Assembly: GCF_003323745.1 (NCBI RefSeq) | Contig: NZ_QOIL01000008.1 | Coordinates: 124,001 to 188,000 of the forward strand | DNA: 64,000 nucleotides | Direction: 5' to 3' | From: Sphaerisporangium album | GTDB lineage: Bacteria; Actinomycetota; Actinomycetes; Streptosporangiales; Streptosporangiaceae | Shown: in pieces, positions 1-64,000 of the stretch | Layout of the letters: each line of letters begins with the position of its first letter | How positions within the stretch are numbered: position 1 is the first letter of the stretch | Notes under the pieces: generated by a model | Databases searched by the model: none | Told to the model about the DNA's origin: nothing | What the model saw: only the letters and a program-made list of their open reading frames with translations | Made by a program: the position numbers and the translations under genes

Positions 1-348
1 TTACTGTTTCGCCGTTTCCGAACCGTTACCGGGTTGCGCGCAGTTCCTCGCCCGCCTTGCCGCCTCGGCCCCGGCCGGCCCCGCGGGGACCGGCCGCCGC
101 CCGGCGGGAAATGTGTACGGCCCGCGCCTCCCCGTGGCCGCCGCCTCTCCCCCGGAGGCGGCCTGCTGGGCGATCGTCCCCCCTCAGAGCGATCCCCCGG
201 AGTGGCCGCCTCCCCCGAAGAAGGCGACCGGCCAGGCGCGGGCCGTACACGATCAGGTGGGCCTCGGAAGACCCGTCAGGTGAGCCATGGAACGGACCAC
301 GGATCGGCTACGGAATGGGTCGCGGATTCGGCTACGGAAGGGCCGTGG
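1..348. other. left-edge region without a recognised gene
   Basis: Very GC-rich sequence downstream of the MMPL transporter gene. A 74-codon open frame on the minus strand (26-250) is Arg/Gly-rich, low in complexity and resembles no family I know, so I do not call it. A gene entering from the left edge cannot be excluded. Confidence 0.4.
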
Positions 349-2616
349 TCACACGCCGGCCGGGATCCGGTGGCGCGCCCGGAACGTGGGGTCCTCGTCG
401 TCCCTGTCGTCCTCGTCGTCGCCGTGCGAGAGCTGCGGCAGCCAGCCCAGCCAGCGCGGCAGGTACCAGTTCCAGTCGCCGAGCAGCTTCATCGTGGCCG
501 GCAGCAGCACCGCCCGGACGATCGTGGCGTCGATCAGGATCGCCGCCGCCAGGCCGACGCCCATCTGCATGAAGGTCAGCAGCGACAGGGTGGCGAAGGT
601 GGCGAAGACCGCGACCATGATGAGCGCCGCGCTGGTCACCACGCCCGCCGTCGAACGGATGCCGAAGGCGACGGCGTCCTCGGTCCGCATGCCCTTGTCG
701 TAGGCTTCGCGCACCCGGCTGAGGATGAACACGTGGTAGTCCATCGAGAGGCCGAAGAGGATCACGAAGAGGAACAGCGGGATCCAGTCGGTGATGTATC
801 CGGTCGAGGTGAAGCCCAGCAGGCCCTCGCCGTACCCCTTCTGGAAGACCAGGACGAGCACGCCGTACGCGGCGGCGACCGACAGCAGGTTCAGCAGGAT
901 CGCCTTGACCGCCACCACCAGCGAACGGAACGACGTCAGCAGCAGCAGGAACGCCAGGAGCAGGACGAACCCGAACACCAGCGGGATCGACCGGCCGAGC
1001 TGGTCGTTGAAGTCCATCGACCCGGCGATGTGGCCGGTGACGTGGGCCTCGCCGACCCCCGCGAGCGTCCCGGGGATCACCTTGTCGCGCAGGGTGCGCA
1101 CGGCGTGCTCGGCGGCGTCGCCCTCGCCCTTGAGGCCGACGGAGATCCGCGCGACCGTCCTGTCCGGGTTCACCTCGACGCCGAACGGCTCGTTGGCCTC
1201 CCCGGTCGCGAAGGCGCGCTCCTTGAACCTGTCGATGGCCGAGGTGACCTGCGGCGCGGTGACGTCGGCGGCCTTGAGCACGACCACGGCGGGCTCGTTG
1301 CCGCCCGGGAACGCCTGGTCGATCCGCTTGAACGTCTCGGCGATCGCGTAGTCGCCCTGGAGGTCGTCGAAGCCCTGCGGGCCGGTGCGCAGCGAGAACG
1401 CGGGGGCGGCCAGCGCCAGCAGCAGTCCGCCCGCGACGAGCGCGGACACGAGCGGGTGGCGCAGGACCGGCGTCAGCATGGCGTTCCAGACGCGGCCCTC
1501 GCCGCCGCGCCCGCCCAGCTTGCGCGCCCAGGTGACGCGGCCCCCGGTGACGAGGCGGACGGTGCCGTGGACGAGCCGCGCGTCGATCCTGTCGCCGATC
1601 AGCGAGAGCAGGGCCGGCAGGACGGTCAGCGAGCCGATCATCGCGACGAGGACGACGAGGATCGTGCCTTCCGCGAAGCCCATGAAGATGCCGTTCCCGG
1701 TGAGGAACATGCCCGCCATGGCGACCATGACCGTGATGCCGGAGATGAGGACCGCCCGTCCCGAGGTGGCCGCCGCGATCTCGATGGCGCGGCGCTTGTC
1801 CCGGCCCTTGGCCCTCTCTTCGCGCTCCCTGCGGATGTAGAAGAGGGAGTAGTCGACGCCGACGGCCAGGCCGATGAGCAGCATGAGGTTCGGGGTCGCG
1901 TCGTCCACGTGCAGCAGGTGGCTGGTCAGCCCCAGCAGGCCGGTGGCGCCGACGATGGCGGTCATGGCCAGGGCGAGCGGCACCAGCGCCGCGAGCAGCG
2001 CGCCGAACGCCGCCAGCAGGATGCCGAACGTGATCGGCAGCGAGAGCTGCTCCGCGCGGACGAAGTCCTTGTCGATCGCCTCGCCGATCATCTTGCCCGC
2101 GCTCGCGCCGCCCGCCTGCTCCACGCGCAGCTCGGGGAAGCTCTTCTGAACGGCGGCGACGGCGTCCAGGACGGGCCGCACCTTGGCGTCCGCGTCCGCC
2201 GCCGCGCCCTTCATGTCGAACTGGAGGAGCGTCGTGTGCCGGTCCTCGGTCACCGGCGACGGTTCGGCGTCGTACGGCGTCCTGACGTGCTCGACCTGAC
2301 CGGTGGCGGTGACCGCGTCCCTGACCTTGGCGACCGCCTCGCGGAACCGCGGGTCCGACACCGTCAGCGCGCCGTCCTTGGACTGGACCAGGACGACCTC
2401 GCTCGCGACCTCCTTGAAGTCGGCGCCGTCGAGGATCTGCCCGGCCTTGCGCGAGTCGCCGTTCTGGCTTTCGTAGTCCTTCATCTTCGCGGTGCCCACG
2501 GCGCTTCCGGCGAACGTCACCGCCGCCACGAAGGCCACCCAGATCAGGATCGCCGCCCATCTGTGGCGGGCGCTCCATCCGCCGATCGAGGCGGCCAGAT
2601 TCCTCCGGCGTCTCAT
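349..2616 (-). CDS. MMPL/RND-family membrane transporter
   Basis: A 755-residue integral membrane protein of the MMPL (mycobacterial membrane protein large) branch of the RND superfamily, expected to export lipids or hydrophobic compounds using the proton gradient. The typical duplicated layout is visible: one N-terminal membrane helix (about residues 18-40), an extracellular domain, a first helix bundle holding VGVDYSLFY (about 252-260), a second extracellular domain, and a second bundle holding LSMDYHVFI (about 623-632). The paired Asp-Tyr motifs match the proton-relay positions of the family. I chose the ATG at 2616 (protein begins MRRRRNLAAS) because GGGGAG lies just upstream; the frame stays open 20 codons further. 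It is transcribed divergently from the NUDIX gene, with a dyad in between (2687-2719). The substrate is unknown. Confidence 0.93.
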   Translation of the reverse strand: MRRRRNLAASIGGWSARHRWAAILIWVAFVAAVTFAGSAVGTAKMKDYESQNGDSRKAGQILDGADFKEVASEVVLVQSKDGALTVSDPRFREAVAKVRDAVTATGQVEHVRTPYDAEPSPVTEDRHTTLLQFDMKGAAADADAKVRPVLDAVAAVQKSFPELRVEQAGGASAGKMIGEAIDKDFVRAEQLSLPITFGILLAAFGALLAALVPLALAMTAIVGATGLLGLTSHLLHVDDATPNLMLLIGLAVGVDYSLFYIRREREERAKGRDKRRAIEIAAATSGRAVLISGITVMVAMAGMFLTGNGIFMGFAEGTILVVLVAMIGSLTVLPALLSLIGDRIDARLVHGTVRLVTGGRVTWARKLGGRGGEGRVWNAMLTPVLRHPLVSALVAGGLLLALAAPAFSLRTGPQGFDDLQGDYAIAETFKRIDQAFPGGNEPAVVVLKAADVTAPQVTSAIDRFKERAFATGEANEPFGVEVNPDRTVARISVGLKGEGDAAEHAVRTLRDKVIPGTLAGVGEAHVTGHIAGSMDFNDQLGRSIPLVFGFVLLLAFLLLLTSFRSLVVAVKAILLNLLSVAAAYGVLVLVFQKGYGEGLLGFTSTGYITDWIPLFLFVILFGLSMDYHVFILSRVREAYDKGMRTEDAVAFGIRSTAGVVTSAALIMVAVFATFATLSLLTFMQMGVGLAAAILIDATIVRAVLLPATMKLLGDWNWYLPRWLGWLPQLSHGDDEDDRDDEDPTFRARHRIPAGV

Positions 2617-2686
2617 CTGATTTCTCCCCCAGCGAGTCGTTTCTCTGAAGGTAGAAGCGGAGAGGCATCGGAACATCGGCCGGGAA

Positions 2687-2719
2687 ATCTACCTTGCGGA
2701 TACGGCAAAAGGGGTAGAT
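2687..2719. promoter_or_regulatory. inverted repeat between divergent genes, possible operator
   Basis: ATCTACC (2687-2693) and GGTAGAT (2713-2719) are perfect inverted arms around an AT-richer centre that itself holds TTGC/GCAA arms. It lies in the 184-bp divergent gap between the MMPL gene and the NUDIX gene, about 70 bp upstream of the MMPL start. A repressor site is plausible, but no regulator gene is adjacent. A related sequence (GGGTATCTACCC, about 3344-3355) sits just before the APC permease start. Confidence 0.35.
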
Positions 2720-2800
2720 CGCATCCGTCCCGTCCCCCCTCAGGCGTACGGGGGAGCCCCTAGGGGATGATCAGGACCGCCGCCGCACTACGGTCGGATC

Positions 2801-3289
2801 ATGGCCACTATCTCGTCGTCCGAGTTCTACACGCGGATCAACAAGACCCTCGCGGGGGCCGGGGCGCTCATCACCGACCCCGCGGGCCGCGTGCTGCTCG
2901 TCAAACCCAACTACCGCGATCACTGGATCTGGCCCGGCGGCCACGTGGACGAGGACGAGACGCCCGACCAGGCGTGCGCCCGCGAGGTCCACGAGGAACT
3001 CGGCTTGTTCCTGCCCGTCGGACGGCTGCTCGGCGTCCACTGGGTGCCGCCCTTCGGCGACCGTCCCATTCCGTTGGTCCACTTCCTCTTCGACTGCGGC
3101 ACCGTGCCGGACGGGGTGGGCGTCATCCTGCAGGAGGAGGAGCTGGACGCGCACGGCTTCTTCGACCTGCGCCAGGCGCGGGACCTGATGCCGTCGTATC
3201 TGATCAGAAGGCTGCACGCCGCCCTGGACGCCCGCGCCGACGGCACCACGTTCTACCTCACGGGAGGCTCGCCCGCGATGGCCCGCTGA
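2801..3289 (+). CDS. NUDIX hydrolase
   Basis: A 162-residue NUDIX-fold pyrophosphohydrolase. The complete NUDIX box is present at about residues 47-69 (G-x5-E-x7-REVHEELG-x), including the REVHEEL core whose glutamates bind the catalytic divalent metal. Substrates of this family are nucleoside diphosphates linked to another group, for example oxidised nucleotides or nucleotide sugars; which one applies here cannot be told from sequence. The ATG at 2801 has no Shine-Dalgarno sequence, but TACGGT lies about six bases upstream, consistent with a leaderless transcript, which is common in actinomycetes. It precedes the APC permease on the same strand with a gap of about 70 bp. Confidence 0.9.
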   Translation: MATISSSEFYTRINKTLAGAGALITDPAGRVLLVKPNYRDHWIWPGGHVDEDETPDQACAREVHEELGLFLPVGRLLGVHWVPPFGDRPIPLVHFLFDCGTVPDGVGVILQEEELDAHGFFDLRQARDLMPSYLIRRLHAALDARADGTTFYLTGGSPAMAR

Positions 3290-3359
3290 CCACCAACCCG
3301 GGCACTACGCGGGGCTCGCCGTGGTAAACCGGCACTGACCTGGGGGTATCTACCCTGGC

Positions 3360-5282
3360 GTGACCGGGGGCGATGCGAAGAGGCGGAGAGTGGCGCGGTG
3401 GCTCTTCGCGGGGCCGCCGTCCAGAGACGGCGAGACGCCGCCCGGCGAGGGGCATCCGTGGTGGCGGGTCATGTGCCTCACGGGCGTCGACTACTTCTCG
3501 ACGCTCGGATACCAGCCGGGCATCGCGTTCCTCGCCGCGGGCGCGCTGTCGCCGGTCGCCACGCTCGTGCTGGTCGCCGTGACGCTGTTCGGCGCGCTCC
3601 CGATCTACCGGCACGTCGCGGAGGAGAGCCCGCACGGGCGCGGCAGCATCTCCATGCTCCAGCGCTACCTGCCCGGATGGCCGGGGAAGTTCCTGGTGCT
3701 CGTGCTGCTCGGCTTCCTCGCCACCGACTTCATCATCACGATCACCCTGTCCTCGGCCGACGCGACGGCGCACGTCATCGAGAACCCCTTCTCGCCCGAC
3801 GTGCTGCGCGGCCACCGGATCGGCGTGACACTGGCGTTCATCGCGCTGCTGGCCGTGGTGTTCCTCATCGGCTTCGGCGAGGCGATCGGCATCGCCGTCG
3901 GGCTCGTCTCGGTGTACCTCGCGCTCAACCTGGTCGTCGTGGCGGTCGCGGTCGGGCACCTGTTCACCGAGCCCGCGCTGGTGGTCGGCTGGGAGCGGCT
4001 GCTGGCCGCGCGCTATCCGTCGCCGCTGCTCCTGGCCGGGGTGGCGCTGCTGGTGTTCCCCAGGCTGGCGCTCGGGCTGTCGGGCTTCGAGACCGGCGTG
4101 GCCGTGATGCCGCTGATCCGAGGGCGCGAGGGCGACGACCCCGAGCGTCCGGAGGGCAGGATCCGCGGCGCGAAACGGCTGCTCACCACCGCCGCTGTGA
4201 TCATGAGCTTCATGCTGATCGCCACCAGCTTCACCACGGCCGTGCTGATCCCGCCCGAGCAGTTCCAGCCGGGCGGCAAGGCCAACGGGCGGGCCCTCGC
4301 CTACCTCGCGCACGCCTACCTCGGCGAGGGGTTCGGCACGGTGTACGACCTCAGCACGATCACGATCCTGTGGTTCGCGGGGGCGTCCGCCATGGCGGGC
4401 CTGCTCACGGTCGTGCCGCGCTACCTGCCCAAGTTCGGCATGGCCCCGCACTGGGCGGCGGCCACCCGTCCGCTGACGGTCGTCTTCACCGCCGTGGCGT
4501 TCGGCATCACCTTCCTCTTCAAGGCCGACGTCGACGCGCAGGGCGGCGCGTACGCGACGGGCGTGCTCGTCGTGATCCTGTCGGCGGCGCTGGCCGTGAC
4601 CCTGTCCGCGCGCCGGCGCGGGGACCGGCGCCGGCTCGCCCACTACATCGCGATCACGGCGGTGCTGCTGTACACCACCGTGGCCAACATCTTCGAGCGG
4701 CCGGAAGGCATCAAGATCGCGTCGTTCTTCATCGGCACGATCATCCTGACGTCCTTCGTCTCGCGCGCCACTCGTTCGCTGGAGCTGCGCGTGGAAGGGG
4801 TCACGCTGGACGCGCGCGCCCGCGAGTTCGTCCGGGAGGCCGTCGCGTCCGGGCAGCTCCCGCTCCTCGCGACCAACCCCGAGGACCGCGGGCGCGTGGA
4901 CTACCGCGACAAGGCGCGGCGCGCCCGCCAGTTGCACCACCTGCCGCGCGGCACGCCGACGCTGTTCCTGGAGGTGTCGATCAGCGACGCCTCGGACTTC
5001 AGCAGTACCGTCGAGGTGAAGGGCGAGCGGCGTCAGGGCTGCCGGTTCCTCACGGCCGGCAGCCCGTCCGCGCCGAACGCGATCGCCGCGATCCTGCTCC
5101 ACCTGCGCGACACGACCGGGATCGTCCCGCAGGTGTACTTCCGCTGGGCCGAGGGCAACCCGGTGATCGCGTTCGTCGGCTATCTGATCCTCGGCGGCGG
5201 GGACGTGGCGCCGCTGACCCGCGAGATCCTCCGCCGGGCCGAGCCGGACGTGAGCCGCCGTCCCCGGGTGCACGTCGGTTGA
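3360..5282 (+). CDS. APC-superfamily amino-acid-type permease
   Basis: A 640-residue polytopic membrane protein with about 12 hydrophobic segments over residues 40-460, followed by a soluble C-terminal part of roughly 160 residues. The N-terminal [16 protein letters not shown] resembles the unwound first helix of APC transporters. The long cytoplasmic tail is shared with a group of actinobacterial permeases usually labelled amino acid transporter, and it superficially recalls KUP potassium transporters. I take GTG 3360, the most upstream start in frame, but its ribosome-binding signal is poor; GTG 3390 is possible. The gene ends 33 bp from the convergent sugar-nucleotide gene. Substrate unknown. 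Confidence 0.78.
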
Positions 5283-5315
5283 CGGAGGACGCGCGGCTGC
5301 GGCTTTCGGCGGGTG

Positions 5316-6296
5316 TCAGGACGCGGGGCGGCTCTTCTCCAGCAGCGCGCGCTCGAACCACGCGATCGTGCGGCGCAGACCGGTGTCCACGTCCACCAGG
5401 GGACGCCAGCCGAGCCGGTCGGCGGCCAGCGAAGTGTCCGGGCGGCGCACGGCGGGGTCGTCCACCGGCCGGTCGACGAACGTGATCGGCGAGGACGAGC
5501 CCGTGAGGTCGCGGATCATCGTGGCCAGCTCCAGCATGGACAGCTCCGAGGGGTTGCCGATGTTCACCGGCCCCGCGAAGCCGCTGCCCGCCAGCCGGAG
5601 CACACCCTCGACGGTGTCGTCCACATAGCAGACCGAGCGGGTCTGGGCGCCGTCGCCCGTGACGGTGATCGGCTCGCCCATGAGGGCCTGGCGGACGAAC
5701 GTCGGGATCGCCCGGCCGTCGTGCGGCCGCATGCGCGGACCGTAGGTGTTGAAGATGCGCACGATGGCCGTGTCCACGCCGTGCGATTCGCGGTAGGCGG
5801 TGGTCAGCGACTCGGAGAACCGCTTGGCCTCGTCGTACACGCTCCTCGGGCCGACCGGGTTGACGTTGCCCCAGTACGTCTCGCGCTGCGGGTGCTCCAG
5901 CGGGTCGCCGTACACCTCGCTCGTGGACGCCAGCACGAAACGGGCCCCCTTCTCGCGGGCCAGGCCGAGCGCGTGCAGCGTGCCGAGGCTGCCCACCTTG
6001 AGCGTCGCGATCGGGTGGCGCAGGTAGTCGGTAGGCGAGGCGGCGGAGGCGAAGTGCAGGACGAGGTCCACGTCGCCAGGCACGTGGACGTACCCGGTCA
6101 GATCACACTCGACCAGGCGGAACCTCGGGCGTCCGATCAGGTGCTCCACGTTGGCGGGCGTGCCGGTGAGGAAGTTGTCCATGCAGATCACGGACGCGCC
6201 CCCGGCCAGCAGCCGCTCACACAGATGCGACCCGAGAAACCCCGCACCCCCGGTCACGACCACCCGCCGCACCACCCGCGCCGCCGGGGCGCTCAT
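5316..6296 (-). CDS. NAD-dependent epimerase/dehydratase, UDP-glucuronate decarboxylase-like
   Basis: A 326-residue extended short-chain dehydrogenase acting on nucleotide sugars. The NAD-binding [10 protein letters not shown] lies at about residues 17-26, and the catalytic Tyr/Lys pair lies in SVYDEAKRF. The block [14 protein letters not shown] followed by [16 protein letters not shown] is characteristic of the UDP-xylose synthase (UXS) group, which converts UDP-glucuronate to UDP-xylose. The alternatives are a UDP-glucose 4-epimerase or an epimerase acting on the ADP-heptose made by neighbouring enzymes; no separate HldD-type epimerase is evident in this locus. The ATG at 6296 overlaps the stop of the upstream glycosyltransferase (ATGA), so this is the last gene of the leftward glycan operon. 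Confidence 0.85.
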
Positions 6297-7441
6297 CGGG
6301 CGACCCCCGCTTCCAGCAGGCCGAGGGCGGCGTCCAGCACCGTCTCGGTGCCGATCTCCAGCAGCCCCGGGTCGGGACGGTTGTCGTGCGGGTCCCCCGA
6401 CCGTCCGGCCCACAGGGCGATGTGACGGCCGTCGGGCGGCGGACCCCACTGGTCGGGCGAGACCGGGCCGAACAGGACGACCGACGGCGTCGCGTAGGCG
6501 GTCGCGAGGTGCGCCACCCCCGTGTCCCCGCACACCAGCAGCCGCGCGCCCGCGACGAGGTGGGCGAGATCCCGCAGGCCGGTGCGTCCGGCCAGCACCC
6601 ATTCCACGGGCAGCCCGGCGAGCGTGCCCACCCGGAAGGCCAGCGACCGCTCCGACGCGTCCCCGGTGACCAGCACCCGGTGGCCCTGCGCGGCGAGCGC
6701 GGCGGCCACCTCGGCGAACCGCTCCACCGGCCAGCACCGCGCCCGCGACGCCGCGCCGGGATGGACGACGACGTACCCGGGCGCGCCGGGGCCGGGCGGC
6801 TCCGGAGGGTCGAGCAGCAGGTCGGACGGGTCGGCGGCGATGCCGTACCACTCCAGCAGGTCGCACCACCGCCGCACCTCGTGGGTCTTGCGGCTCCACG
6901 GCGGGCCGTCCAGGCCGGGGAACTCCGGGTGGGCGTGGGTGAGCAGCCGTCCCGGCCGGGTGCGCGAGAGCGCCACGATGCTCTCCGGGCCCCGGCCGTG
7001 CAGGTTCACCGCGATATCGGGCCGCTCGACCGGCACGGGACCGGGGCCGGACACGTCGAGCTGCGCGTCCACAGCCGAGATCAGCGAGACCAGGCCCGAC
7101 AGGGACGCGGGCGCGGCCAGCACGAGACGGTGCCCCGGGTGGGCCCTGCGCAGCGCCCGCAGCGCCGGCACGGCGGTGAGCAGGTCACCGAGCCCGAGCC
7201 CCCGCAGCACCAGCAACACCGGCGCGTCGGGCCTCCTGCCCGGCACCCGCCGCCCGGACGGCGCGCTCCGGACGATCGCCGTCGGTTCCCCCGGGTTGAT
7301 GCGGCGCGTCGCGGGCCGCCAGGTGTACGGACGCCGGTCGGTCTGCGGTGCGTGCGGGACGGTCTGGGGGACGGTCTGGGGGACGCGGGCGGGGATACGA
7401 CGCGGCGTCCTCGCCCGAGGAGGGCGTTCGTTCACGGCCAT
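6293..7441 (-). CDS. glycosyltransferase family 9 (heptosyltransferase-like)
   Basis: A 382-residue GT9 protein, the family of ADP-heptose:LPS heptosyltransferases. Seen here: [16 protein letters not shown] at the start of the Rossmann domain, [21 protein letters not shown], then [23 protein letters not shown], the nucleotide-binding block of the family. Residues 1 to about 70 form a Pro/Arg/Thr-rich extension before the fold. I chose the ATG at 7441 (MAVNERPP), which overlaps the preceding dehydrogenase gene by 10 bp; the frame is open far upstream, but that part overlaps the dehydrogenase. With the GmhA, HldE and GmhB homologues nearby, a heptosyl donor is likely. A second GT9 gene (11694-12932) suggests at least two such transfers. 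Confidence 0.85.
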
Positions 7442-8382
7442 GACGTCTCCCGCGCCGGGCACACGACCAGCTCCCGTACCTCGCAGCCCCGGGGCATGCC
7501 GAGCGCGAAGACCACGGTGGCCGCGACGTCCTCTGGGCTGTTCAGGTCGGCGTCGGGGCCGGGTTTGTACTGGTCGTCCCGGTCGTCGAAGAACGGCGTG
7601 CGCATGCCGCCGGGCACCAGCAGCGTGACCCCGACCCGCCCGGCGAGCTCGGCCGCCAGCGCGCGGGTGAACCCGACCACGCCCGCCTTGGCCGCGCAGT
7701 ACGCGGTGGCGTCGCTCACCGAGCGCAGGCCCAGCGTCGAGGCCACCGTGACGACCCGGCCGCCCGAGCGCGTCAGGTACGGCAGCGCCGCCCTGATCAC
7801 GGAGACCGTGCCCAGCAGGTTGACGTGGATCACGCGTTCCCACTCATCCGCCCCGACCTTCTCCAGCGGCCCGCACCGGTCGATGCCGGCGGCCGTCACC
7901 ACCCCGTAGAGCCCGCCCGCCCGCTCGGCCAGCTCGCGTACGGCCCGCTCGGCCTGCTCACGGTCGGCGAGATCGGCCACCACGTGATCGCCGGGGGCGA
8001 CGCCGCCCATGAGGTCGCGGCCGCCCGCTCGGCCGGCGCCGCCCCCTCGGTCACCGCCGCCGGTGAGGCCGCCATCGGTGAGGCCGCCGCGATGCCCGTT
8101 GCCGGACCCCGGCGCCGTCCCGCCCGGCTTCACGAGCGGATCGACCGCTTCCCGCATCCCCGCCTCCGCCGTCAGTGCGCCGTCGCGGCTCGCGTGCTCG
8201 GCGCGGGCCGCACGGCCCCGTCCGGCGGGAGCGCGGCCGTGCGTCGCGTACGCGGGCTCGGCGGCGTCCGGGGGAGCGGTGACGTCGATCACCAGGGGGC
8301 GGCCGCCCGCTCGGGCGACGGCGGTCACCGTGGCCCTTCCCAGGCCCGACGCCCCGCCGGTGACCAGGATGTTTCCGATCAT
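7432..8382 (-). CDS. short-chain dehydrogenase/reductase with a long Gly-rich insertion
   Basis: A 316-residue classical SDR oxidoreductase. The NAD(P)-binding TGGASGLG is at residues 8-15, the fold motif VVTAAG at about 161-166, then VNLLG, a catalytic Ser in TVASTLG, and YCAAK holding the catalytic Tyr and Lys. Between the second and third strands lies an unusual stretch of about 100 residues (roughly 34-133) rich in Gly, Ala, Arg and Asp, which is why the protein is longer than the usual 250. The start at 8382 is well supported by AGGAGGA a few bases upstream; an ATG 69 bp further up is unlikely. Context suggests oxidation or reduction of a sugar or nucleotide sugar in the glycan locus; the substrate cannot be read from sequence. 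Confidence 0.85.
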   Translation of the reverse strand: MIGNILVTGGASGLGRATVTAVARAGGRPLVIDVTAPPDAAEPAYATHGRAPAGRGRAARAEHASRDGALTAEAGMREAVDPLVKPGGTAPGSGNGHRGGLTDGGLTGGGDRGGGAGRAGGRDLMGGVAPGDHVVADLADREQAERAVRELAERAGGLYGVVTAAGIDRCGPLEKVGADEWERVIHVNLLGTVSVIRAALPYLTRSGGRVVTVASTLGLRSVSDATAYCAAKAGVVGFTRALAAELAGRVGVTLLVPGGMRTPFFDDRDDQYKPGPDADLNSPEDVAATVVFALGMPRGCEVRELVVCPARETSWP

Positions 8383-8461
8383 CGATGTTCCTCCTGTTTC
8401 CCGGGGGGCTTCGGTCCGCTGCGGGCGACGTGACGGCCGGTCCGCCGTCACGCGCGGGTGC

Positions 8462-9820
8462 TCACCTGACCCCCTGGACGGCGGCGATCAGGCCGCTGGT
8501 GGAGTGTCCGGACGCGGTGGGCAGCACGACGACCTCCCCGCCCGCGCGCCGCACCGCGTCCGCCTCGGGCAGGTCGAACCCGGTGTAGTCGCCGCCCTTC
8601 ACCCACACGTCGGGGCGCAGGCGCTCGATCAGCTCGGACGGGGTGTCCTCGGCGAAGACGGCGACCGCGTCCACGCAGCCGAGCGCGCGCAGGATCTCCA
8701 TCCGGTCGTGCTCGGTGACGACCGGCCGGCCCGGACCCTTGAGCCGCCGGACCGACTCGTCGGAGTTCACGCACACGATGAGCGCGTCGCCGAGCGCCCG
8801 CGCCTGCCGCAGCAGCCGGACGTGCCCGGCGTGCAGCAGGTCGAAGCAGCCGCCCGTGGCGATCAGCCTGCCACCGGTCGCCCGGACGTGGGCCGCGAGC
8901 TCCATGGCCGTGCGCGGCCTGGCCGCCGGCGCGGGGTCGGGCAGGCGGATCGCGGCGGCGCCCCCGGCCTCGACGAACCGCGTCGCCTCGGCCACCGCGC
9001 ACGCCACCGCCTCCCCGGCGGGGGCCCCCGCGCGCAGGGCGAGGGCCGCCGACGAGGCGAACCGGTCGCCCGCGCCGCAGGTGTCCCTGCCGAAGACGAG
9101 CGCGGGCGGCGGCACGCGAGTCGTCCGCCCGCCGCGGCGGCACAGCACGGCCCCGCGCTCGCCCAGCGTGACGGCGACCGCCTCGGCGTGCAGCTCGTTC
9201 ACCAGCAGGCGGGCGGCGGGCTCGGGCCCGGTGTACCGCTGGGCGCACAGGACGGCGGCCTCCGCCTGGTTCGGGATGACGAGCGCGCAGCCGGGCACGG
9301 GAATCGAGCCCTTCGGGTGCGGGTCCCACACCAGCGGTACGGTCAGCCGGTTGAGCAGGTCGCGGACGGTCTCGCTCGCGCCGCGCCCGTAGTCCGACAC
9401 CAGGACGGCGCCCGCGCCGCGCAGCGCCCGCGCGGCCCGGTCGCCCTCGTGCCCCTCGGGGCCGCGCCAGGCGCGCCCGTCGCCGGTGTCGATCCTGACC
9501 AGCGTCTGGTCGCGGGCGCGCACCCGTGTCTTGCGGGACGTCGTCCCGCGCAGCGGCAGCCGTACGACCTCGCAGAACCCCGACAGCAGCGCGCGCAGCC
9601 CGCGGCCGGGCGCGTCCTCGCCGAGCGCCGTGATGAGCACGACCTCGGCTCCCTCGCGCGCGGCCAGCAGCGCGGCGAGCCCCGCGCCGCCCGGCCTGCG
9701 GTGCTCGGCGCGGCCGGACACGACCGGGACCGGCGCGTCCGGGCACAGCCGGTCGGCGTCGCCCTCGATGTCCACGTCGAGCAGCGAGTCCCCGACGACG
9801 ACGATGGGCCCGGCCCTCAT
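8462..9820 (-). CDS. hldE: bifunctional heptose-7-phosphate kinase / heptose-1-phosphate adenylyltransferase (HldE-like)
   Basis: A 452-residue two-domain enzyme. The N-terminal PfkB-type kinase (about 1-310) begins VVVGDSLLDVDIEGD and carries the catalytic anion-hole motif GAGDRF. The C-terminal nucleotidyltransferase (about 325-452) carries TGGCFDLLHAGHVRLL with the HxGH signature. In Gram-negative bacteria this enzyme phosphorylates D-glycero-beta-D-manno-heptose 7-phosphate at C1 and, after GmhB removes the 7-phosphate, adds AMP to form ADP-heptose. Finding the fused form beside GmhA and GmhB homologues argues for the complete route here. The ATG at 9820 overlaps the isomerase stop (ATGA). 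A 79-bp gap to the following dehydrogenase gene is the largest in the operon. Confidence 0.9.
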   Translation of the reverse strand: MRAGPIVVVGDSLLDVDIEGDADRLCPDAPVPVVSGRAEHRRPGGAGLAALLAAREGAEVVLITALGEDAPGRGLRALLSGFCEVVRLPLRGTTSRKTRVRARDQTLVRIDTGDGRAWRGPEGHEGDRAARALRGAGAVLVSDYGRGASETVRDLLNRLTVPLVWDPHPKGSIPVPGCALVIPNQAEAAVLCAQRYTGPEPAARLLVNELHAEAVAVTLGERGAVLCRRGGRTTRVPPPALVFGRDTCGAGDRFASSAALALRAGAPAGEAVACAVAEATRFVEAGGAAAIRLPDPAPAARPRTAMELAAHVRATGGRLIATGGCFDLLHAGHVRLLRQARALGDALIVCVNSDESVRRLKGPGRPVVTEHDRMEILRALGCVDAVAVFAEDTPSELIERLRPDVWVKGGDYTGFDLPEADAVRRAGGEVVVLPTASGHSTSGLIAAVQGVR

Positions 9821-10494
9821 GTCCCGGGCTCCGTGCGGGGGGCGCGCTCGCGGACGCGCGTCCCGCCCTCCTCGTCCCGGTCGATCTCCGGGGGGGCGGC
9901 GTGCCCGGCGTGCCGCTCGAAGACGTCGCACAGCATGTGGATGACCGCGAGGTGCACCTCCTGCACCGTCGCCGGGTCGCCGGAGGGCACCGCGAGCGCC
10001 TCGTCGCACAGCCCCGCCAGCGGGTTCGGCGCCGGCCCGGTCAGCGCCCACGTGACCAGCCCGCCCGCGCGGCCGGCCTCCACCGCCGCCAGGACGTTCT
10101 TGCTGGCCCCGCTGGTGGACAGGCAGATCAGCACGTCGCCGGGACGCCCGTGCGCCCGCACCTGGCGCGCGTACAGCTCCTCGGGGCCGTAGTCGTTGAC
10201 GATCGCGGTCGAGGCGGAGGTGTCGGCGTGCAGGGGGATCGCCGCGTACGGGCGCCGGTCGGCGCGGAAGCGTCCCACCAGCTCGGCCGTCAGGTGCTGC
10301 GCCTCCGCCGCCGACCCGCCGTTGCCGCAGGCGAGCAGCCGCCCGCCCTGGACGAGCACCCCGGCGAGCGCCCGCCCCCACGCGCGGATCTTCGGTGTGT
10401 CGGCGTCGACGGCGGACAGCGCGGCGCTCAGTCGCGACAGATGCGGATGCATGGCTTCACCCTCCCGCTGCACGGCCTCACCCTCCCGCTCCAT
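9817..10494 (-). CDS. gmhA: sedoheptulose-7-phosphate isomerase, SIS domain (GmhA-like)
   Basis: A 225-residue SIS-domain protein that should convert sedoheptulose 7-phosphate to D-glycero-D-manno-heptose 7-phosphate, the first step of the heptose route. Seen: LLACGNGGSAAEAQHLTAEL with the family's His/Glu metal-site region, STSGASKNVLAA for phosphate binding, and EVHLAVIHMLCDVFE near the end. The C-terminal 30 residues are charged and probably disordered. The start region is a threefold repeat, each unit carrying its own GGGAGGGTGA and start codon (ATG 10494, GTG 10473, ATG 10452, all in frame); I list the longest form. Typical GmhA length (about 195) fits the shorter start (MHPHLSRL) better. 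It begins 3 bp after the glycosyltransferase stop. Confidence 0.88.
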   Translation of the reverse strand: MEREGEAVQREGEAMHPHLSRLSAALSAVDADTPKIRAWGRALAGVLVQGGRLLACGNGGSAAEAQHLTAELVGRFRADRRPYAAIPLHADTSASTAIVNDYGPEELYARQVRAHGRPGDVLICLSTSGASKNVLAAVEAGRAGGLVTWALTGPAPNPLAGLCDEALAVPSGDPATVQEVHLAVIHMLCDVFERHAGHAAPPEIDRDEEGGTRVRERAPRTEPGT

Positions 10495-10511
10495 GGCTCA
10501 CCCTCCCGCCG
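10450..10511 (-). repeat. three tandem ~21-bp repeats, each with a Shine-Dalgarno and start codon
   Basis: Units at 10450-10470, 10471-10491 and 10492-10511 (20 bp, one base shorter). On the minus strand each reads approximately CGGGAGGGTGAGGCCATG, that is, a ribosome-binding site plus a start codon (ATG, GTG, ATG). The shortened unit also contains the TGA stop of the upstream glycosyltransferase. The 21-bp period keeps all three starts in frame. Confidence 0.9.
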
Positions 10512-11697
10512 CGGCGAGCGGGCCGACCCGGTCGCCGATCAGGCTGCGGTACACCGACTCGGTCTGCGCGGCCACCTGCGGCCAGCCGTACCGGGAACGG
10601 GCGCGTCTGACCCCCGTGGCGCCCAGGGAGGCGCGCAGGTCGGGCCGGGCCAGCAGGTCGCGGAGCACCGCGGCGAGGATGCGCGGCCGGCGGGCGGGCA
10701 CGAGCATGCCGCACCCCGCCACCGTGTCCAGGTGCCCGCCGACGGCGGACGCGACGACGGGAACCCCGCAGGCCATGGCCTCGACGGGCACCATGCCGAA
10801 CGGCTCGTACCAGGGGACCGTGACGACGACCTGCGCCGACCGCATCAGCGCGGGCACGTCCGCCCGCGCCACCGCGCCGATCAGCCGGACCCGCCCTCCG
10901 ACGCCGTGCGAGGCGGCGAGCGCGCGCAGCCTCGGCGTGTCCTCGTCGCCGGGCTCCCCACCCGCGATGACGAGCCGGGCGTCCGGCACGTGGCACAGCG
11001 CCTCGATCACCGTTTCGACGCCCTTACGCGGGACGAGCCTGCCGATGCTGAGGATGCGGACGTGCCCGTCCCGGTCCTCGTGCCGCGTGATCGTCCCGTC
11101 GGGGCGGAAGAGGCCGAGGTCGACGCCGCAGGGCACCACCGAGACCCGCGCGACCGGCACGTCCATGGCCGCGAGCTCCTTGACCTCGTCGGAGCAGGTC
11201 GCGATGACCGCTGCCGCGCGCCGGCCGATGTCGCGCTCGATCGCGAGCCGCGCCGGCGGGCTCGTGTCGGCCGAGCCCTGCCAGCGCCGCTTGACCGACC
11301 CCAGCGCGTGGAAGGTCTGCACGACCGGCACGCCCAGGTCCGCCGCCGCCGCGAGCGCGGCCATGCCGCTCATCCAGAAGTGCGCGTGCACGACGTCGGG
11401 ACGCCGCCCGCGCCAGCGCCGTTCGAGATGGGCGGCGAATTCCGGCATGTGGGGGAGCAGATCGTCCTTGACCAGCGGCGCGGCCGGGCCCGCGGGCACG
11501 TGCTCGACGGTCACGCCCGGCGCCATCGTGATCGCGGCGGGCTCGTTCCCGGCGCGGCGCGTGTGGACGGTCACCTCGTGGCCCAGCGCGGCGAGCGCGG
11601 TGGCCAGGCCCGCGACGTGCACGTTCTGCCCGCCCGCGTCCACCCCGCCCACGGCGGCGAGCGGGTCGGCGTGCTCGGACACCATGGCGATCCTCAT
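10498..11697 (-). CDS. glycosyltransferase family 4
   Basis: A 399-residue retaining GT-B glycosyltransferase. The N-terminus MVSEHADPLAAVGGVDAGG followed by QNVHVAGLATAL is the glycine-rich acceptor-side loop typical of actinobacterial GT4 enzymes such as MshA or sucrose-phosphate-synthase relatives. The C-terminal domain holds ILSIGRLVPRKGVETVIEAL and the E-x7-E element EPFGMVPVEAMACGVPVVAS, which binds the nucleotide-sugar donor. The ATG at 11697 overlaps the stop of the upstream GT9 gene (ATGA), so the two are translationally coupled. Donor and acceptor are unknown; the neighbours suggest a role in building a heptose-containing glycan. Confidence 0.88.
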   Translation of the reverse strand: MRIAMVSEHADPLAAVGGVDAGGQNVHVAGLATALAALGHEVTVHTRRAGNEPAAITMAPGVTVEHVPAGPAAPLVKDDLLPHMPEFAAHLERRWRGRRPDVVHAHFWMSGMAALAAAADLGVPVVQTFHALGSVKRRWQGSADTSPPARLAIERDIGRRAAAVIATCSDEVKELAAMDVPVARVSVVPCGVDLGLFRPDGTITRHEDRDGHVRILSIGRLVPRKGVETVIEALCHVPDARLVIAGGEPGDEDTPRLRALAASHGVGGRVRLIGAVARADVPALMRSAQVVVTVPWYEPFGMVPVEAMACGVPVVASAVGGHLDTVAGCGMLVPARRPRILAAVLRDLLARPDLRASLGATGVRRARSRYGWPQVAAQTESVYRSLIGDRVGPLAAAGG

Positions 11698-12932
11698 CGG
11701 ACCCCCTCCTTCACGCCGGCCGGGCCCTGCGCGGCCCCGGCGGCCTCCGGGCCGGCGACCTCCACCAGGTCGAGGACGGTCCGGACGACCTCCTCCGCGG
11801 TCACCGACGCCAGACACGGATGACCGGGTACGGGGCACACGCGCGCCCGGCTGCCCCGGCAGGCCGCCCGCTGGTCGCCCAGCAGGACCACCGGCACGCG
11901 GTACGGCGCCCAGCGCGCCGCGGGGACGACGGGCGAGAACAGGCTGACCACGGGCGTGCCGACCGCCGCGGCCAGGTGCGCGGGGCCGGTGTTGCCCACC
12001 ACGACCACCGACGCGCCCGCGAGCACGGACGCCAGCTCGGGGAAGGTGGTGACGCCCCCGAGGTCGGTGCCGTAGGCCCCGGCGACCCGCGCGGTCAGCG
12101 CCTGCTCGTCCGGGTCGCCGGTCACGACCACGCGCACCCCGTCCAGCACCAGGCCCCGTACGGCCCGCGCGTACAGCTCGGCGGGCCACATCCGGGCAGG
12201 GGCCGACGCGCCCGGGTGCACCACCACGTACCCGGGCGGGCCGGTGAACCGGTCCACCGAGGGGAGGGGACGGCGCACCGCGAGCGCGCCGTCGTCGCCG
12301 CGCGGCAGGTCGAAACCGGCGGCGCGGGCGAGGTCGAGCATCCGCTCGGGCTCGGGGACGTCCACGGTCTCGTCCACGAGGTGGCGGACGTCGAGCAGCG
12401 AGCCGGGGTAGTCCTCGCTGATCGCGGCGATCCGGGGGACGCCCGCCAGCCGCAGCAGCAGGGCCGGCGGCAGCGCGGACTGGTGGAACGAGGTGAAGAT
12501 GACGGCCTGGTCCGGCTCGGCCTTGTCGATGAGTTCGAGCAATTCGTCCACATGCGGGCGGGTGAGCGGGGGCGGGTCGTGGTCGATCCACGGGGCTCGC
12601 CACTCCAGCACGCGGTCCACGCCGGGCAGGAGCCGGGCCGCCGCGCCGCCGTTCGGACCCGTGAGCATCACGACCTGCCGCGCGCCCGCCGCCAGGGCCC
12701 TGACCGCGGGCCCGGCGAGCAGCACGTCCCCGGCGTTGTCCAGCCGCACGGCGAGAACCGTCCCGGCGTCGCGGCGCCCGCCGTTCTCCCGCTCCCGGCG
12801 GTTTCCGTGCGCCCGCCGGTTGCCGCGCTCCCGGCCGTTGCCGTGGTCCTGGCGGTTCGCGGGCTCCCGGCCGTTCCCGCGCTCCCGGCGGTTTCCCTGC
12901 TCGCGGTCGTTGCCGCGCGCGAGGCCGTTCAC
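11694..12932 (-). CDS. glycosyltransferase family 9 with a repetitive Asn/Arg/Gly/Glu N-terminus
   Basis: A 412-residue GT9 heptosyltransferase-like protein. Family blocks seen: VRLDNAGDVLLAGPAVRAL (about 61-79), [21 protein letters not shown], and VVGNTGPAHLAAAVGTPVVSLF. A run RAACRGSRARVCPVPGHPC near the end supplies several Cys residues. Residues 1-54 are a low-complexity tail built from about 6-residue repeats such as GNRRERGNGRE, encoded by an 18-bp-period DNA repeat (about 12770-12930). The GTG start at 12932 overlaps the GT2 stop (GTGA), which supports it, although the conserved fold begins about 55 codons later. It is a paralogue of the GT9 gene at 6293-7441. Confidence 0.82.
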   Translation of the reverse strand: MNGLARGNDREQGNRRERGNGREPANRQDHGNGRERGNRRAHGNRRERENGGRRDAGTVLAVRLDNAGDVLLAGPAVRALAAGARQVVMLTGPNGGAAARLLPGVDRVLEWRAPWIDHDPPPLTRPHVDELLELIDKAEPDQAVIFTSFHQSALPPALLLRLAGVPRIAAISEDYPGSLLDVRHLVDETVDVPEPERMLDLARAAGFDLPRGDDGALAVRRPLPSVDRFTGPPGYVVVHPGASAPARMWPAELYARAVRGLVLDGVRVVVTGDPDEQALTARVAGAYGTDLGGVTTFPELASVLAGASVVVVGNTGPAHLAAAVGTPVVSLFSPVVPAARWAPYRVPVVLLGDQRAACRGSRARVCPVPGHPCLASVTAEEVVRTVLDLVEVAGPEAAGAAQGPAGVKEGVR

Positions 12933-13945
12933 CGGCGGGCTCGCAGTTCACCACGAAGCCGGTGGACGCACGCCACCGGCGGGATGACCACGCTCGTGAC
13001 CGCCATGCGCAGGACCTCGGCCGGCGTCCGCGGCCCGGGAGCGACCCGCGCCCACACGAAGTCCGTCGTGAGCACCAGCCACCCCAACCCGGCCGCTGCG
13101 GCGGGCGCTCTCCCCGCCACCCCGCTCGCCGCGCCATGCGCGCCGCGCACCCGCGAGCCCGCCGTTCCCGCGCGGCCCGGTCTCGTGTGCTCTCTCCCTC
13201 GACCGCTCCCCACCACGAACAACGCGCACGCCGCCAGCCCGAGCGCGCTCGTCAGCGCGTGCAGGGCCAGGCGGCCGGGGGCGCCGCCGATGGCCGTGCG
13301 CCAGCCCGGGCCGTGCAGGCGCCGCATCAGCGCGTCGTCGGCGTTGCCGCGCTGCGCTCGTACGCTGGTCCAGAAGCCGTCGTCGCGCACGGGATGCTCG
13401 GTCGTCCGCTTGCCCTTGACCAGCCCGTATCCCGCCTTGAGCAGGCGCAGCGCCAGGTCGGCGTCCTCGCGGTAGGCGCGCGGGAAACGCTCGTCGAACC
13501 CGCCGACGGCCTCCAGCGCGTCCCGCCGGTACGCCATGTCGGCCGTCGCCCACCCCGCGTCCATCAGCGCCGCCGTGTTCCGCTCGGCGTCGGTGGGCCT
13601 CCGCTCGGCGGGCAGCGGGACCGTCAGCCGTCCCTGAGAGCCCGCCACGTCCTCGGCCAGCCCGCACAGGTCGGCGAGCAGGGCGTCCGTCCACCCCGGC
13701 GGGGGCAGTACGTCGTCGTCCAGGAACGCGACCCACTGCGTCGAGGCCGCCCGCCACCCCGCGTTCCTGGCCGCCGCAGGGCCGCGCCCGCCCGTGCGCA
13801 GCACGCGTACGTGCGGGGGGACCGCGAGCGAGGGACAGAACCTCGGCCGGTCGTCCACCACGATGGTGTCCACGTCAGGCCCGAGCGCGGCCAGCAGCCG
13901 GCGCAGGCTCCGCCGCCCGATGGTCGGAATCACCACGGTGATCAT
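12929..13945 (-). CDS. glycosyltransferase family 2, C-terminal membrane anchor
   Basis: A 338-residue GT-A enzyme. Seen: VVIPTIGRRSLRRLLAALG at the N-terminus, VVDDRP, then RNAGWRAASTQWVAFLDDDVLPPPGW containing the metal-binding DDD, and GGFDERFPRAYREDADLALRL, the ED motif that supplies the catalytic base. The last roughly 120 residues have hydrophobic stretches (LALHALTSALGLAACALFVV and LGWLVLTTDFVW), so the protein probably sits at the membrane. The ATG at 13945 overlaps the carbamoyltransferase stop (ATGA). It probably extends the glycan from a nucleotide-sugar donor at the cytoplasmic face; donor unknown. Confidence 0.87.
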   Translation of the reverse strand: MITVVIPTIGRRSLRRLLAALGPDVDTIVVDDRPRFCPSLAVPPHVRVLRTGGRGPAAARNAGWRAASTQWVAFLDDDVLPPPGWTDALLADLCGLAEDVAGSQGRLTVPLPAERRPTDAERNTAALMDAGWATADMAYRRDALEAVGGFDERFPRAYREDADLALRLLKAGYGLVKGKRTTEHPVRDDGFWTSVRAQRGNADDALMRRLHGPGWRTAIGGAPGRLALHALTSALGLAACALFVVGSGRGREHTRPGRAGTAGSRVRGAHGAASGVAGRAPAAAAGLGWLVLTTDFVWARVAPGPRTPAEVLRMAVTSVVIPPVACVHRLRGELRARR

Positions 13946-15606
13946 GACGCGTGCACCTCCTGCCGCCGCACGACGTAGGGCCCGATCACGAGCACGTCCA
14001 CCGGCGCGGAGCCGAAGCATTCGAGGGCGTCGCGCGGGTCGTCCACCATGGGACGGCCCGCCGTGTTCAGGCTCGTGTTGATCACCACAGGCAGCCCGGT
14101 GCGGGCCTCGAAGCACTCCAGCACCCGGGCGAGCAGCGGCTCGGCCACCGCGTCCACGGTCTGGGCGCGCGACGTCCCGTCCACGTGCACCACCGCCGGG
14201 ATCCGGTCGCGCCACTCGGGCCGCACATCGTGCACGAACGTCATGTACGGGCTCGGCAGCGGCCCGCGTGCGAAGATCTCGGGCGCCCGGGCGGCGAGCA
14301 CCATCGGCGCGATGGGCCGGAACTGCTCGCGGCCCTTCACCGCGTTGAGCCGCTCGGTGTTCGCGGCGTGCCCCGGGTGCGCGAGCAGCGAGCGCCGCCC
14401 GAGCGCCCGCGGCCCGAACTCCGAACGGCCCTGGAACCAGGCGACGATCCGGTCGGCGGCCAGCTCGGCGGCGACCGCGTCCGCCAGGTCCGCGGGCCTC
14501 TTGTACGGGACGCGCGCCGCGACCAGCCACGCTGCCAGTTCCTCGTCCGTCCACCCCCGGCCGAGCGCGGCGCCCGCCATCGGCGCCACCGGCTCGCCGT
14601 ACGCCTGCGCGAGGTGCAGCGCGCCGCCGAGCGCCGTCCCCGCGTCGCCCGCCGCCGGCTGCACCCAGATGCCGGCGAACGGCCCCTCGTCCAGCAGCCG
14701 GGTGTTGGCGACGCAGTTCAGCGCCACCCCGCCGGCCATCGTCAGGCACCGTTCCTTCGTGCGCTCGTGCAGCCACCCGGCGAGTTCCAGCAGCACCTCC
14801 TCCAGCCGCGCCTGGACGCTGGCCGCCAGGTCGGCGTGGTCGCCCGTCCAGGGCTCGCCGCGGCGCAGGGGCTTGGCGTACCCGCTCCAGTCGATCGGCT
14901 CCACGCGGAAGCCGCCGTCCCCGGTCGTGTGGACCAGCTCGCGCAGCGCGCCGAGGTGGCGCGGCTCGCCGTACGCCGCCAGGGCCATCACCTTGTACTC
15001 GTCGCTGGAGCGCAGGAAGCCCAGGTGCGCCGTGACCTCCTCGTACATCAGTCCCAGCGAGTGGGGGAGCTCCTGCGTGGCGAGGACGGTCAGCTCGCCG
15101 TCGCGGTAGTGCCCGGCCAGGTGGGATACCGCCTCGCCCCGGCCGTCGCAGACCAGCACGGCCGAGTCGCGGTACGGCGCGGCCAGGCCCGCGGACGCGG
15201 CGTGCGCGATGTGGTGCGGGACGTACTTGACCTGCGCGGTGTCCAGGCCGGGCAGCGCGGTCGCTAGGAAGGCGGGGGCGCGGCGCGCGTACGTGGTGCG
15301 CAGCTCCTCCCAGTGCGCGGCCATTCCGCGGTCGCCGGCCGCCTTCGTCCCCGTGTCGTCTGCTTTGACCAGCTCGGGATCGTAGGAGTAGGCGACGCCG
15401 TCCAAATCCTCGGGACGCAGCCCGGCCTGCTCCAGGCACCAGGCCGCGGCCTGCTCGGGCAGTTCCCACGCCGAGAAGGGCACCGGGCGCTTGCCGTGTT
15501 TACGGCGGCTGAACCGCTCTTCCTCCGCGGCCGCCACGACCTCCCCGTCCACCACGAGGGCCGCCGCAGGGTCGTGGAATATTGCGTTGATCCCCAGAAA
15601 CCGCAT
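13942..15606 (-). CDS. O-carbamoyltransferase, NodU/CmcH family
   Basis: A 554-residue enzyme of the NodU/CmcH/TobZ family, which transfers a carbamoyl group from carbamoyl phosphate via carbamoyl-AMP to a hydroxyl of a sugar or antibiotic. Seen: an N-terminal ASKHA-like domain with HDPAAALVVDGEVVAAAEEERFSR cut by KHGKRP, the metal-site region PHHIAHAASA, MAGGVALNCVANTRLL, and the C-terminal domain FGPRALGRRSLLAHP and FRPIAPMVL. The length fits the family. The start at 15606 is well supported by GGAGGT seven bases upstream. It is the first gene of the leftward glycan operon, facing the gmhB-like gene across a 368-bp divergent region. Carbamoylation of a heptose is a reasonable guess but not shown. 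Confidence 0.92.
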   Translation of the reverse strand: MRFLGINAIFHDPAAALVVDGEVVAAAEEERFSRRKHGKRPVPFSAWELPEQAAAWCLEQAGLRPEDLDGVAYSYDPELVKADDTGTKAAGDRGMAAHWEELRTTYARRAPAFLATALPGLDTAQVKYVPHHIAHAASAGLAAPYRDSAVLVCDGRGEAVSHLAGHYRDGELTVLATQELPHSLGLMYEEVTAHLGFLRSSDEYKVMALAAYGEPRHLGALRELVHTTGDGGFRVEPIDWSGYAKPLRRGEPWTGDHADLAASVQARLEEVLLELAGWLHERTKERCLTMAGGVALNCVANTRLLDEGPFAGIWVQPAAGDAGTALGGALHLAQAYGEPVAPMAGAALGRGWTDEELAAWLVAARVPYKRPADLADAVAAELAADRIVAWFQGRSEFGPRALGRRSLLAHPGHAANTERLNAVKGREQFRPIAPMVLAARAPEIFARGPLPSPYMTFVHDVRPEWRDRIPAVVHVDGTSRAQTVDAVAEPLLARVLECFEARTGLPVVINTSLNTAGRPMVDDPRDALECFGSAPVDVLVIGPYVVRRQEVHAS

Positions 15607-15974
15607 CGGCTTACCTCCGTAGGGCCGCGGGAGTCTGGTTACCGAGCGAAGCGGCTCTCAAACGGGGCTTTGCGCATAAGTCGAGGTAGTAAGGAGGGAA
15701 GCTTGAGCTTTGTCACGCTTAGTAGCGGCTGGCGGGGGTTTGTCGGCCGACGCACCGGGTAGCCCCAACGCTATGGGGACCACGCCCGCAACGCCGCGAG
15801 GGCGCCCCGCATCGGCACCCAGGATGACGACACCATCACCCGCGCGCGACTTGATCTGCCCGAAAACGCGACTAACAGTGCATACGCACTCGATCCAGAC
15901 GATTCCCGCCCGGAGGGTGCTGTAGGTGTACGGGCCACAGGGGGCCCACAGACGATTTGGTTGGAGGTGTCACC
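15607..15974. promoter_or_regulatory. divergent intergenic region of the glycan locus
   Basis: This 368-bp region separates the carbamoyltransferase operon from the gmhB-like gene and must hold promoters for both. It contains a possible rightward promoter (TTGATC 15851-15856, 16-bp spacer, TAACAG 15873-15878) overlapping the imperfect palindrome GTGCATACGCAC just downstream. These assignments are weak; no known operator consensus is recognised. Confidence 0.35.
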
Positions 15975-16706
15975 TTGACCTGCGTCGAGCACATGACCGC
16001 CGCCGTCCTGTTCGACCGCGACGGGACGCTCGTCATCGATGTCCCCTACAACGCCGACCCGGGCCGTGTCACGCCCATGCCGGGAGTCCGCGCGGCCCTC
16101 GACCGGCTGCGCGCGGCGTCCATTCCCATCGGCGTGGTCAGCAACCAGGCGGGCGTCGCCAGAGGGCTCATCACCCCGGCAGCCCTGGACGCCGTGAACG
16201 CCCGCGTGGAGGAACTACTCGGACCGTTCGACATCTGGGCCGTGTGCCCGCACGACGACGAGGACGGATGCGGATGCCGCAAACCCGCGCCCGGTCTCAT
16301 CCTGCGCGCGGCGGGCGTCCTCGGCGTCACCCCGCGCGACTGCGTCGTCATCGGCGACATCGGCAGCGACATGGAGGCCGCCCGCGCCGCCGGAGCCCGC
16401 GGCATCCTCGTCCCCACCCCGCAGACCCTGCCCGCCGAGACCGCCGCCGCCCGCGAGACCGCCCCCGACCTCGGCACCGCCGTGGACATGGCCCTGGCCG
16501 GCCACTGCGTCGAACCGCCCCCGATCCGCCGCCGGTTCCTCACCCCCGGCGCCCACTCCTTCCGCCCCGCGCGCGACGACACTCCCGCCCTCCGCGTTCG
16601 CGGCCCGCGCGCGGCGCCGCACGAGGTCATCCCGGCCCGCCGGCGGTACGCGCGACGTCCCCCCGCCTCCGAGGACCGCCCTCGCGAGGCGGGGGACCCC
16701 ACGTGA
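15975..16706 (+). CDS. gmhB: D-glycero-D-manno-heptose 1,7-bisphosphate 7-phosphatase (GmhB-like, HAD)
   Basis: A 243-residue HAD-superfamily phosphatase that should remove the 7-phosphate between the two HldE steps. Seen: LFDRDGTLV with the nucleophile and acid aspartates, VVSNQAGVARG (motif II), and the family's zinc-knuckle ligands in CPHDDEDGCGCRKPAPG, followed by IGDIGSDMEAARAAG (motif IV). I chose TTG 15975 because GGAGGT ends six bases before it; ATG 15993 is the alternative and loses only six residues. The C-terminal 60 residues are Pro/Arg-rich and not part of the fold. The stop overlaps the start of the next glycosyltransferase (GTGA). Confidence 0.86.
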   Translation: MTCVEHMTAAVLFDRDGTLVIDVPYNADPGRVTPMPGVRAALDRLRAASIPIGVVSNQAGVARGLITPAALDAVNARVEELLGPFDIWAVCPHDDEDGCGCRKPAPGLILRAAGVLGVTPRDCVVIGDIGSDMEAARAAGARGILVPTPQTLPAETAAARETAPDLGTAVDMALAGHCVEPPPIRRRFLTPGAHSFRPARDDTPALRVRGPRAAPHEVIPARRRYARRPPASEDRPREAGDPT

Positions 16707-17680
16707 GGGTCCTCCTCTGGCACGTGCACGGGTCCTGGGCGACGGCGTTCGTCCAGGGCCCCCACGAGTACGTCGTCCCGCTCACCCCGGACCGCGGCCC
16801 CGACGGCCGCGGCCGGGCCCGGACGTACCCGTGGCCCGCGAGCGCGCGCGAGGTGCCGTGGGACCGGCTCGCCGGCGAGCACATCGACGTGATCGTCCTG
16901 CAACGCCCCCACGAGATCGAGCTCGCCCACCGCTGGACGGGCCGCCGCCCCGGCCTCGACGTCCCCGCCGTGTACGTCGAGCACAACACGCCCGTCGGCG
17001 ACGTCCCGCACACCCGCCACCCGCTCGCGGACCGCGACGACATCCCGCTGGTCCACGTCACCCACTTCAACGCGCTGTTCTGGGACGCGGGCCGGGCGCC
17101 CACCCGCGTCATCGAACACGGCATCGTCGACCCCGGCCACCGCTACACGGGCGAACTTCCCCGAGCCGGGGTGGTGGTCAACGAACCGATCCGACGTCGC
17201 CGCGTCGCCGGCACCGACCTCCTCCCGGCCTTCGCCGCCACCGTCCCCCTCGACGTCTTCGGCATGAAGGTCACCGACCTCCTCGCCCACCTCCCCGACC
17301 TCGCCACCGCCCCGGCGTCGCGACTGGCCGTCTTCGAGGACCTGCCCCAGGCCGCGATGCACGCCGAACTGGCCCGCCGCCGCGTGTACCTGCACCCGTA
17401 CCGCTGGACCTCGCTCGGCCTGTCCCTGATCGAGGCCATGCTCCTCGGCCTGCCGGTGGTGGCCCTGGCAACCACCGAGGCCGTCGAGGCCGTCCCCCCG
17501 GACGCGGGCGTCATCTCCACGAACCCCGCCACCCTCGCCACCGCCCTGGAACACTTCATCGCCGACCCGGCCCACGCCCGCAGGACCGGCGAAGCCGCCC
17601 GCACAGCCGCCCTCACCAGATACGCCCTGAAACGCTTCCTGACCGCCTGGGACGACCTACTCGCGGATATGACTTCGTGA
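16703..17680 (+). CDS. GT-B glycosyltransferase (family 4-like)
   Basis: A 325-residue protein with the two-domain GT-B layout. It begins VRVLLWHVHGSWATAFVQG, then YVEHNTPVGDVPHTRHPLADR and HVTHFNALFW in the N-terminal domain. The C-terminal domain has VYLHPYRWTSLGLSLIEAM, in which the E-x7-E donor site is recognisable but only partly conserved, followed by LGLPVVALATTEAVEAVP. Related proteins are annotated as glycosyltransferases in actinomycete surface-glycan and glycopeptide loci. The GTG start overlaps the gmhB stop. A 112-bp gap without recognisable genes separates it from the convergent RloB gene. Confidence 0.8.
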   Translation: MRVLLWHVHGSWATAFVQGPHEYVVPLTPDRGPDGRGRARTYPWPASAREVPWDRLAGEHIDVIVLQRPHEIELAHRWTGRRPGLDVPAVYVEHNTPVGDVPHTRHPLADRDDIPLVHVTHFNALFWDAGRAPTRVIEHGIVDPGHRYTGELPRAGVVVNEPIRRRRVAGTDLLPAFAATVPLDVFGMKVTDLLAHLPDLATAPASRLAVFEDLPQAAMHAELARRRVYLHPYRWTSLGLSLIEAMLLGLPVVALATTEAVEAVPPDAGVISTNPATLATALEHFIADPAHARRTGEAARTAALTRYALKRFLTAWDDLLADMTS

Positions 17681-17792
17681 ACCTGCTCAGCCCTTGAAGG
17701 TTTCGGCCTGCGAGCTGTGCCCAGTGATCCGGGTCGCGAGTGTGACAGCCTGCGAGGAAGTGGTGGCTGTGGGTGAGGGGATGTCCCTGCCT

Positions 17793-18392
17793 CTACCGGG
17801 TCAGCATCCGGGTCAATCGGCCTACCGAACTGGACGGGTTGGCGGGGAGCTGGAAGTCATCGCTCGGGCCACACGCCTCGGCGCGCGTCATCGCTGATGT
17901 GTATTCCGCATACGGAAAATCAGCCGGAAGGTTCTTGCCGTGGACGCCGAAATCCCGCAGTTTCCTTTTCAGGGTGACCTGGTTGACATGCGACCGGTGG
18001 TCCGTGAAGTGCCAGAGCAGCCACACCTCGAAGCAGGGGTTGCTGACGGCGACGTTGATGGACGCGCGTCTGGCAGCTGAAAGCGCAGTTTGAAGCGTCT
18101 CGTGGTCGTCCACGTCGACCACGCACCATACCTGTTCGTACTCGTCGCCCGCGGGAGCCTCCGACGAGATGACCAGGGCCTTCTTCACGACCCTTACTGG
18201 ATCGCGGCCGATCCCTTCGACGTGCAGCCTGTACACCTCGACGCCGGTCGCTCTCAGCTCGTGGAGCAATCCCTTGAAATATTGAGGTTCCGTGTTGAGG
18301 CCCTCGGTGACGATGAGGATTCGTGGTTTCTCCTGCTTCGTGTGCCGGCGTCGCCCTAGATCGCTCGATCCACGTGAACGGCGCCCGCTCAC
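17793..18392 (-). CDS. RloB-family protein (TOPRIM-like), putative defence effector
   Basis: A 199-residue protein matching the RloB family. Seen: ILIVTEGLNTEPQYFKGL (about 25-42), with the acidic TOPRIM-like EGxxTEPxYF; WCVVDVDDHE, the paired-aspartate motif; and NPCFEVWLLWHF, the family signature. RloB-type proteins are found with AAA ATPases in abortive-infection systems such as AbiL, where the TOPRIM-like partner is the likely nuclease. The GTG start at 18392 overlaps the ATPase stop (GTGA), so the two are co-translated. The C-terminus after residue 165 is less conserved. No phage test or homology search supports activity here. Confidence 0.82.
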   Translation of the reverse strand: MSGRRSRGSSDLGRRRHTKQEKPRILIVTEGLNTEPQYFKGLLHELRATGVEVYRLHVEGIGRDPVRVVKKALVISSEAPAGDEYEQVWCVVDVDDHETLQTALSAARRASINVAVSNPCFEVWLLWHFTDHRSHVNQVTLKRKLRDFGVHGKNLPADFPYAEYTSAMTRAEACGPSDDFQLPANPSSSVGRLTRMLTR

Positions 18393-19711
18393 TGTGCCTC
18401 CCTGAGCACGACCGTCCGGAGCTCTTCAGGGGAGACCATGGGCACCGCGCCGTAACGGCCCTGGAGATAGCGCTTCTCGAAGTTGTCCGTCGGTCGTACG
18501 GGGAACTCGGCCAAGGAGAACAGTTCTGTTGCGCCCTGGGCGGTCTTCTCCGTGAACCAGATCTCATCCTTCGAGAGGTTGATCCCCGGCATCTGGCCGA
18601 GCAGGCTCGTCTCGTGGGAGGTGAAAATCAGTTGCGCACCCGCCGGATTAAGCTCACGGTCTTTGAACATTCCGACGAGCGCGGCGGCGAGGCGCGGATG
18701 GAGGCTTGCGTCGAGCTCGTCTATGGCCATCACATCGCCATGCCGCAATGCCATCAGCGCAGGGACGCCGAGTGCGAGCCAGGCGATGGTTCCGCTGCTT
18801 TCCTCCTCCAGCGACAGTAGAAAGGAACCCGTAGGATCTGCTCCGGAGTGTGTGAATCTGATCTTTTTCTTCAGTTCGCCGATGATTTCTTCCAGGGAGG
18901 GCATGGACCGGGACGGGCTTTCGGAGCCCATAAGCCCCTCGAGGGAGTCCTTCAGTATGCTGACGATATCGTCGTCCAGATCTTCTTCGTCAAGAACCAT
19001 GCCGGTGATCCCGAGATCGGCGAACCTGAGCAGGCCTATCGCCTGCGACAGCACGATTTCGTTCTCCATGATGTTGCGCGCCCACATGATGCGCGCATGA
19101 CGATCGGCCTCGGTGTACCGGGCATACCGCATGTGCTGGGTGATCCATCGGTAAACGGCATCGAGCGACTTGTGGTTGCTGTTGACCGCGGTCGAGAGGT
19201 AGAGGGCCGTAGGGCGGAGCAGGCGAGCGATGCGCACGTTCTCACCGGGAAGAGAGCGCCCGAACTCCATGTCCTCACCGCTGAGCCCGCTGCGCTCGAA
19301 GAGCATCCTTTTTCGCCCGGTCGGGTAACTGAAGAGCCATTCCATGTGGATGCCCGTCGCTGATGACTCGAATCCGTAGGTGTAGCGGACTCCATCAAGA
19401 ACGAAGTCGATTTCATACAGGGACGTTTGGGTTCTTGAATCGGCGTCCAGGGTGAACGGATGATGAGGAAAACGGCTCCTGCTGCCCCAGGTCGTGGCGC
19501 TGTGCGTAATGGCATCGATCATGAAGCCCAGAGCTTCGAGAACTGTTGACTTCCCGGAGGCGTTCGCACCGTATATCCCCGCCACTCGAGTCGTCACCGC
19601 CATCCAGTCATGGTCGGCGGGTCTGGACCCGCTGAAGGCACTGCTGACCAGCGAGATCTCCGCCGTGTCGCGGATGCTCCGGTGGTTGGCGACCCGAAAC
19701 CTCAGCAGCAT
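18389..19711 (-). CDS. AAA_15/21-type ATPase, RloA/AbiLi-like
   Basis: A 440-residue ABC/SMC-like ATPase. The Walker A motif GANASGKST is at about residues 48-56. A long helical middle (about 150-320) carries DEEDLDDDIVSILKD and EEIIGELKKKIRF, then come Walker B VMAIDELDASLHPRL and the switch IFTSHETSLLG. This architecture is shared by OLD-like and AbiL/PARIS-type ATPases paired with TOPRIM or RloB effectors. I chose ATG 19711 (MLLRFRVANHRSI) because the fold starts there and AGGA lies upstream; an extra 20 codons are open. Third-position A/T is visibly more frequent than in neighbours, consistent with horizontal acquisition. No restriction-modification gene is adjacent. Confidence 0.85.
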   Translation of the reverse strand: MLLRFRVANHRSIRDTAEISLVSSAFSGSRPADHDWMAVTTRVAGIYGANASGKSTVLEALGFMIDAITHSATTWGSRSRFPHHPFTLDADSRTQTSLYEIDFVLDGVRYTYGFESSATGIHMEWLFSYPTGRKRMLFERSGLSGEDMEFGRSLPGENVRIARLLRPTALYLSTAVNSNHKSLDAVYRWITQHMRYARYTEADRHARIMWARNIMENEIVLSQAIGLLRFADLGITGMVLDEEDLDDDIVSILKDSLEGLMGSESPSRSMPSLEEIIGELKKKIRFTHSGADPTGSFLLSLEEESSGTIAWLALGVPALMALRHGDVMAIDELDASLHPRLAAALVGMFKDRELNPAGAQLIFTSHETSLLGQMPGINLSKDEIWFTEKTAQGATELFSLAEFPVRPTDNFEKRYLQGRYGAVPMVSPEELRTVVLREAQ

Positions 19712-19910
19712 GAGACGTCCTTTCGGCCCCCTCTGTGCGGTTTCGGGGCCTCCAGAGGCGATCATGAACAATGGTGACGCTGTAACTGCACTCTACCTGC
19801 ACTCATACGTCGTGCTCCATCAACCGTCCACAAAGATCGCCCGATCCGCGGGGGGCGCTGTGGGTCACGTCCCGCGACTCGGAGGGGGAGGCGCCGGCAG
19901 GCCCAGACGG
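19712..19910. promoter_or_regulatory. promoter region of the ATPase/RloB pair
   Basis: A 199-bp gap upstream of the leftward ATPase gene, comparatively AT-rich near 19770-19830. It probably contains the promoter of the defence-type pair. I see no clear -35/-10 pair and no recognised operator. Confidence 0.3.
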
Positions 19911-20661
19911 TCATGCCCGGAGTGCCGGGGAAATGGGTCGGTCCGGAGGCGGGAGCTGGGCGTTGACGATGACCAGGTCACGGGCCGTGGACTGCTTCGA
20001 GGTCCAGGCTCAGGTGGCGGGGCCGCTCGGGGCCATGGTCGCTCACCTGAACGCACTGCTTGCCGGGCGTGAGCCACAGCGACGGCCTCACCGGCGGCAG
20101 GCCGTGTACGACCGTGTTGGCGAGCAGCTCGCTCACGGCGAGGATCACGTCATCGGCGATGGTGAGCAGCGCCCAGGTGGTGAGGACCTCTTTCACCATG
20201 GTGCGGGTCTTGCCGACCATCGACAGGTCGTCCGGCAGGTCCCAGCAGACGGTACGCAGACCGCCGTCCTGCGTCTCTGGCATCGGTGCTCCGTGAGATG
20301 TCGAATGGCCCGTGGGGGCCGGGTGAGGTGGGCGGCCCGCACGATCGGCCGCCCGCGCGGCGGACCGGTGGGCCGGGGGCCGGTACAGCACCGCTCGTTC
20401 GGCCGCGCGCATCAGGTCGCGCAGCTCGTCGGTGGTATCCGCCTCGACGAGCAGGGGGTCGGGTGTCGGCCAGGTGGCGGCGGCATAGAACCGTCGCGAG
20501 CCCACGCCGTAGCAGATCGCCCAGACGGGCTCCATCTGGTCCAACTGCTGAGCGGCGGCCTTCTGGGCCAGGTCCCATGGTCGAGAGCGGACCTGCGTGG
20601 GCGCCGTCCCTGGCCGGTGCCGGCCCCGGGGGCGTGCCTCGAAGGCGTCGTCCCGGTTCAC
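19911..20661 (-). pseudogene. small conserved protein fused to a frameshifted anti-sigma-type HATPase
   Basis: The intact frame runs from GTG 20661 (strong AGGAGG upstream) to a TGA at 19978, giving 227 residues. Residues 1-95 (with MEPVWAICYGVGSRRFYAAATWP and ELRDLMRAAE) resemble a short actinomycete protein of unknown function. Residues 127-227 are a serine-kinase-like HATPase fold of the RsbW type, with AVSELLANTVVHG (N box) and CVQVSDHG. The usual following GxGLxIV box is missing because the frame stops; reading one base over, GRDLVIVNAQL continues the fold and runs to 19911. ATG 20283 has its own GGAG, so the ATPase could also be translated separately. Most likely a degraded gene; a sequencing error is the alternative. 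Confidence 0.6.
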
Positions 20662-21125
20662 GTCGCCACCTCCTGGCGCCGCCGGTGGCGTCCGCCGCGC
20701 GGGACTCGCACGCCGGACGGCTGAGGCCGGGTCACCATGGAGTCCGCCGCGCCCGACGACTTTTGCCGTCGATGACGGCCTGGGAAGGTGACCGTGCGCT
20801 GTGCGGGGGAGACCGCGGAAGCGTGCTCGGCCCTGACGGGCGGCCGGGGGTCCGGCGGCAGGAGCGGACGGATGGGCCTGGCCCGCGTCGGCGGACCGGA
20901 GAGCCCCAGGCGCCGCCGGACGTTCATCCGGGCCTGGACCTGCGCGGGGGTGGGCTGATCCCACTCATGATGTGCGCGATGGGGAAGGGACGCGGCCTCG
21001 TGGGCGTACGGCGGGTGCCCGCACCAGCGGCAGCCGAGCGGCATCGGCGGCTCGTCGGCCTGCCAGCGGACGCGAATGACGCGGATTCCCCTGCTGGGAA
21101 GGCGTCCTCTACTAGGGTTGTGCAT
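20658..21125 (-). CDS. conserved hypothetical protein with CRWCGHPPYAH motif
   Basis: A 155-residue protein of unknown function. Residues about 28-80 hold CRWCGHPPYAH, then HHEWDQPTPAQVQARM; a CxxC...H arrangement of this kind could bind zinc. The rest is Pro/Arg-rich and low in complexity. The pattern recurs in small actinomycete proteins that lie beside anti-sigma-type ATPase genes, as here. I chose ATG 21125 because GGAGG stands nine bases upstream. The stop overlaps the GTG start of the following gene (GTGA), indicating coupling. Confidence 0.5.
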   Translation of the reverse strand: MHNPSRGRLPSRGIRVIRVRWQADEPPMPLGCRWCGHPPYAHEAASLPHRAHHEWDQPTPAQVQARMNVRRRLGLSGPPTRARPIRPLLPPDPRPPVRAEHASAVSPAQRTVTFPGRHRRQKSSGAADSMVTRPQPSGVRVPRGGRHRRRQEVAT

Positions 21126-21305
21126 CGGATCGGACCTCCAGAGTCCGGTCAAGGGGCTTGTCCCGGCGTGCTGTGCCGTGGCGAGCCCCGCTTCATGTGC
21201 GGGGGTTCGGTCGCCGGCTTCGCTTCAGAGGCGGGACCGACTCATTGGGGCCGGGTTCGTGGGGCGGGGGCTGACCTGCGGGGCGGCTCGTGGACGAGGG
21301 ATGGG

Positions 21306-21396
21306 CTCGTGGAGCGGGCGCGGAGGTTCATCGGCCGTGATGCAACTCGTGGAGCGGGCGCGGAGGTTCATCGGCCGTGATGCAACTCGTGGAGCG
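21306..21396. repeat. 40-bp tandem repeat, about 2.3 copies
   Basis: Two identical 40-bp units (21306-21345 and 21346-21385), each beginning CTCGTGGAGCGGGCGCGGAG, are followed by the first 11 bases of a third. There is no spacer between copies, so this is not a CRISPR array. It lies in the gene-poor stretch and has no evident coding role. Confidence 0.92.
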
Positions 21397-22403
21397 ACCT
21401 CCGCGACCTGGCGGCGTGAGGACCGTTCGGCGCCCGTCGGCCTCTCCCCGCCGTTGGACGTTCTCTCCTCGCCCGCTGGACGTTGCTTGATCGGCGCCGG
21501 TACGGCGGGTCGCGGGGCGGTGAAGTCGGCGCCGCCGTACGGCGGGTGGGCGGCCATCGGTTTTCCCTGTAGTTGGTGACCAGGTGCGGCTTACCGGCCG
21601 GTGACAAATCCGTGTCCTCCAGATACGGGGACTGTCCGTCAGAGGTACTCCATCTCAACGTCTCGATCTTCAATTTGCACCCCCTTATCCGGACATATCT
21701 AGCGATTTTGTCGACGCCGTCGAATGGCACAGGTGCATATGGAGGAGCAGGCCAGCTGACGGCTTCCGCGTTTCGCCGCGGCTCTTCACAGAGTGCCTCC
21801 AGGTGGCTACGTTTTGCATCGAAAGCGCGGCCACACTATGGCGACACTTCGTGCCCCCGTGTGCCAAATCCTGTGCCGGTGTACCGCGTCCCGTTCACGG
21901 CCGAGGCGGTCGGCGAGCGCGACCTCATGCCGCCGGAGCCGGCCGGCTTCGTGGCGGGCGACATCGACGCGATCCTGCGGAGTCGCCCGCCCTGACCTGC
22001 TCGGCGATCACGTCGGTCGGGACGGAACGAACCGTCGGCTCACCGAACGCCCGCAGTGGATCGATCTTGACTTCTGGGAGCATCGGCGTCAGATCAGTGT
22101 GCGGCCGAGCCGCCCGAAGGTGTGAGAATTTCACGGCCTATATCCGGGGGCGGTTCTGACCTCGTGTGATGACTCCTTGTGTGAACACGGACCCCTCTGA
22201 CCGGTGTAATTTTCATCGCGGCGCATTGGTGGCGGCCGTGATGGCTTCGCTGGTCAGAAGCGTATGGAACGGGCCGACGGTGCCGAGTGGTGCGCCCTGA
22301 GACGGCCCGGCCCCCTTGACAGACCTTGTTGCATTCATGTTGGCTCCGCTGCACCGCCACCCCGGTCGCCCGGAAGAGAAGATCACTCTCGGACCCTCGT
22401 TCA

Positions 22404-23975
<1,572 letters not shown>

Positions 23976-23991
23976 TAGATCATCCAAGGAC

Positions 23992-24022
23992 CGGGGGCCA
24001 GGAGCACAGCGCCTGGCCCCCG
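23992..24022 (+). terminator. terminator-like hairpin after the esterase gene
   Basis: A perfect 11-bp inverted repeat, CGGGGGCCAGG (23992-24002) and CCTGGCCCCCG (24012-24022), with a 9-base loop, begins 16 bp after the esterase stop. There is no T-tract, which is usual in actinomycetes. It also separates the esterase from the convergent RiPP-type operon. Confidence 0.8.
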
Positions 24023-24127
24023 ATGCCGTCGCCATCCTCGGATTCCTGGTCGCGGGCCAGGCCGTCCGGCACCTCCGGCTTCACCGCCAACGGCGCCGCG
24101 GCCCCCCGCACCGGCCGCCGGCGGCCG

Positions 24128-24508
24128 TCAAGGAGTCTCCGCCTGGTGCCCGGCGGGGATCAGCGACAGCGCGGGACTCCCGTGCTGGTGTGTGGAGAGG
24201 TCGAACAGGACCTCGACGCCGGCGTGGCCGGCCCAGGCGGCCTTGAGGACTTCCCGGTGCTCGATGTCGACGGGATGGGTGGACTGCTGGAAGACGGCCT
24301 GGGATCGGGCCGAGTCCTCCTCCTCCAGGGCGTAGACCATGAGCGGCCCCGCCGGGGTGTCCACCAGGAGGACGGTCTCGTGCCGCACGCCCTCCTCCTC
24401 GAACGTGGCGAGGATCTCGTCCCGGCGCGGGCCGGACAACGTGGCGAACCATTCACGCAGCCGGTCCACCTGATCGGACTCGACCCTGCTGACCGAAACC
24501 CTGAGCAT
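24128..24508 (-). CDS. DUF6176 family protein
   Basis: A 126-residue soluble protein recognised as DUF6176-like from the pattern SVSRVESDQVDRLREWFATL, then a charged helix RDEILATFEEEGVRHE, VYALEEED and HPVDIEHREVLKAAW. The family has a ferredoxin-like alpha+beta fold and no established function. It is the last gene of the leftward RiPP-type operon, 30 bp downstream of the peptidase gene. ATG 24508 is preceded directly by an in-frame GTG (24511); neither has a strong ribosome-binding site. A role in the pathway is inferred only from position. Confidence 0.65.
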   Translation of the reverse strand: MLRVSVSRVESDQVDRLREWFATLSGPRRDEILATFEEEGVRHETVLLVDTPAGPLMVYALEEEDSARSQAVFQQSTHPVDIEHREVLKAAWAGHAGVEVLFDLSTHQHGSPALSLIPAGHQAETP

Positions 24509-24538
24509 CACGCAACCCCGTAGGTGTCGACGCCGGAC

Positions 24539-26050
24539 TCATCCAAGACGGTCCAGCCAAGAGAAGAAAGGAGGAAAGACCCGCCGGGCCGCGTGGTCGG
24601 AGAGCATGCCGTGGCCCTCGCCCTCGATGGCCACCCATTCCGATCCGGACGGCAGGTCGTCCAGGTGGGCGCTGACCGCCTCGACGGGGATGCGCGGGTC
24701 TCGCTCGCCGTGCGCGACGAAGTGCGGCACGGCGGCGAACGGCACATGTGCCGCGAAGCGGCCGGCCGCCGTCCGCAGGAAGGCCTCGACCTGCGGATGC
24801 CCGGACCCGTCGAGATCCGAGGGCCGCAGGAAACCGCCGAGCAGGAACACGCCACGCACCTCGGGCGCCATCCGGGCGACACGGCTCGCCAGATAGCCCC
24901 CGTAGCTCATCCCGCCGACCACGACCGGGCCGACCGCGGTCCGGCCCAGCACGGTCAGCGCGTCGTCCGCGTCGTCCACGCCGTAGAGTCCCGGCAGCGG
25001 AGCGCGGACCGCGGGATCGACGAGCCCGCTGCCGCGCAGGTTCGGCTGGACGACGCGCCAGCCGGCCAGCGCCAACGACTCGGCGAACGGCGACCAGGTC
25101 GCCAGGTTCGACCCGTTCGGGCCGCCGTGCAGCAGCAGCACGGTGCCACGCGCCTGGCCCGGGGGGTCGCGCAGCAGGGTGGGCAGGGGACAGTGCGGTC
25201 CCTCGATGACGGTGCAGACGGCGGAAGGCAGGCCGGGGGCGTCCGGCGCGGCAGGGCTCAGCCGGACCTGTTCTCCGCCGGCCAGCCGTCCCGCCTCGAT
25301 GAGCTCCAGCCGGCGCGGCTGCCCGGGGGAGGTCCAGCTCAGGCCGACGAGGTCACCTTCGGCCCGCACGTCGTCCACCACGATCTGGTCGGGCCCGACC
25401 AGGCGGCGCAGCGCCCCCGAGCGGACGTGCCAGGCGTACGGGATGCGTCCCGGCCAGGCCTCCAGGACCACGACGACCTCGTGCTCGGACAGCCACGGCC
25501 CGGCCGAGATCACCGGGCCGTCCCAGTGCGAGACGCCGTCGCGGTCCACGCACACGACCCGGCGAGCCCTGCCCTGGCGCAGCAGCAGGGCGATCCGGTC
25601 GTGTCCGGGGAACGCGGGCACGACGCACTCGGCCGTCGCCCCGGGGGGCAGCCGCACCTCCCCGGCGACCGGATGCGCGACGGCACGCCCGTCGCGGGTC
25701 AGGAGCGCGGGCGGCTCGGCGTACTCCCGTTCCGCGCCGATGCCGGCCAGCGGTATCGGCACGCTGTTCGCCCGCTCGGCCGCGAGGTCCTGGAACACCT
25801 CGGCCACCAGGCGCCCACCGGTCCACTCCGGCCGCGAGTGCCATCGGGACCCGGTGGTGAGCCTGGTCCACCGGCCGTTCGCGAGCAGCGCGAGGTGGCG
25901 GTCGGACCAGGCGTCGGTGCTGACCACCGGACCGGCGGGCGTGAGCGCGAACGCCGGCCGTGAGGCGTCGAGCTGCGCCCGCCGGAACGGGGTGGGCAGC
26001 GGCCCGGTGATCTCCGGCGACCGGTCGGGCAGCGGAACGACGTCCGGCAT
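24539..26050 (-). CDS. S9 prolyl-oligopeptidase-like serine peptidase
   Basis: A 503-residue protein with the two-domain layout of S9 peptidases. An N-terminal beta-rich (propeller-like) part spans about 1-270; the C-terminal alpha/beta-hydrolase domain contains VLLLHGGPNGSN (oxyanion region), GGMSYGGYLAS (nucleophile Ser, about residue 378), GERDPRIPVE (catalytic Asp) and EGEGHGML (catalytic His). The full triad is therefore present. The start at 26050 is supported by GGAGGAAGG. It lies 27 bp after the SRPBCC-PDZ gene in the RiPP-type cluster, so removal of a leader peptide or of an intracellular protecting peptide is an attractive role, but a general peptidase is equally consistent with the sequence. 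Confidence 0.87.
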   Translation of the reverse strand: MPDVVPLPDRSPEITGPLPTPFRRAQLDASRPAFALTPAGPVVSTDAWSDRHLALLANGRWTRLTTGSRWHSRPEWTGGRLVAEVFQDLAAERANSVPIPLAGIGAEREYAEPPALLTRDGRAVAHPVAGEVRLPPGATAECVVPAFPGHDRIALLLRQGRARRVVCVDRDGVSHWDGPVISAGPWLSEHEVVVVLEAWPGRIPYAWHVRSGALRRLVGPDQIVVDDVRAEGDLVGLSWTSPGQPRRLELIEAGRLAGGEQVRLSPAAPDAPGLPSAVCTVIEGPHCPLPTLLRDPPGQARGTVLLLHGGPNGSNLATWSPFAESLALAGWRVVQPNLRGSGLVDPAVRAPLPGLYGVDDADDALTVLGRTAVGPVVVGGMSYGGYLASRVARMAPEVRGVFLLGGFLRPSDLDGSGHPQVEAFLRTAAGRFAAHVPFAAVPHFVAHGERDPRIPVEAVSAHLDDLPSGSEWVAIEGEGHGMLSDHAARRVFPPFFSWLDRLG

Positions 26051-26077
26051 CTTGGCCTTCCTCCACGTGGTTCGCGG

Positions 26078-26797
26078 TCAGGAGGGCGTGTACTGCTTCG
26101 CCCGCAGCACCACCGGCACCAGGCGGTCCCCGACCAGCAGCTCCACCCGTTCCCCCGGCCGGTGGCTCTCGACCCACGCGTCCAGGTCGTCCAGGCTGCC
26201 GAACACGAAGTCGCCGCAGGAGCGGATGACGTCGCCCGCGCGGACCCCGGCCAGGTCGGCGGGCGCGCCGACGGCCACGTCCTGCACCAGCATGCCCTCA
26301 CCGCGAATGGCTCCGACGGGGATCACCCCGAGCTCGGTCTTGTGCATGGTGTGGTAGTTCTTCGGCGTCCCGTCCAGGTAGTCGCCGAGCAGCTCCAGGA
26401 AGTGGTCCCAGTGGTGCAGGAAGCCGTCGCGCTCGAACCTGCCGTTGCCGTCCGCGGGGAAGCCGTCCTGCTGGAGCTTCAGGCGGGTGTGGGTGTCCCC
26501 CGATTCCGTCGGCACGTCCGTCAGCTCGAACGTCATCCGGATCTCGGCGTCGCAGGCGACGAGGCCGATCACCAGTTCCAGGCGGCGGAACCGGTCCAGG
26601 ACCTGGATCCGCCCGCTGTAGGTGGTCGGCATGCGCGCGCCGGGGTCGTAGATCCAGCACAGCGCCGCGCCCTCGCGCTCGGGCATGACACTGGCCACCG
26701 TGCCCAGCCAGTGCTCGGCCGCTCCCGGGTCGAAGATGGTCTGCCAGACCTTCTCCCGGGGGTGCCGCAGCAGGCGTTCCAGGCTGTTGCTCTCCAT
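26078..26797 (-). CDS. SRPBCC (AHSA1/START-like) domain fused to a PDZ domain
   Basis: A 239-residue protein. Residues about 1-140 form an SRPBCC/AHSA1-like hydrophobic-cavity domain: RHPREKVWQTIFDPGAAEHW, then RMTFELTD and HHWDHFLELLGDYLDG. Residues about 153-236 are a PDZ domain: GVIPVGAIRGEGMLVQDV, GAPADLAGVRAGDVIRSCGD, then a final strand VELLVGDRLVPVVLRA. PDZ domains bind C-terminal peptides, so in a peptide-biosynthesis cluster this could chaperone the precursor or hold it for the modifying enzymes; that is inference. GAAGGAG precedes ATG 26797. It sits 13 bp after the MFS exporter gene. I know of no standard enzyme with this pairing. Confidence 0.85.
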   Translation of the reverse strand: MESNSLERLLRHPREKVWQTIFDPGAAEHWLGTVASVMPEREGAALCWIYDPGARMPTTYSGRIQVLDRFRRLELVIGLVACDAEIRMTFELTDVPTESGDTHTRLKLQQDGFPADGNGRFERDGFLHHWDHFLELLGDYLDGTPKNYHTMHKTELGVIPVGAIRGEGMLVQDVAVGAPADLAGVRAGDVIRSCGDFVFGSLDDLDAWVESHRPGERVELLVGDRLVPVVLRAKQYTPS

Positions 26798-26810
26798 CGT
26801 TTGCTCCTTC

Positions 26811-28103
26811 TCATGCTGACTGACTGTCGGCCGGGGGCGCCGTCAGCTCCGCGACCCGGGACCGCGTGATCGTGACGCTGGCGAACACGGCCAGCGCGAG
26901 CATGATCGCGCCGGCGACCACGAACGACATGCGCAGCCCGGACAGCGAGGCGAGGACGCCGCCCAGCAGCGCGCCGAACGGCATCGCCCCGTAGGTGACC
27001 AGCCGGTGCACGCCGGTGACCCTGCCGAGCAGGTGGTCCGGTGTGCCGGACTGCCGCAGGGACATCTGGTTGACGTTCCAGATCGCGGCGCCGAGCCCGG
27101 CCAGGATCTCCCCGGCCCCCGCGGTCCACACGTTCGGCGCCGCGGCGGTGACCAGGCACGCGACCCCCGCCACGACCAGCGCCAGCCGGAGGCTGACCGC
27201 CGTGCCGAACCACTTGTTGAGCCGCCCGGCCTGCGCCGCGCCGAAGAGGGCGCCGAAGGAGCCCACGGCGAGCAGCAGGCTGAAGCCGAAGGCGCCGAGG
27301 CCGAACACCTGCTGGGCGAAGAGCACGAAGATGGCGCTCTGCGCGAGGCACGCGACGTTGAACAGGCCGGCTATGCCGGTGATCGCCCGCAGGACCGGCT
27401 GCCGCCACAGCCAGGTGAAGCCCTCACTGATGGCCTGCCGCAGGCCGATGTCGCCGAGGGTGTTGCGGGCGACGTGGTAGTCGCCCCGCATCCTGCGCAG
27501 GAGGACGGAGCTGACCAGGAAGGACACCGCGTCGCCGAAGAAGGGCACCGACCGCGACACGCTGAACAGCAGACCGCCGAGGGGCGGCCCGACGAAGGAT
27601 TCCACCGTGTTCCGCGACCCGACCAGCCACGAGTTGGCCCGCTGGATCTTCTCGGGGTCGTTCGCCACCACCTTGGGCAGTACGGCGGTGCTGGCGCTGT
27701 CGAACACGGTGTCGGCGATGGCGATCAGGAAGCCCACCACCATCAGCAGGGCGATGCCGGCGGATCCGGTCGCCACGGCCACGGCGAGCCCCGCGGTCAG
27801 CCCGGCGCGGACCAGGTCGCTGATCCACATGGCGCGTTTGCGGTCCCACCGGTCGGCCATGACGCCCGCGGGCAGGGCGAACAGCAGCCAGGGCAGCCTG
27901 CCGACGACGACCACGGACGACACCACGATCGGGTCGCTGGACAGCGTGGCCGCCAGCAGCGGCAGCGCCGCGGAGGAGATGCCGTTGCCGAGGAGCGACA
28001 CGGTCGTCGCCCCCCACAGCATGGGGAAGTCGGGGGCGAGCGCGGACAGGCCGAACCGGCCCGGCCGGCGAGGGGGACTCGCGTTGTGCAGGGTGTCCGC
28101 CAT
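26811..28103 (-). CDS. MFS exporter, MFS_3/EntS-like
   Basis: A 430-residue transporter with about 12 hydrophobic helices. It begins with a short basic tail and FPMLWGATTVSLLGNGISSAA; the loop after helix 2 has ADRWDRKRAMWISDLVRAG, the MFS motif A variant seen in the EntS/MFS_3 group, which exports siderophores, peptides and antibiotics. The position directly after the oxygenase gene suggests it exports the modified peptide or gives self-resistance. ATG 28103 follows the oxygenase stop in a TGATG overlap; the TTG just upstream is less likely. No substrate can be inferred from sequence. Confidence 0.88.
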   Translation of the reverse strand: MADTLHNASPPRRPGRFGLSALAPDFPMLWGATTVSLLGNGISSAALPLLAATLSSDPIVVSSVVVVGRLPWLLFALPAGVMADRWDRKRAMWISDLVRAGLTAGLAVAVATGSAGIALLMVVGFLIAIADTVFDSASTAVLPKVVANDPEKIQRANSWLVGSRNTVESFVGPPLGGLLFSVSRSVPFFGDAVSFLVSSVLLRRMRGDYHVARNTLGDIGLRQAISEGFTWLWRQPVLRAITGIAGLFNVACLAQSAIFVLFAQQVFGLGAFGFSLLLAVGSFGALFGAAQAGRLNKWFGTAVSLRLALVVAGVACLVTAAAPNVWTAGAGEILAGLGAAIWNVNQMSLRQSGTPDHLLGRVTGVHRLVTYGAMPFGALLGGVLASLSGLRMSFVVAGAIMLALAVFASVTITRSRVAELTAPPADSQSA

Positions 28104-29434
28104 CAACGGTCCTTTCTGTCAGGTGCGCCGGGGGGGAGAGGCTCGGGCGCGAGGTCGAGTCGCAGCAGGCCATGCCGGAGCAACTCCGCCACCAGTTCGC
28201 GGCCCTCGCCGGCGGACGGCCCGCCTTCGCCGGAGACCGCGCGGACCAGCTCGTCCACCCGCCATGGGGTACGGGCGAGCAGCCGCCGCACCAGGGGGGC
28301 GCAGACGGCGTCGAAGTCGTAGCGCTTGCCGGCGGACACCAGGACGCACCGGCCCCCGTCCTCGCGCAAGGCGACCGGCCGGGGCGAGGCCAGCACCACG
28401 ACGGCGTCCGGCGGGCAGTCGCCGTCCTGCCCGGACGCCGCGTACGGCAGTGAGTGCCGGGGCCTGGCCTGCGCGCGCCCGTCCCTTTCGGCGACGTACC
28501 GGCGCAGCCCGTCCTCGGTGAGCAGGGCGCCGATCTCCTCCCGCAGCACGGACAGGCGGCTCGCCGTCTCGTCGTCCCACCCGCTGAGCGGCAGGTCGTG
28601 GCGCGCCTCCGGGAGGCGGCGCTGCCGCTCGACCGCCCACTTCAGGAAGTCCTCGACCACCGGCCGCCGGAAGCCGATGGTGAGGTGGACGGTGGTGCCG
28701 CCCACCGGCCGGACGGCGTGCCAGTGGCCGCGCGGCACGTACAACGCCTCGCCCTCGCGCAGCTCGAACTGCCGCCAGGGGGTCGCGGGGCATTCGTTGA
28801 GGGGCTCGTCGCCGGGCAGCGGCACGGGACGGCCGACGCCGAACAACTGCCATTCCTTGCGGCCGTAGATCTGCAGGATGAGCCCGTCGTGGTCGTCCCA
28901 GTGCGGGTCGAAGGCGCCGACCTCCCCCCAGGAGGCGTAGAGGTTGACGAACACCTCCGCGCGCAGGTCGTGTTCGAGGGCTTCGGCGAGGTCCCGGACC
29001 GCCGGAACGGCTTCGTCCACCGAGCCGAAGACCAGCGTCGCGCCCTCGCGCAGCCGGGCGTGCAGTTTCGTGCTGCTGACGCGTAGCGCGGGTTCCCTGC
29101 CGACGCCCCGGCCCGGGATCGGCTCGACGTAGGACGACGGGGGCAGCGACTTGTTCGCCCTGGCCACCTGCATGCGCAGCGGCCATGCCCGGTGGCCGTC
29201 GAGCAGCCGGTTGAGCTCGGCCCAGGGCAGCAGGTGGTGGAAGCGGTCCGGCTCGCCGGTGTCGTGGTAGCAGTCCCTGCCCCAGTACCGGTCGAGGAAC
29301 CGTTCACCGGTCATGGTGCCGAGAACGCGGTCCAGCGCGTGGCCGCCCACGCCGGTGTCGCCGGGGCTCGGCCCTGGCAGGTCGGACAGGGGGTCCAGCT
29401 CGGCGACCGCGAGCAGCCTGCGTGTGTCGGCCAT
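28103..29434 (-). CDS. JmjC/cupin_4-type 2-oxoglutarate-dependent oxygenase
   Basis: A 443-residue protein of the bacterial ribosomal-oxygenase-like (RoxA/MINA/NO66) group. The double-stranded beta-helix holds the iron ligands: HWDDHDG supplies His178 and Asp180, and His250 in TVHLTIGF is the third. KEWQLFG and EALYVPRGHWHAV are typical of the fold. The C-terminal part (about 300-443) is helical, with a winged-helix-like end (RRLLARTPWRVDELVRAV). Relatives hydroxylate side chains of ribosomal proteins; in a cluster with a precursor peptide and a YcaO enzyme it may hydroxylate the peptide. ATG 29434 has GGGAG upstream, 14 bp after the TPR gene. Confidence 0.87.
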   Translation of the reverse strand: MADTRRLLAVAELDPLSDLPGPSPGDTGVGGHALDRVLGTMTGERFLDRYWGRDCYHDTGEPDRFHHLLPWAELNRLLDGHRAWPLRMQVARANKSLPPSSYVEPIPGRGVGREPALRVSSTKLHARLREGATLVFGSVDEAVPAVRDLAEALEHDLRAEVFVNLYASWGEVGAFDPHWDDHDGLILQIYGRKEWQLFGVGRPVPLPGDEPLNECPATPWRQFELREGEALYVPRGHWHAVRPVGGTTVHLTIGFRRPVVEDFLKWAVERQRRLPEARHDLPLSGWDDETASRLSVLREEIGALLTEDGLRRYVAERDGRAQARPRHSLPYAASGQDGDCPPDAVVVLASPRPVALREDGGRCVLVSAGKRYDFDAVCAPLVRRLLARTPWRVDELVRAVSGEGGPSAGEGRELVAELLRHGLLRLDLAPEPLPPGAPDRKDR

Positions 29435-29448
29435 GATCACTCCCGAGG

Positions 29449-30672
29449 TCAGACGTCGGCCCGGTGGGCGGGCAGGCGTGCGGCCGGATCCAGGTCCAGC
29501 AGGAGGCGGCGGGCGTGCTCGGCCTCCTCCGGCCGCTCCAGCCGCTCCGCGCACACGGCCGCCGCGTTCGCCGCCGACGCCCCGCGCAGCGTGCCGGAGC
29601 CCGCGGCGCGCAGGAACGTCTCCAGCGCGGCCTCCCAGTCGCCGCGCCCGGCGAGGTAGGCGCCGATCGCGTAGAGCGGCTCGGGATCGACGGGGTCGAG
29701 GGCGAGCAGTTGCCCGGTGGCGTCGTCGGGGGCGCTCGCCGAGCCGGTCAGGGTGTCCAGCTTGAGGTGGGCCTCCAGCACCAGCCCGCGGTTCTCCCGC
29801 TGGTAGTGGGCCTGCACCGGGTTCTCGGCCGACCGCGCCAGGGCGTCGTCGTGTGCCAGGGCGTCGCGCATGTGCGCGACCACCGGGTCCGGGTCGCGGC
29901 CGGACAGCTTGTGCAGCGCGGCGGCGCGGTGGTAGCGGCTGGTCACCAGGTGTGCCAGCCAGCCGGGCTCCTGGCCGAGATCGGCGAGGGACCGCTCGGC
30001 CTCGGCGAGCCATCGGGCCGCCTCCTCCCGGTCGCTGCCACGGCTGCGGGTGGAGACCAGTTGGAGGGCCGCAAGGGTGCGCAGAGCCGGGCGGACGGCG
30101 TTACAGGCCAGCCAGCCGAAGATCTCGTACGGGACGGCGGACTTCCTGTTGAGCTGGTAGGCCGCGCGGGCCACTTCGTAGGCCAGCTGCTGGCGGAGCG
30201 GGTCGGCGTCGATGGCGACGTTGCCGACCAGGCGTACCGCGTGGCGGTGGAAGCCGAGCTGCGTGAGCAGGGCGACGACGACGACCCGGCGTGCCGCCGG
30301 CAGTTCGTCCCAGCGCTCCAGCGCCTCGACGAGGGCCTGCCAGCGCGGCGAGCGCACCTCGCCGGGGAGCTCGGCGGGCTGTCCGCACAGGTGCCGGTGG
30401 CTTCTGGCCTGCACGATGACCTGGTAGCGGGAACTGGTCACGGACACCGTGCTGAACCAGTTGGGCACGACCGCCTCCTCCTCGCCGGTGAGCATCCGGG
30501 CGAGGTGGACGGCGTGCCGGGAGCGCAGCGGGGCGGGGCCGGGGGGATCGCGCAGGTCCAGCCACCCGGTCCAGCGCCGGGCCAGTTCGGCCGTATCGAG
30601 CGCGTCCGCCGTCGGGAACCACAGCTCGCCGAATGACCGGGAGTCGTCGCGCTGATAGGCGAAGGAAGGCAC
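29449..30672 (-). CDS. TPR-repeat protein of unknown function in the RiPP-type cluster
   Basis: A 407-residue, mostly helical soluble protein. No catalytic motif is visible. The C-terminal third has TPR-like helix pairs (PEPLYAIGAYLAGRGDWEAA, then a continuing helix ETFLRAAGSG, and NAAAVCAERLERPEEAEHAR), and further helical repeats cover about 120-300. The N-terminus (MPSFAYQRDDSRSFGEL) does not match a family I recognise. GTG 30672 has AGGAG six bases upstream; the YcaO stop is nine bases before it, so the two are probably co-translated. A scaffolding or precursor-binding role is a reasonable guess from its place between two modifying enzymes, but nothing in the sequence proves it. Confidence 0.75.
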   Translation of the reverse strand: MPSFAYQRDDSRSFGELWFPTADALDTAELARRWTGWLDLRDPPGPAPLRSRHAVHLARMLTGEEEAVVPNWFSTVSVTSSRYQVIVQARSHRHLCGQPAELPGEVRSPRWQALVEALERWDELPAARRVVVVALLTQLGFHRHAVRLVGNVAIDADPLRQQLAYEVARAAYQLNRKSAVPYEIFGWLACNAVRPALRTLAALQLVSTRSRGSDREEAARWLAEAERSLADLGQEPGWLAHLVTSRYHRAAALHKLSGRDPDPVVAHMRDALAHDDALARSAENPVQAHYQRENRGLVLEAHLKLDTLTGSASAPDDATGQLLALDPVDPEPLYAIGAYLAGRGDWEAALETFLRAAGSGTLRGASAANAAAVCAERLERPEEAEHARRLLLDLDPAARLPAHRADV

Positions 30673-30681
30673 GTGGGGCTC

Positions 30682-31722
30682 CTAAACCACTGGGCAGGGC
30701 AGGTGGGAGGCCGGGGTGAGCGGCTCGAAGACCTCCGAGCCGTGGCACACGACGCGGTGCACCACGTGGTCGTCGGTGGAGGGCAGCAGCACCTCGACCG
30801 GCTGGCGCCCGAACAGGGCGTCCGCGGCGTCCAGCAGTGCCGCCGGGTCGGCCGGGGCCCGCCGGAGGGCGCCGCGCCCCGCGATCCGGCGCTCGACGAA
30901 GTCCAGGTGGGCCGCGCCGGCCGCGGCCACGGCGTGTCCTCTGTCCCTGTCGCGGCTCTGCAGGGCGCTCGACGGGCGCGCGCCCAGTGCGAGCCTGGCC
31001 GCGACCGCCTCGTAGACGGCGTGCCGTACGGCGTCGGCGGTGTCGCCTCTCGCCGCGGCGCCGCAGGTGAGGGCGGCACCGCCGGCTCGATGCAGCAATG
31101 CGAGCACGATGTCCGGGTACGGCCGGGTCACGCGGACGACGCGCAGGACGACCTCGTGGTCGCGCAGGCCGGCGAGCAGCCCCGCGGGCAGCACCAGCTC
31201 ACGCAGGTGGTCCAGGTCCTCGAAGCTGATGTCGCCGGTGCGCCAGCCGCGGGCCAGCACGTGCCGCTCGATCACTTCCAGCAGCGCGGCCGTCCGCGCG
31301 TGCCGCCGGTCCGTGCCCGCGCCGGTGCCGGCGGAGGTCTGCACGCACCACCGCTCCTCGGGCGGCGGCGGGTCCCAGCCGAGGAAGACCGCCTGGGCCG
31401 GCACGGCCGTCTCGGCGCCGTCGCGCATGCCGGTTCCGGCCACCCAGTGGCAGGGCGGCGAACCGGCGTCCAGCAACGCGGCGGGTTCGACCCTGGGCAG
31501 TGCGCCGGGATCCGCCAGCAGCGGCAGCACACCGGCCGCCGACACGTGGCTCACGTGCTGGACGTACTCGCCGAGCGCGCGCCGCGCCGCCCGGCCGGGG
31601 TCGTCGTCGCAGGCACCGCCGCTGATCCCGTTCTCGTCGCTCATCCAGGCGACGTGGACGGCGCCGTTGATCAGAGGGCGCACCGTGGGCCCGGCGGCCC
31701 GCACCGCTCCCCGGTGGCTCAT
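30682..31722 (-). CDS. stand-alone YcaO-domain enzyme
   Basis: A 346-residue YcaO protein. Recognisable ATP-binding elements: RAARRALGEYVQHVS (Glu52), SAGTGAGTDRRHARTAALLE and VIERHV (Glu149, Glu152), and CGAAARGDTADAVRHAVYEA (Glu238) with a following SRDRDRGH. YcaO enzymes use ATP to activate backbone amides, giving azolines with an adjacent Cys/Ser/Thr, or thioamides or amidines. No E1-like/ThiF partner or flavin dehydrogenase lies nearby, so it belongs to the stand-alone type. The C-terminus (CPVV) lacks the proline-rich PxPxP tail of azoline-forming cyclodehydratases. ATG 31722 has AGGAG five bases upstream. It is the first enzyme gene after the precursor peptide. Confidence 0.85.
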   Translation of the reverse strand: MSHRGAVRAAGPTVRPLINGAVHVAWMSDENGISGGACDDDPGRAARRALGEYVQHVSHVSAAGVLPLLADPGALPRVEPAALLDAGSPPCHWVAGTGMRDGAETAVPAQAVFLGWDPPPPEERWCVQTSAGTGAGTDRRHARTAALLEVIERHVLARGWRTGDISFEDLDHLRELVLPAGLLAGLRDHEVVLRVVRVTRPYPDIVLALLHRAGGAALTCGAAARGDTADAVRHAVYEAVAARLALGARPSSALQSRDRDRGHAVAAAGAAHLDFVERRIAGRGALRRAPADPAALLDAADALFGRQPVEVLLPSTDDHVVHRVVCHGSEVFEPLTPASHLPCPVV

Positions 31723-31771
31723 ACTCACTCCTTGGCGAACATCGACCGTCACTCCGGGTGCGGACGCGGCG

Positions 31772-31792
31772 GGGTGCCTGCGCAGGCGACCC
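31772..31792 (-). terminator. hairpin between precursor and YcaO genes, possible attenuator
   Basis: The perfect palindrome GCCTGCGCAGGC (31776-31787) is extended by GGGT and ACCC (one bulged base), giving a stem of about 8-10 bp. It lies in the 132-bp gap between the 25-aa peptide gene and the YcaO gene. Partial termination here would give more precursor than enzyme transcript, a common arrangement in RiPP operons. Confidence 0.5.
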
Positions 31793-31854
31793 ACCCCACC
31801 ACGTCCTTCCGATCGGCCGCTCCCAGGTCACGGGCGTGCGGACGACCTACGCGG

Positions 31855-31932
31855 TCAGTAAGACTTGTTGCCGAGGACGTCGAACTCTGCGGCTTCCTCG
31901 TCGACCTGACCCAGGTCCCAGCTGATCTCCAT
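31855..31932 (-). CDS. 25-residue putative RiPP precursor peptide
   Basis: A short open frame reading MEISWDLGQV at its start and EFDVLGNKSY at its end. ATG 31932 is preceded by AGGAGGTGA with eight bases between, the best ribosome-binding site in this cluster; a GTG at 31944 in frame would add four residues. It is the first gene of the leftward cluster, followed by a hairpin and then the YcaO gene, as expected for a RiPP precursor. The acidic helical-looking first part (DLGQVDEEAAEF) would be the leader and the last residues (about GNKSY) the modified core; Ser24 and Tyr25 or the Asn-Lys backbone are candidate sites. Assignment rests on context and ribosome-binding site only; I do not recognise the peptide. 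Confidence 0.7.
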   Translation of the reverse strand: MEISWDLGQVDEEAAEFDVLGNKSY

Positions 31933-32113
31933 GGATGCGTTCACCTCCTCCCGTGGTGCGTGGAATCTTGGCGGGCGCGGAGGTCTGGCGCACCTTTTGG
32001 ATTGCTATGTTCGCTGCCTTGTCAGAAGTCGTGGTCGTCGGCGAGCCTGCTGCCGCCAACGGTCGAGGGCCCCATCCCGTGAGGAACCGCGGTGCTCCGA
32101 GCATGGTGTCGGC

Positions 32114-32146
32114 CGCGTCGGTCAGAGACCGGCTGACCGACGCGGG
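32114..32146. repeat. 13-bp perfect inverted repeat upstream of the RiPP-type operon
   Basis: CCGCGTCGGTCAG (32114-32126) and CTGACCGACGCGG (32134-32146) flank a 7-base centre. It lies about 180 bp upstream of the precursor start and just downstream of the EamA remnant on the same strand. It may be the terminator of the former transporter gene or an operator for the peptide operon. Confidence 0.7.
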
Positions 32147-32150
32147 GGTT

Positions 32151-32384
32151 TCATGTGCGGTCTTCGGAGAGCGGCCTGTCCGATTCACGGCTTGCCGGTC
32201 GTGAGCTCCGGGCGTTTTCGGGGCCGCCCCATTCGGCGAGGAGGACCGCGCCGAGCATGAGGGCGGCTCCCGTCCAGCCGAGGGCTGTCAGGCGGTCGCC
32301 TGCGAGCCAGAAGCCGAAGAGGCCGGCGAAGGCCGGTTCGGTGGCGAGGATGAGGGAGGCACGGACCGGGGAGGTGGGCGTCCT
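32151..32384 (-). pseudogene. C-terminal remnant of an EamA/DMT-family permease
   Basis: About 75 residues match the end of EamA-type drug/metabolite transporters: TSPVRASLILATEPAFAGLF followed by GFWLAGDRLTALGW and MLGAVLLAEW, the last two membrane helices. The remaining roughly 220 residues and a plausible start are missing; the sequence upstream loses similarity abruptly near 32384. Probably the trace of a deletion or insertion at the border of the RiPP-type cluster. Confidence 0.7.
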
Positions 32385-32936
32385 GGGCGGTTCGTGGTCG
32401 CCGGCTGCGCGTGGGGCCGACGGCCGACCCTGTCCTCTGCCCGGCCGCATCCGGCGCCGAACCTCGGCGCGAGGAGGTTCGGGAAGGTCGGAGAAGGGCT
32501 CAGTGGGGGCGCCGCGGCCGATCGTCAGCGGCGCGGCGGTCGGAGCTCACCGTGCGTGTCGAAGTCGCGAGACGCATGAATGCCAAAGATCATGAATGCC
32601 GAAGATATGGTGTCCCGGTGGTGAGAACGGCGGGAGGTGTCGCGTTTCCCGGCCGCGAACACAAGCCCGATCCTCTGGGTGTGAATTTCCAAAGTCAAGG
32701 CCCAAATTCCCGTTGTCGGATCCTGTCTACTCATATCCGACCATATGTATGGTATTTCCGTAAAACCGGTTTTGAGACGCCCAAACGCCGGTGCTCCCAG
32801 GTCAGGACCAGCGGCTCGCGTTATCAGGCCACAACGATGCGTAGGTGCCGACGCGTTCCCGTGCGGGTATCCTCGGCCGGTCCGGGCGTCCGATTCCTAC
32901 AAGCCACCGTGGGCCGGCTCACGCGAGCATGAGGAT

Positions 32937-33922
32937 ATGGAATTCGAAGTGACCAAGGCGGCGACCTTCATGGTCACGCACGCGCGCATGATCGACCGCC
33001 GCCGTTTCGAGGCGATCACCACCCCGGACGCGCCGGCGGACGCGCTCCTGGCGGCGCTCGCCGCGTACCGCAACGACGACGGCGGGTTCGGCTGGGGGCT
33101 GGAGCCGGATCTGCGGTCCCCGGAGAGCCAGCCCGCGGGGGCGCTGCACGCGTTCGAGGTGCTGGAGGAGATCGGCCGGCCCGTGGGGGAGCTCGCGACG
33201 ACGTTGTGCGACTGGCTCGACTCGGTGTCCCTGCCCGACGGCGGACTGCCCTTCGCGCTGCCGATAGGCGAGCCGGTGGGGTCGGCCCCGTGGTGGCTCG
33301 GCGCGGACCCCGACAGCTCGTCCCTGCACATCACCGCCGCCGTGGCCGCCGCGGCGCACGGTGTCGCCCGGCACGATCCGGCGGTCCGCGACCACGTGTG
33401 GCTCGCGCGGGCCACCGATCACTGCCGGCGCGCGATCGCGGACCCCGGGCGCCCGCCGGGAGGCGCGTACGAGCTGCGCTTCGTGCTGGGCTTCCTCGAC
33501 GCGATCCAAGACGACGCGAACCAGGACGAGCCGGCTCGGGACCACGCGACGAAGGACGCCGGCGTCCGGGACCACGCGATCCAGGCCACTGCCCCGGAAG
33601 CCGTACCGGGCGCAGGAGCGGAGCTCGGACGGCTCGCCGCTCGGCTGCCGCGTGACGGGATCCTCCCGGTCGAGGGCGGCCTGGAGGGCGAGGCGCTGCG
33701 CCCGCTCGACGTCTCCCCGTGGCCGGACCGTCCGCTGCGCCGATTCGTCCCGCGGACGTCATCGCCGCCGACCTCGGCCGTCTCGCCGCCGGGCAGCGGG
33801 AGGACGGGGGGTGGGTCGTGGACTTCGCGTCCCAGTCACCGGCGGCGGCACTCGAATGGCGCGGCCACGCCACCGTGAACGCGGTCAAGATCCTCCTCGC
33901 CAACGGGAGGGCGACCGGCTGA
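32937..33922 (+). pseudogene. prenyltransferase/squalene-cyclase-repeat-like protein, frameshifted
   Basis: The frame from ATG 32937 (MEFEVTKAATFMVTHAR) codes a protein of the alpha/alpha-barrel prenyltransferase/terpene-cyclase repeat type: ALAAYRNDDGGFGWGLEPDL, LPDGGLPFAL and ITAAVAAAAHG. Near 33720-33765 similarity switches to another frame, which reads ADVIAADLGRLAAGQREDGG followed by WVVDF and ALEWRGHATVNAV and ends at 33922. A single-base insertion or deletion would join them into about 328 residues. Residues 185-215 (about 33500-33600) also contain a repetitive Asp/His/Ala stretch unlike the rest. Function unknown; either a recent pseudogene or a sequencing error. GAGG precedes the start. 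Confidence 0.65.
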
Positions 33923-34029
33923 GCCACAGGCACCCACGGGAGCACGCCGGGTCGGGTCAGGGGTACCTGCGGGAGGGCGCCGACCCGAGTCGTGGGGAGC
34001 CGGGGTTCACCCGCGCCAGGGTGCCCGGG

Positions 34030-34884
34030 TCACAGATACCCCCACGCGGCCGCCATCTCGCGGAGGTCCTCCGGGACCTCCTCCGGCGGAGGGGGCGGGG
34101 TGCCCGGTTGCACGCGGCCGCTGCGGATCTTGTCGCGCCAGTCGCCGATGCCCTTGACGAACTCGCCGTGGTCGTGGTCGCCGTACCGGAGCACGGCCTC
34201 CTCGAAGTCGAGGCCGAGGAAGGCGCACGCCCGTCCGAGCTCCCGTTCCGGGTCCGCGACCAGGGCCTCGTAGGTGAGGTCCAGGCCGTCGTAGCGCTGC
34301 CGGGCCTCCTGCAGGTAGCGCATGTACTGCAGCGTGTGCCGGACCGCCTCCTCCATGGGACGCTGCTCGGGGTCGGCCTCGTGCCAGGAGCGCGCGATCG
34401 AGGCCGGGTGGCGCATCAGGAAGAGGAACCGCGCGTCCGGCCAGCACGTGCGGATGCGCTTGTGCGCGAAGACGTTGCTCGGCGTCTTGTCGACGATGAC
34501 GTCCTTGCCGCTCCTGACCAACTCCCGGTGGAGCATGCGGTCCCACAGGATGTGTTCGATGTCGCTCTTGGAGTGGCCAAGTGCCTCCATCGCCTGCTGG
34601 ACCGGTTCGGTGGTCAGCGTCACAGCGAGCCGCCGGATGTGCAGTTCGTGCGGGGCGTGGATGCGCGAGTGGCTGTTGAGCAGGACGCGCAGCAGCGTCG
34701 AGCCGGACCTGACCGGGGACAGCACGAAGACCGGCGCCCGCAGCAACCGGTCGTTCACCGGATCGGCCGGGGGGCGCACCTGGTCGGCCGGGGCCGGCGG
34801 CTCCGGCTCCGGCGTGCGCGCCTTGGAGAGGCTGTATCCGGTGAACTCTTCGAGTGCCGCGTTCACCTTTCTCTTCCATGCCAT
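34030..34884 (-). CDS. sulfotransferase
   Basis: A 284-residue PAPS-dependent sulfotransferase of the bacterial Stf0/aryl-type group. Seen: the 5'-phosphosulfate-binding loop VFVLSPVRSGSTLLRVLL at about 52-69, with PVRSGST, and the 3'-phosphate site ARFLFLMRHPASIARSW at about 150-166. The first 45 residues are a basic and then Pro-rich tail. It should transfer sulfate from PAPS to a hydroxyl or amine of a small molecule or carbohydrate. The protein begins MAWKRKVNAA; ATG 34884 has no strong ribosome-binding site. It is separated by 107 bp from the convergent frameshifted gene and diverges from the SARP regulator. It is not obviously linked to either cluster. Confidence 0.9.
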   Translation of the reverse strand: MAWKRKVNAALEEFTGYSLSKARTPEPEPPAPADQVRPPADPVNDRLLRAPVFVLSPVRSGSTLLRVLLNSHSRIHAPHELHIRRLAVTLTTEPVQQAMEALGHSKSDIEHILWDRMLHRELVRSGKDVIVDKTPSNVFAHKRIRTCWPDARFLFLMRHPASIARSWHEADPEQRPMEEAVRHTLQYMRYLQEARQRYDGLDLTYEALVADPERELGRACAFLGLDFEEAVLRYGDHDHGEFVKGIGDWRDKIRSGRVQPGTPPPPPEEVPEDLREMAAAWGYL

Positions 34885-35022
34885 GACCCGCGACCGTAGG
34901 AACGCGCGGTGTCGCGGAGGTGAACGAAGCCTGGGGAATGCCGAAGAGCTTCGAAAGAGTTCCTGAGTACGCCCTCGCAGGGTGTCGGAGGAGTTTCTTG
35001 ATCACGCGCCGCAGGGGTGGTG

Positions 35023-35078
35023 GCGTACGGCGGTCCAAGGGGGTTCGCATGCAGGGCAGGACTTGGACCGCCGTACGC
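35023..35078. repeat. 17-bp perfect inverted repeat (long hairpin)
   Basis: GCGTACGGCGGTCCAAG (35023-35039) and CTTGGACCGCCGTACGC (35062-35078) are exact inverted copies with a 22-base loop. It is in non-coding sequence between a leftward sulfotransferase gene and a rightward regulator gene, so it follows no gene end on either strand and is hard to explain as a simple terminator. Confidence 0.9.
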
Positions 35079-35203
35079 TCTCCCCGCATCCGCCGAGCGG
35101 GGCCATGAGCCCATCGCGGACGCGCCTTCAGGTCCGCGATGAGCCCCCGCGTCTCGCGAACCCGGACATGCGCCGGCGATGGACGAATCCGTGGTGTCGC
35201 CCC

Positions 35204-35254
35204 CTACGAGGTCCGCCGGACCTGAGGCAGGCGACGCTGTGAGCCGGTCCCCAT
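35204..35254 (-). CDS. possible 16-residue leader-type peptide
   Basis: A minus-strand frame MGTGSQRRLPQVRRTS, very basic, with GGAAGGAGA about eight bases before its ATG (35254). The ribosome-binding site is better than that of many real genes here, but the frame is too short for codon statistics, no coding partner follows it and I recognise no homologue. It may be chance. Confidence 0.2.
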   Translation of the reverse strand: MGTGSQRRLPQVRRTS

Positions 35255-35394
35255 GTCGCGTTCTCCTTCCTCGGAGGCGTGGGCCGTTTGTCGGAGCCGG
35301 CGAGTACGCTCAAAATTGCGATAGTGAACGGCCGTCCCACTTCGGAGCGGTCTGGTCGCTGTGGTGACCAGTCCACCAGAGTCGGGTCCACGGC

Positions 35395-35415
35395 AGGTTC
35401 ACGAAGTGTGAACCT
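35395..35415. promoter_or_regulatory. 21-bp dyad upstream of the SARP gene, operator candidate
   Basis: AGGTTCAC (35395-35402) and GTGAACCT (35408-35415) are perfect inverted arms around GAAGT, about 95 bp upstream of the regulator's GTG. Size and spacing suit a dimeric TetR- or GntR-type repressor or autoregulation. Confidence 0.5.
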
Positions 35416-35509
35416 CGCGTGCGGGGCTACGTGGTCCCGGCAATCGGTGATCTTGACAGGAGCATGACGCCTGCTCAGGATCGGACACCCAACTGAAGCG
35501 GAGGCTGCG

Positions 35510-38407
35510 GTGGAATACCGGCTCCTCGGTCCCATGCGGGTCCGCGGCTCCACCGGCCAGGAGGTTTCCGTCGCCCGCCCGAAACACCGCCAGGTTCTCG
35601 CCGCGCTGCTCTCGGCCGCGGGCAGGGTCGTCACGACGGACCACCTCATGGGCCACCTGTGGGAGGGCTCGCCGCCCCCGTCGGCCCGGGGCAACCTCAA
35701 GACGTACGTCTCGGCGCTGCGCAGGCTGCTGTCGCCCGACGATCCCGCGTCCGCGCCGATCGAGACCGTCGGGGACGGCTACCGCATCGTCGTCCGGCCG
35801 GGCGAGCTCGACCTGCTGACGTTCACCGATCTGGTCGCACGGGGCCGCGAGGCGGGGAAGGCGGGCGACGTCCGTAAGGCCGGGGTGCTGTTCGAGCAGG
35901 CCCTGGACCTGTGGCGCGGCAAGGCGTTCGAGGACATCCCCGTCACCGTGCGGCTCGCCGAAACCGTCGCGCACTTCGAGGACGAGCGGGTCGGCGCCTT
36001 CGAGGACTGGATCGAGGCTCGGCTGGCGCTCGGCATGCACGCCGAGGTGATCGGCCGACTACGGCCCTGGCTGAGGGACCACCCTTTGAGGGAACGGCCG
36101 TGGGGCCAGATGATGCTCGCGCTGGCTCGCGACGGCAGGCGGGCCGACGCGCTGAGCACCTTCCAGGAGCTCAGGACGCGCCTCGTGGACGAACTCGGAG
36201 TCGAGCCCGGCTTCCCGCTCCAGGAACTGCACCGGCGCGTTCTGGCCGGGGACCCGGGCCTGTTCCCCGAGCCTCCTGCGCAGACGTCCGAGGGCTCCCG
36301 CGCCGCCGAGGGCGACCGTCCCGCCGCCCCGGCCGGTGACGAGGAAACGGTCACGGTCGTGCCGAGGGAGCTGCCGTCCAACATCCCCTTCTTCGTCGGC
36401 CGCCAGAAGGAGATCCGCAGACTGGAGTCCTGGCTGAACCCTCCGGGCGACGCGATTCCCACCCCTGTGGTCGCCATCTGCGGACCTCCCGGGGCCGGCA
36501 AGTCGGCGCTCGGGCTGCGCGTCGCCCATATGGTCGCCGGGCGGTTCCCCGACGGGCAGGTGTACGTGAACCTGCGCGGCGCCATGCCGGGCGTGCGGCG
36601 GCTCGACACCTCCGAGGTGCTCGGCCGCATCCTGCGCGCGTTCGGCATGCCCGGCCCGCGGGTGCCCACGGACGTCGACGAGGCCGCGGCGGCGCTGCGC
36701 ACCCTGCTGCACGGCAAGCGGGCGCTGATCCTCCTGGACGACGCCGCCTCGGTCGCCCAGGTGAGCCCGGTCGTTCCGACGACACCCGGGTCGGTCGTGC
36801 TGCTCACCTCGCGCGAGAGCTTCGCCTACCTGGCGCCCGCGTCGCAGGTCAACCTGGGCCGCATGTCCCATACGGAGGCTTCGACGATGCTCACCCGGCG
36901 GTTCACGTCGGGGGGTGTCGAGTTCACCGAGGAGTCCGTGCAGCGGCTGGTCGTCCTGTGCGACCGGCTCCCGCTCGCCCTTCATGTGGCCGGAGCCCGG
37001 CTGGCCAGCCGGGCGAGCTGGTCGGCGGACAACCTCATCGAGCGGCTGCACAACGAGGGCCGGCGTCTCGACGAGCTGCACACCGGGGAAAGCGGTGTCC
37101 GCGGCAGCATCGCGGTCAGCTACGCCGGGCTCGCCGAGAGCACGCAAGCGATCGACCGCGCGGCCGCCACTGCGTTCCGCCTGATCGGCACCATCCGCGT
37201 CCCCGAGCTCGGGGCGGAAGCCGTCGCCGCGCTGCTGGACGTGCCCGCCCGCGCGGCGGAGCAGGCGATCGAGCGGCTCGCCGACGCGAACCTCATCGAC
37301 AGCCCGGCCCCTGGTCGCTACACCATGCACGACCTGGTGAGGCTTTACGCGCAGGAACGCGCGGTGGACGCCGAGCCGCCCGAACGGCGGACGGAGGCCC
37401 TGCACCGCGTGCTCGGCTTTTTCATCGCCACGACGGTCAGGGCCGCCAGGCTCGTCGACCCTCATCGCGTGCACGCGAAGGCACCCGAGATCCCGCAGGC
37501 TCCGCTGCCGCTCGCGGACCGGGACGAGGCCGAGCGATGGCTGCACCGGGAACAGCCCAACATGCTGGCGCTGATCGGTCAGACCACGGACGCCGACGAC
37601 GTCACGGTCGGCCTCGCGGCGGCCCTCGCCCTGGCGATGCAGTGGCATCTGTACACCAACGGGTATCGCGAGGAGGGGTTGTCGCTCGGGCGCATGGCCT
37701 TGGCGACGACGCGGCGGTTCGGCGATCGGCGGAACGAGGCGCAGGCGCTGTCCATGATGTACTTCGCGTGCCGCCAACTGGGCCGCGTCGAAGAAGAGCT
37801 CACGTACATGTACACCGAGCTGGATCTGAGCCGCGAGTCCGGCGACTCGTTCGCCGAACTGCGGTCGCTCGGCAACATCGCCAGCCACCACATCGTCGGC
37901 GGGCGCAACGCCGAGGCGCTCGACTACGCCTGGCAGCAGCTTGCCGTCAGCCGGCGCGCGGGCTCGGCGGTCGGGGAGCGGTACGCCCTCATGATGGCCG
38001 GACAGGCGCAAACCGCCCTCGGAAGGTTCGAGGAGGCCATCATCGTGCTGAAGCAGGCGCTGGACATGGCGAGCGAGGTGGGGGACGCCCTGCACGAGGC
38101 GATGGCACATCGCCGCCTCGGGGTCGCCCACCTCCTGCGCGGGGAGGTCCTGACCGCCCGCGCCTTCCTCCTCGACGCGCTCAGTGCGTACGAGCGGACG
38201 TCATGGCATCCCGAACTATCCGGGACGCTGACCGCGCTCGCCCGGTGCAGCCGCCTGCTCGGAGACATGGAGCAGGCGTACGAATACATCACGGCCAGCC
38301 TGAAGACGGCCCTGTTGAGCAGCGACCCGGGAGACGAACGACGCGCCGTCGAAGAACAGGCCGAGATCTTCGCGGGTAGCAGGAAGAATTCCGTGAGCGG
38401 CCTGTGA
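35510..38407 (+). CDS. SARP/AfsR-family transcriptional regulator (wHTH-BTAD-NB-ARC-TPR)
   Basis: A 965-residue regulator. Residues 1 to about 95: OmpR-type winged helix (YRLLGPMRVRGSTGQEV, then RPKHRQVLAALLSAAGRVVT). About 100-245: BTAD domain (FEQALDLWRGKAFEDIP and ELRTRLVDELGVEPGFPLQ). About 295-620: NB-ARC ATPase with P-loop GPPGAGKSAL (residue 325 onward), Walker B ALILLDDAA and LCDRLPLALHVAGA. About 640-965: TPR repeats. This is the AfsR-like architecture that binds direct repeats in promoters and activates secondary metabolism in actinomycetes. GTG 35510 has GGAGG upstream. The nearest biosynthetic clusters are the RiPP-type cluster (3.6 kb left) and the fatty-acid-synthase-type cluster (about 7.4 kb right); which it controls is unknown. 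Confidence 0.93.
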   Translation: MEYRLLGPMRVRGSTGQEVSVARPKHRQVLAALLSAAGRVVTTDHLMGHLWEGSPPPSARGNLKTYVSALRRLLSPDDPASAPIETVGDGYRIVVRPGELDLLTFTDLVARGREAGKAGDVRKAGVLFEQALDLWRGKAFEDIPVTVRLAETVAHFEDERVGAFEDWIEARLALGMHAEVIGRLRPWLRDHPLRERPWGQMMLALARDGRRADALSTFQELRTRLVDELGVEPGFPLQELHRRVLAGDPGLFPEPPAQTSEGSRAAEGDRPAAPAGDEETVTVVPRELPSNIPFFVGRQKEIRRLESWLNPPGDAIPTPVVAICGPPGAGKSALGLRVAHMVAGRFPDGQVYVNLRGAMPGVRRLDTSEVLGRILRAFGMPGPRVPTDVDEAAAALRTLLHGKRALILLDDAASVAQVSPVVPTTPGSVVLLTSRESFAYLAPASQVNLGRMSHTEASTMLTRRFTSGGVEFTEESVQRLVVLCDRLPLALHVAGARLASRASWSADNLIERLHNEGRRLDELHTGESGVRGSIAVSYAGLAESTQAIDRAAATAFRLIGTIRVPELGAEAVAALLDVPARAAEQAIERLADANLIDSPAPGRYTMHDLVRLYAQERAVDAEPPERRTEALHRVLGFFIATTVRAARLVDPHRVHAKAPEIPQAPLPLADRDEAERWLHREQPNMLALIGQTTDADDVTVGLAAALALAMQWHLYTNGYREEGLSLGRMALATTRRFGDRRNEAQALSMMYFACRQLGRVEEELTYMYTELDLSRESGDSFAELRSLGNIASHHIVGGRNAEALDYAWQQLAVSRRAGSAVGERYALMMAGQAQTALGRFEEAIIVLKQALDMASEVGDALHEAMAHRRLGVAHLLRGEVLTARAFLLDALSAYERTSWHPELSGTLTALARCSRLLGDMEQAYEYITASLKTALLSSDPGDERRAVEEQAEIFAGSRKNSVSGL

Positions 38408-38462
38408 CCCACCGGCCGCCGGGCTCGCTGGCCTGGCCGCTCACCTCATCCGCTCGGCGCGC

Positions 38463-38813
38463 TCACGGCACCTCGACCTGCCAGAAGGCCCCGCATCCCT
38501 GCCCCCAGGCCCCGGCGGGTCGCTCGGGATGCGCGTGCCCGCACTCGCAGAAGGCCGTCGCCAGTTCCCGGGCCCCGGCGGGGGACGCCGGCCGGGGGCG
38601 CATGCTCGGATGGCGGGTGGCGGCATAAGTCCACGCGTAGGAGACGCGGACCTCGCAGCCCGGGCAGGTCCCGCTGAGCTCGATCCACCTCCCGTCCTCG
38701 GACGGCGTGACGGTGAACCCCGTCGTCACCAGCCCGTGGTCGACGAGCCGGTACGCCGCCGCGCGATGGCGCCCGGTGTGCGACGGCCCCGAGGGGCCGG
38801 AGGTCTCACTCAC
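38463..38813 (-). CDS. hypothetical protein with zinc-ribbon-like Cys pairs
   Basis: A 116-residue protein of unknown function. It has CPGCEVRVSYAW near residue 50 and CECGHAHPE near residue 89, a C-x2-C ... C-x-C-x-H pattern suggesting a bound zinc. The tail GAWGQGCGAFWQVEVP is compact and hydrophobic. The N-terminal 15 residues are Ser/Gly-rich. GTG 38813 is chosen because GAGGAG lies seven bases upstream; an ATG just before it leads to an immediate stop. It is convergent with the SARP gene (55-bp gap). The coding bias is typical of a real gene. Confidence 0.6.
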   Translation of the reverse strand: MSETSGPSGPSHTGRHRAAAYRLVDHGLVTTGFTVTPSEDGRWIELSGTCPGCEVRVSYAWTYAATRHPSMRPRPASPAGARELATAFCECGHAHPERPAGAWGQGCGAFWQVEVP

Positions 38814-39023
38814 GCGTCATCTCCTCGGTCATCCGAAACCCCGGTCCTTCTTGGTCTGATAAACCCGAAAACGGTGCATTTCACCGCAGGCTTCCATCTG
38901 ACCTTTAGTTGGTTTGCCGCTATTGTCCGGTACGCGGAATGCCGCCCTACGGTCCGTCGTGAACCGTCCCGGCCATCAATGGGCGATTCAGTATGTTGCC
39001 ATGGAGGCATAAAGCGGGGAAGT

Positions 39024-39338
39024 TCATTCTTCCGCCTCCATATCGTTTCCTGGCGGACCGCTCGGCCGTGACTTTCGTCCCCCCGCGGGCGGCCTGATCA
39101 CGCCCTGGAAGACGGCCGCCGCGCCCGCCAGGGGGGCGAGGAAGTGCTCGGGGGACAGGGGGGACGGCGGGTCGAGCAGCAGGCGGATCGCCCCTGCCAG
39201 CAGGACCAGCCAGCCGACGATCATCACGAGCTGGCGCAGCAGGCTGGAGGTGTGCCGGAGCAGGCCCGTCGTCGCGCGGACCACCGTGGAGGCGTCCTCC
39301 AGGCGACGCACCAGCTTGTACCGCTTCGACCTGGCCAC
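39024..39338 (-). CDS. small hypothetical membrane protein
   Basis: A 104-residue protein. A basic, helical N-terminus (RSKRYKLVRRLEDAS, then RHTSSLLRQ) is followed by a membrane helix (LVMIVGWLVLLAGAIRLLL) and possibly a second hydrophobic helix (HFLAPLAGAAAVFQGVI). No family recognised. GTG 39338 is preferred because GGGAGGTGG ends five bases before it; GTG 39347 would place the Shine-Dalgarno against the start. The palindrome GATCAATTGATC (39361-39372) is just upstream. Confidence 0.5.
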   Translation of the reverse strand: MARSKRYKLVRRLEDASTVVRATTGLLRHTSSLLRQLVMIVGWLVLLAGAIRLLLDPPSPLSPEHFLAPLAGAAAVFQGVIRPPAGGRKSRPSGPPGNDMEAEE

Positions 39339-39525
39339 GCGGTCCACCTCCCACCAAAAAGATCAATTGATCGATCGGCGGGCTCGCTAGCGCAAGCAGT
39401 ATCAACTTCTCGGTGGCCTCGCAATGAGGACTGGCGGATGATGGCCATTTCTTCGAAGACGTGTTCGAATCATGGCGTGGAAGAAGCTGTCGATGGACTT
39501 ATGCGGGCGCGGCTACGCTGCGGGC

Positions 39526-40317
39526 ATGCACGCCTCTCCGCCGCCCCCGGCCACCGTCGCCGCGCCCGCGTTCACGCCCCGGCTGATCCGCATGGAGATC
39601 ATCGTGGTCTTCGCGGTGTCGCTCGGCGCCAGTGGCCTGCGCGCGCTGGTGTCCCTGGTCGGCTCGCTGACGGCCCCCAGGGCGCTGAGCGGGCAGCAGG
39701 CCGTCCTCGTCGGCACGAGGGCGCCCGGCCGGCCGTGGTTCGACCTGGCCCTCCAACTCGTCGACCTCGCCCTCGACCTGGCGCCCGTCGCCCTCGTGGC
39801 CTACCTGCTCGCGCGCTCCGCCGGGTCGCTGCGGACCATCGGCGTGGACGCCCGCGAACCGGGCCGTGACGCGCTACGCGGCGCCCTCCTCGCGGCCGTG
39901 GTCGGCGGCACGGGGCTGGTCTTCTACCTCATCGCCTTCGGCGCGGGCGTCAACCTCGACGTCGTGCCGGACGCGCTGCCCGACACGTGGTGGCGCGTCC
40001 CCGTCCTGCTGCTCGCGGCGGCGCAGAACGGCGTGCTGGAGGAGGTCATCGTCGCCGGATACCTGCTGCACCGGCTGGCCGGGCTCGGCTGGCGGCCGTG
40101 GCACGCCGTCGCGGTGTCGTCGCTGATCCGCGGCTCCTATCACCTTTACCAGGGTTTCGGCGGGTTCGTCGGCAACGTCGCGATGGGCCTGTTGTTCGGG
40201 CGCCTGTACCAGAAATGGGGACGGGCGATGCCGCTGATCGTCGCGCACACGCTGATCGACGCCGTCGCCTTCGTCGGATATGGCCTTCTGCGCGGCCGGG
40301 TCTCCTGGCTGCCGTAA
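39526..40317 (+). CDS. CPBP-family intramembrane protease (CAAX protease-like)
   Basis: A 263-residue membrane protein with about eight hydrophobic helices and the CPBP/Abi motifs: LEEVIVAGYLLHRL (paired glutamates of motif 1), RGSYHLYQGFGGF (motif 2 His) and VAHTLIDAVAF (motif 3 His). These residues form the metal-dependent active site of CAAX-type intramembrane proteases; physiological substrates in actinomycetes are mostly unknown. I start at ATG 39526 (MHASPPPP): TACGCT lies seven bases upstream, fitting a leaderless transcript; an upstream in-frame ATG (39472) adds 18 residues without family similarity. The last codons and stop are partly repeated 27 bp downstream. Confidence 0.85.
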   Translation: MHASPPPPATVAAPAFTPRLIRMEIIVVFAVSLGASGLRALVSLVGSLTAPRALSGQQAVLVGTRAPGRPWFDLALQLVDLALDLAPVALVAYLLARSAGSLRTIGVDAREPGRDALRGALLAAVVGGTGLVFYLIAFGAGVNLDVVPDALPDTWWRVPVLLLAAAQNGVLEEVIVAGYLLHRLAGLGWRPWHAVAVSSLIRGSYHLYQGFGGFVGNVAMGLLFGRLYQKWGRAMPLIVAHTLIDAVAFVGYGLLRGRVSWLP

Positions 40318-40347
40318 AGCCGGTGTGTCTCCTGGTTGCCGTAAAGG
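40300..40347 (+). repeat. direct repeat duplicating the end of the CPBP gene
   Basis: GTCTCCTGGCTGCCGTAAAG (40300-40319) is followed 27 bp later by GTCTCCTGGTTGCCGTAAAG (40327-40346), one mismatch. The copies cover the final codons and stop of the protease gene, suggesting a small tandem duplication. Confidence 0.85.
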
Positions 40348-40384
40348 CTTGCTCTCCGTCGTAACGACCTGTACCTCACGGTTA

Positions 40385-40409
40385 CCCTGACCGGTCCTGT
40401 CGGTCAGGG
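40385..40409 (+). terminator. 9-bp perfect inverted repeat between CPBP and deacetylase genes
   Basis: CCCTGACCG (40385-40393) and CGGTCAGGG (40401-40409) with a 7-base loop, 67 bp after the protease stop and 26 bp before the deacetylase start. It may terminate the protease transcript or act as an operator or leader structure for the deacetylase gene. Confidence 0.5.
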
Positions 40410-40435
40410 CAATTCCGGTGATAGGTGAGTACGGT

Positions 40436-41251
40436 GTGACCGTGGAGGACAGCGAGGTCGGCCGCCGCCGTGCCCTGCGGGCTCTCGGCGCGTTGACACT
40501 CGCTTCCCTGATCGTGGGCGACGCGGTGAGGACGCCGCCCGCCGGCGCGCCCGTCGCCGGACGGACGTCGGCGCGTAAGCCCGTGGTGAGACACCCGCAT
40601 GCCGCGACGCCGCCGCACTCAGGGTGGCCGTCGTCGCACCTGAAGGCCCGCCACCAGCCCGTACGCAGCCTGATCGACCTCGCGCCCGCCGCGCCGGGCA
40701 ACGCCATCGCGCTGACCATCGACGACGGGCCCCACCCCGAGTGGACGCCGAAGATGCTCGACCTGCTGGACGAGCACGACGTGCGGGCGACGTTCTCGCT
40801 CATCGGCATCCAGGTGAAGCGCTATCCCCGGCTGGCCGAGCGCATCGTCCGGGCGGGTCACCAGCTCTGCAACCACACCATGCACCACCCGATCCCGTTC
40901 AACCGCCTCCCGGCCAGGCGCGTCACGTCCGAGATCGTGGAGGCGCAGGGGCGCATCTCGGACGCCACCGGCGTGGCCGCGCGGTTCTTCCGCTCGCCGG
41001 GCGGCTCGTGGTCGCGCCGGGTCGTCCACACAGCGGACGAGCACGGCATGATCCCGATCGACTGGAACGTCGACCCGCGCGACTGGTCGCGTCCGGGCAC
41101 GCGGCGCATCGCGCAGAGCATGCTGGCCTGCCGGCCGGGCGCGATCCTGCTGTGCCACGACGGTGGCGGTGACCGCTCCGAGACCCTGAAGGCCCTGCGC
41201 ACGGTGATCCCCCGGCTGAAGCGCCGCGGGCTCACGTTCGTCGCGCTCTGA
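40436..41251 (+). CDS. exported polysaccharide deacetylase (NodB/CE4)
   Basis: A 271-residue carbohydrate esterase family 4 protein, expected to remove acetyl groups from peptidoglycan, chitin oligomers or another surface polymer. All five CE4 motifs are visible: TIDDGPH, HTMHH (with the His metal ligands), RSPGGSWS, DWNVDPRDW and LLCHDGG. The N-terminus (RRRALRALGALTLASLIVG) looks like a twin-arginine signal. A Pro/His-rich linker of about 40 residues follows. GTG 40436 has AGGTGAG six bases upstream; GTG 40418 and GTG 40442 are alternatives. A 9-bp hairpin precedes the gene. Confidence 0.9.
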   Translation: MTVEDSEVGRRRALRALGALTLASLIVGDAVRTPPAGAPVAGRTSARKPVVRHPHAATPPHSGWPSSHLKARHQPVRSLIDLAPAAPGNAIALTIDDGPHPEWTPKMLDLLDEHDVRATFSLIGIQVKRYPRLAERIVRAGHQLCNHTMHHPIPFNRLPARRVTSEIVEAQGRISDATGVAARFFRSPGGSWSRRVVHTADEHGMIPIDWNVDPRDWSRPGTRRIAQSMLACRPGAILLCHDGGGDRSETLKALRTVIPRLKRRGLTFVAL

Positions 41252-41353
41252 GGCTCTTCCCGCTGATCAGGGCGGTACCGGTTCCCAGCTCGCAACCGAC
41301 GGAGCGGCGCCCGCCTCGCGGTCGTGAGCGCACAACCGTTCGCTTTCTGGAGC

Positions 41354-42292
41354 TCAGAGCCGCCGCAGCAGCGCCTGCTTGGCGGTCGTGAACTCCTCCT
41401 CGGTGAGCACCCCGTCGCGGTGCAGCTCGCCCAGCTCGCGCAGGCGGCGCAGCAGCGCGTCGGCGTCGCTCCCGCCGTCGCCGGCCGTCGCGTCGCCGGA
41501 CCTCGCCGGCCCCGGACCCACCGCGCGCGGACCGTCGGACGGCGCGGCGTCCGTGGGCGCGGCGTCGTGCACGGGCGCGTCCGAGGGGGCCAGCGGGTGC
41601 GGCAGCCGCGCGAAGATCGCCGCGATCAGCATGGCGAACGTCCGCGTCTCCTTGTCCATGCCCCACAGCACCAGGCACGACGGGTCGTGCTTGGGCGGCT
41701 GCCTGGTCGTCACGCCCCGGAGGCGGAAGCGGATGTGCCCGTTCTCCAGCCCGGCGGCGGGCGTCCAGTCGACGCCCTCCAGGTCCTTCAGCGGGAGGAT
41801 CTGCGGCCCGGCCGACCGCTTGCCCGTCTCGGTCGCCCAGTTCCAGTCCAGGCGGATCGACGCGCCGTCGAACGTCGCGGTGCCGTCGCCCGCCGAGGCC
41901 GTCAGGGGAACCGCCGGGCCGGGCAGCAGGTAGTGGTCGCAGGGTCCCTCCGGCACCCGCTCGATCACCAGCGCGTTGCGCACCTCGTCGGCGAAGTACT
42001 CGGCGACGCCCGTGCGGTCCTGGTCGACGGCGAGCTGGTAGGGGTCGGCGGAGTCGGGGACGCGCCCGCGCGCGGCCTGCTCGAACGGGTCGGCGCCCTC
42101 GCGTAGCCGCAGCTTCAGCCGTCCGCCCTTGCGCCCCGGCTCGTACGCGATGCCCGCCACCGCCATGATCGGCACCGACCGCTCGCCCACGAGCTGCCGC
42201 AGCTTGTGCACATGCCGGTCGCGGGACGGGACGATCCGGATGGTGTCGCCGTCGAACGTCCATGTCCCGTCGCGCACCAAGACCTCCGCCAT
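41354..42292 (-). CDS. DUF4429 protein with C-terminal SHOCT domain
   Basis: A 312-residue cytoplasmic protein. Two tandem DUF4429 (PH-like) units are visible: GTWTFDGDTIRIVPSRDRHV near the start and GTATFDGASIRLDWNWAT around residue 138. A Pro/Ala/Asp-rich linker follows (about 235-275), then a SHOCT motif at the end (LRELGELHRDGVLTEEEFTT, then AKQALLRRL). SHOCT segments are short helical oligomerisation modules often found at the ends of membrane-associated or stress proteins. Function unknown. ATG 42292 lacks a strong ribosome-binding site. It is convergent with the deacetylase gene. Confidence 0.85.
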   Translation of the reverse strand: MAEVLVRDGTWTFDGDTIRIVPSRDRHVHKLRQLVGERSVPIMAVAGIAYEPGRKGGRLKLRLREGADPFEQAARGRVPDSADPYQLAVDQDRTGVAEYFADEVRNALVIERVPEGPCDHYLLPGPAVPLTASAGDGTATFDGASIRLDWNWATETGKRSAGPQILPLKDLEGVDWTPAAGLENGHIRFRLRGVTTRQPPKHDPSCLVLWGMDKETRTFAMLIAAIFARLPHPLAPSDAPVHDAAPTDAAPSDGPRAVGPGPARSGDATAGDGGSDADALLRRLRELGELHRDGVLTEEEFTTAKQALLRRL

Positions 42293-42436
42293 ACCGGGAT
42301 CTTACGAGCCGGCCCGGCCCGCCGGGCGCGAGGAGACGCCGCGATTTTCCGGCCGCCGGGCGTCACGGCGGCCCGTCCCCGTCAGCCGGACGCGGGACGC
42401 CGGCGCAGCGGTCTACGGGTCCATGGTGATCGCGTT

Positions 42437-43147
42437 CTACGGGGCCGTGGGTGTCAGGATCGTGCGGACGACGGTGGCGGTGTCGCCGAGGTCGTCCAGG
42501 ACCAGTTCGGCGCCCGCCTCCAGCAGCGTCTTCCTGTCGCTCGCGCCGGTCGCGACCGCGACCACCCGGGCCCCGCCCACGTGGCCGGCCTGCACGTCAT
42601 GGCGCGTGTCGCCGATCAGCACGGTGTTCTCGCGGCCGAACTTCTGGCCGTAGACGTCGGCCGCGCGCCTCTGCGCGAGCCGTACCAGCTCGGCGCGGTC
42701 CTCGTGGTCCATGCCGAAGGCCCCCACCCGCATGTCCACGAAACGGCCGAGGTCGAACGCGGCGAGCTTGCCGACCGCGATCGGCTCCATGTTGCCGGTC
42801 AGCACCGACTGCACCACGTCGTCCCGCCCGGCCAGCGCCTCCAGCGCCTCGCGGGCGCCCGGCAGCACGTGCCCGTTCTCGCGCACCGCCGCCTCGTACG
42901 CCGCGAACGCCTCGGCCAGCGCCGCGCCGAACGCGCGCAGCAGGTCGGGGGACGCCTCGATGCCGTGCATGCGCAGGGTGTCGACGGTGATCGCCCAGTC
43001 GGTCCGCCCGGCCATCTCGGCGACCCGCTCCAGCGGGCGGCTGGCCACCACCTGGAAGGCGTCGGCGTACGCGCGACGGCCCATGCCGGCGGTGTTCACC
43101 AGCGTGTGGTCGATGTCCCACAGGACGAGGGTGCGCGCGATGGTCAT
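42437..43147 (-). CDS. HAD-family hydrolase, phosphoglycolate-phosphatase-like
   Basis: A 236-residue haloacid-dehalogenase-superfamily phosphatase. Motif I VLWDIDHTLVNT (nucleophile and acid Asp), a helical cap (about 25-95), motif II SVLTGNMEP, a Lys in the GQKFG region and motif IV VLIGDTRHDVQAG are all in place. The layout is that of Gph/PpaX-type phosphatases acting on small phosphorylated metabolites; substrate unknown. ATG 43147 is followed immediately by the conserved fold. The gap to the upstream small gene is 64 bp, so the two may be co-transcribed. Confidence 0.88.
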   Translation of the reverse strand: MTIARTLVLWDIDHTLVNTAGMGRRAYADAFQVVASRPLERVAEMAGRTDWAITVDTLRMHGIEASPDLLRAFGAALAEAFAAYEAAVRENGHVLPGAREALEALAGRDDVVQSVLTGNMEPIAVGKLAAFDLGRFVDMRVGAFGMDHEDRAELVRLAQRRAADVYGQKFGRENTVLIGDTRHDVQAGHVGGARVVAVATGASDRKTLLEAGAELVLDDLGDTATVVRTILTPTAP

Positions 43148-43211
43148 CGCCCGAGCATACGTAACCGGCCGCGACGCCCGTCGTCAGGCGTCGCGGGACG
43201 AGGCCCTCGCG

Positions 43212-43577
43212 TCAGCCGTTGGCGCCGACCGGCTGACGGCGGAGCTGCTGCTGCGGGTCCATGTGGCCCGGGGCGGCTCGGAGGGGGTCCTGGGCCGGAG
43301 GCTCCTGCCGCGATCCCGGGTTGCCTTCCGCGCGCGGCGCCGTCCCCTGCATGCGGTGGACCGCGGCCTCCAGCTCCTCGATGGTGTCGGCCTCGGGCAT
43401 CCGCGTCCCGGCCGGCACGGCCGAGCGGGGCATCGCCCAGAAGCGCCGGGTGTGCTCGCCGTACCAGACGGTCCATCCGGGCAGGCGCGCCGCCAGCGCG
43501 CGCGCCGCCGCCTTGCCGGCCGCGGTGGTGTTCGCGGTATCGGTGCCGGCGGTGTTGTCGGCGATCTCGTTCGTCAT
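43212..43577 (-). CDS. small hypothetical protein
   Basis: A 121-residue protein of unknown function. The central part (WTVWYGEHTRRFWAMPR, then ADTIEELEAAVHRM) has the look of a short actinomycete protein that predicts as alpha+beta; the N-terminus is Thr/Ala-rich and the C-terminus is Gln/Pro-rich and disordered. ATG 43577 is chosen because GGAAGAGG lies upstream; the frame is open 31 codons further without similarity. It diverges from the glutamine synthetase gene across a 500-bp gap. Confidence 0.6.
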   Translation of the reverse strand: MTNEIADNTAGTDTANTTAAGKAAARALAARLPGWTVWYGEHTRRFWAMPRSAVPAGTRMPEADTIEELEAAVHRMQGTAPRAEGNPGSRQEPPAQDPLRAAPGHMDPQQQLRRQPVGANG

Positions 43578-44077
43578 CACGACCCTCTTCCGTGGTGCAA
43601 TCCGTCGTTCGGCCAGGTCTGCCGCCGTCACTCGGTAGGCGTGTCTCGCAGGCGATCCCGCAGTGGGCACGACCTTCCATACGGACGGTCAACGGTCGGC
43701 TCGAACTCGACCGGACTGCCCGGATTAGCGCAGTGGAAACCCCCCGGGTCCAACGGTACGGGGTAAATGCCACATTTGGCGGCGGGAACGATCGTGAAAA
43801 TTCGCGCCGATTTCCTCGATCTTGGACGACCGTCATGAATGGCGGCCCCGCCTGTACTCACCTGTCACAAGGGTGAACTGTGATATTGATCACCGCATTC
43901 GCTCGTGCGGCCGATCGCCCCACCGCATCGTCGTCGGCCGGGCGCCGTCCCCGCGCCCGGGAAGCGTGCTACCGCGTCAACTCTGTCCACTGTGTCCACC
44001 GGGGGAGGCGAACCCGACGTGGCCGATCGCGGCCGGGCGTGTCGACGCGACGGGGCGGGGGCGGAGAAGATGGCAGG
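43578..44077. promoter_or_regulatory. 500-bp divergent region before the glutamine-synthetase-like gene
   Basis: Contains an AT-richer core (about 43750-43900) with a Crp/GlxR-like site (43879-43894) and a nearby TCACC/GGTGA dyad (about 43858-43876). It is expected to hold promoters for genes on both sides. No convincing gene: the frame upstream of GTG 44078 is open but lacks similarity. Confidence 0.5.
43879..43894. promoter_or_regulatory. Crp/GlxR-type binding site candidate
   Basis: TGTGATATTGATCACC matches the TGTGA-N6-TCACA consensus of Crp-family regulators (one mismatch at the end). It lies in the AT-rich part of the divergent region, about 185 bp upstream of the glutamine-synthetase-like gene. 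In actinobacteria such regulators control carbon and nitrogen genes, including glutamine synthetase. Confidence 0.5.
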
Positions 44078-45430
44078 GTGGACCAGCGAGAGCGGGCGCG
44101 GCGGGGGGAGCTCGCGCGGAAGGCCGCGGGAGGGCTCGCCGCGAGCGGTGTCACGGGCGTCGCCGTGACCTGGGTGGACACCAGCGGCCTGACCCGCGTC
44201 AAGGCCGTGCCCCTCGCGCGGCTGGAGCACGCGGCCGCCTGGGGCATCGGCGCCTCCCCGGTGTTCGACGCCTTCCTGGTGGACGACTCGATCGTCTGCG
44301 GGCGCTTCGCCGGCGGCCCCGTCGGCGACCTGCGCCTGTACCCGGACCTGGACCGGCTGGCCGTGCTCATCCCGCTGCCCGGCTGGGCGTGGGCGCCCGC
44401 CGACCGGTACGACCAGCAGGGCGTCCCCCATCCGCTGGACGGCCGCCACCTCGCCCGCCGCGAGACCGAACGCCTGGCGGCGGACGGGTTCACCGTCAAG
44501 GCGGCGTTCGAGGTCGAGTGGGCGGCCTCCGTCGGGGACGGCGACGACTTCGTCCCCGCCTGCACCGGCCCCGCGTACGGCATGACGCGGCTCACCGAGC
44601 GCGCCGCCTACCTGCGCGACATCGTCGAGGCGCTCGGGGCGGCCGGGGTGGCGGTCGAGCAGATCCACCCCGAGTACGCGGCCGGGCAGTACGAGGTCTC
44701 GGCCGCGGCCGAGGAGCCGGTCGGGGCCGCCGACACCGCCGTGCTGGTCCGCGAGACGATCCGCGCCGTCAGCCTGAACCACGGCCTGCGCGCGAGCTTC
44801 TCGCCGAAGGTGCTGGCCGGCGGGGTCGGCAACGGCGGGCACGTCCACCTCAGCCTCTGGCGCGACGGCGTGAACCTGATGGCGGGCGGCGACCGCCGCC
44901 ACGGGCTGACCGCCGAGGGCGAGGGCTTCGCGGCGGGCATCCTGTCCCGCCTTCCCGCGCTGCTCGCCGTGGGCGCGCCGTCCGTGGCCAGCTACCTGCG
45001 GCTCGTCCCCTCCCACTGGGCCGGCGCGTACGCCTGCTGGGGGCTGGAGAACCGCGAGGCCGCGCTGCGGTTCGTCACCGGGTCGGCCGGCGAGCGCTCG
45101 CGGGCGGCGAACTTCGAGGTCAAGTGCTTCGACGCGGCGGCCAACCCGTACCTCGCCCTGGCCGGGCTGCTCGCCGCCGGCCGCGCGGGCATCGCCGGGG
45201 ACACGCTGCCCGACCCGGTCGAGGCCGACCCCGTCACCGTGGAGGGCGTCACGCCCCTGCCGTCCTCCCTCGACGCGGCGGTGAAGGCGTTCGAGTCCGA
45301 CCCGGTCCTGAAGGACGCCCTCGGTGAGCCTCTCATCGACACCGTCGCCGCCGTCCGCCGCGGCGAGATCGCCCTCTTCGCGGACGCCACCCCCGAAGAG
45401 ACGGCCGCGCGCCTGCGCTGGAAGCACTGA
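44078..45430 (+). CDS. glutamine-synthetase-family protein (glutamylpolyamine-synthetase-like)
   Basis: A 450-residue GS-fold ligase. Seen: the N-terminal beta-grasp (GVTGVAVTWVDTSGLTRVKA), KAAFEVEWAA and EQIHPEYAAGQYEVS for the metal-binding glutamates, GNGGHVHLSLWRDG with the HxH-type ATP/metal region, and ENREAALRFV in place of the canonical ENR block. The sequence is closer to the GlnA3/GlnA4-like enzymes that ligate glutamate to polyamines or ethanolamine than to housekeeping GlnA, and the Tyr-adenylylation region is not evident. GTG 44078 has GGAGAAG upstream. The physiological amine substrate is not identifiable. Confidence 0.88.
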   Translation: MDQRERARRGELARKAAGGLAASGVTGVAVTWVDTSGLTRVKAVPLARLEHAAAWGIGASPVFDAFLVDDSIVCGRFAGGPVGDLRLYPDLDRLAVLIPLPGWAWAPADRYDQQGVPHPLDGRHLARRETERLAADGFTVKAAFEVEWAASVGDGDDFVPACTGPAYGMTRLTERAAYLRDIVEALGAAGVAVEQIHPEYAAGQYEVSAAAEEPVGAADTAVLVRETIRAVSLNHGLRASFSPKVLAGGVGNGGHVHLSLWRDGVNLMAGGDRRHGLTAEGEGFAAGILSRLPALLAVGAPSVASYLRLVPSHWAGAYACWGLENREAALRFVTGSAGERSRAANFEVKCFDAAANPYLALAGLLAAGRAGIAGDTLPDPVEADPVTVEGVTPLPSSLDAAVKAFESDPVLKDALGEPLIDTVAAVRRGEIALFADATPEETAARLRWKH

Positions 45431-45808
45431 CCTCCCCCTGCTGACCGGCCTTCCGCGGGGACGGACCCGAGCCGGGGAGCGGCCCGTTCTCGGTGACCTG
45501 CGATGCGGTGCTCGTCCACCGCACCAACCTGGACCCCGGGTTCTACGCCCACGGCTGGGTGTTCGACCCGTGCACGCTGCGCCAGGCGCAGTACGAGACC
45601 TGGGGGGTGGGCGACCCCGGACCGTGCGCGAACCCCGCCGACGCCCTCGCCCCGCCCGGCGCCGCAATCTCGTGGCGTTGATCTCGCGGACCTTCGCGCG
45701 GGTCAGGAGGCTCGCCGTTTCCGAGGCGGGCGGATCCCCGGTTCCGCCGCCTCGCCGGCGCGAGCCGTGGGGACGTGACGGCCCGCACCGCGGGTGGTGG
45801 TGAACGCT
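45431..45808. other. intergenic region between convergent genes
   Basis: A 378-bp gap between the glutamine-synthetase-like gene and the leftward carboxylase-associated 57-aa gene. It holds only the doubtful 62-residue frame at 45493-45681; no hairpin terminator stands out. Confidence 0.4.
45493..45681 (+). CDS. small hypothetical protein (doubtful)
   Basis: A 62-residue frame (begins VTCDAVLVHRTNLDPGFYAH) 62 bp after the glutamine-synthetase-like gene. Third positions are strongly G/C and the composition, with two Cys and several aromatic residues, looks protein-like. GGGGAG lies about 12 bases before GTG 45493. No family recognised; it could be a remnant of a larger gene. Confidence 0.35.
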   Translation: MTCDAVLVHRTNLDPGFYAHGWVFDPCTLRQAQYETWGVGDPGPCANPADALAPPGAAISWR

Positions 45809-45982
45809 CTAGCGCTTGGCCGGGGCTCCGGAGCCCTTCTGGCGGCCGTCGCGCGTGCCGACGACGCCGGCGATCAGCCGCGCGGTCATGTCGCGCGGCA
45901 TCCCGCCGATCGCCTCTCGCAGGGACTCCATGGTCTCGTCGAGCTCACCGTCGTGGGCACGGGTCGACTTCTTGCGGTCCAT
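45809..45982 (-). CDS. 57-residue conserved-looking small protein at the end of the acc gene group
   Basis: A short gene beginning MDRKKSTRAHDGELDETMES and ending KGSGAPAKR, highly charged, with a predicted amphipathic helix (DETMESLREAIGG) and a second (MTARLIAGVVG). AGAAGGTGA stands about seven bases before ATG 45982, and codon use matches neighbours. It lies 112 bp after accC on the same strand, the gap containing an imperfect hairpin (46006-46045). Position suggests a carboxylase-associated or lipid-cluster protein, as actinobacterial carboxylases often have a small epsilon subunit, but the sequence does not resemble the epsilon subunits I know. Confidence 0.6.
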   Translation of the reverse strand: MDRKKSTRAHDGELDETMESLREAIGGMPRDMTARLIAGVVGTRDGRQKGSGAPAKR

Positions 45983-46005
45983 CTGGAATCACCTTCTGCC
46001 ATTGC

Positions 46006-46045
46006 GGGAACCTCCTGCCGCTCGAACCGCTCCGGAGGAGTTCCC
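46006..46045 (-). terminator. imperfect hairpin between accC and the 57-aa gene
   Basis: GGGAACCTCCT (46006-46016) and AGGAGTTCCC (46036-46045) are inverted arms with one bulged base and a 19-base loop. It lies 49 bp after the accC stop on the minus strand and could terminate or attenuate transcription before the small downstream gene. Confidence 0.45.
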
Positions 46046-46094
46046 GACGCCATCCCGTAGCCACAGGCCCGTGCTGCACGGGGGTCACCTCAGG

Positions 46095-47459
46095 CTATGG
46101 CGGCGTGCCGTTGGTGCTCAAGTACTGGTCGAGGAACTGGGTGGTGACGTTTCCGGCCCGGAAGTCGGGGTGTTCGAGGACCCGGCGGTGCAACTCGATC
46201 GTGGTGTGCACCCCCCGGCCTTCGATGTGGAACTCGTCGAGGGCCCGTGCCATCCGGTCGAGCGCGGCGTCGCGGTCGGGACCCCACACGATGAGCTTGG
46301 CGATCAAGGAGTCGTAGTACGGCGGCACCCGGCTGCCGGCCAGGCAGTGGGTGTCCAGGCGCACCCACGGCCCGCCCGGGGTGTCGAAGCGGTCCAGCTT
46401 CCCGGGGGTCGGCGCGAACCCGGCGCCGGCGTTCTCGGCGTTGACCCGGCACTCGATCGCGTGCCCGCGCAGCTCGATCGCGTCCTGGCTCAGGGACATC
46501 GGCTCGCCCGCCGCGACGCGCAGCTGCTCGCGGACCAGGTCCACGCCGGTCACCATCTCGGTGACCGGGTGCTCCACCTGGATGCGGGCGTTCATCTCCA
46601 TGAACCAGAAGCGGCCGTCGCCGTCGAGCAGGAACTCCATCGTCCCCGCGCCCCGGTAGCCCACGAAGCGGGCGCCGTCGACGGCGGCCTGGCCGATGCG
46701 CCGCCGCAGGTCGGCGTCGACGACGGGGGAGGGCGACTCCTCGATCAGCTTCTGCTTGCGCCGCTGCACCGAGCAGTCGCGCTCGCCGAGGTGCACGACG
46801 CCGCCGTAGTTGTCCGCCATCACCTGCACCTCGATGTGACGGGCACCGGTGAGGTACTTCTCCAGGTACACGGCCGCGTCCTTGAAGAGCGCCTGGGCGT
46901 TGGCGCGGGTCGCGCGCACGGCCTCGGGCAGGTCCTCACGGCGCTGCACGACGGTGATGCCCCGGCCGCCGCCGCCGGCGGAGGCCTTGAGCACCACGGG
47001 GTAGCCGATCTCGTCGGCCAGGGAGAGGGCCTCCTCGGCCGAGACGATCGGGCTGACCGTCCCGGGCAGCAGCGGCAGCCCCGCGTCCTGCATCAGCTTG
47101 CGCGCCGTCGACTTGTCGCCGAGGTGCTCCATGACCTCCGGCGGGGGGCCGACGAAGGTGATGCCGTTGTCGGCGCAGATCTCCGCGAAGTACGGGTCCT
47201 CCGAGAGGAACCCGTACCCGGGGTGGATCGCGTCGGCGCCGGTCTTGAGGGCGGCGCCGATGATGTTGGGCACGTTGAGGTAGCTGAGACGGGACGCGGG
47301 CGGGCCGATGCACACGGACTCGTCGGCCAGGCGCACGGGCAGGGAGTCGGCGTCCGCGGTCGAGTAGACGGCGACCGTGCGGATGCCCAGCTCCTTGCAG
47401 GCGCGGAGCACACGTAACGCGATCTCGCCGCGGTTGGCGACGAGCACCTTCCGGAACAT
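46095..47459 (-). CDS. accC: acetyl-CoA carboxylase, biotin carboxylase subunit
   Basis: A 454-residue biotin carboxylase that carboxylates biotin on BCCP using ATP and bicarbonate. It begins MFRKVLVANRGEIALRVLRA. The ATP-grasp glycine-rich loop LKASAGGGGRGITVV (about 158-172) and the catalytic EMNARIQVEHPVTEMVTG (about 286-303) are intact, and the length is that of the free-standing E. coli-type subunit, not of the long AccA3-type alpha chains usual in actinobacterial primary metabolism. GGGGGAG precedes ATG 47459. It lies 10 bp after accB. With accB and the AccD-AccA fusion it should form a complete carboxylase supplying malonyl-CoA to the adjacent synthase. Confidence 0.95.
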   Translation of the reverse strand: MFRKVLVANRGEIALRVLRACKELGIRTVAVYSTADADSLPVRLADESVCIGPPASRLSYLNVPNIIGAALKTGADAIHPGYGFLSEDPYFAEICADNGITFVGPPPEVMEHLGDKSTARKLMQDAGLPLLPGTVSPIVSAEEALSLADEIGYPVVLKASAGGGGRGITVVQRREDLPEAVRATRANAQALFKDAAVYLEKYLTGARHIEVQVMADNYGGVVHLGERDCSVQRRKQKLIEESPSPVVDADLRRRIGQAAVDGARFVGYRGAGTMEFLLDGDGRFWFMEMNARIQVEHPVTEMVTGVDLVREQLRVAAGEPMSLSQDAIELRGHAIECRVNAENAGAGFAPTPGKLDRFDTPGGPWVRLDTHCLAGSRVPPYYDSLIAKLIVWGPDRDAALDRMARALDEFHIEGRGVHTTIELHRRVLEHPDFRAGNVTTQFLDQYLSTNGTPP

Positions 47460-47469
47460 CTGCTCCCCC

Positions 47470-48015
47470 CTACTCGGAACCGTCGGCGGGTTCGATCACG
47501 ATGAGCGTCTGGCCGAACTCGACGAACTCGCCGTCGCTCACCTCGACCGACACGACGGTGCCCGCGCGGTCGGCGGTCACCGCGTTCATCAGCTTCATCG
47601 CCTCGACGATGGCCACCTGCCTGCCCGGCTGCACGACGTCGCCGACGTTGACGAACGGCTCCGCGCCGGGGGAGGGGGCGCTGTAGAAGGTGCCGACGAG
47701 CGGCGCGGCGATGCGGTGCCGGTCGGCGGCCGGTTCGGCGGCCGGTTCCGGGCCCGATCCCGTGGCCGGGGCCTGGTACTGCTGCGGCGCCGCGGCCTGC
47801 GCGTGGGCGGGCGCCTCCGTGACCGCGCCGCTGGACTCCCATTCGACCTCGATGACCGCCGTGCCCGCCCTCAGGCTCACCCGGCGGATCGGCCGGCCCA
47901 CGTCCGAGATGAGCTGGCGCACCTCATGCCGCAGGTCGGCCAGCGTCACGTCCGCGTTCGATCCGTCCCCGTTCGATTGCTCGTGCACGTCGACTGTCTC
48001 CTCGCTCATCCTCAC
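47470..48015 (-). CDS. accB: acetyl-CoA carboxylase biotin carboxyl carrier protein
   Basis: A 181-residue BCCP. The N-terminal helical part (about 20-60, VTLADLRHEVRQLISDVGRP) interacts with the biotin carboxylase, an Ala/Pro/Gln-rich flexible linker follows, and the C-terminal biotinyl domain carries the acceptor lysine in VEAMKLMN (Lys141). I use GTG 48015, which overlaps the AccDA stop as GTGA; ATG 48009 (MSEETVDV) is an equally possible start two codons later. It should shuttle carboxybiotin between AccC and AccDA. Confidence 0.93.
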   Translation of the reverse strand: MRMSEETVDVHEQSNGDGSNADVTLADLRHEVRQLISDVGRPIRRVSLRAGTAVIEVEWESSGAVTEAPAHAQAAAPQQYQAPATGSGPEPAAEPAADRHRIAAPLVGTFYSAPSPGAEPFVNVGDVVQPGRQVAIVEAMKLMNAVTADRAGTVVSVEVSDGEFVEFGQTLIVIEPADGSE

Positions 48016-49718
48016 CACCGGCCGATGGAGAGCTGACGATCCGGATCACCGAAGCGAGTATGGCGCTTGTACCGATCGTTGACGAGAGAGTCGGCCGTCA
48101 ACGGTGATAGTTCGGCTAGTCCGGCCAGAAGTGCCTCGCGGACGGCCGCTCCCATGGCCGCCCAGTCGCTGTGCGCGCCCTGCGAGGGCTCGGGGATCAC
48201 GCCGTCGACCACACCGAGTTCCAGCAGGTCGCGCGGGGTGATCCGCAGTTCGGTGGCCGCCCGGTCGGCCTGCCCGGCGTTGCCGAACAGGATCGTCGCG
48301 CAGCCCTCGGGGCTGATCACCGAGAAGTAGGCGTTCTGGAGGATCAGCAGCCGGTTGGCGGTGGCCAGCGCGAGCGCGCCGCCGCTGCCGCCCTCTCCGG
48401 TCACGACCGACAGCACCGGTACCCGCAGCCGGGACATGCGCAGGATGCATTCGGCGATGGCCGTGCCCTGGCCGCGCTCCTCGGCCTCGACGCCGGGGTA
48501 CGCGCCGGGGGTGTCCACGAAGGTGACGAGCGGCATGCCGAACCGCTCGGCGTGGTCCATCAGGCGGCGGGCCTTGTGGTAGCCCGACGGCTGCGGCATG
48601 CCGAAGTTGCGGCGGATCAGCTCGGGGGTCTCGTGCCCCTTCTGGTGCCCGATCACCACCACCGGACGCCCGGCCAGCAGCCCGATCCCGCCGACGATCG
48701 CCCGGTCGTCCGCGGAGGAGCGGTCGCCGTGCAGCTCGAAGAACTCGTCGAAGATCTGCCCGCAGTAGTCCAGCGTGGTGGGACGGTCGATGTTGCGGGC
48801 GGTGCGGACCACCTCGGTGGCGGGCACGTGGTCGAGCGTGATGGGGTCGGTGAGGTACGGCGCCGCGTCCGAGCGGGCGGGCGGTGCCTGCGTCGTCCCC
48901 GCGTGCAGGCGCAGCAGCCGGCCGAGCGTGGGACGCAGCCGGTCGCGCGGCACCACCTCGTCGACCATGCCGCACGCCTGGAGGGACTCGGCGCGCTGGA
49001 AGTTCTTCGGCAGATCCTGGCGGATGGTCTGCTTGATGACGCCCGGCCCGGCGAACCCGATGCGGGCCGACGGCTCGGCGAGCACGATGTCGCCGAGGAC
49101 GGCGAACGAGGCCGTCGCGCCGCCGTAGGTCGGGTCGGTGAGCAGGTTGACGCACAGCAGCCCGGCCTCGCGCAGGCGCCCGAGCTCCTGGCTGGTCTTG
49201 GCGAGCTGCATCAGCGAGATCGCGCCCTCCTGCATGCGGGCGCCGCCCGAGGCGGTGACCAGCAGGAGCGGCAGCCGCTCGGCGAGGGCGTGCCGGGCGG
49301 CGCGGGCGATCAGCTCACCCGTGACGCCGCCGACGCTGCCGCCCATGAACTCGAACGCCATGACCGCCACGACGAGGGGCAGGTCCTCGATCGTGCCGGT
49401 CCCCCAGACGACCGACTCCTGCGCGCCGGTCCGCTTCTGGGCCTCCGCGATGCGCTGGGGGTACGGCTTGGAGTCGGTGAAGCCGAGGACGTCCACCGGC
49501 CCGAGGTCCGCGTCGTAGCGGCGGAACGAGCCCGGGTCGAGCAGCATCGCGAGCCGGTCGTCCACGGTGAGCCGCAGGGGGTGGGTGCACTCCGGGCACA
49601 CCCAGTCCTGGCGCTTCAACCGGCGTAAATAGAGCAGAGATGTACAGGCAGGGCATTTGGTCCACTGGTTCTCGTCGCCGGACCGATCGGCCTCTGGCCG
49701 GCTCAGCACCGAAGTCAT
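48012..49718 (-). CDS. acetyl-CoA carboxylase carboxyltransferase, AccD-AccA single-chain fusion
   Basis: A 568-residue fusion of the beta and alpha carboxyltransferase subunits. The AccD part opens with a four-Cys zinc ribbon (CPAC at 22-25, CPEC at 41-44) and continues through FMGGSVGGVTGELIARA and ASGGARMQEG. The AccA part begins around residue 290 and contains IVGGIGLLAGRPVVVIGHQK and VDTPGAYPGVEAEERGQGTA, with GEGGSGGALAL. It transfers the carboxyl group from carboxybiotin to acetyl-CoA. ATG 49718 has GGGAG upstream. Such E. coli-type carboxylases with the CT halves in one chain are unusual beside the normal actinobacterial acyl-CoA carboxylases and suggest a dedicated malonyl-CoA source. 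The gene starts 40 bp after the DUF4188 gene. Confidence 0.94.
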   Translation of the reverse strand: MTSVLSRPEADRSGDENQWTKCPACTSLLYLRRLKRQDWVCPECTHPLRLTVDDRLAMLLDPGSFRRYDADLGPVDVLGFTDSKPYPQRIAEAQKRTGAQESVVWGTGTIEDLPLVVAVMAFEFMGGSVGGVTGELIARAARHALAERLPLLLVTASGGARMQEGAISLMQLAKTSQELGRLREAGLLCVNLLTDPTYGGATASFAVLGDIVLAEPSARIGFAGPGVIKQTIRQDLPKNFQRAESLQACGMVDEVVPRDRLRPTLGRLLRLHAGTTQAPPARSDAAPYLTDPITLDHVPATEVVRTARNIDRPTTLDYCGQIFDEFFELHGDRSSADDRAIVGGIGLLAGRPVVVIGHQKGHETPELIRRNFGMPQPSGYHKARRLMDHAERFGMPLVTFVDTPGAYPGVEAEERGQGTAIAECILRMSRLRVPVLSVVTGEGGSGGALALATANRLLILQNAYFSVISPEGCATILFGNAGQADRAATELRITPRDLLELGVVDGVIPEPSQGAHSDWAAMGAAVREALLAGLAELSPLTADSLVNDRYKRHTRFGDPDRQLSIGRW

Positions 49719-49758
49719 TTTGGCTCCCAGGTTCGTAGGTGTCCGAAGAATCCTCGGG

Positions 49759-50295
49759 TCAGGTGTGCGCCCTGATCCGCCGACCACGCGGTTTGGGGGC
49801 CAGCCCCGCCACCGCGGCCAAGCCGATCGGCGGAGTGTCCCGGTAGAAGCTGGACGCCCCGCCCGGGGGCACCCGGTAGATCTCGTGCCACAGTCCGACG
49901 CCCTGGCCGGAACGGGCCATCTGCTCGAACATCCGCCACGCCTCGCGGTGCTCGTGTCCCGGATCGGTGGCGAAGGCCCGCAGCCGGTCCTCGCCGTCCC
50001 AGTACTGCAGGACCATCACCTCGCGCGGGGACGGCCCGAACAGGATGCGGTGCCCCCGGTAGCCGGACTCGTGGTCGTCGTGCAGGCCGGCGAGCAGGCG
50101 CAGCATCGCCCGGACCACGCGCAGGCCCGCGCCGATCGAGCGCCACCGGTTGAGCCGGAGGCCGATCAGGAAGAGCGTGACGTCGCCGTCGGTGTCGGCG
50201 GCGTGGCGCCCGCTCACGGCGCCCTTCTCGGGCCGGGTCCCCGGAGGGCCGGCGACGGTCAGCCGGTACATGTTGACCGCTTGGGGATCTGCCAT
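49759..50295 (-). CDS. DUF4188 family protein
   Basis: A 178-residue protein matching the DUF4188 pattern: GDVTLFLIGLRLNRWRSIGA, then ESGYRGHRILFGPSPREVMV followed by LQYWDG, then DPGHEHREAWRMFEQMARSG and GLWHEIYRV. The family adopts a ferredoxin-like alpha+beta barrel, and members are sometimes annotated as monooxygenase- or haem-protein-like, but no activity is established. It lies between the exporter of the lipid-synthase operon and accDA, all on one strand, so it may act on the cluster product. ATG 50295 follows a hairpin that closes the upstream operon. Confidence 0.75.
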   Translation of the reverse strand: MADPQAVNMYRLTVAGPPGTRPEKGAVSGRHAADTDGDVTLFLIGLRLNRWRSIGAGLRVVRAMLRLLAGLHDDHESGYRGHRILFGPSPREVMVLQYWDGEDRLRAFATDPGHEHREAWRMFEQMARSGQGVGLWHEIYRVPPGGASSFYRDTPPIGLAAVAGLAPKPRGRRIRAHT

Positions 50296-50332
50296 GGCGG
50301 AGTGTTACCCCTCTCTCTCGTGCCGGGCGGGT

Positions 50333-50384
50333 CCGGTGGCGCCGGATCCGGAGTCACTCAGTGACGTCCGATCGGCGCCACCGG
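50333..50384 (-). terminator. nested hairpin after the MFS gene
   Basis: CCGGTGGCGCCG (50333-50344) and CGGCGCCACCGG (50373-50384) form a perfect 12-bp stem. Inside the loop a second dyad GTCACT/AGTGAC (50353-50365) is present. On the minus strand it begins 13 bp after the MFS stop, so it probably terminates, or partly terminates, the synthase operon before the DUF4188-acc group. Confidence 0.75.
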
Positions 50385-50397
50385 GGCCGGGCCACGG

Positions 50398-51870
50398 TCA
50401 GACCGTGACCTGGCTGTGGTCGTCGGCACCGCTGTACGCCGGGACGTCCGCGGTGTCGTGCCCGGTGACGGCGGCCTCGGGCTTGGCGGCGCGCCGCATG
50501 CGCGGGATGAAGGCCCCGGCCAGGGCGCCCGCCGCGACCACGGCCGCGCCGACGTACAGGGCCGGCACCAGGCCGTCGAAGAAGGCCGTCGGCCCCGCCG
50601 GGGACGGGCCCACGACGCCGCCGGAGTCCTGGAACACCGTGGCCAGCACCGCGACGCCGAGCGCGCCGCCGATCTCGCGGATCGTGCTGTTGGCGCCGGA
50701 CGCCTTGCCGTGTTCCTCGGGCTTCACGGAGGCCAGCACCACCGCCGAGTTCGGCGCGAAGGTGAGCCCCATGCCGATGCCCGCGACCACCATGGCCGGG
50801 ATCAGCGACGTGTAGGCGAGGTCGACGTCGGCCAGCGTGCCGATCCAGAACAGGGCGATGGCCTGGAGGCCGAGCCCGGCGGCCATGAGCGGGCCGCCGC
50901 CGATCCGGCTGGTGAAGATGCCCGCCACCGGGGCCAGGAACATCGGCATCAGCGTCCAGGGCAGGGTGCGCACGCCCGCCTCCATGGGCGAGTAGCCGAG
51001 CGGCCCCTGGAGGTACTGGACGAGCAGGAAGATCGAGCCGAACACCCCGAAGTACATCGCCAGCGACACCAGGTTGCTGAGGACGAACGGACGGGTGCGG
51101 TAGAAGGTCAGCGGCAGCAGGGGATCGGCGGTGCGCCGCTCCCACAGGACGAACAGGACCAGCAGCGCGGCGGCGGCGCCGAACGCGCCCAGGATGACCG
51201 AGTCGGTCCAGCCGCGGCCGTGCGCCTCGACGATCGCCCAGACCGCCGTGGTGATGGCGGCGCCGCCGAGCACCATGCCGGGCAGGTCCAGGCCGCGGCC
51301 GGTCCCCTTGCTCTCGCCGAGCACCCGGTAGACGAGGAGGACCGCCGCCAGGCCGATCGGCACGTTGACCCAGAAGATCCACTGCCAGCTCAGGCCCTCG
51401 GTGACCGCGCCGCCGACCAGCGGGCCGACCGCGACGGCGGTGCCGGAGACGGCGCCCCAGAGGCCGACGGCCAGGTTCCTGCGCTTCTCGGGGACTCCGG
51501 CGGCGAGCAGGGTGAGGGAGAGCGGGAAGACCGCGGCCGCGCCGATGCCCTGGAGCACGCGTGCGGTGATCAGCGCGGGGGTGGTCGTGGCGAGGGCGCA
51601 GGCCGCCGACGCGGCGACGAACACCAGGATGCCGATCACGAACAGCCTGCGCCGGCCCAGCCGGTCGCCGAGGGCCGCCGCGGTGAGCTGGAGCCCCGCG
51701 AAGGCGAGCACGTAGGCGTTGACGACCCACTGCAGCTCGTCGAGGCCGGCCCCGAGATCGCGGCCGATCTCGGGCAGGGCGTTGGTGACGACCAGGTTGT
51801 TGAGCGCCACCAGGAACATAGGTACCGAACTGGCCACAACTGTGGCGGCGAGCCCACGACGTGGGTTCAC
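50398..51870 (-). CDS. MFS exporter, DHA2 (14-helix) drug-resistance type
   Basis: A 490-residue EmrB/QacA-type transporter with about 14 hydrophobic helices. Seen: MFLVALNNLVVTNALPEI in helix 1, ALGDRLGRRRLFVIG (motif A), ARVLQGIGAAAVFPLSL (motif B) and AVGPLVGGAVTEGLSWQWIF (motif C and following). It should export the cluster's lipid product or give self-resistance. GTG 51870 (VNPRRGLAAT) overlaps the phosphopantetheinyl-transferase stop as GTGA and has GGAAGGGG upstream. It is the last gene before the hairpin at 50333-50384. Confidence 0.92.
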   Translation of the reverse strand: MNPRRGLAATVVASSVPMFLVALNNLVVTNALPEIGRDLGAGLDELQWVVNAYVLAFAGLQLTAAALGDRLGRRRLFVIGILVFVAASAACALATTTPALITARVLQGIGAAAVFPLSLTLLAAGVPEKRRNLAVGLWGAVSGTAVAVGPLVGGAVTEGLSWQWIFWVNVPIGLAAVLLVYRVLGESKGTGRGLDLPGMVLGGAAITTAVWAIVEAHGRGWTDSVILGAFGAAAALLVLFVLWERRTADPLLPLTFYRTRPFVLSNLVSLAMYFGVFGSIFLLVQYLQGPLGYSPMEAGVRTLPWTLMPMFLAPVAGIFTSRIGGGPLMAAGLGLQAIALFWIGTLADVDLAYTSLIPAMVVAGIGMGLTFAPNSAVVLASVKPEEHGKASGANSTIREIGGALGVAVLATVFQDSGGVVGPSPAGPTAFFDGLVPALYVGAAVVAAGALAGAFIPRMRRAAKPEAAVTGHDTADVPAYSGADDHSQVTV

Positions 51871-52649
51871 AGGGCTACCCCTTCCAAGGAGATGTGAGGC
51901 GAATCCATGAACTGCCGGACGACGATCGGATAAGGCGCCGGCCCCGGCCGGCGGACGGCGACGGCCAGGGAGTGGCCGGTGGGCAGGTGGTCGAGGCGGA
52001 ACCGCCAGGGACGGTCCTCGGCGTGGCGGACCCGCGCGTCGTGCAGGCTGACGGGCCCGTCCGGCAGGCCCTCGACGGTGAGGTGCTCGAAGCCGTAGCG
52101 CAGGCCGACGCCGAGCGCCTTGGTGTAGGCCTCCTTGACCGTCCAGGTGTCCACCAGCACCCGGGCCTGAGGCGGCCCGGGGCGCAGGACGGACAGCCGC
52201 GCCGCCTCCGGCTCCGACAGCGCCATCGCCAGGTGGTGCAGGACGTCCTGTCCCACCGGCCGCTGGACGTCCACGCCGCACGGCACCTCGGAGGTGACCA
52301 CGCAGGCGATCAGCCCCTCGCTGTGCGACAGGTTGAACCGCAGCCGCCACGGGTTCGGCGACAGCTCCGGCCGTCCGTGCCAGCGGGTGGCGAAGGACAG
52401 CACCGACGGGCGCACCCCGGCGTACCGGGCCAGCAGCAGCCGGGCCAGCAGCCGGGCGCCGAGGCCGCGCCTGCGGGCGCCGGGGCCGCGCAGCCGCGCG
52501 ACCCGATCCCGCTCGTCGTCGGAGAGCACCTCCTCCGGCGGCGCGGCGGCGGCCAGCGGCTCCACCTGGGACTCCGCCAGCAGCCACACGCCCGCCTCGG
52601 CGGTGGCGGCCGGCAGGACGTCCCGCGCGGGGGCGGCGAGACCGCTCAT
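51867..52649 (-). CDS. 4'-phosphopantetheinyl transferase, Sfp-type
   Basis: A 260-residue transferase that attaches the phosphopantetheine arm of CoA to acyl carrier proteins. Seen: FNLSHSEGLIACVV (about 105-118), the metal-binding CGVDVQRP (Asp127), and the signature WTVKEAYTKALGVGL (about 169-183; Lys172, Glu173, Lys177). Length and motifs fit the Sfp/Gsp class used for natural-product synthases. It very probably activates the ACP domains of the synthase encoded upstream. ATG 52649 overlaps the preceding stop (ATGA), and its stop overlaps the MFS start (GTGA). Confidence 0.93.
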   Translation of the reverse strand: MSGLAAPARDVLPAATAEAGVWLLAESQVEPLAAAAPPEEVLSDDERDRVARLRGPGARRRGLGARLLARLLLARYAGVRPSVLSFATRWHGRPELSPNPWRLRFNLSHSEGLIACVVTSEVPCGVDVQRPVGQDVLHHLAMALSEPEAARLSVLRPGPPQARVLVDTWTVKEAYTKALGVGLRYGFEHLTVEGLPDGPVSLHDARVRHAEDRPWRFRLDHLPTGHSLAVAVRRPGPAPYPIVVRQFMDSPHISLEGVAL

Positions 52650-54418
52650 CGCCGCTCGCCCGAGGCGCTGAGCTGGAACTGCCAGAACGAGAACAGCTGA
52701 CGGCCGGAGTGCAGGCCGCGCAGGATCTCCACCACCCGGTCCACGACCTCCTGGTCGGTGACCGGCCGGACCGGGTGGAACTGCCGGGCCAGACGCTCCA
52801 GGCACATCAGCAGCAGCGCGCCGTCCGGGAACGGTTCGGCGAGCGCCCGCGCCGAGCGGGTGAACAGGTGCGCCGTCGCGGCGGCGGCGTGGACGGCGCA
52901 GTACTGCTCGGCCAGGCGGAACAGCTCGGCCGTGCCGGCGTACCCCTTGCCGTGCGCCTCGCGCAGCCGCCCGACCTCCGCGCGCACGCGGTCCAGCTCC
53001 TGGTGCAGCGACTCGGCGACGTCCGCGGCGCGCGACAGCCAGTGGCGCTGCCGCTCGTCCGGGTGAACCCCGGCCTGCTCCCGCAGCCGCCGCACCGCGT
53101 CGGGCAGCAGCAGCACGGTGTCGTCGGCGCCCCTGCTGAACAACTGCTGGTCGGCGGGGTTCCACTCGGGCAGCGTGGCGTCCAGGTCGTACTGCGCCTG
53201 GACGCGGGCGTCGGCCTCCGGCGTCACCGGGCCGCCCACCTTTTCGAGCAGGCCGTCGAGCTGGAGCGCGACGTTCTTGAGGTTCACCACGGTGTTGCCG
53301 TCGGCGAAGATCGCCACCAGCGCGTCGCGCAGCATCTTCTGGTAGATGCCGTAGTGCGGGTGCGACCGCAGGTAGAGCCGGGCGCCGAGCACCACCGACA
53401 ACTGGGACAACGTGCGCTCCAGGGAGGTCGGCACGTAGTACTTGACCACCGAGGAGTAGATGCTGGCCTGCCCCGGGTTGGCCTGGAGCCCGCGCACCGC
53501 CCCGGTGGTGACCGCGTCGGCGACGATCATGTCGGCGAAGGACTCGGCGAGCTGGCGCCGGGTGTAGGGCACGTCGATCACCTTCTGGCCGAAGATGACC
53601 CGCTCGGTGACGAAGTCCAGCGTGACCCGCATCGCGGTGTCGACCGCGCCGAGCCCCATGCCGTTGATCGTGGTCCGGGCGACCTGGCCGCTCTTCAGCG
53701 CGAGCTCCAGGCCCTGCCCCTCCGCGCCCAGCCGGGCGGAGTCCGGGACGAACACCCCGTCCAGGCGGATGCCGCTCATGTCCAGCGCCCGCAGGCCGTG
53801 GATGCGCTCGTTGGGCAGGTGGACCACCGAGCCCGCCGGGCACCGGCGCTTGTCCACCGCGAAGATGGACCAGCCACCGGGGCCCCCGCGCTCGCTGGTG
53901 CGCGCCTGCACGCTCACCACGTCGGCGACGGTCGCGTTGCCGATCAGCCACTTCTCGCCCGTCAGCAGGTAGCCGCCGTGGACCTTCTCGGCGCGCATCT
54001 CGTTGCTCAGCACGTCGCTGCCGTGGTCGCGCTCCGACAGCCCCCACGCCATGCGGGCGCCGCGGTTGATCGCCCCGACGAAGTGCCGCTTCTGCTCGTC
54101 GGTGCCGGCGATCCACGTCGGCATGAACGCCAGGTTGGTCAGCATCAGCGCGGTCGCCGTGGTCGGGTCGCGGCGGGCCACCAGCCGCAGCAGGTTGAAG
54201 CCCACCTCGACGTCGCCCGCCCGCCCGCCGAAGGCGGCCGGGAGGCAGTACTGGTGCACCTGCCAGCGCTGCAGCAGGCCCACCAGCTCGTACGGGAACT
54301 CCTCGCGCTCGTCGAGGTCGATGATCTTGGCGAACGACATCGGGCTCGCCGGATCGTGCGGGTCGCCGAGATAACGCTCCAGCTCCTCGGCCACCGCGAC
54401 CTGCTCCTTGACGGTCAC
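52646..54418 (-). CDS. acyl-CoA dehydrogenase-like protein 1 with C-terminal helical extension
   Basis: A 590-residue protein. Residues about 1-410 have the acyl-CoA dehydrogenase layout: an N-terminal helical domain, MAWGLSERDHGSDV in the FAD/substrate region, LTGEKWLIGNATVADVV (beta domain), and GQKVIDVPYTRRQLAESFAD with AIFADGNTVV in the C-terminal helical domain. At the usual catalytic base position (IYEGT in typical enzymes) it reads FADGNT, so Asp may replace Glu. A further roughly 170 residues are helical and not part of the standard fold. GTG 54418 overlaps the stop of its paralogue (GTGA). It may introduce double bonds into ACP-bound chains, with the partner encoded upstream; the unusual active site leaves activity open. 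Confidence 0.85.
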   Translation of the reverse strand: MTVKEQVAVAEELERYLGDPHDPASPMSFAKIIDLDEREEFPYELVGLLQRWQVHQYCLPAAFGGRAGDVEVGFNLLRLVARRDPTTATALMLTNLAFMPTWIAGTDEQKRHFVGAINRGARMAWGLSERDHGSDVLSNEMRAEKVHGGYLLTGEKWLIGNATVADVVSVQARTSERGGPGGWSIFAVDKRRCPAGSVVHLPNERIHGLRALDMSGIRLDGVFVPDSARLGAEGQGLELALKSGQVARTTINGMGLGAVDTAMRVTLDFVTERVIFGQKVIDVPYTRRQLAESFADMIVADAVTTGAVRGLQANPGQASIYSSVVKYYVPTSLERTLSQLSVVLGARLYLRSHPHYGIYQKMLRDALVAIFADGNTVVNLKNVALQLDGLLEKVGGPVTPEADARVQAQYDLDATLPEWNPADQQLFSRGADDTVLLLPDAVRRLREQAGVHPDERQRHWLSRAADVAESLHQELDRVRAEVGRLREAHGKGYAGTAELFRLAEQYCAVHAAAATAHLFTRSARALAEPFPDGALLLMCLERLARQFHPVRPVTDQEVVDRVVEILRGLHSGRQLFSFWQFQLSASGERR

Positions 54419-56211
54419 GGCGCACCCTCCTCCTTCTCGTTCGCCTTCTCGGCACGGTCGTGTTCGGCCAGCGGCAGCGCGGTGACGGAGGTCAGCCGGC
54501 CGTCGCGGTGCAGGCGTTCGGCCACCTCGGCCATCGGTTCGGCCACGGCGGCGGGCAGGCGCCATCTGCCGCCCTCGGCGCGGGCAAGCAGGACGCCGAC
54601 CGTGGCGGCCAGCCAGCCCGGGTCGCCGGGCTCCCCGGCGAGCAGCGGCAGGTCCCTGTTGGCCCACCACAGGTGGACGCAGCTCGCGGCGGCGTGCAGG
54701 AAGCAGAACAGCTCGGCCTCCTCCAGCAGGTCGGGCGCGCCCTCCCTGCGGTCGGCCAGCAGGGCGCGCACCCGCTCCTTCTGCGCCGCCAGGGCGGCCA
54801 CCAGGCGGGCGACCTCCTGGTCCGCCGCGTCGGCGAGCCGGCCGCCGGTGGCCGTCAGGTGCGCGCGGACCAGGTCGGCGACCTCGGGCAGCCCGCCGGT
54901 CACCGGGTCGCCGCGACCGGCCACCGCCAGCCCGTCCAGCCGGGCCGGCGGGGGCGCCACGGTGAGGGCGAACAGCCCGGCGGCGTCCGTCCCGTCGAGA
55001 GCGCCCTCCCGGCCGCCCGTCGCGGGACGGGCCAGCGCCGCCTGGCTCAGCGCCGTCGTGACCAGGCGGAGGTTGGCCAGCGGCCCGGTGTCGATGTGCC
55101 GCACCACCGCGTTGTCCCGGCGGAAGGTGTCGAACGCCGCGGCCGGGCCCTTGCGCAGCAGCCCGTGCGTGCCGAGCAGGTCCCCGCTGTGCGCGAAGAC
55201 CTCCTCCGCCGCGTCGATCGTCACGTGCTTGACCACGCTGGACCACAGGGACTGCGCCTCGGGCGCCAGGTGCAGCGCCCGGGCCGCGCCGAGCGCGCCG
55301 GCCTCGGCGGCCAGCAGCGCGGTCGCCGCGGTGGCGAACCGGCGCCGCGCCACGGGCAGGCCGATCAGCGGCCGGTCGCCGACGCGGTGCCCGGCGGCGA
55401 AGTCCAGGGCCAGCCGCAGCGCGGAGTCGGCGGCGGCAAGGTTCGCCCCGGTGCTCATCACCCGCACGTACTGCATGGCCCGCATCGCGATGTCGAGGCC
55501 GCGCCCTTCCCTGCCCACCAGGGCGCTCGCCGGCACCGGGACGCCGTCGAACTCGAACCCGGCGAGCCCGATGCCCCGCATGCCGCTCGTGGGCCGCAGC
55601 CCGGTGCGGCACTCCTCGACCACCGGGCCCTCCAGCAGGACCAGGGTGAACGCCCCCGGTCCGCGCCGGCCGGTCCGCGCGCAGACCACCAGCGCGCCGG
55701 CCCGGTCGCCGAGGCCCACCAGCCATTTACGGCCCCACAACCGGTACCCGCCCTCGCCGTCCGGCTCCAGGCGGCACTCGTTGGCCAGCAGGTCGCCGCC
55801 ATGGCCGTCCTCGGTGAGCGCGAAGCCGACCGCGCCGCGCCGGCGCAGCAGCTCGACCACGCGCGCCCGCTGGCCGGAGTCCCCGGCCAGCAGGACGCAC
55901 GTGGCGGCGGTGATGCTGAACATGGTCGCCGGCATCACCGCCAGGTCCCTGCGGGCCACCGCCCGGACGGTCATGAGCGTCTCGTCGGCGGCGTCCATGG
56001 TGCCGCCGTCGGCCGACGGCACGTAGGACAGGCGCAGCGACGGCCCCGCGGCGGCGGCCAGGTCGGCAGGGAACGCCGAGGCCTGGTCGCGGGCCACCGC
56101 GCCCGCGAACCCGTACGGGTTCTCCTCGGCCGCGGGGTCGCCGAGCGAGCGGTCCAGCTCGGCCGCCGCCCGGAAACGGGCGAGCGGCTCTGCCCGAAGT
56201 ACGCCGTTCAC
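54415..56211 (-). CDS. acyl-CoA dehydrogenase-like protein 2 (paralogue, divergent active site)
   Basis: A 598-residue relative of the next gene with the same plan: ACAD fold to about residue 410 (VGFALTEDGHGGDLLANECR, RLWGRKWLVGLGDRAGALVV, SSVVKHVTIDAAEEVF) plus a helical extension. Sequence conservation is lower, and the base region reads RHIDTGPLANL, without the Glu-Gly-Thr motif. The pair may therefore work as a heterodimer in which this member is structural, or it may do different chemistry; both are inference. GTG 56211 overlaps the PfaD-type stop (GTGA), and the stop overlaps the start of paralogue 1 (GTGA). Confidence 0.8.
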   Translation of the reverse strand: MNGVLRAEPLARFRAAAELDRSLGDPAAEENPYGFAGAVARDQASAFPADLAAAAGPSLRLSYVPSADGGTMDAADETLMTVRAVARRDLAVMPATMFSITAATCVLLAGDSGQRARVVELLRRRGAVGFALTEDGHGGDLLANECRLEPDGEGGYRLWGRKWLVGLGDRAGALVVCARTGRRGPGAFTLVLLEGPVVEECRTGLRPTSGMRGIGLAGFEFDGVPVPASALVGREGRGLDIAMRAMQYVRVMSTGANLAAADSALRLALDFAAGHRVGDRPLIGLPVARRRFATAATALLAAEAGALGAARALHLAPEAQSLWSSVVKHVTIDAAEEVFAHSGDLLGTHGLLRKGPAAAFDTFRRDNAVVRHIDTGPLANLRLVTTALSQAALARPATGGREGALDGTDAAGLFALTVAPPPARLDGLAVAGRGDPVTGGLPEVADLVRAHLTATGGRLADAADQEVARLVAALAAQKERVRALLADRREGAPDLLEEAELFCFLHAAASCVHLWWANRDLPLLAGEPGDPGWLAATVGVLLARAEGGRWRLPAAVAEPMAEVAERLHRDGRLTSVTALPLAEHDRAEKANEKEEGAP

Positions 56212-57812
56212 GCCGCCACTTCCTCCCTGACCTGCGGAATCGGCCGGTAGGAGCGGACAGAGGCCGGCAGGCGGACGCCGCCGAGCGCGAGCTGCTGGAC
56301 GCGGCCGGTGAAGGCGGCGCCGCGCATGAGCTCGGACGCCACCCGCGCCACCGTCCGGTTCTCCACCGCCGACAGAGGCGTCCCGGCGGTCCAGGCGTTG
56401 AACGCGCCCATCGCCGGCCCGCACCAGATCTGGTAGTCGGCGACCCGGTCGGCCTCGCCGACGCTCGCCCACCGCGAGGCCATCCCGAGGTACCAGCGGA
56501 AGATGAGGGCCATCTTCCGGCGCGGCTCGCGGCCGGCGCGCTCCAGCTGCTCGGGGTCGCGCCGGGTGAAGTACTCCCGCACGTCGGCCCAGATGTCGTC
56601 CAGCGGGCGGCGGAAGATCTGGGTCTCCAGCTTGCGCCGCTCGTCGGCCGGCAGCGCCTCGACGCCGTCGTACTGCTTGTACAGCTCGTACAGGCGGCGG
56701 GCCCGCATCGGGAACATGCTGCCCTTGCGCAGGACCTGGAGGTCCACGCCGAGCTCGAACATGTCGGCCGCCGGGGCCATGTCGCAGTCGGCCACCCCGG
56801 CCGCCGCCAGCATCTTGCGCACCGGGGCGGAGGTGCCCGACTCCAGGCAGGCCTGGTGGACCGAGCCGATCACCACGTAGTCGGCGCCGAGGCCGTACGC
56901 GGCGGCGATGGACGCCGGCGTGCCCAGCCCGCCCGCCGCGCCCAGCCGCACCGGGTACCCCCACCGGCGCTGCGCCTCGTCGCGCAGCGCCGCGATGACC
57001 GGGAAGAGCGCGACCAGCGGGCGCCGGTCGGTGTGCCCGCCCGAGTCGCCCTCGACGGTGATGTCGTCGGCCATCGGAACCAGCCGGGCCAGCTCCGCCT
57101 GCTCGGCGGTGACCAGGCCCCGGGCCAGCAGGTCGGCGACCGTCGTCTCGGGGGCCGGGCGCAGGAACCGCTCGGCGACCTCGGGCCGGGACACCTTGGC
57201 GATGACCCGGTTCACCGCGACCGGACGGCCCTGGCGGTCGCGGGTGAGGCCCGCGACCCGGTACCGCACGATGTGCGGGGTGAGGTCCATGAAGGCGGAC
57301 GCCTCCACGCAGCGCACCCCGTACTTCAGGAAGAGTTCCACACCGCCCCGCTCCAGGCCCTCCTCGCTGGGGGCGTGGATCAGGTTGACGGCGTACGGAA
57401 GGTTCGGGATCTCCATGGCGAAGCGGTCCAGCGCCCGCTCGATGCGCTCGGGCAGCAGCCCGGCGGCGCCGAAGGACCCGAGGTAGCCGGCCTTGGCCAG
57501 CTCGATCACCAGGTCCTCCGAGGCGATTCCGCCGGCCATCGCGCCGCCCATGTAGGCGTAGCGCAGGCCGTGCCGGGCCCGGAAGCCCGCGTCGCCGAGG
57601 CGCTCAGGGGTGAGCGGGCCGACCGCGGCGACGACCGCCGCGGTGCCCTGGGGACGGGTGTTGCTGACGCCGATCCCGGAGCCGCTCCGAACCACGAAGA
57701 CGGGTTCGTCGAGCCGGGACAGGGCCTCGTGGATTCCGGCGGGGTCGGTGCGGACCGGGCGCGGGCCGGTGAGGAGGCCGGCGCCGGTCGGCTGGACGGT
57801 GGTGACGGTCAT
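56208..57812 (-). CDS. pfaD: PfaD-type flavin enoyl reductase (2-nitropropane-dioxygenase family)
   Basis: A 534-residue FMN-dependent TIM-barrel protein of the PfaD/FabK-like group, the trans-acting enoyl reductase of polyunsaturated-fatty-acid synthases. Seen: GLRYAYMGGAMAGGIASEDL, YAVNLIHAPSEEGLE, VEASAFMDLTPHIVRYRVAG, EGDSGGHTDRRPL and LGAAGGLGTPASIAAAYGLG, followed by ADYVVIGSVHQAC. The C-terminal helical part (about 390-534) with RRKMALIFRWYLGMASRW is typical of PfaD. ATG 57812 is 10 bases after GGGAGGA; GTG 57821, overlapping the synthase stop, is possible. It reduces enoyl intermediates made by the adjacent synthase, which has no ER domain in the visible part. Confidence 0.93.
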   Translation of the reverse strand: MTVTTVQPTGAGLLTGPRPVRTDPAGIHEALSRLDEPVFVVRSGSGIGVSNTRPQGTAAVVAAVGPLTPERLGDAGFRARHGLRYAYMGGAMAGGIASEDLVIELAKAGYLGSFGAAGLLPERIERALDRFAMEIPNLPYAVNLIHAPSEEGLERGGVELFLKYGVRCVEASAFMDLTPHIVRYRVAGLTRDRQGRPVAVNRVIAKVSRPEVAERFLRPAPETTVADLLARGLVTAEQAELARLVPMADDITVEGDSGGHTDRRPLVALFPVIAALRDEAQRRWGYPVRLGAAGGLGTPASIAAAYGLGADYVVIGSVHQACLESGTSAPVRKMLAAAGVADCDMAPAADMFELGVDLQVLRKGSMFPMRARRLYELYKQYDGVEALPADERRKLETQIFRRPLDDIWADVREYFTRRDPEQLERAGREPRRKMALIFRWYLGMASRWASVGEADRVADYQIWCGPAMGAFNAWTAGTPLSAVENRTVARVASELMRGAAFTGRVQQLALGGVRLPASVRSYRPIPQVREEVAA

Positions 57813-57817
57813 TGCGT

Positions 57818-60800
57818 TCACTCCTCCCGGCCGGCGGTGCCGCCGGCCCGGACCTCTATGGCCACATCGGTGAGCTCGTAGATGCGCAGCCCCGGCTTCC
57901 ACACGCTGGCGTCGGCGATGACGACCAGGCGGTGCTCCTCCCGGCGGATCTCCTTCACGTGCAGGTCGAAGGTCATCTCCTTGTCCTCGCGCAGGATCTG
58001 GCCGCGGTACTTCCAGCCCATGGCGACGTCCACGGGGGCGGCGAACCGGGCGTCCGGGATGCCGTCGGCGAGGCCGGTCTCCATCACGAAGGTCTGGAGC
58101 CCCTGGATGACCGCCTCCACGCCGAGCGAGCCGGGCATCACCGGGTCGCGGTGGAAGTGGCAGGTGAAGTACCACTCGGCCGGGTCGATGGCGCGGCGGC
58201 CGAGCAGGTAGCCCTTGCCGTGCGCGCCGCCGTCGGCGACCAGCGTGACCTCGTCCACCAGGCTGCCCAGGTGCCCCTCGCCGAGGCGCAGGCCGTCGGC
58301 CTCCCTCGGCGCCCGGCGCGGGTCCCCGGAGGGGAGCGCCAGGCGGCGGACCCGGTCCGGTTCCAGGGCGGCCTGCTCCTCCAGCCACGGCGCGACGTAC
58401 TTGCCGGCGTCCAGGCCGACCTGGTTGCTCAGCGCCGCCTCGGTGAAGTACCCGAACAGCGACTCACCCGCGTAGAACAGCTCGTCGTCGGCGTACAGCT
58501 CGTAGCGGAAGTTCTGGAGCGTGGCGCCGGTGACCGCCTGGCTGGACAGCATGGTCGTCTTCTGCCGGATGGTCCTGCCCCGCAGGTCGACGTCCTTGAC
58601 CAGCGTGGCCTTGCCGTCCAGGTTGCGGATCGCGAACTCGTCCTCGGGGCTGGCGAGCGTCGCGCCCAGGTAGTAGCCGCAGAGGATGGCCGCCTGGAGC
58701 GAGGTCTCCATGAGCACGCAGTTCGGCATGTTGCCGGTCGGGCTGTCGTGGTAGTACCAGGCCTCCGGCGGCGAGTCGTACTCGGTCACCATCTTCGACC
58801 CGGCGGTCAGCCTGCCGCGGGTGCCCTCCAGCGCCATGATCCGGTCGACGAACTGGAAGTCGCCGTTGGGGATGTGCGGCGCGCGGCGGTCGCGGTAGAC
58901 GTCGAACTCGGGGCCCATCGCGGTGCCGAGGTCGCCCTTGGCGGCGTGCGCCAGGTGCAGCTCGTTGATGAACGCGACTTCGCCCTTGGCGTTGCGCCGG
59001 CCCAGGTACTCCGGCACGCCGCCGGGGCCCGGACGGTACTGCGTGCCCGGCTTCTCGCGGAGCTGCACGCCGAAGTTGCGCATCGACACGATCGGCTTGT
59101 CGCCGTCGTAGACGGTGATGTCGGCGATCACGGTGGGCCGGGGCAGCAGGGTCAGGCCGATGATCTCCGCCTTGTAGCGGATCTCGCTGGTGCCCGGGGT
59201 GATCTGGCCGCGCACCTTGACCTCGGTGCGCAGGCCCGGCACCGACTGGAACTCGGCGTCCGGCAGCACCAGGTTCATGCCCAGGTACATCGCGTACGTC
59301 TGCAGGAGCTGCACCCCGCCCTCGGCGACCAGCGAGCCGGCCAGCACGGGGTCCCCGGGGAAGTGGCAGGTGAAGTACCAGGCGTCGGGCTCCAGCCGCT
59401 TGACCGCGGTCAGCTCGCCCAGCCCGCACGGGCCGCCCAGGCGGTCGATCGACGGGATCTCGTCGATCATGCGGAGCATCTCGCCGGGCAGGCGCAGCGA
59501 GCGGTTCGCGTCGCCCTGGTCGTACGCCGGGCCGAACACCTCGGCGCGACGCCCCTCCGCCAGCAGCGCCAGGTCCTTGGAGGACAGGGAGGTGCGGTCG
59601 GTGCGGGCGAGCGGCTTGAACCAGGTCTTCTTCAGCGCCGCGCGCTTGGCCTTGTCCGCCTCCGAGAGGACCACGCCCAGCGAGTTGTCGAGCTCGGACT
59701 GGGTGAAGTAGCCGGCGCAGGCGTCCAGCAGCTCCAGGATCAGCTCTCCGTCGGCGTAGCACTTGTAGCCGAAGAAGAACAGCAGCGCGTCGCCGTTCCA
59801 GACGAAGCGCTTGATGGTGATGTCGTAGCGCAGGGTCTGGCCCTCGCGGGGCAGCGGGCCGTGGAAGACCAGCGAGCTGTCCAGCAGCCGGTAGACGCGG
59901 TCGCCGCGGTGGCGCTGGTCGATCCCGAGGTAGCTGATCAGCAGCAGGTCGCACTGCCCGGCCTCGATGGTCACCGCGCAGGGGACCAGGCCGTCCACGC
60001 TGTACCAGGCGCCCTTGGGCACGTCGTACTCGGTGGTGATGGACGACGGCTCGAACACGCCCGTGCGGCCCTCCAGGGCGGTCACGCGGGTGACGAAGTG
60101 GTACGGCGGCTCGGGCAGGCGGGTGCGGGACGGGAACGTGTCCACCTCGGCGAACGCCGGTCCGAAGACGTTGGCCACCTTGCCGGAGGCGAACTCCAGC
60201 AGGTCCGCCTCGTTGAGGATCGGACGGTTCTCGCGGGGCTCTTCGGGCCGCGGCCGCGCCGGCGGCGTCTGGTGGGGCGTTGTGCGGTCGGGCATTGTCT
60301 GGTCAGGCGGCGTCTGGCCGCCCGCGGGAAGCGCCGTCACGGTGCCGGACGAGGCCAGTTCGAGTCGCGTGACGGCGCCGTCCAGGATCGCGTGGTGGGC
60401 GCGCAGCGCGGCGCGGTGCGCCTCGGCGACCCAGCTCGCGATCGAGGACACGTTGTCGGCCAGGGTGCCGGGCAGGGTGGCGGGCAGGGCGTCGGACGCG
60501 GGGCCGGTGAGGCGGCGGGGCCGCCAGGTCCCCGTGCGCGGGGGACGCACCCGGCGTACCGGCAGGCCCGCGCCGTGCTGGCGCGGCGACGGCGCGCCCG
60601 GGCCGGACCCGGCCGCTCCGGCGGGACGGGCGGACGGGGTGTCCTGCGGTCCCGGCTGGTCGAAGCCGGTGTGGTGCGGTTCGGCGTGGCCGGTGGCGTC
60701 GGGCAGGAAGACGAACGGGTCGCCGTCCAGCGTGATGACATCCTCCGCTTCGATGTCCCAGACGGTCATGTCCTCGGGCCAGTACTCGATGGGGTCGGCC

Positions 60801-63800
60801 ATGACGGTGGTCACCTCCTTGGGGCCGTCCGTGACGGCGATGGCCGCGTCCGGCTCGGCCGGCGCGAGGACGGGGGCGGCCCGGCGGGCGACGCGCTCGA
60901 CGATCGACTCGCCGCCGCACCGGACCGTACGGATCAGCTTGCGCTCGGTGGTCGCCGCGCTCGCCTGCTCCGCGCCACCCAGCAGGCGTCCCAGCTCGAC
61001 CGGCAGTCCGTGGCTGGCCAGCCGCGCCAGCGCCTGCGCCAGCGCGCCGCTCACCGAGGTGTGCCGGCGGTCCACCGAGACGGCCACGTGCGGCAGGCCG
61101 GCGAGGGTCTCGCCGATCCAGCGGGTGCAGGTCGCGCCGGGGCCCACCTCGACGAAGAAGCGGAAGCCGCGGTCGTGCGCGACGCGGGTCAGCCGGGCGA
61201 AGTCGATGGTGCTGCGCAGCGTCCAGGCGATGCGCTCGGCCACCGTCTCCAGGTCCGCCGGGTCGACGGTGTCGTAGTCGAAGGCGGAGAGCAGTTCCAG
61301 GCGCGGGTCGGGCGCGCCGGGGCTGTAGCGGTTGAGCTCGGCCAGCTCGGCCAGGCCCGGGTCGACCATCGGGCAGTGCATGACGTGGTTGGCCGGGGCC
61401 TTGGCGGCCTGGCAGCCGGTCCGCCGGATGAGCTCGCGGACCTGCTCGGGGTCGCCGCCGACGACCACTTCGCCCGGGGTGTTGATGTGGGTGAGGAAGA
61501 CCCGGTCCAGGCCCTTCATCGCCTCGGAGACCGCCTCTGGGCCGGCCAGCAGAAGATAGCTGGCCCAGACGGCGGAGTCCGGGGTGTCCTCGGGCAGGCC
61601 CCAGGTCTCGCGCACCATGTGCTTGGGGCCGCGCAGCCGGTCGCGGAACAGGGGGGTGGCGGCGAGCTTGGCGTCGTCGCGGGCCGCGGCGGCCCAGACG
61701 TCCATCGCGAAGAGCATGCTGCTCTCCCCGAGGCTGTAGCCGAACCCGCCCTGCGGCGTGATCCCGAGCACGTCGCGCAGGAGCTGCGTGCGCAGCACCG
61801 CCGTGTTGGTCCCGGCGGCGAGCAGCACCGGGATCTCGTCGATCAGGCGCTCCTCGTTGCGCATCAGGTCGCGCCGCTGTAACGGCCGGGAGCCGCGCGG
61901 GTACAGCCAGCGGTGCTTGAACCGGTCGCGCGGGCGGTCGGCCTCCTGCTCGAAGCGTTCGAGCAGGCCGGGGAACAGGCGGAACAGGTCGCGGTCCATT
62001 CCCGGGTAGCCGGTGAAGGCGCCGGGGTAGACGAAGGCGACGCGGCCGTCGCCGACCGGGCGGCCGGTGCAGTAGCTGCCCGCCGGGGTCGCCCACTCGC
62101 CGCCGCCCGCGAGCACGGCCGGCAGGTCGCGCTCGGCGGCGTCCAGCTCGCGGCGCAGGCGGTCCCCGTCGGCGGCGACCAGCACCGCCGTGTAGCGCCG
62201 GGACCCGCTGCGCGGCGCCGCCTCGCGGACCAGCTCCCACGGGTCGCGCCCGTGGTCGAGGGCCGAGCGGTACTGGCGGACCAGGTCGGTCATGGTGCCC
62301 GCGTCGTCCGCGCTGACCGCGAGCATCAGGTGCCCGGGGGCCTCCCGCCAGTCGGTCTCGACGGCCTTGCCGCGCGTGTCCGCGCCGGCCAGGACGATGT
62401 GGGCGGCGGCGTTGCCGCCCGCGAGCGCCCGGCCGTCCCAGGCGGCGACGGCGGCGATCCGGGGCCGGTCGCTCCTGCGGCGCAGGAACGGCGCCGGCTC
62501 GCCCGAGACCTCCAGCCGGGTCGGCGGCAGGCCGGCGAGGATCTCGCGCAGCGGCTCCGGCGTCGCGGGCAGCTCGGCGCGGTGCAGCCAGCCCGCCGCG
62601 TTGACCAGCGCGGTCAGCACGGACGCCTGCTGGGTGTCGCCCACGAGCGCGGCGGCCCCGCCCACCAGGCAGCCATCGCCGTCCGCCGGGTACGCCCCGG
62701 CCAGGTCGGCGGCGACCTCGGCGGGGGACGCCGAGGCGAGCTCCAGGTAGTCCACGTCGCCGACGCCGAGACCGGCGGCCGACAGGCTCGCGCCCGCCGC
62801 CGCGGCCAGCGCGGGGCCCGTACCTGCGGCGTCGGAGCGCACCGTTATCGACTCGATGGTGGCGTACACCGTGCGACCGGCCGTGTCACCCGGGCGGGTG
62901 ACCACGACGGCCGCGGCGGCGTCGCCGGGCACGGGCGGCAGGCCGCCGCTCAGCTCGGCCAGCGCCGCGCGGGCCGCGACGTTCTCGATGCCTGCCGCCA
63001 GATCCACGCCGCCGACCAGGACCGCCTCCACGGTCGGGTCGAGCAGCAGCAGCGAGGCGACCTCCAGCGCGCGGGCGCCGCCGGTGGCGTCCGCGGCGAC
63101 CGTGAAGGACGGGCCGGTCAGGTTGCGAGAGGACGAGATGCGGCTGGCCATGATGTTGCCGATGTAGCTGAGGACCTCGTTGGCGCCGATCGGGTCGTGC
63201 ACGGCGCCGCGGACGGCGGTCTCCAGCTTGGCCAGGGCGGCCTCGTCCAGGTCCACACCGGCCCTGGCGCACTCGGCGCGCACGTGGGCGCCGATGTCGA
63301 ACCGGGCCCGGTGGGTGTGGGTGCGCGGCTCCAGCTCCATGGAGATGACGACCGCGACCCGGCGCTCGGGAAGCTGGTTCGCGCGCCGCCCGGACTCCCG
63401 CGCGGCGTACCCCGCGTCGGCGAGCGCCTGCTCGGCCGCCTCGAACAGCAGCAGGTGCTGCGGGTTGGCGTGGCCCAGCTCGCCCGGCGGGATGCGGTAG
63501 GTGCGCGCGTCCACGTCGATCGTGTCGGCGTACCCGGCCTTCTCGGCCTGGTCACCGGTGACCGGCGCGGTGTCCGCGTCGGCCAGGCCGTACCAGCGGT
63601 GCCCGGGACGGTCGACCAGCGCGGGCGTGCCGGTGCGGGCCGCGCGCCGCCAGGCCGCGACGTCGGTCAGCGGCCCGGCGCGCAGGCCCAGCCCGACCAG
63701 CGCCATCCGCCCGTCCGCCGGGGCCGTGCCCGGGGCGGTGCCCGCCGCTGTGTCCGTGGCTGTGTCCGTGGCTGTGTCCGTCGTGGCGTTCCCCGAGGGG

Positions 63801-64000
63801 AGGACGCCGGCGGCGCGGTCGGTGGTGAGGATCGCGTGGGCGTTGGTGCCGCCGAAGCCGAACGCGGACACGGCGGCCACCCGGTGCTCCGGGTCACGCT
63901 CGACCCGGGGCGCCGGCCAGGGGCGCTCGGTCAGCACGACCCGCTCGGCGGCGGCCCGCGCCTCGGCGGGACGCAGCGGCTCGCCGACGCCCGGCGTCGC
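57818..64000 (-). CDS. PUFA-synthase-like multidomain synthase (PfaC/PfaB-like), N-terminus outside the window
   Basis: Open from the right edge to 57818 (2060 residues visible). Domains in order: the end of a ketosynthase (GFGGTNAHAI, near 63860); a second KS-like domain (about 63730-62500) where the active-site Cys region reads GPSFTVAADATGG (near 63110), so it is a decarboxylase/chain-length-factor type without the catalytic Cys; an acyltransferase with GYSLGE (near 61740) and VEVGPGATC; a Pro/Ala linker; then four FabA-like hotdog units. Units 2 and 4 carry the catalytic His motifs CHFPGDPVLAGSL (near 59360) and CHFHRDPVMPGSLG (near 58155); units 1 and 3 are the partner folds. This is the KS-CLF-AT-DH-DH plan of Pfa enzymes. 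No ACP or KR is in the visible part. An internal ATG at 60802 has an excellent Shine-Dalgarno. Confidence 0.93.
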   Translation of the reverse strand, partial: ATPGVGEPLRPAEARAAAERVVLTERPWPAPRVERDPEHRVAAVSAFGFGGTNAHAILTTDRAAGVLPSGNATTDTATDTATDTAAGTAPGTAPADGRMALVGLGLRAGPLTDVAAWRRAARTGTPALVDRPGHRWYGLADADTAPVTGDQAEKAGYADTIDVDARTYRIPPGELGHANPQHLLLFEAAEQALADAGYAARESGRRANQLPERRVAVVISMELEPRTHTHRARFDIGAHVRAECARAGVDLDEAALAKLETAVRGAVHDPIGANEVLSYIGNIMASRISSSRNLTGPSFTVAADATGGARALEVASLLLLDPTVEAVLVGGVDLAAGIENVAARAALAELSGGLPPVPGDAAAAVVVTRPGDTAGRTVYATIESITVRSDAAGTGPALAAAAGASLSAAGLGVGDVDYLELASASPAEVAADLAGAYPADGDGCLVGGAAALVGDTQQASVLTALVNAAGWLHRAELPATPEPLREILAGLPPTRLEVSGEPAPFLRRRSDRPRIAAVAAWDGRALAGGNAAAHIVLAGADTRGKAVETDWREAPGHLMLAVSADDAGTMTDLVRQYRSALDHGRDPWELVREAAPRSGSRRYTAVLVAADGDRLRRELDAAERDLPAVLAGGGEWATPAGSYCTGRPVGDGRVAFVYPGAFTGYPGMDRDLFRLFPGLLERFEQEADRPRDRFKHRWLYPRGSRPLQRRDLMRNEERLIDEIPVLLAAGTNTAVLRTQLLRDVLGITPQGGFGYSLGESSMLFAMDVWAAAARDDAKLAATPLFRDRLRGPKHMVRETWGLPEDTPDSAVWASYLLLAGPEAVSEAMKGLDRVFLTHINTPGEVVVGGDPEQVRELIRRTGCQAAKAPANHVMHCPMVDPGLAELAELNRYSPGAPDPRLELLSAFDYDTVDPADLETVAERIAWTLRSTIDFARLTRVAHDRGFRFFVEVGPGATCTRWIGETLAGLPHVAVSVDRRHTSVSGALAQALARLASHGLPVELGRLLGGAEQASAATTERKLIRTVRCGGESIVERVARRAAPVLAPAEPDAAIAVTDGPKEVTTVMADPIEYWPEDMTVWDIEAEDVITLDGDPFVFLPDATGHAEPHHTGFDQPGPQDTPSARPAGAAGSGPGAPSPRQHGAGLPVRRVRPPRTGTWRPRRLTGPASDALPATLPGTLADNVSSIASWVAEAHRAALRAHHAILDGAVTRLELASSGTVTALPAGGQTPPDQTMPDRTTPHQTPPARPRPEEPRENRPILNEADLLEFASGKVANVFGPAFAEVDTFPSRTRLPEPPYHFVTRVTALEGRTGVFEPSSITTEYDVPKGAWYSVDGLVPCAVTIEAGQCDLLLISYLGIDQRHRGDRVYRLLDSSLVFHGPLPREGQTLRYDITIKRFVWNGDALLFFFGYKCYADGELILELLDACAGYFTQSELDNSLGVVLSEADKAKRAALKKTWFKPLARTDRTSLSSKDLALLAEGRRAEVFGPAYDQGDANRSLRLPGEMLRMIDEIPSIDRLGGPCGLGELTAVKRLEPDAWYFTCHFPGDPVLAGSLVAEGGVQLLQTYAMYLGMNLVLPDAEFQSVPGLRTEVKVRGQITPGTSEIRYKAEIIGLTLLPRPTVIADITVYDGDKPIVSMRNFGVQLREKPGTQYRPGPGGVPEYLGRRNAKGEVAFINELHLAHAAKGDLGTAMGPEFDVYRDRRAPHIPNGDFQFVDRIMALEGTRGRLTAGSKMVTEYDSPPEAWYYHDSPTGNMPNCVLMETSLQAAILCGYYLGATLASPEDEFAIRNLDGKATLVKDVDLRGRTIRQKTTMLSSQAVTGATLQNFRYELYADDELFYAGESLFGYFTEAALSNQVGLDAGKYVAPWLEEQAALEPDRVRRLALPSGDPRRAPREADGLRLGEGHLGSLVDEVTLVADGGAHGKGYLLGRRAIDPAEWYFTCHFHRDPVMPGSLGVEAVIQGLQTFVMETGLADGIPDARFAAPVDVAMGWKYRGQILREDKEMTFDLHVKEIRREEHRLVVIADASVWKPGLRIYELTDVAIEVRAGGTAGREE

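Follow-up and report, generated by a model that had tools for sequence, protein, structure and literature searches.

In Sphaerisporangium album, a compact block of eight genes constitutes, as judged from sequence comparison, a new YcaO peptide family with a putative product. The block occupies positions 24128–31932 on the minus strand of the window, by which we mean the whole stretch of 64,000 nucleotides that was analysed. We tentatively propose, at somewhat less than an even chance, that it is a self-contained RiPP cassette in which a JmjC oxygenase hydroxylates Asn22 of a 25-aa precursor and YcaO closes an azoline on residue 22. This reading draws on the cassette itself, the conservation of the precursor, the co-occurrence of the JmjC gene with Asn22, the motif residues of the enzymes and the RRE-like C-terminus of the JmjC protein.

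All eight genes read in the same direction. The precursor gene (MEISWDLGQVDEEAAEFDVLGNKSY, 31855–31932) has a strong ribosome-binding site, GGAGGAGGTG, which is carried by a 5′ region (31933–32006) whose nucleotide similarity shows it to be conserved with the block. Next come a stand-alone YcaO (346 aa, 30682–31722; PF02624, 6.2e-28), whose Glu motifs are kept in 9/9 aligned sequences; a TPR protein (407 aa, 29449–30672); a JmjC/ROX-type Fe(II)/2-oxoglutarate oxygenase with a C-terminal winged-helix, RRE-like domain (28103–29434; JmjC_2 PF08007, 9.5e-21); an MFS transporter, presumably an exporter (430 aa, 26811–28103; MFS_3, 3.1e-31); an SRPBCC (AHSA1)–PDZ fusion (239 aa, 26078–26797; AHSA1, 5.5e-8; PDZ_2, 1.1e-7); an S9/alpha-beta-hydrolase-type peptidase (503 aa, 24539–26050; Abhydrolase_1, 1.6e-16; Peptidase_S9, 1.2e-7); and a DUF6176 protein (127 aa, 24128–24511; Pfam DUF6176, 1.7e-13). 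These ORF positions and Pfam families agree with the eight leftward genes as placed in a preliminary description of this DNA, which had also put the gaps at 30 bp or less except after the precursor; from DUF6176 to YcaO they measure 27, 27, 13, −1, about 14 and 9 bp, and the spacing between YcaO and the precursor is 132 bp. In line with the same description, a Pfam scan of seven block proteins found no E1-like partner, azoline dehydrogenase, lanthionine enzyme or radical SAM protein.

The block is found in 9 of 341 genomes of the family, the S. album window included. The precursor, YcaO, TPR, MFS and S9 peptidase genes form a constant set present in all nine clusters (the MFS of the L023 cluster is counted on a Pfam match slightly under its cut-off), with the peptide gene 5′ of YcaO and the TPR gene immediately 3′ of it in every case, and the SRPBCC–PDZ gene accompanies the eight precursors that end in KSY. 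The pairing of YcaO with the JmjC oxygenase, which the preliminary description had singled out, holds on the YcaO side, whereas the JmjC gene occurs in six of the nine clusters and is an optional tailoring gene outside the core; likewise, the eight-gene set is complete in the window, but among the relatives JmjC (6/9) and DUF6176 (4/9) come and go, the latter being probably peripheral to the cassette. The expected co-occurrence of a short peptide with these families is borne out for peptide, YcaO and TPR in 9/9 clusters and for JmjC in 6/9, and none of the nine is a YcaO–JmjC set lacking the peptide. Throughout, a short precursor gene adjoins a modifying enzyme and is conserved with it as a unit, and comparison with relatives lends good support to the earlier view that the cluster is of RiPP type and that the 25-aa peptide is its substrate.

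Similarity to the window ends where the block ends in three genomes of the same genus; specifically, nucleotide similarity stops at window positions 32006/32008 (L016 and L017). When the window flanks were used to look for an empty site, each matched 11/11 genomes of the genus, and no empty site was established. For the left flank, many of these matches are repeats of a single domain at scattered places. No match at 1e-5 came from plasmid records. A scan of genome contigs returned no match with a single YcaO and five loci with six aligned YcaOs. A search with the TPR protein matched 3 of 394 genomes, namely two clusters already counted and G568, whose TPR relative is not a member: it is a 946-aa protein, and no YcaO match better than E 0.25 lies within the surrounding 18.7 kb.

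The precursor divides into a leader of approximately residues 1–20 and a proposed core of approximately residues 21–25. The leader carries WDLG followed by F/Y-x-VL, and WDLG is kept in 9/9 peptides even where YcaO is about 35% identical. Counted against the window, synonymous/nonsynonymous codon differences are 2/0 in L016, 3/0 in L017, 3/1 in L018, 8/2 in L019 (counted from Trp on), 3/6 in L020, 6/1 in L021 and 5/1 in L022; most codon changes are silent. The most distant peptide, that of L023, has a tblastn E of just 0.034, and its score of 52 against the family was reached by 0 of 5000 shuffles; its C-terminal part differs, and the other eight cores are nearly invariant. Between precursor and YcaO, strong-looking hairpin stems were rejected as a feature because their energy lies within that of shuffled sequences (z −1.86 to 0.15; 7/9 clusters). 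Given a core of only about five residues, and given that the substrate of E. coli YcaO (EcYcaO) is a protein rather than a peptide in the cited part of PMC13063428, the peptide might instead be a scaffold or signal, with the enzymes acting on another small molecule or a host protein; we regard this as very improbable, as the peptide adjoins the enzymes and is conserved in 9/9 blocks, and as it covaries at residue 22 with a block enzyme.

This covariation concerns the JmjC gene. Residue 22 is Asn in 6/6 clusters with JmjC, and is Thr, Thr and Cys in the three clusters without it (Cys by ungapped alignment). On the best-supported tree, the gene and the residue each change at least two times, in a comparison that spans only five lineages and is therefore modest evidence. 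Because the JmjC gene comes and goes with residue 22, this residue is pointed to as its target, and Asn22 is probably hydroxylated by the JmjC enzyme. In the 168-bp TPR–MFS gap of L019, a JmjC remnant is not claimed (best protein match, E 0.21). Within the enzyme, H184, D186 and H245 (counted in the frame that begins at 29452) are invariant in 6/6 sequences, and we take them, from the family pattern HxD...H, to be the iron triad. Both marks of the ROX type, the HxD...H triad in a PF08007 domain and a C-terminal winged-helix domain, are present; residues 344–433 resemble the winged helix of MINA53/NO66 and RiPP RREs, and the predicted model is poor except at this C-terminus.

What YcaO does with the core is less certain, and an azoline at residue 22 is a possibility to which we give rather more than one chance in three. 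The best NCBIfam model for the block's YcaO is SagD TIGR03604, which it matches far under the cut-off (52–68 bits against 219; five of nine YcaOs scored), whereas a true SagD member, the G704 YcaO match that is not counted in the family, scored 295 bits. On the thioamide model TIGR03266, five YcaOs reached at most 25.7 bits, compared with 269 bits for a TfuA-partnered YcaO of the same genome. The profiles tilt weakly towards the azoline-forming SagD type, an argument weakened by the TfuA-type YcaO itself scoring 116 bits on the SagD model. The YcaO profile matched no solved structure at E 0.01.

The low SagD score, together with Gly at residue 21 in 7/8 KSY-type peptides, would also suit a rather unlikely alternative in which the same cassette installs a backbone thioamide beside the hydroxylated residue. 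According to the cited passages of PMC13063428, EcYcaO, which carries a 150-residue TPR domain, does this without TfuA at uL16 Met82, beside the RoxA-hydroxylated Arg81, and the cited part of PMC13174530 describes a std cluster in which YcaO-TfuA thioamidates the Asn of a SNKEWQE core, likewise Asn-Lys. However, TfuA is absent from the block, the TIGR03266 scores speak against the thioamide type, and thioamidation alone gives no reason for a hydroxyl or thiol at residue 22. Alternatively, the invariance of Lys23, Ser24 and Tyr25 in the eight KSY peptides could mean that YcaO makes an amidine, the attacking group being the Lys23 amine or a chain amine, or closes an oxazoline at Ser24, while JmjC hydroxylates Asn22 independently; a stand-alone actinobacterial YcaO cluster does make the amidine streptamidine (cited sections of PMC8442711). 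We consider this unlikely, since the Nocardiopsis peptide keeps neither Lys nor Ser and still has the YcaO/TPR pair, and since, apart from hydroxylation itself, it does not predict that JmjC and residue 22 should go together.

For an azoline at residue 22, we propose the following route. The YcaO/TPR pair would bind the conserved leader, and modification would fall in the last five residues, GNKSY. JmjC, as an optional tailoring hydroxylase, would act on Asn22, with the beta carbon as the simplest site, so that the new hydroxyl corresponds to the side-chain hydroxyl provided by Thr in clusters without JmjC. YcaO would then activate the carbonyl of residue 21 and close an azoline on residue 22: Thr would yield a methyloxazoline, the Cys of the Nocardiopsis relative a thiazoline, and hydroxy-Asn a carboxamide-bearing oxazoline. 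In the last case the hydroxyl made by JmjC would itself be the YcaO nucleophile, a priming step that we hold to be doubtful: JmjC would convert a residue not expected to be cyclisable by YcaO into a cyclisable one, and relatives without JmjC encode Thr or Cys there directly. The TPR protein, the proposed YcaO partner or leader-binding scaffold, has Pfam TPR matches all under the cut-off (best E 0.047); its earlier assignment is upheld by a profile of six relatives that matches engineered consensus TPR structures (best 1.8e-15) and by a nearly all-helical predicted model (mean pLDDT 81), for which the best 50 Foldseek rows are repeat proteins of other kinds. Finally, the S9 peptidase would cut the modified peptide and the MFS transporter would export it. 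The peptidase keeps in 9/9 clusters the Ser, Asp and His that we presume, from motifs, to be its triad, and it is fairly likely to serve as leader protease rather than in immunity.

The block adds a rare family of peptides, with precursor, YcaO, TPR, MFS and S9 peptidase as its constant core and with a 25-residue precursor that may escape searches aimed at longer peptides. It offers a one-residue test of enzyme order at position 22 (Asn versus Thr, with and without JmjC). Should the priming step be true, it shows how the range of residues open to ring formation by YcaO enzymes can be extended by a tailoring hydroxylase. It would also be a new mode of substrate presentation for a stand-alone YcaO to have a TPR protein as its sole constant neighbour.

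Among the literature matches listed, whose coverage leaves subscription journals largely outside, no published cluster has this gene set. SagD-type azoline pathways share TIGR03604 as best model with the block, which differs in its score far under the cut-off, in having no E1-like or ocin-ThiF partner among seven proteins of the window's block and no dehydrogenase, and in a core that is not Cys/Ser/Thr-rich. Bottromycin pathways have two stand-alone YcaOs, and the block has one. TPR passages on YcaO clusters in the cited part of PMC10352776 concern Bacteroidales clusters. Streptamidine (ami) clusters likewise place a stand-alone actinobacterial YcaO beside a short precursor, but in the cited sections of PMC8442711 that precursor has 31–89 residues compared with 25, and the main subset carries FecBCDE genes, AmiB/C/E and ABC transporters, all of which the block lacks. 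YcaO-TfuA thioamide RiPPs (thiovarsolin type, std) share YcaO, a short precursor and MFS (cited parts of PMC6511847 and PMC13174530), and the std core has Asn-Lys as the block's does (PMC13174530, same part); unlike them, the block has no PF07812 TfuA partner among seven proteins, and its YcaO does not have a thioamide-type profile. Biphenomycin (bip/bpm) operons combine a precursor, an MFS transporter and a JmjC hydroxylase, BipG, acting on a core residue (portions of PMC12707348; bpm, PMC12257519), with one gene annotated TPR (PMC12707348, same portions); those portions of both sources name no YcaO, and the MNIO, B12 radical SAM, arginase activity and TldD peptidase used there are absent from the block (for MNIO, B12 radical SAM and arginase, among seven block proteins). 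In E. coli, the target uL16 is a folded ribosomal protein with no precursor gene nearby in the cited part of PMC13063428, and TPR is a separate protein in the block; as we propose for the block, a TPR-domain YcaO and the JmjC-type hydroxylase RoxA there act on neighbouring residues of one chain.

At window positions 24128-31932, on the minus strand, a gene for a 25-aa peptide and seven protein genes follow one another in the order and with the spacing that the preliminary description had given them. Pfam matches back the YcaO, JmjC_2, MFS, AHSA1 + PDZ, peptidase-S9/alpha-beta-hydrolase and DUF6176 assignments. The single sequence gives the TPR label little support, but a profile search and a predicted model that is almost wholly helix (mean pLDDT 81) back it; the predicted model of the JmjC protein is poor in its catalytic part. 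Across the window's cluster and those of eight relatives (L016-L023), scored by tblastn (threshold 1e-3) against each 19.5-kb locus, precursor, YcaO, TPR, MFS and S9 peptidase occur in all nine, SRPBCC-PDZ in eight and JmjC in six, the L023 precursor being counted on a tblastn E of 0.034 together with shuffles and its MFS on Pfam alone (MFS_1, 29.3 bits vs a cut-off of 33.4). L023, from Nocardiopsis endophytica, carries neither SRPBCC-PDZ nor JmjC, and downstream has an O-methyltransferase, an FAD-binding-domain protein and a third protein that matches alpha/beta-hydrolases weakly. The TPR and MFS genes, with no JmjC between them, overlap by four bases in L020 (Nonomuraea sp. SBT364) and lie 168 bp apart in L019 (Streptosporangium sp. 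KLBMP 9127). All three genomes with JmjC-less clusters have JmjC genes elsewhere, on other contigs.

The precursor is MEISWDLGQVDEEAAEFDVLGNKSY in the window, L016 and L017, the same but with ANKSY in L018, MEISWDLGQVDEEAQEFDVLGNKSY in L021 (Streptosporangium sandarakinum) and L022 (S. pseudovulgare), MDSNIWDLGQVDEEAQEFDVLGTKSY in L019, MEVTWDLGEVDESAEEFDVLGTKSY in L020 and MQETVESTMEFDWDLGVQEDDQDYPVLLCTDYMA in L023. Codon changes relative to the window are mostly silent, except in L020 (3 synonymous, 6 nonsynonymous). The L023 YcaO is only ~35% identical, yet the L023 peptide retains WDLG and VL; it is the top-scoring segment of its 19.5-kb locus (46 vs 30 for the second), and its score of 52 was reached by none of 5000 shuffles. 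This pattern, a kept leader with a variable end, appears to be that of RiPP precursors, with real variation in L023 only.

A YcaO search of 341 genomes of the window's family (threshold 1e-12) matched nine including the window's own, namely 4 of the 11 of its genus and five others, and a scan of named genomes returned the same five clusters outside the genus. Among 394 genomes in a sample of the class, the YcaO profile matched only the window's genome and one already among the nine (G309); among 397 sampled from another order, it matched a single, true SagD-type protein. The cassette family is therefore rare and, as far as searched, seen in the window's actinobacterial family only. When window 15000-42000 was compared with the 19.5-kb loci (matches >100 bp), the same-genus L016, L017 and L018 showed 86-93% nucleotide identity between window 24518-24529 and window 31977-32008, and the match ended at both block borders; the sole match beyond was 320 bp at 67% in L018, where it lies 4.5 kb from the block. 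The L019, L021 and L022 blocks extend into DUF6176, which is present in 4 of 9 clusters, the window counted. These borders and the limited presence of DUF6176 define the conserved unit as precursor to S9 peptidase. The cassette occurs in four of eleven species of the genus, each time in a different setting, which suggests that it has moved horizontally or been lost repeatedly; a search with the window's flanks established no empty site. Just outside the block, a 99-aa frame (32151-32450) matches the end of an EamA transporter domain (3e-6, just below the cut-off), perhaps a rearrangement scar. A SARP-type regulator (35510-38407; BTAD 1.7e-42, NB-ARC, TPR) lies ~3.6 kb upstream and, being outside the conserved block, gives no evidence of controlling it.

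Residue 22 (window numbering) is Asn in all six JmjC-bearing clusters; in the JmjC-less ones it is Thr (L019, L020) or, by an ungapped count from the conserved VL, Cys followed by Thr (L023). From Trp to Tyr, it is the sole difference between the L019 and L021 peptides. A five-protein concatenated tree that leaves out L023 places L019 as sister to L021/L022 (SH-aLRT 99.1, UFBoot 98), so that JmjC and residue 22 have both changed at least twice, in step. Support for this grouping is 70 with L023 added and at most 56 in the YcaO, SRPBCC-PDZ and S9 trees, and the TPR and MFS trees lack it. With just five lineages, for which simple arithmetic gives a chance of 0.1 for such agreement, the covariation is a lead, not proof. 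It fits JmjC acting on Asn22, all the better because YcaO enzymes ordinarily use Thr and Cys, but not Asn, as nucleophiles.

At the level of sequence, a conserved cassette, a conserved precursor, kept motif residues and the joint variation of a single enzyme and a single residue are seen directly. From the genes of nine clusters in five lineages, we propose that YcaO/TPR would bind the leader, that JmjC, perhaps by way of its own winged helix, would hydroxylate Asn22, and that YcaO would cyclise residue 22. A thioamide product of YcaO is a rival that draws on analogy with YcaO and RoxA marks on adjacent uL16 residues (PMC13063428) and with the std cluster (PMC13174530); an amidine or a Ser24 oxazoline is another. 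Following cyclisation at residue 22, the peptidase would release the last residues and the MFS protein would export them.

Other loci carry JmjC proteins or a TPR relative. YcaO and JmjC occur together in a second region of the genome that holds the window (L059, G000:C11, 129-7133), ordered JmjC, second JmjC, S9 peptidase, thioamide-type YcaO (269 bits on TIGR03266, cut-off 365), TfuA, JmjC and GNAT acetyltransferase; as its contig begins just 128 bases before the region, any precursor gene there may have been lost at the contig edge. Another Nocardiopsis endophytica JmjC (L054, G129:C36, 8344-12172; 34.5% identical across 359 residues) lies near a protein read as an S9-like peptidase and a peptide of 35-38 aa, MEFEVEVEDLGEVTSRDLTAGGGDNDGTDGSSDFI, which has DLG in common with the cassette leader; whole-genome YcaO searches matched in L023 only, with none at L054. 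At a Nonomuraea locus (L055, G178:C309, 6623-9474), a frame with terminal NYTQRGGG/SYNQSGGG-like repeats stands in a row with a radical SAM enzyme and JmjC. Elsewhere, a full lantibiotic dehydratase (N + C domains), a 75-aa protein and JmjC lie near one another (L058, G217:C30, 3266-9524), and JmjC precedes a pair of proteins that look alike (168 and 158 aa), the former with no Pfam match (L056, G218:C55, 8114-10322). A 946-aa frame in L034 (9110-11950) has two stretches resembling the cluster TPR protein, with no YcaO nearby. Consecutive genes for an arginase-family protein, JmjC and a cupin-like protein (L057, G316:C43, 6704-10187) are reminiscent of the arginase and JmjC of biphenomycin clusters.

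A JmjC hydroxylase in a RiPP pathway is already known from biphenomycin (PMC12707348), as are stand-alone YcaO clusters of actinobacteria (PMC8442711). Among the papers listed by the literature searches, none was seen to describe YcaO together with TPR and JmjC, or the block's precursor. The window block departs in a defining feature from each of the azoline (SagD), YcaO-TfuA, streptamidine, bottromycin and biphenomycin clusters. We class it as a new family within the YcaO-RiPPs.
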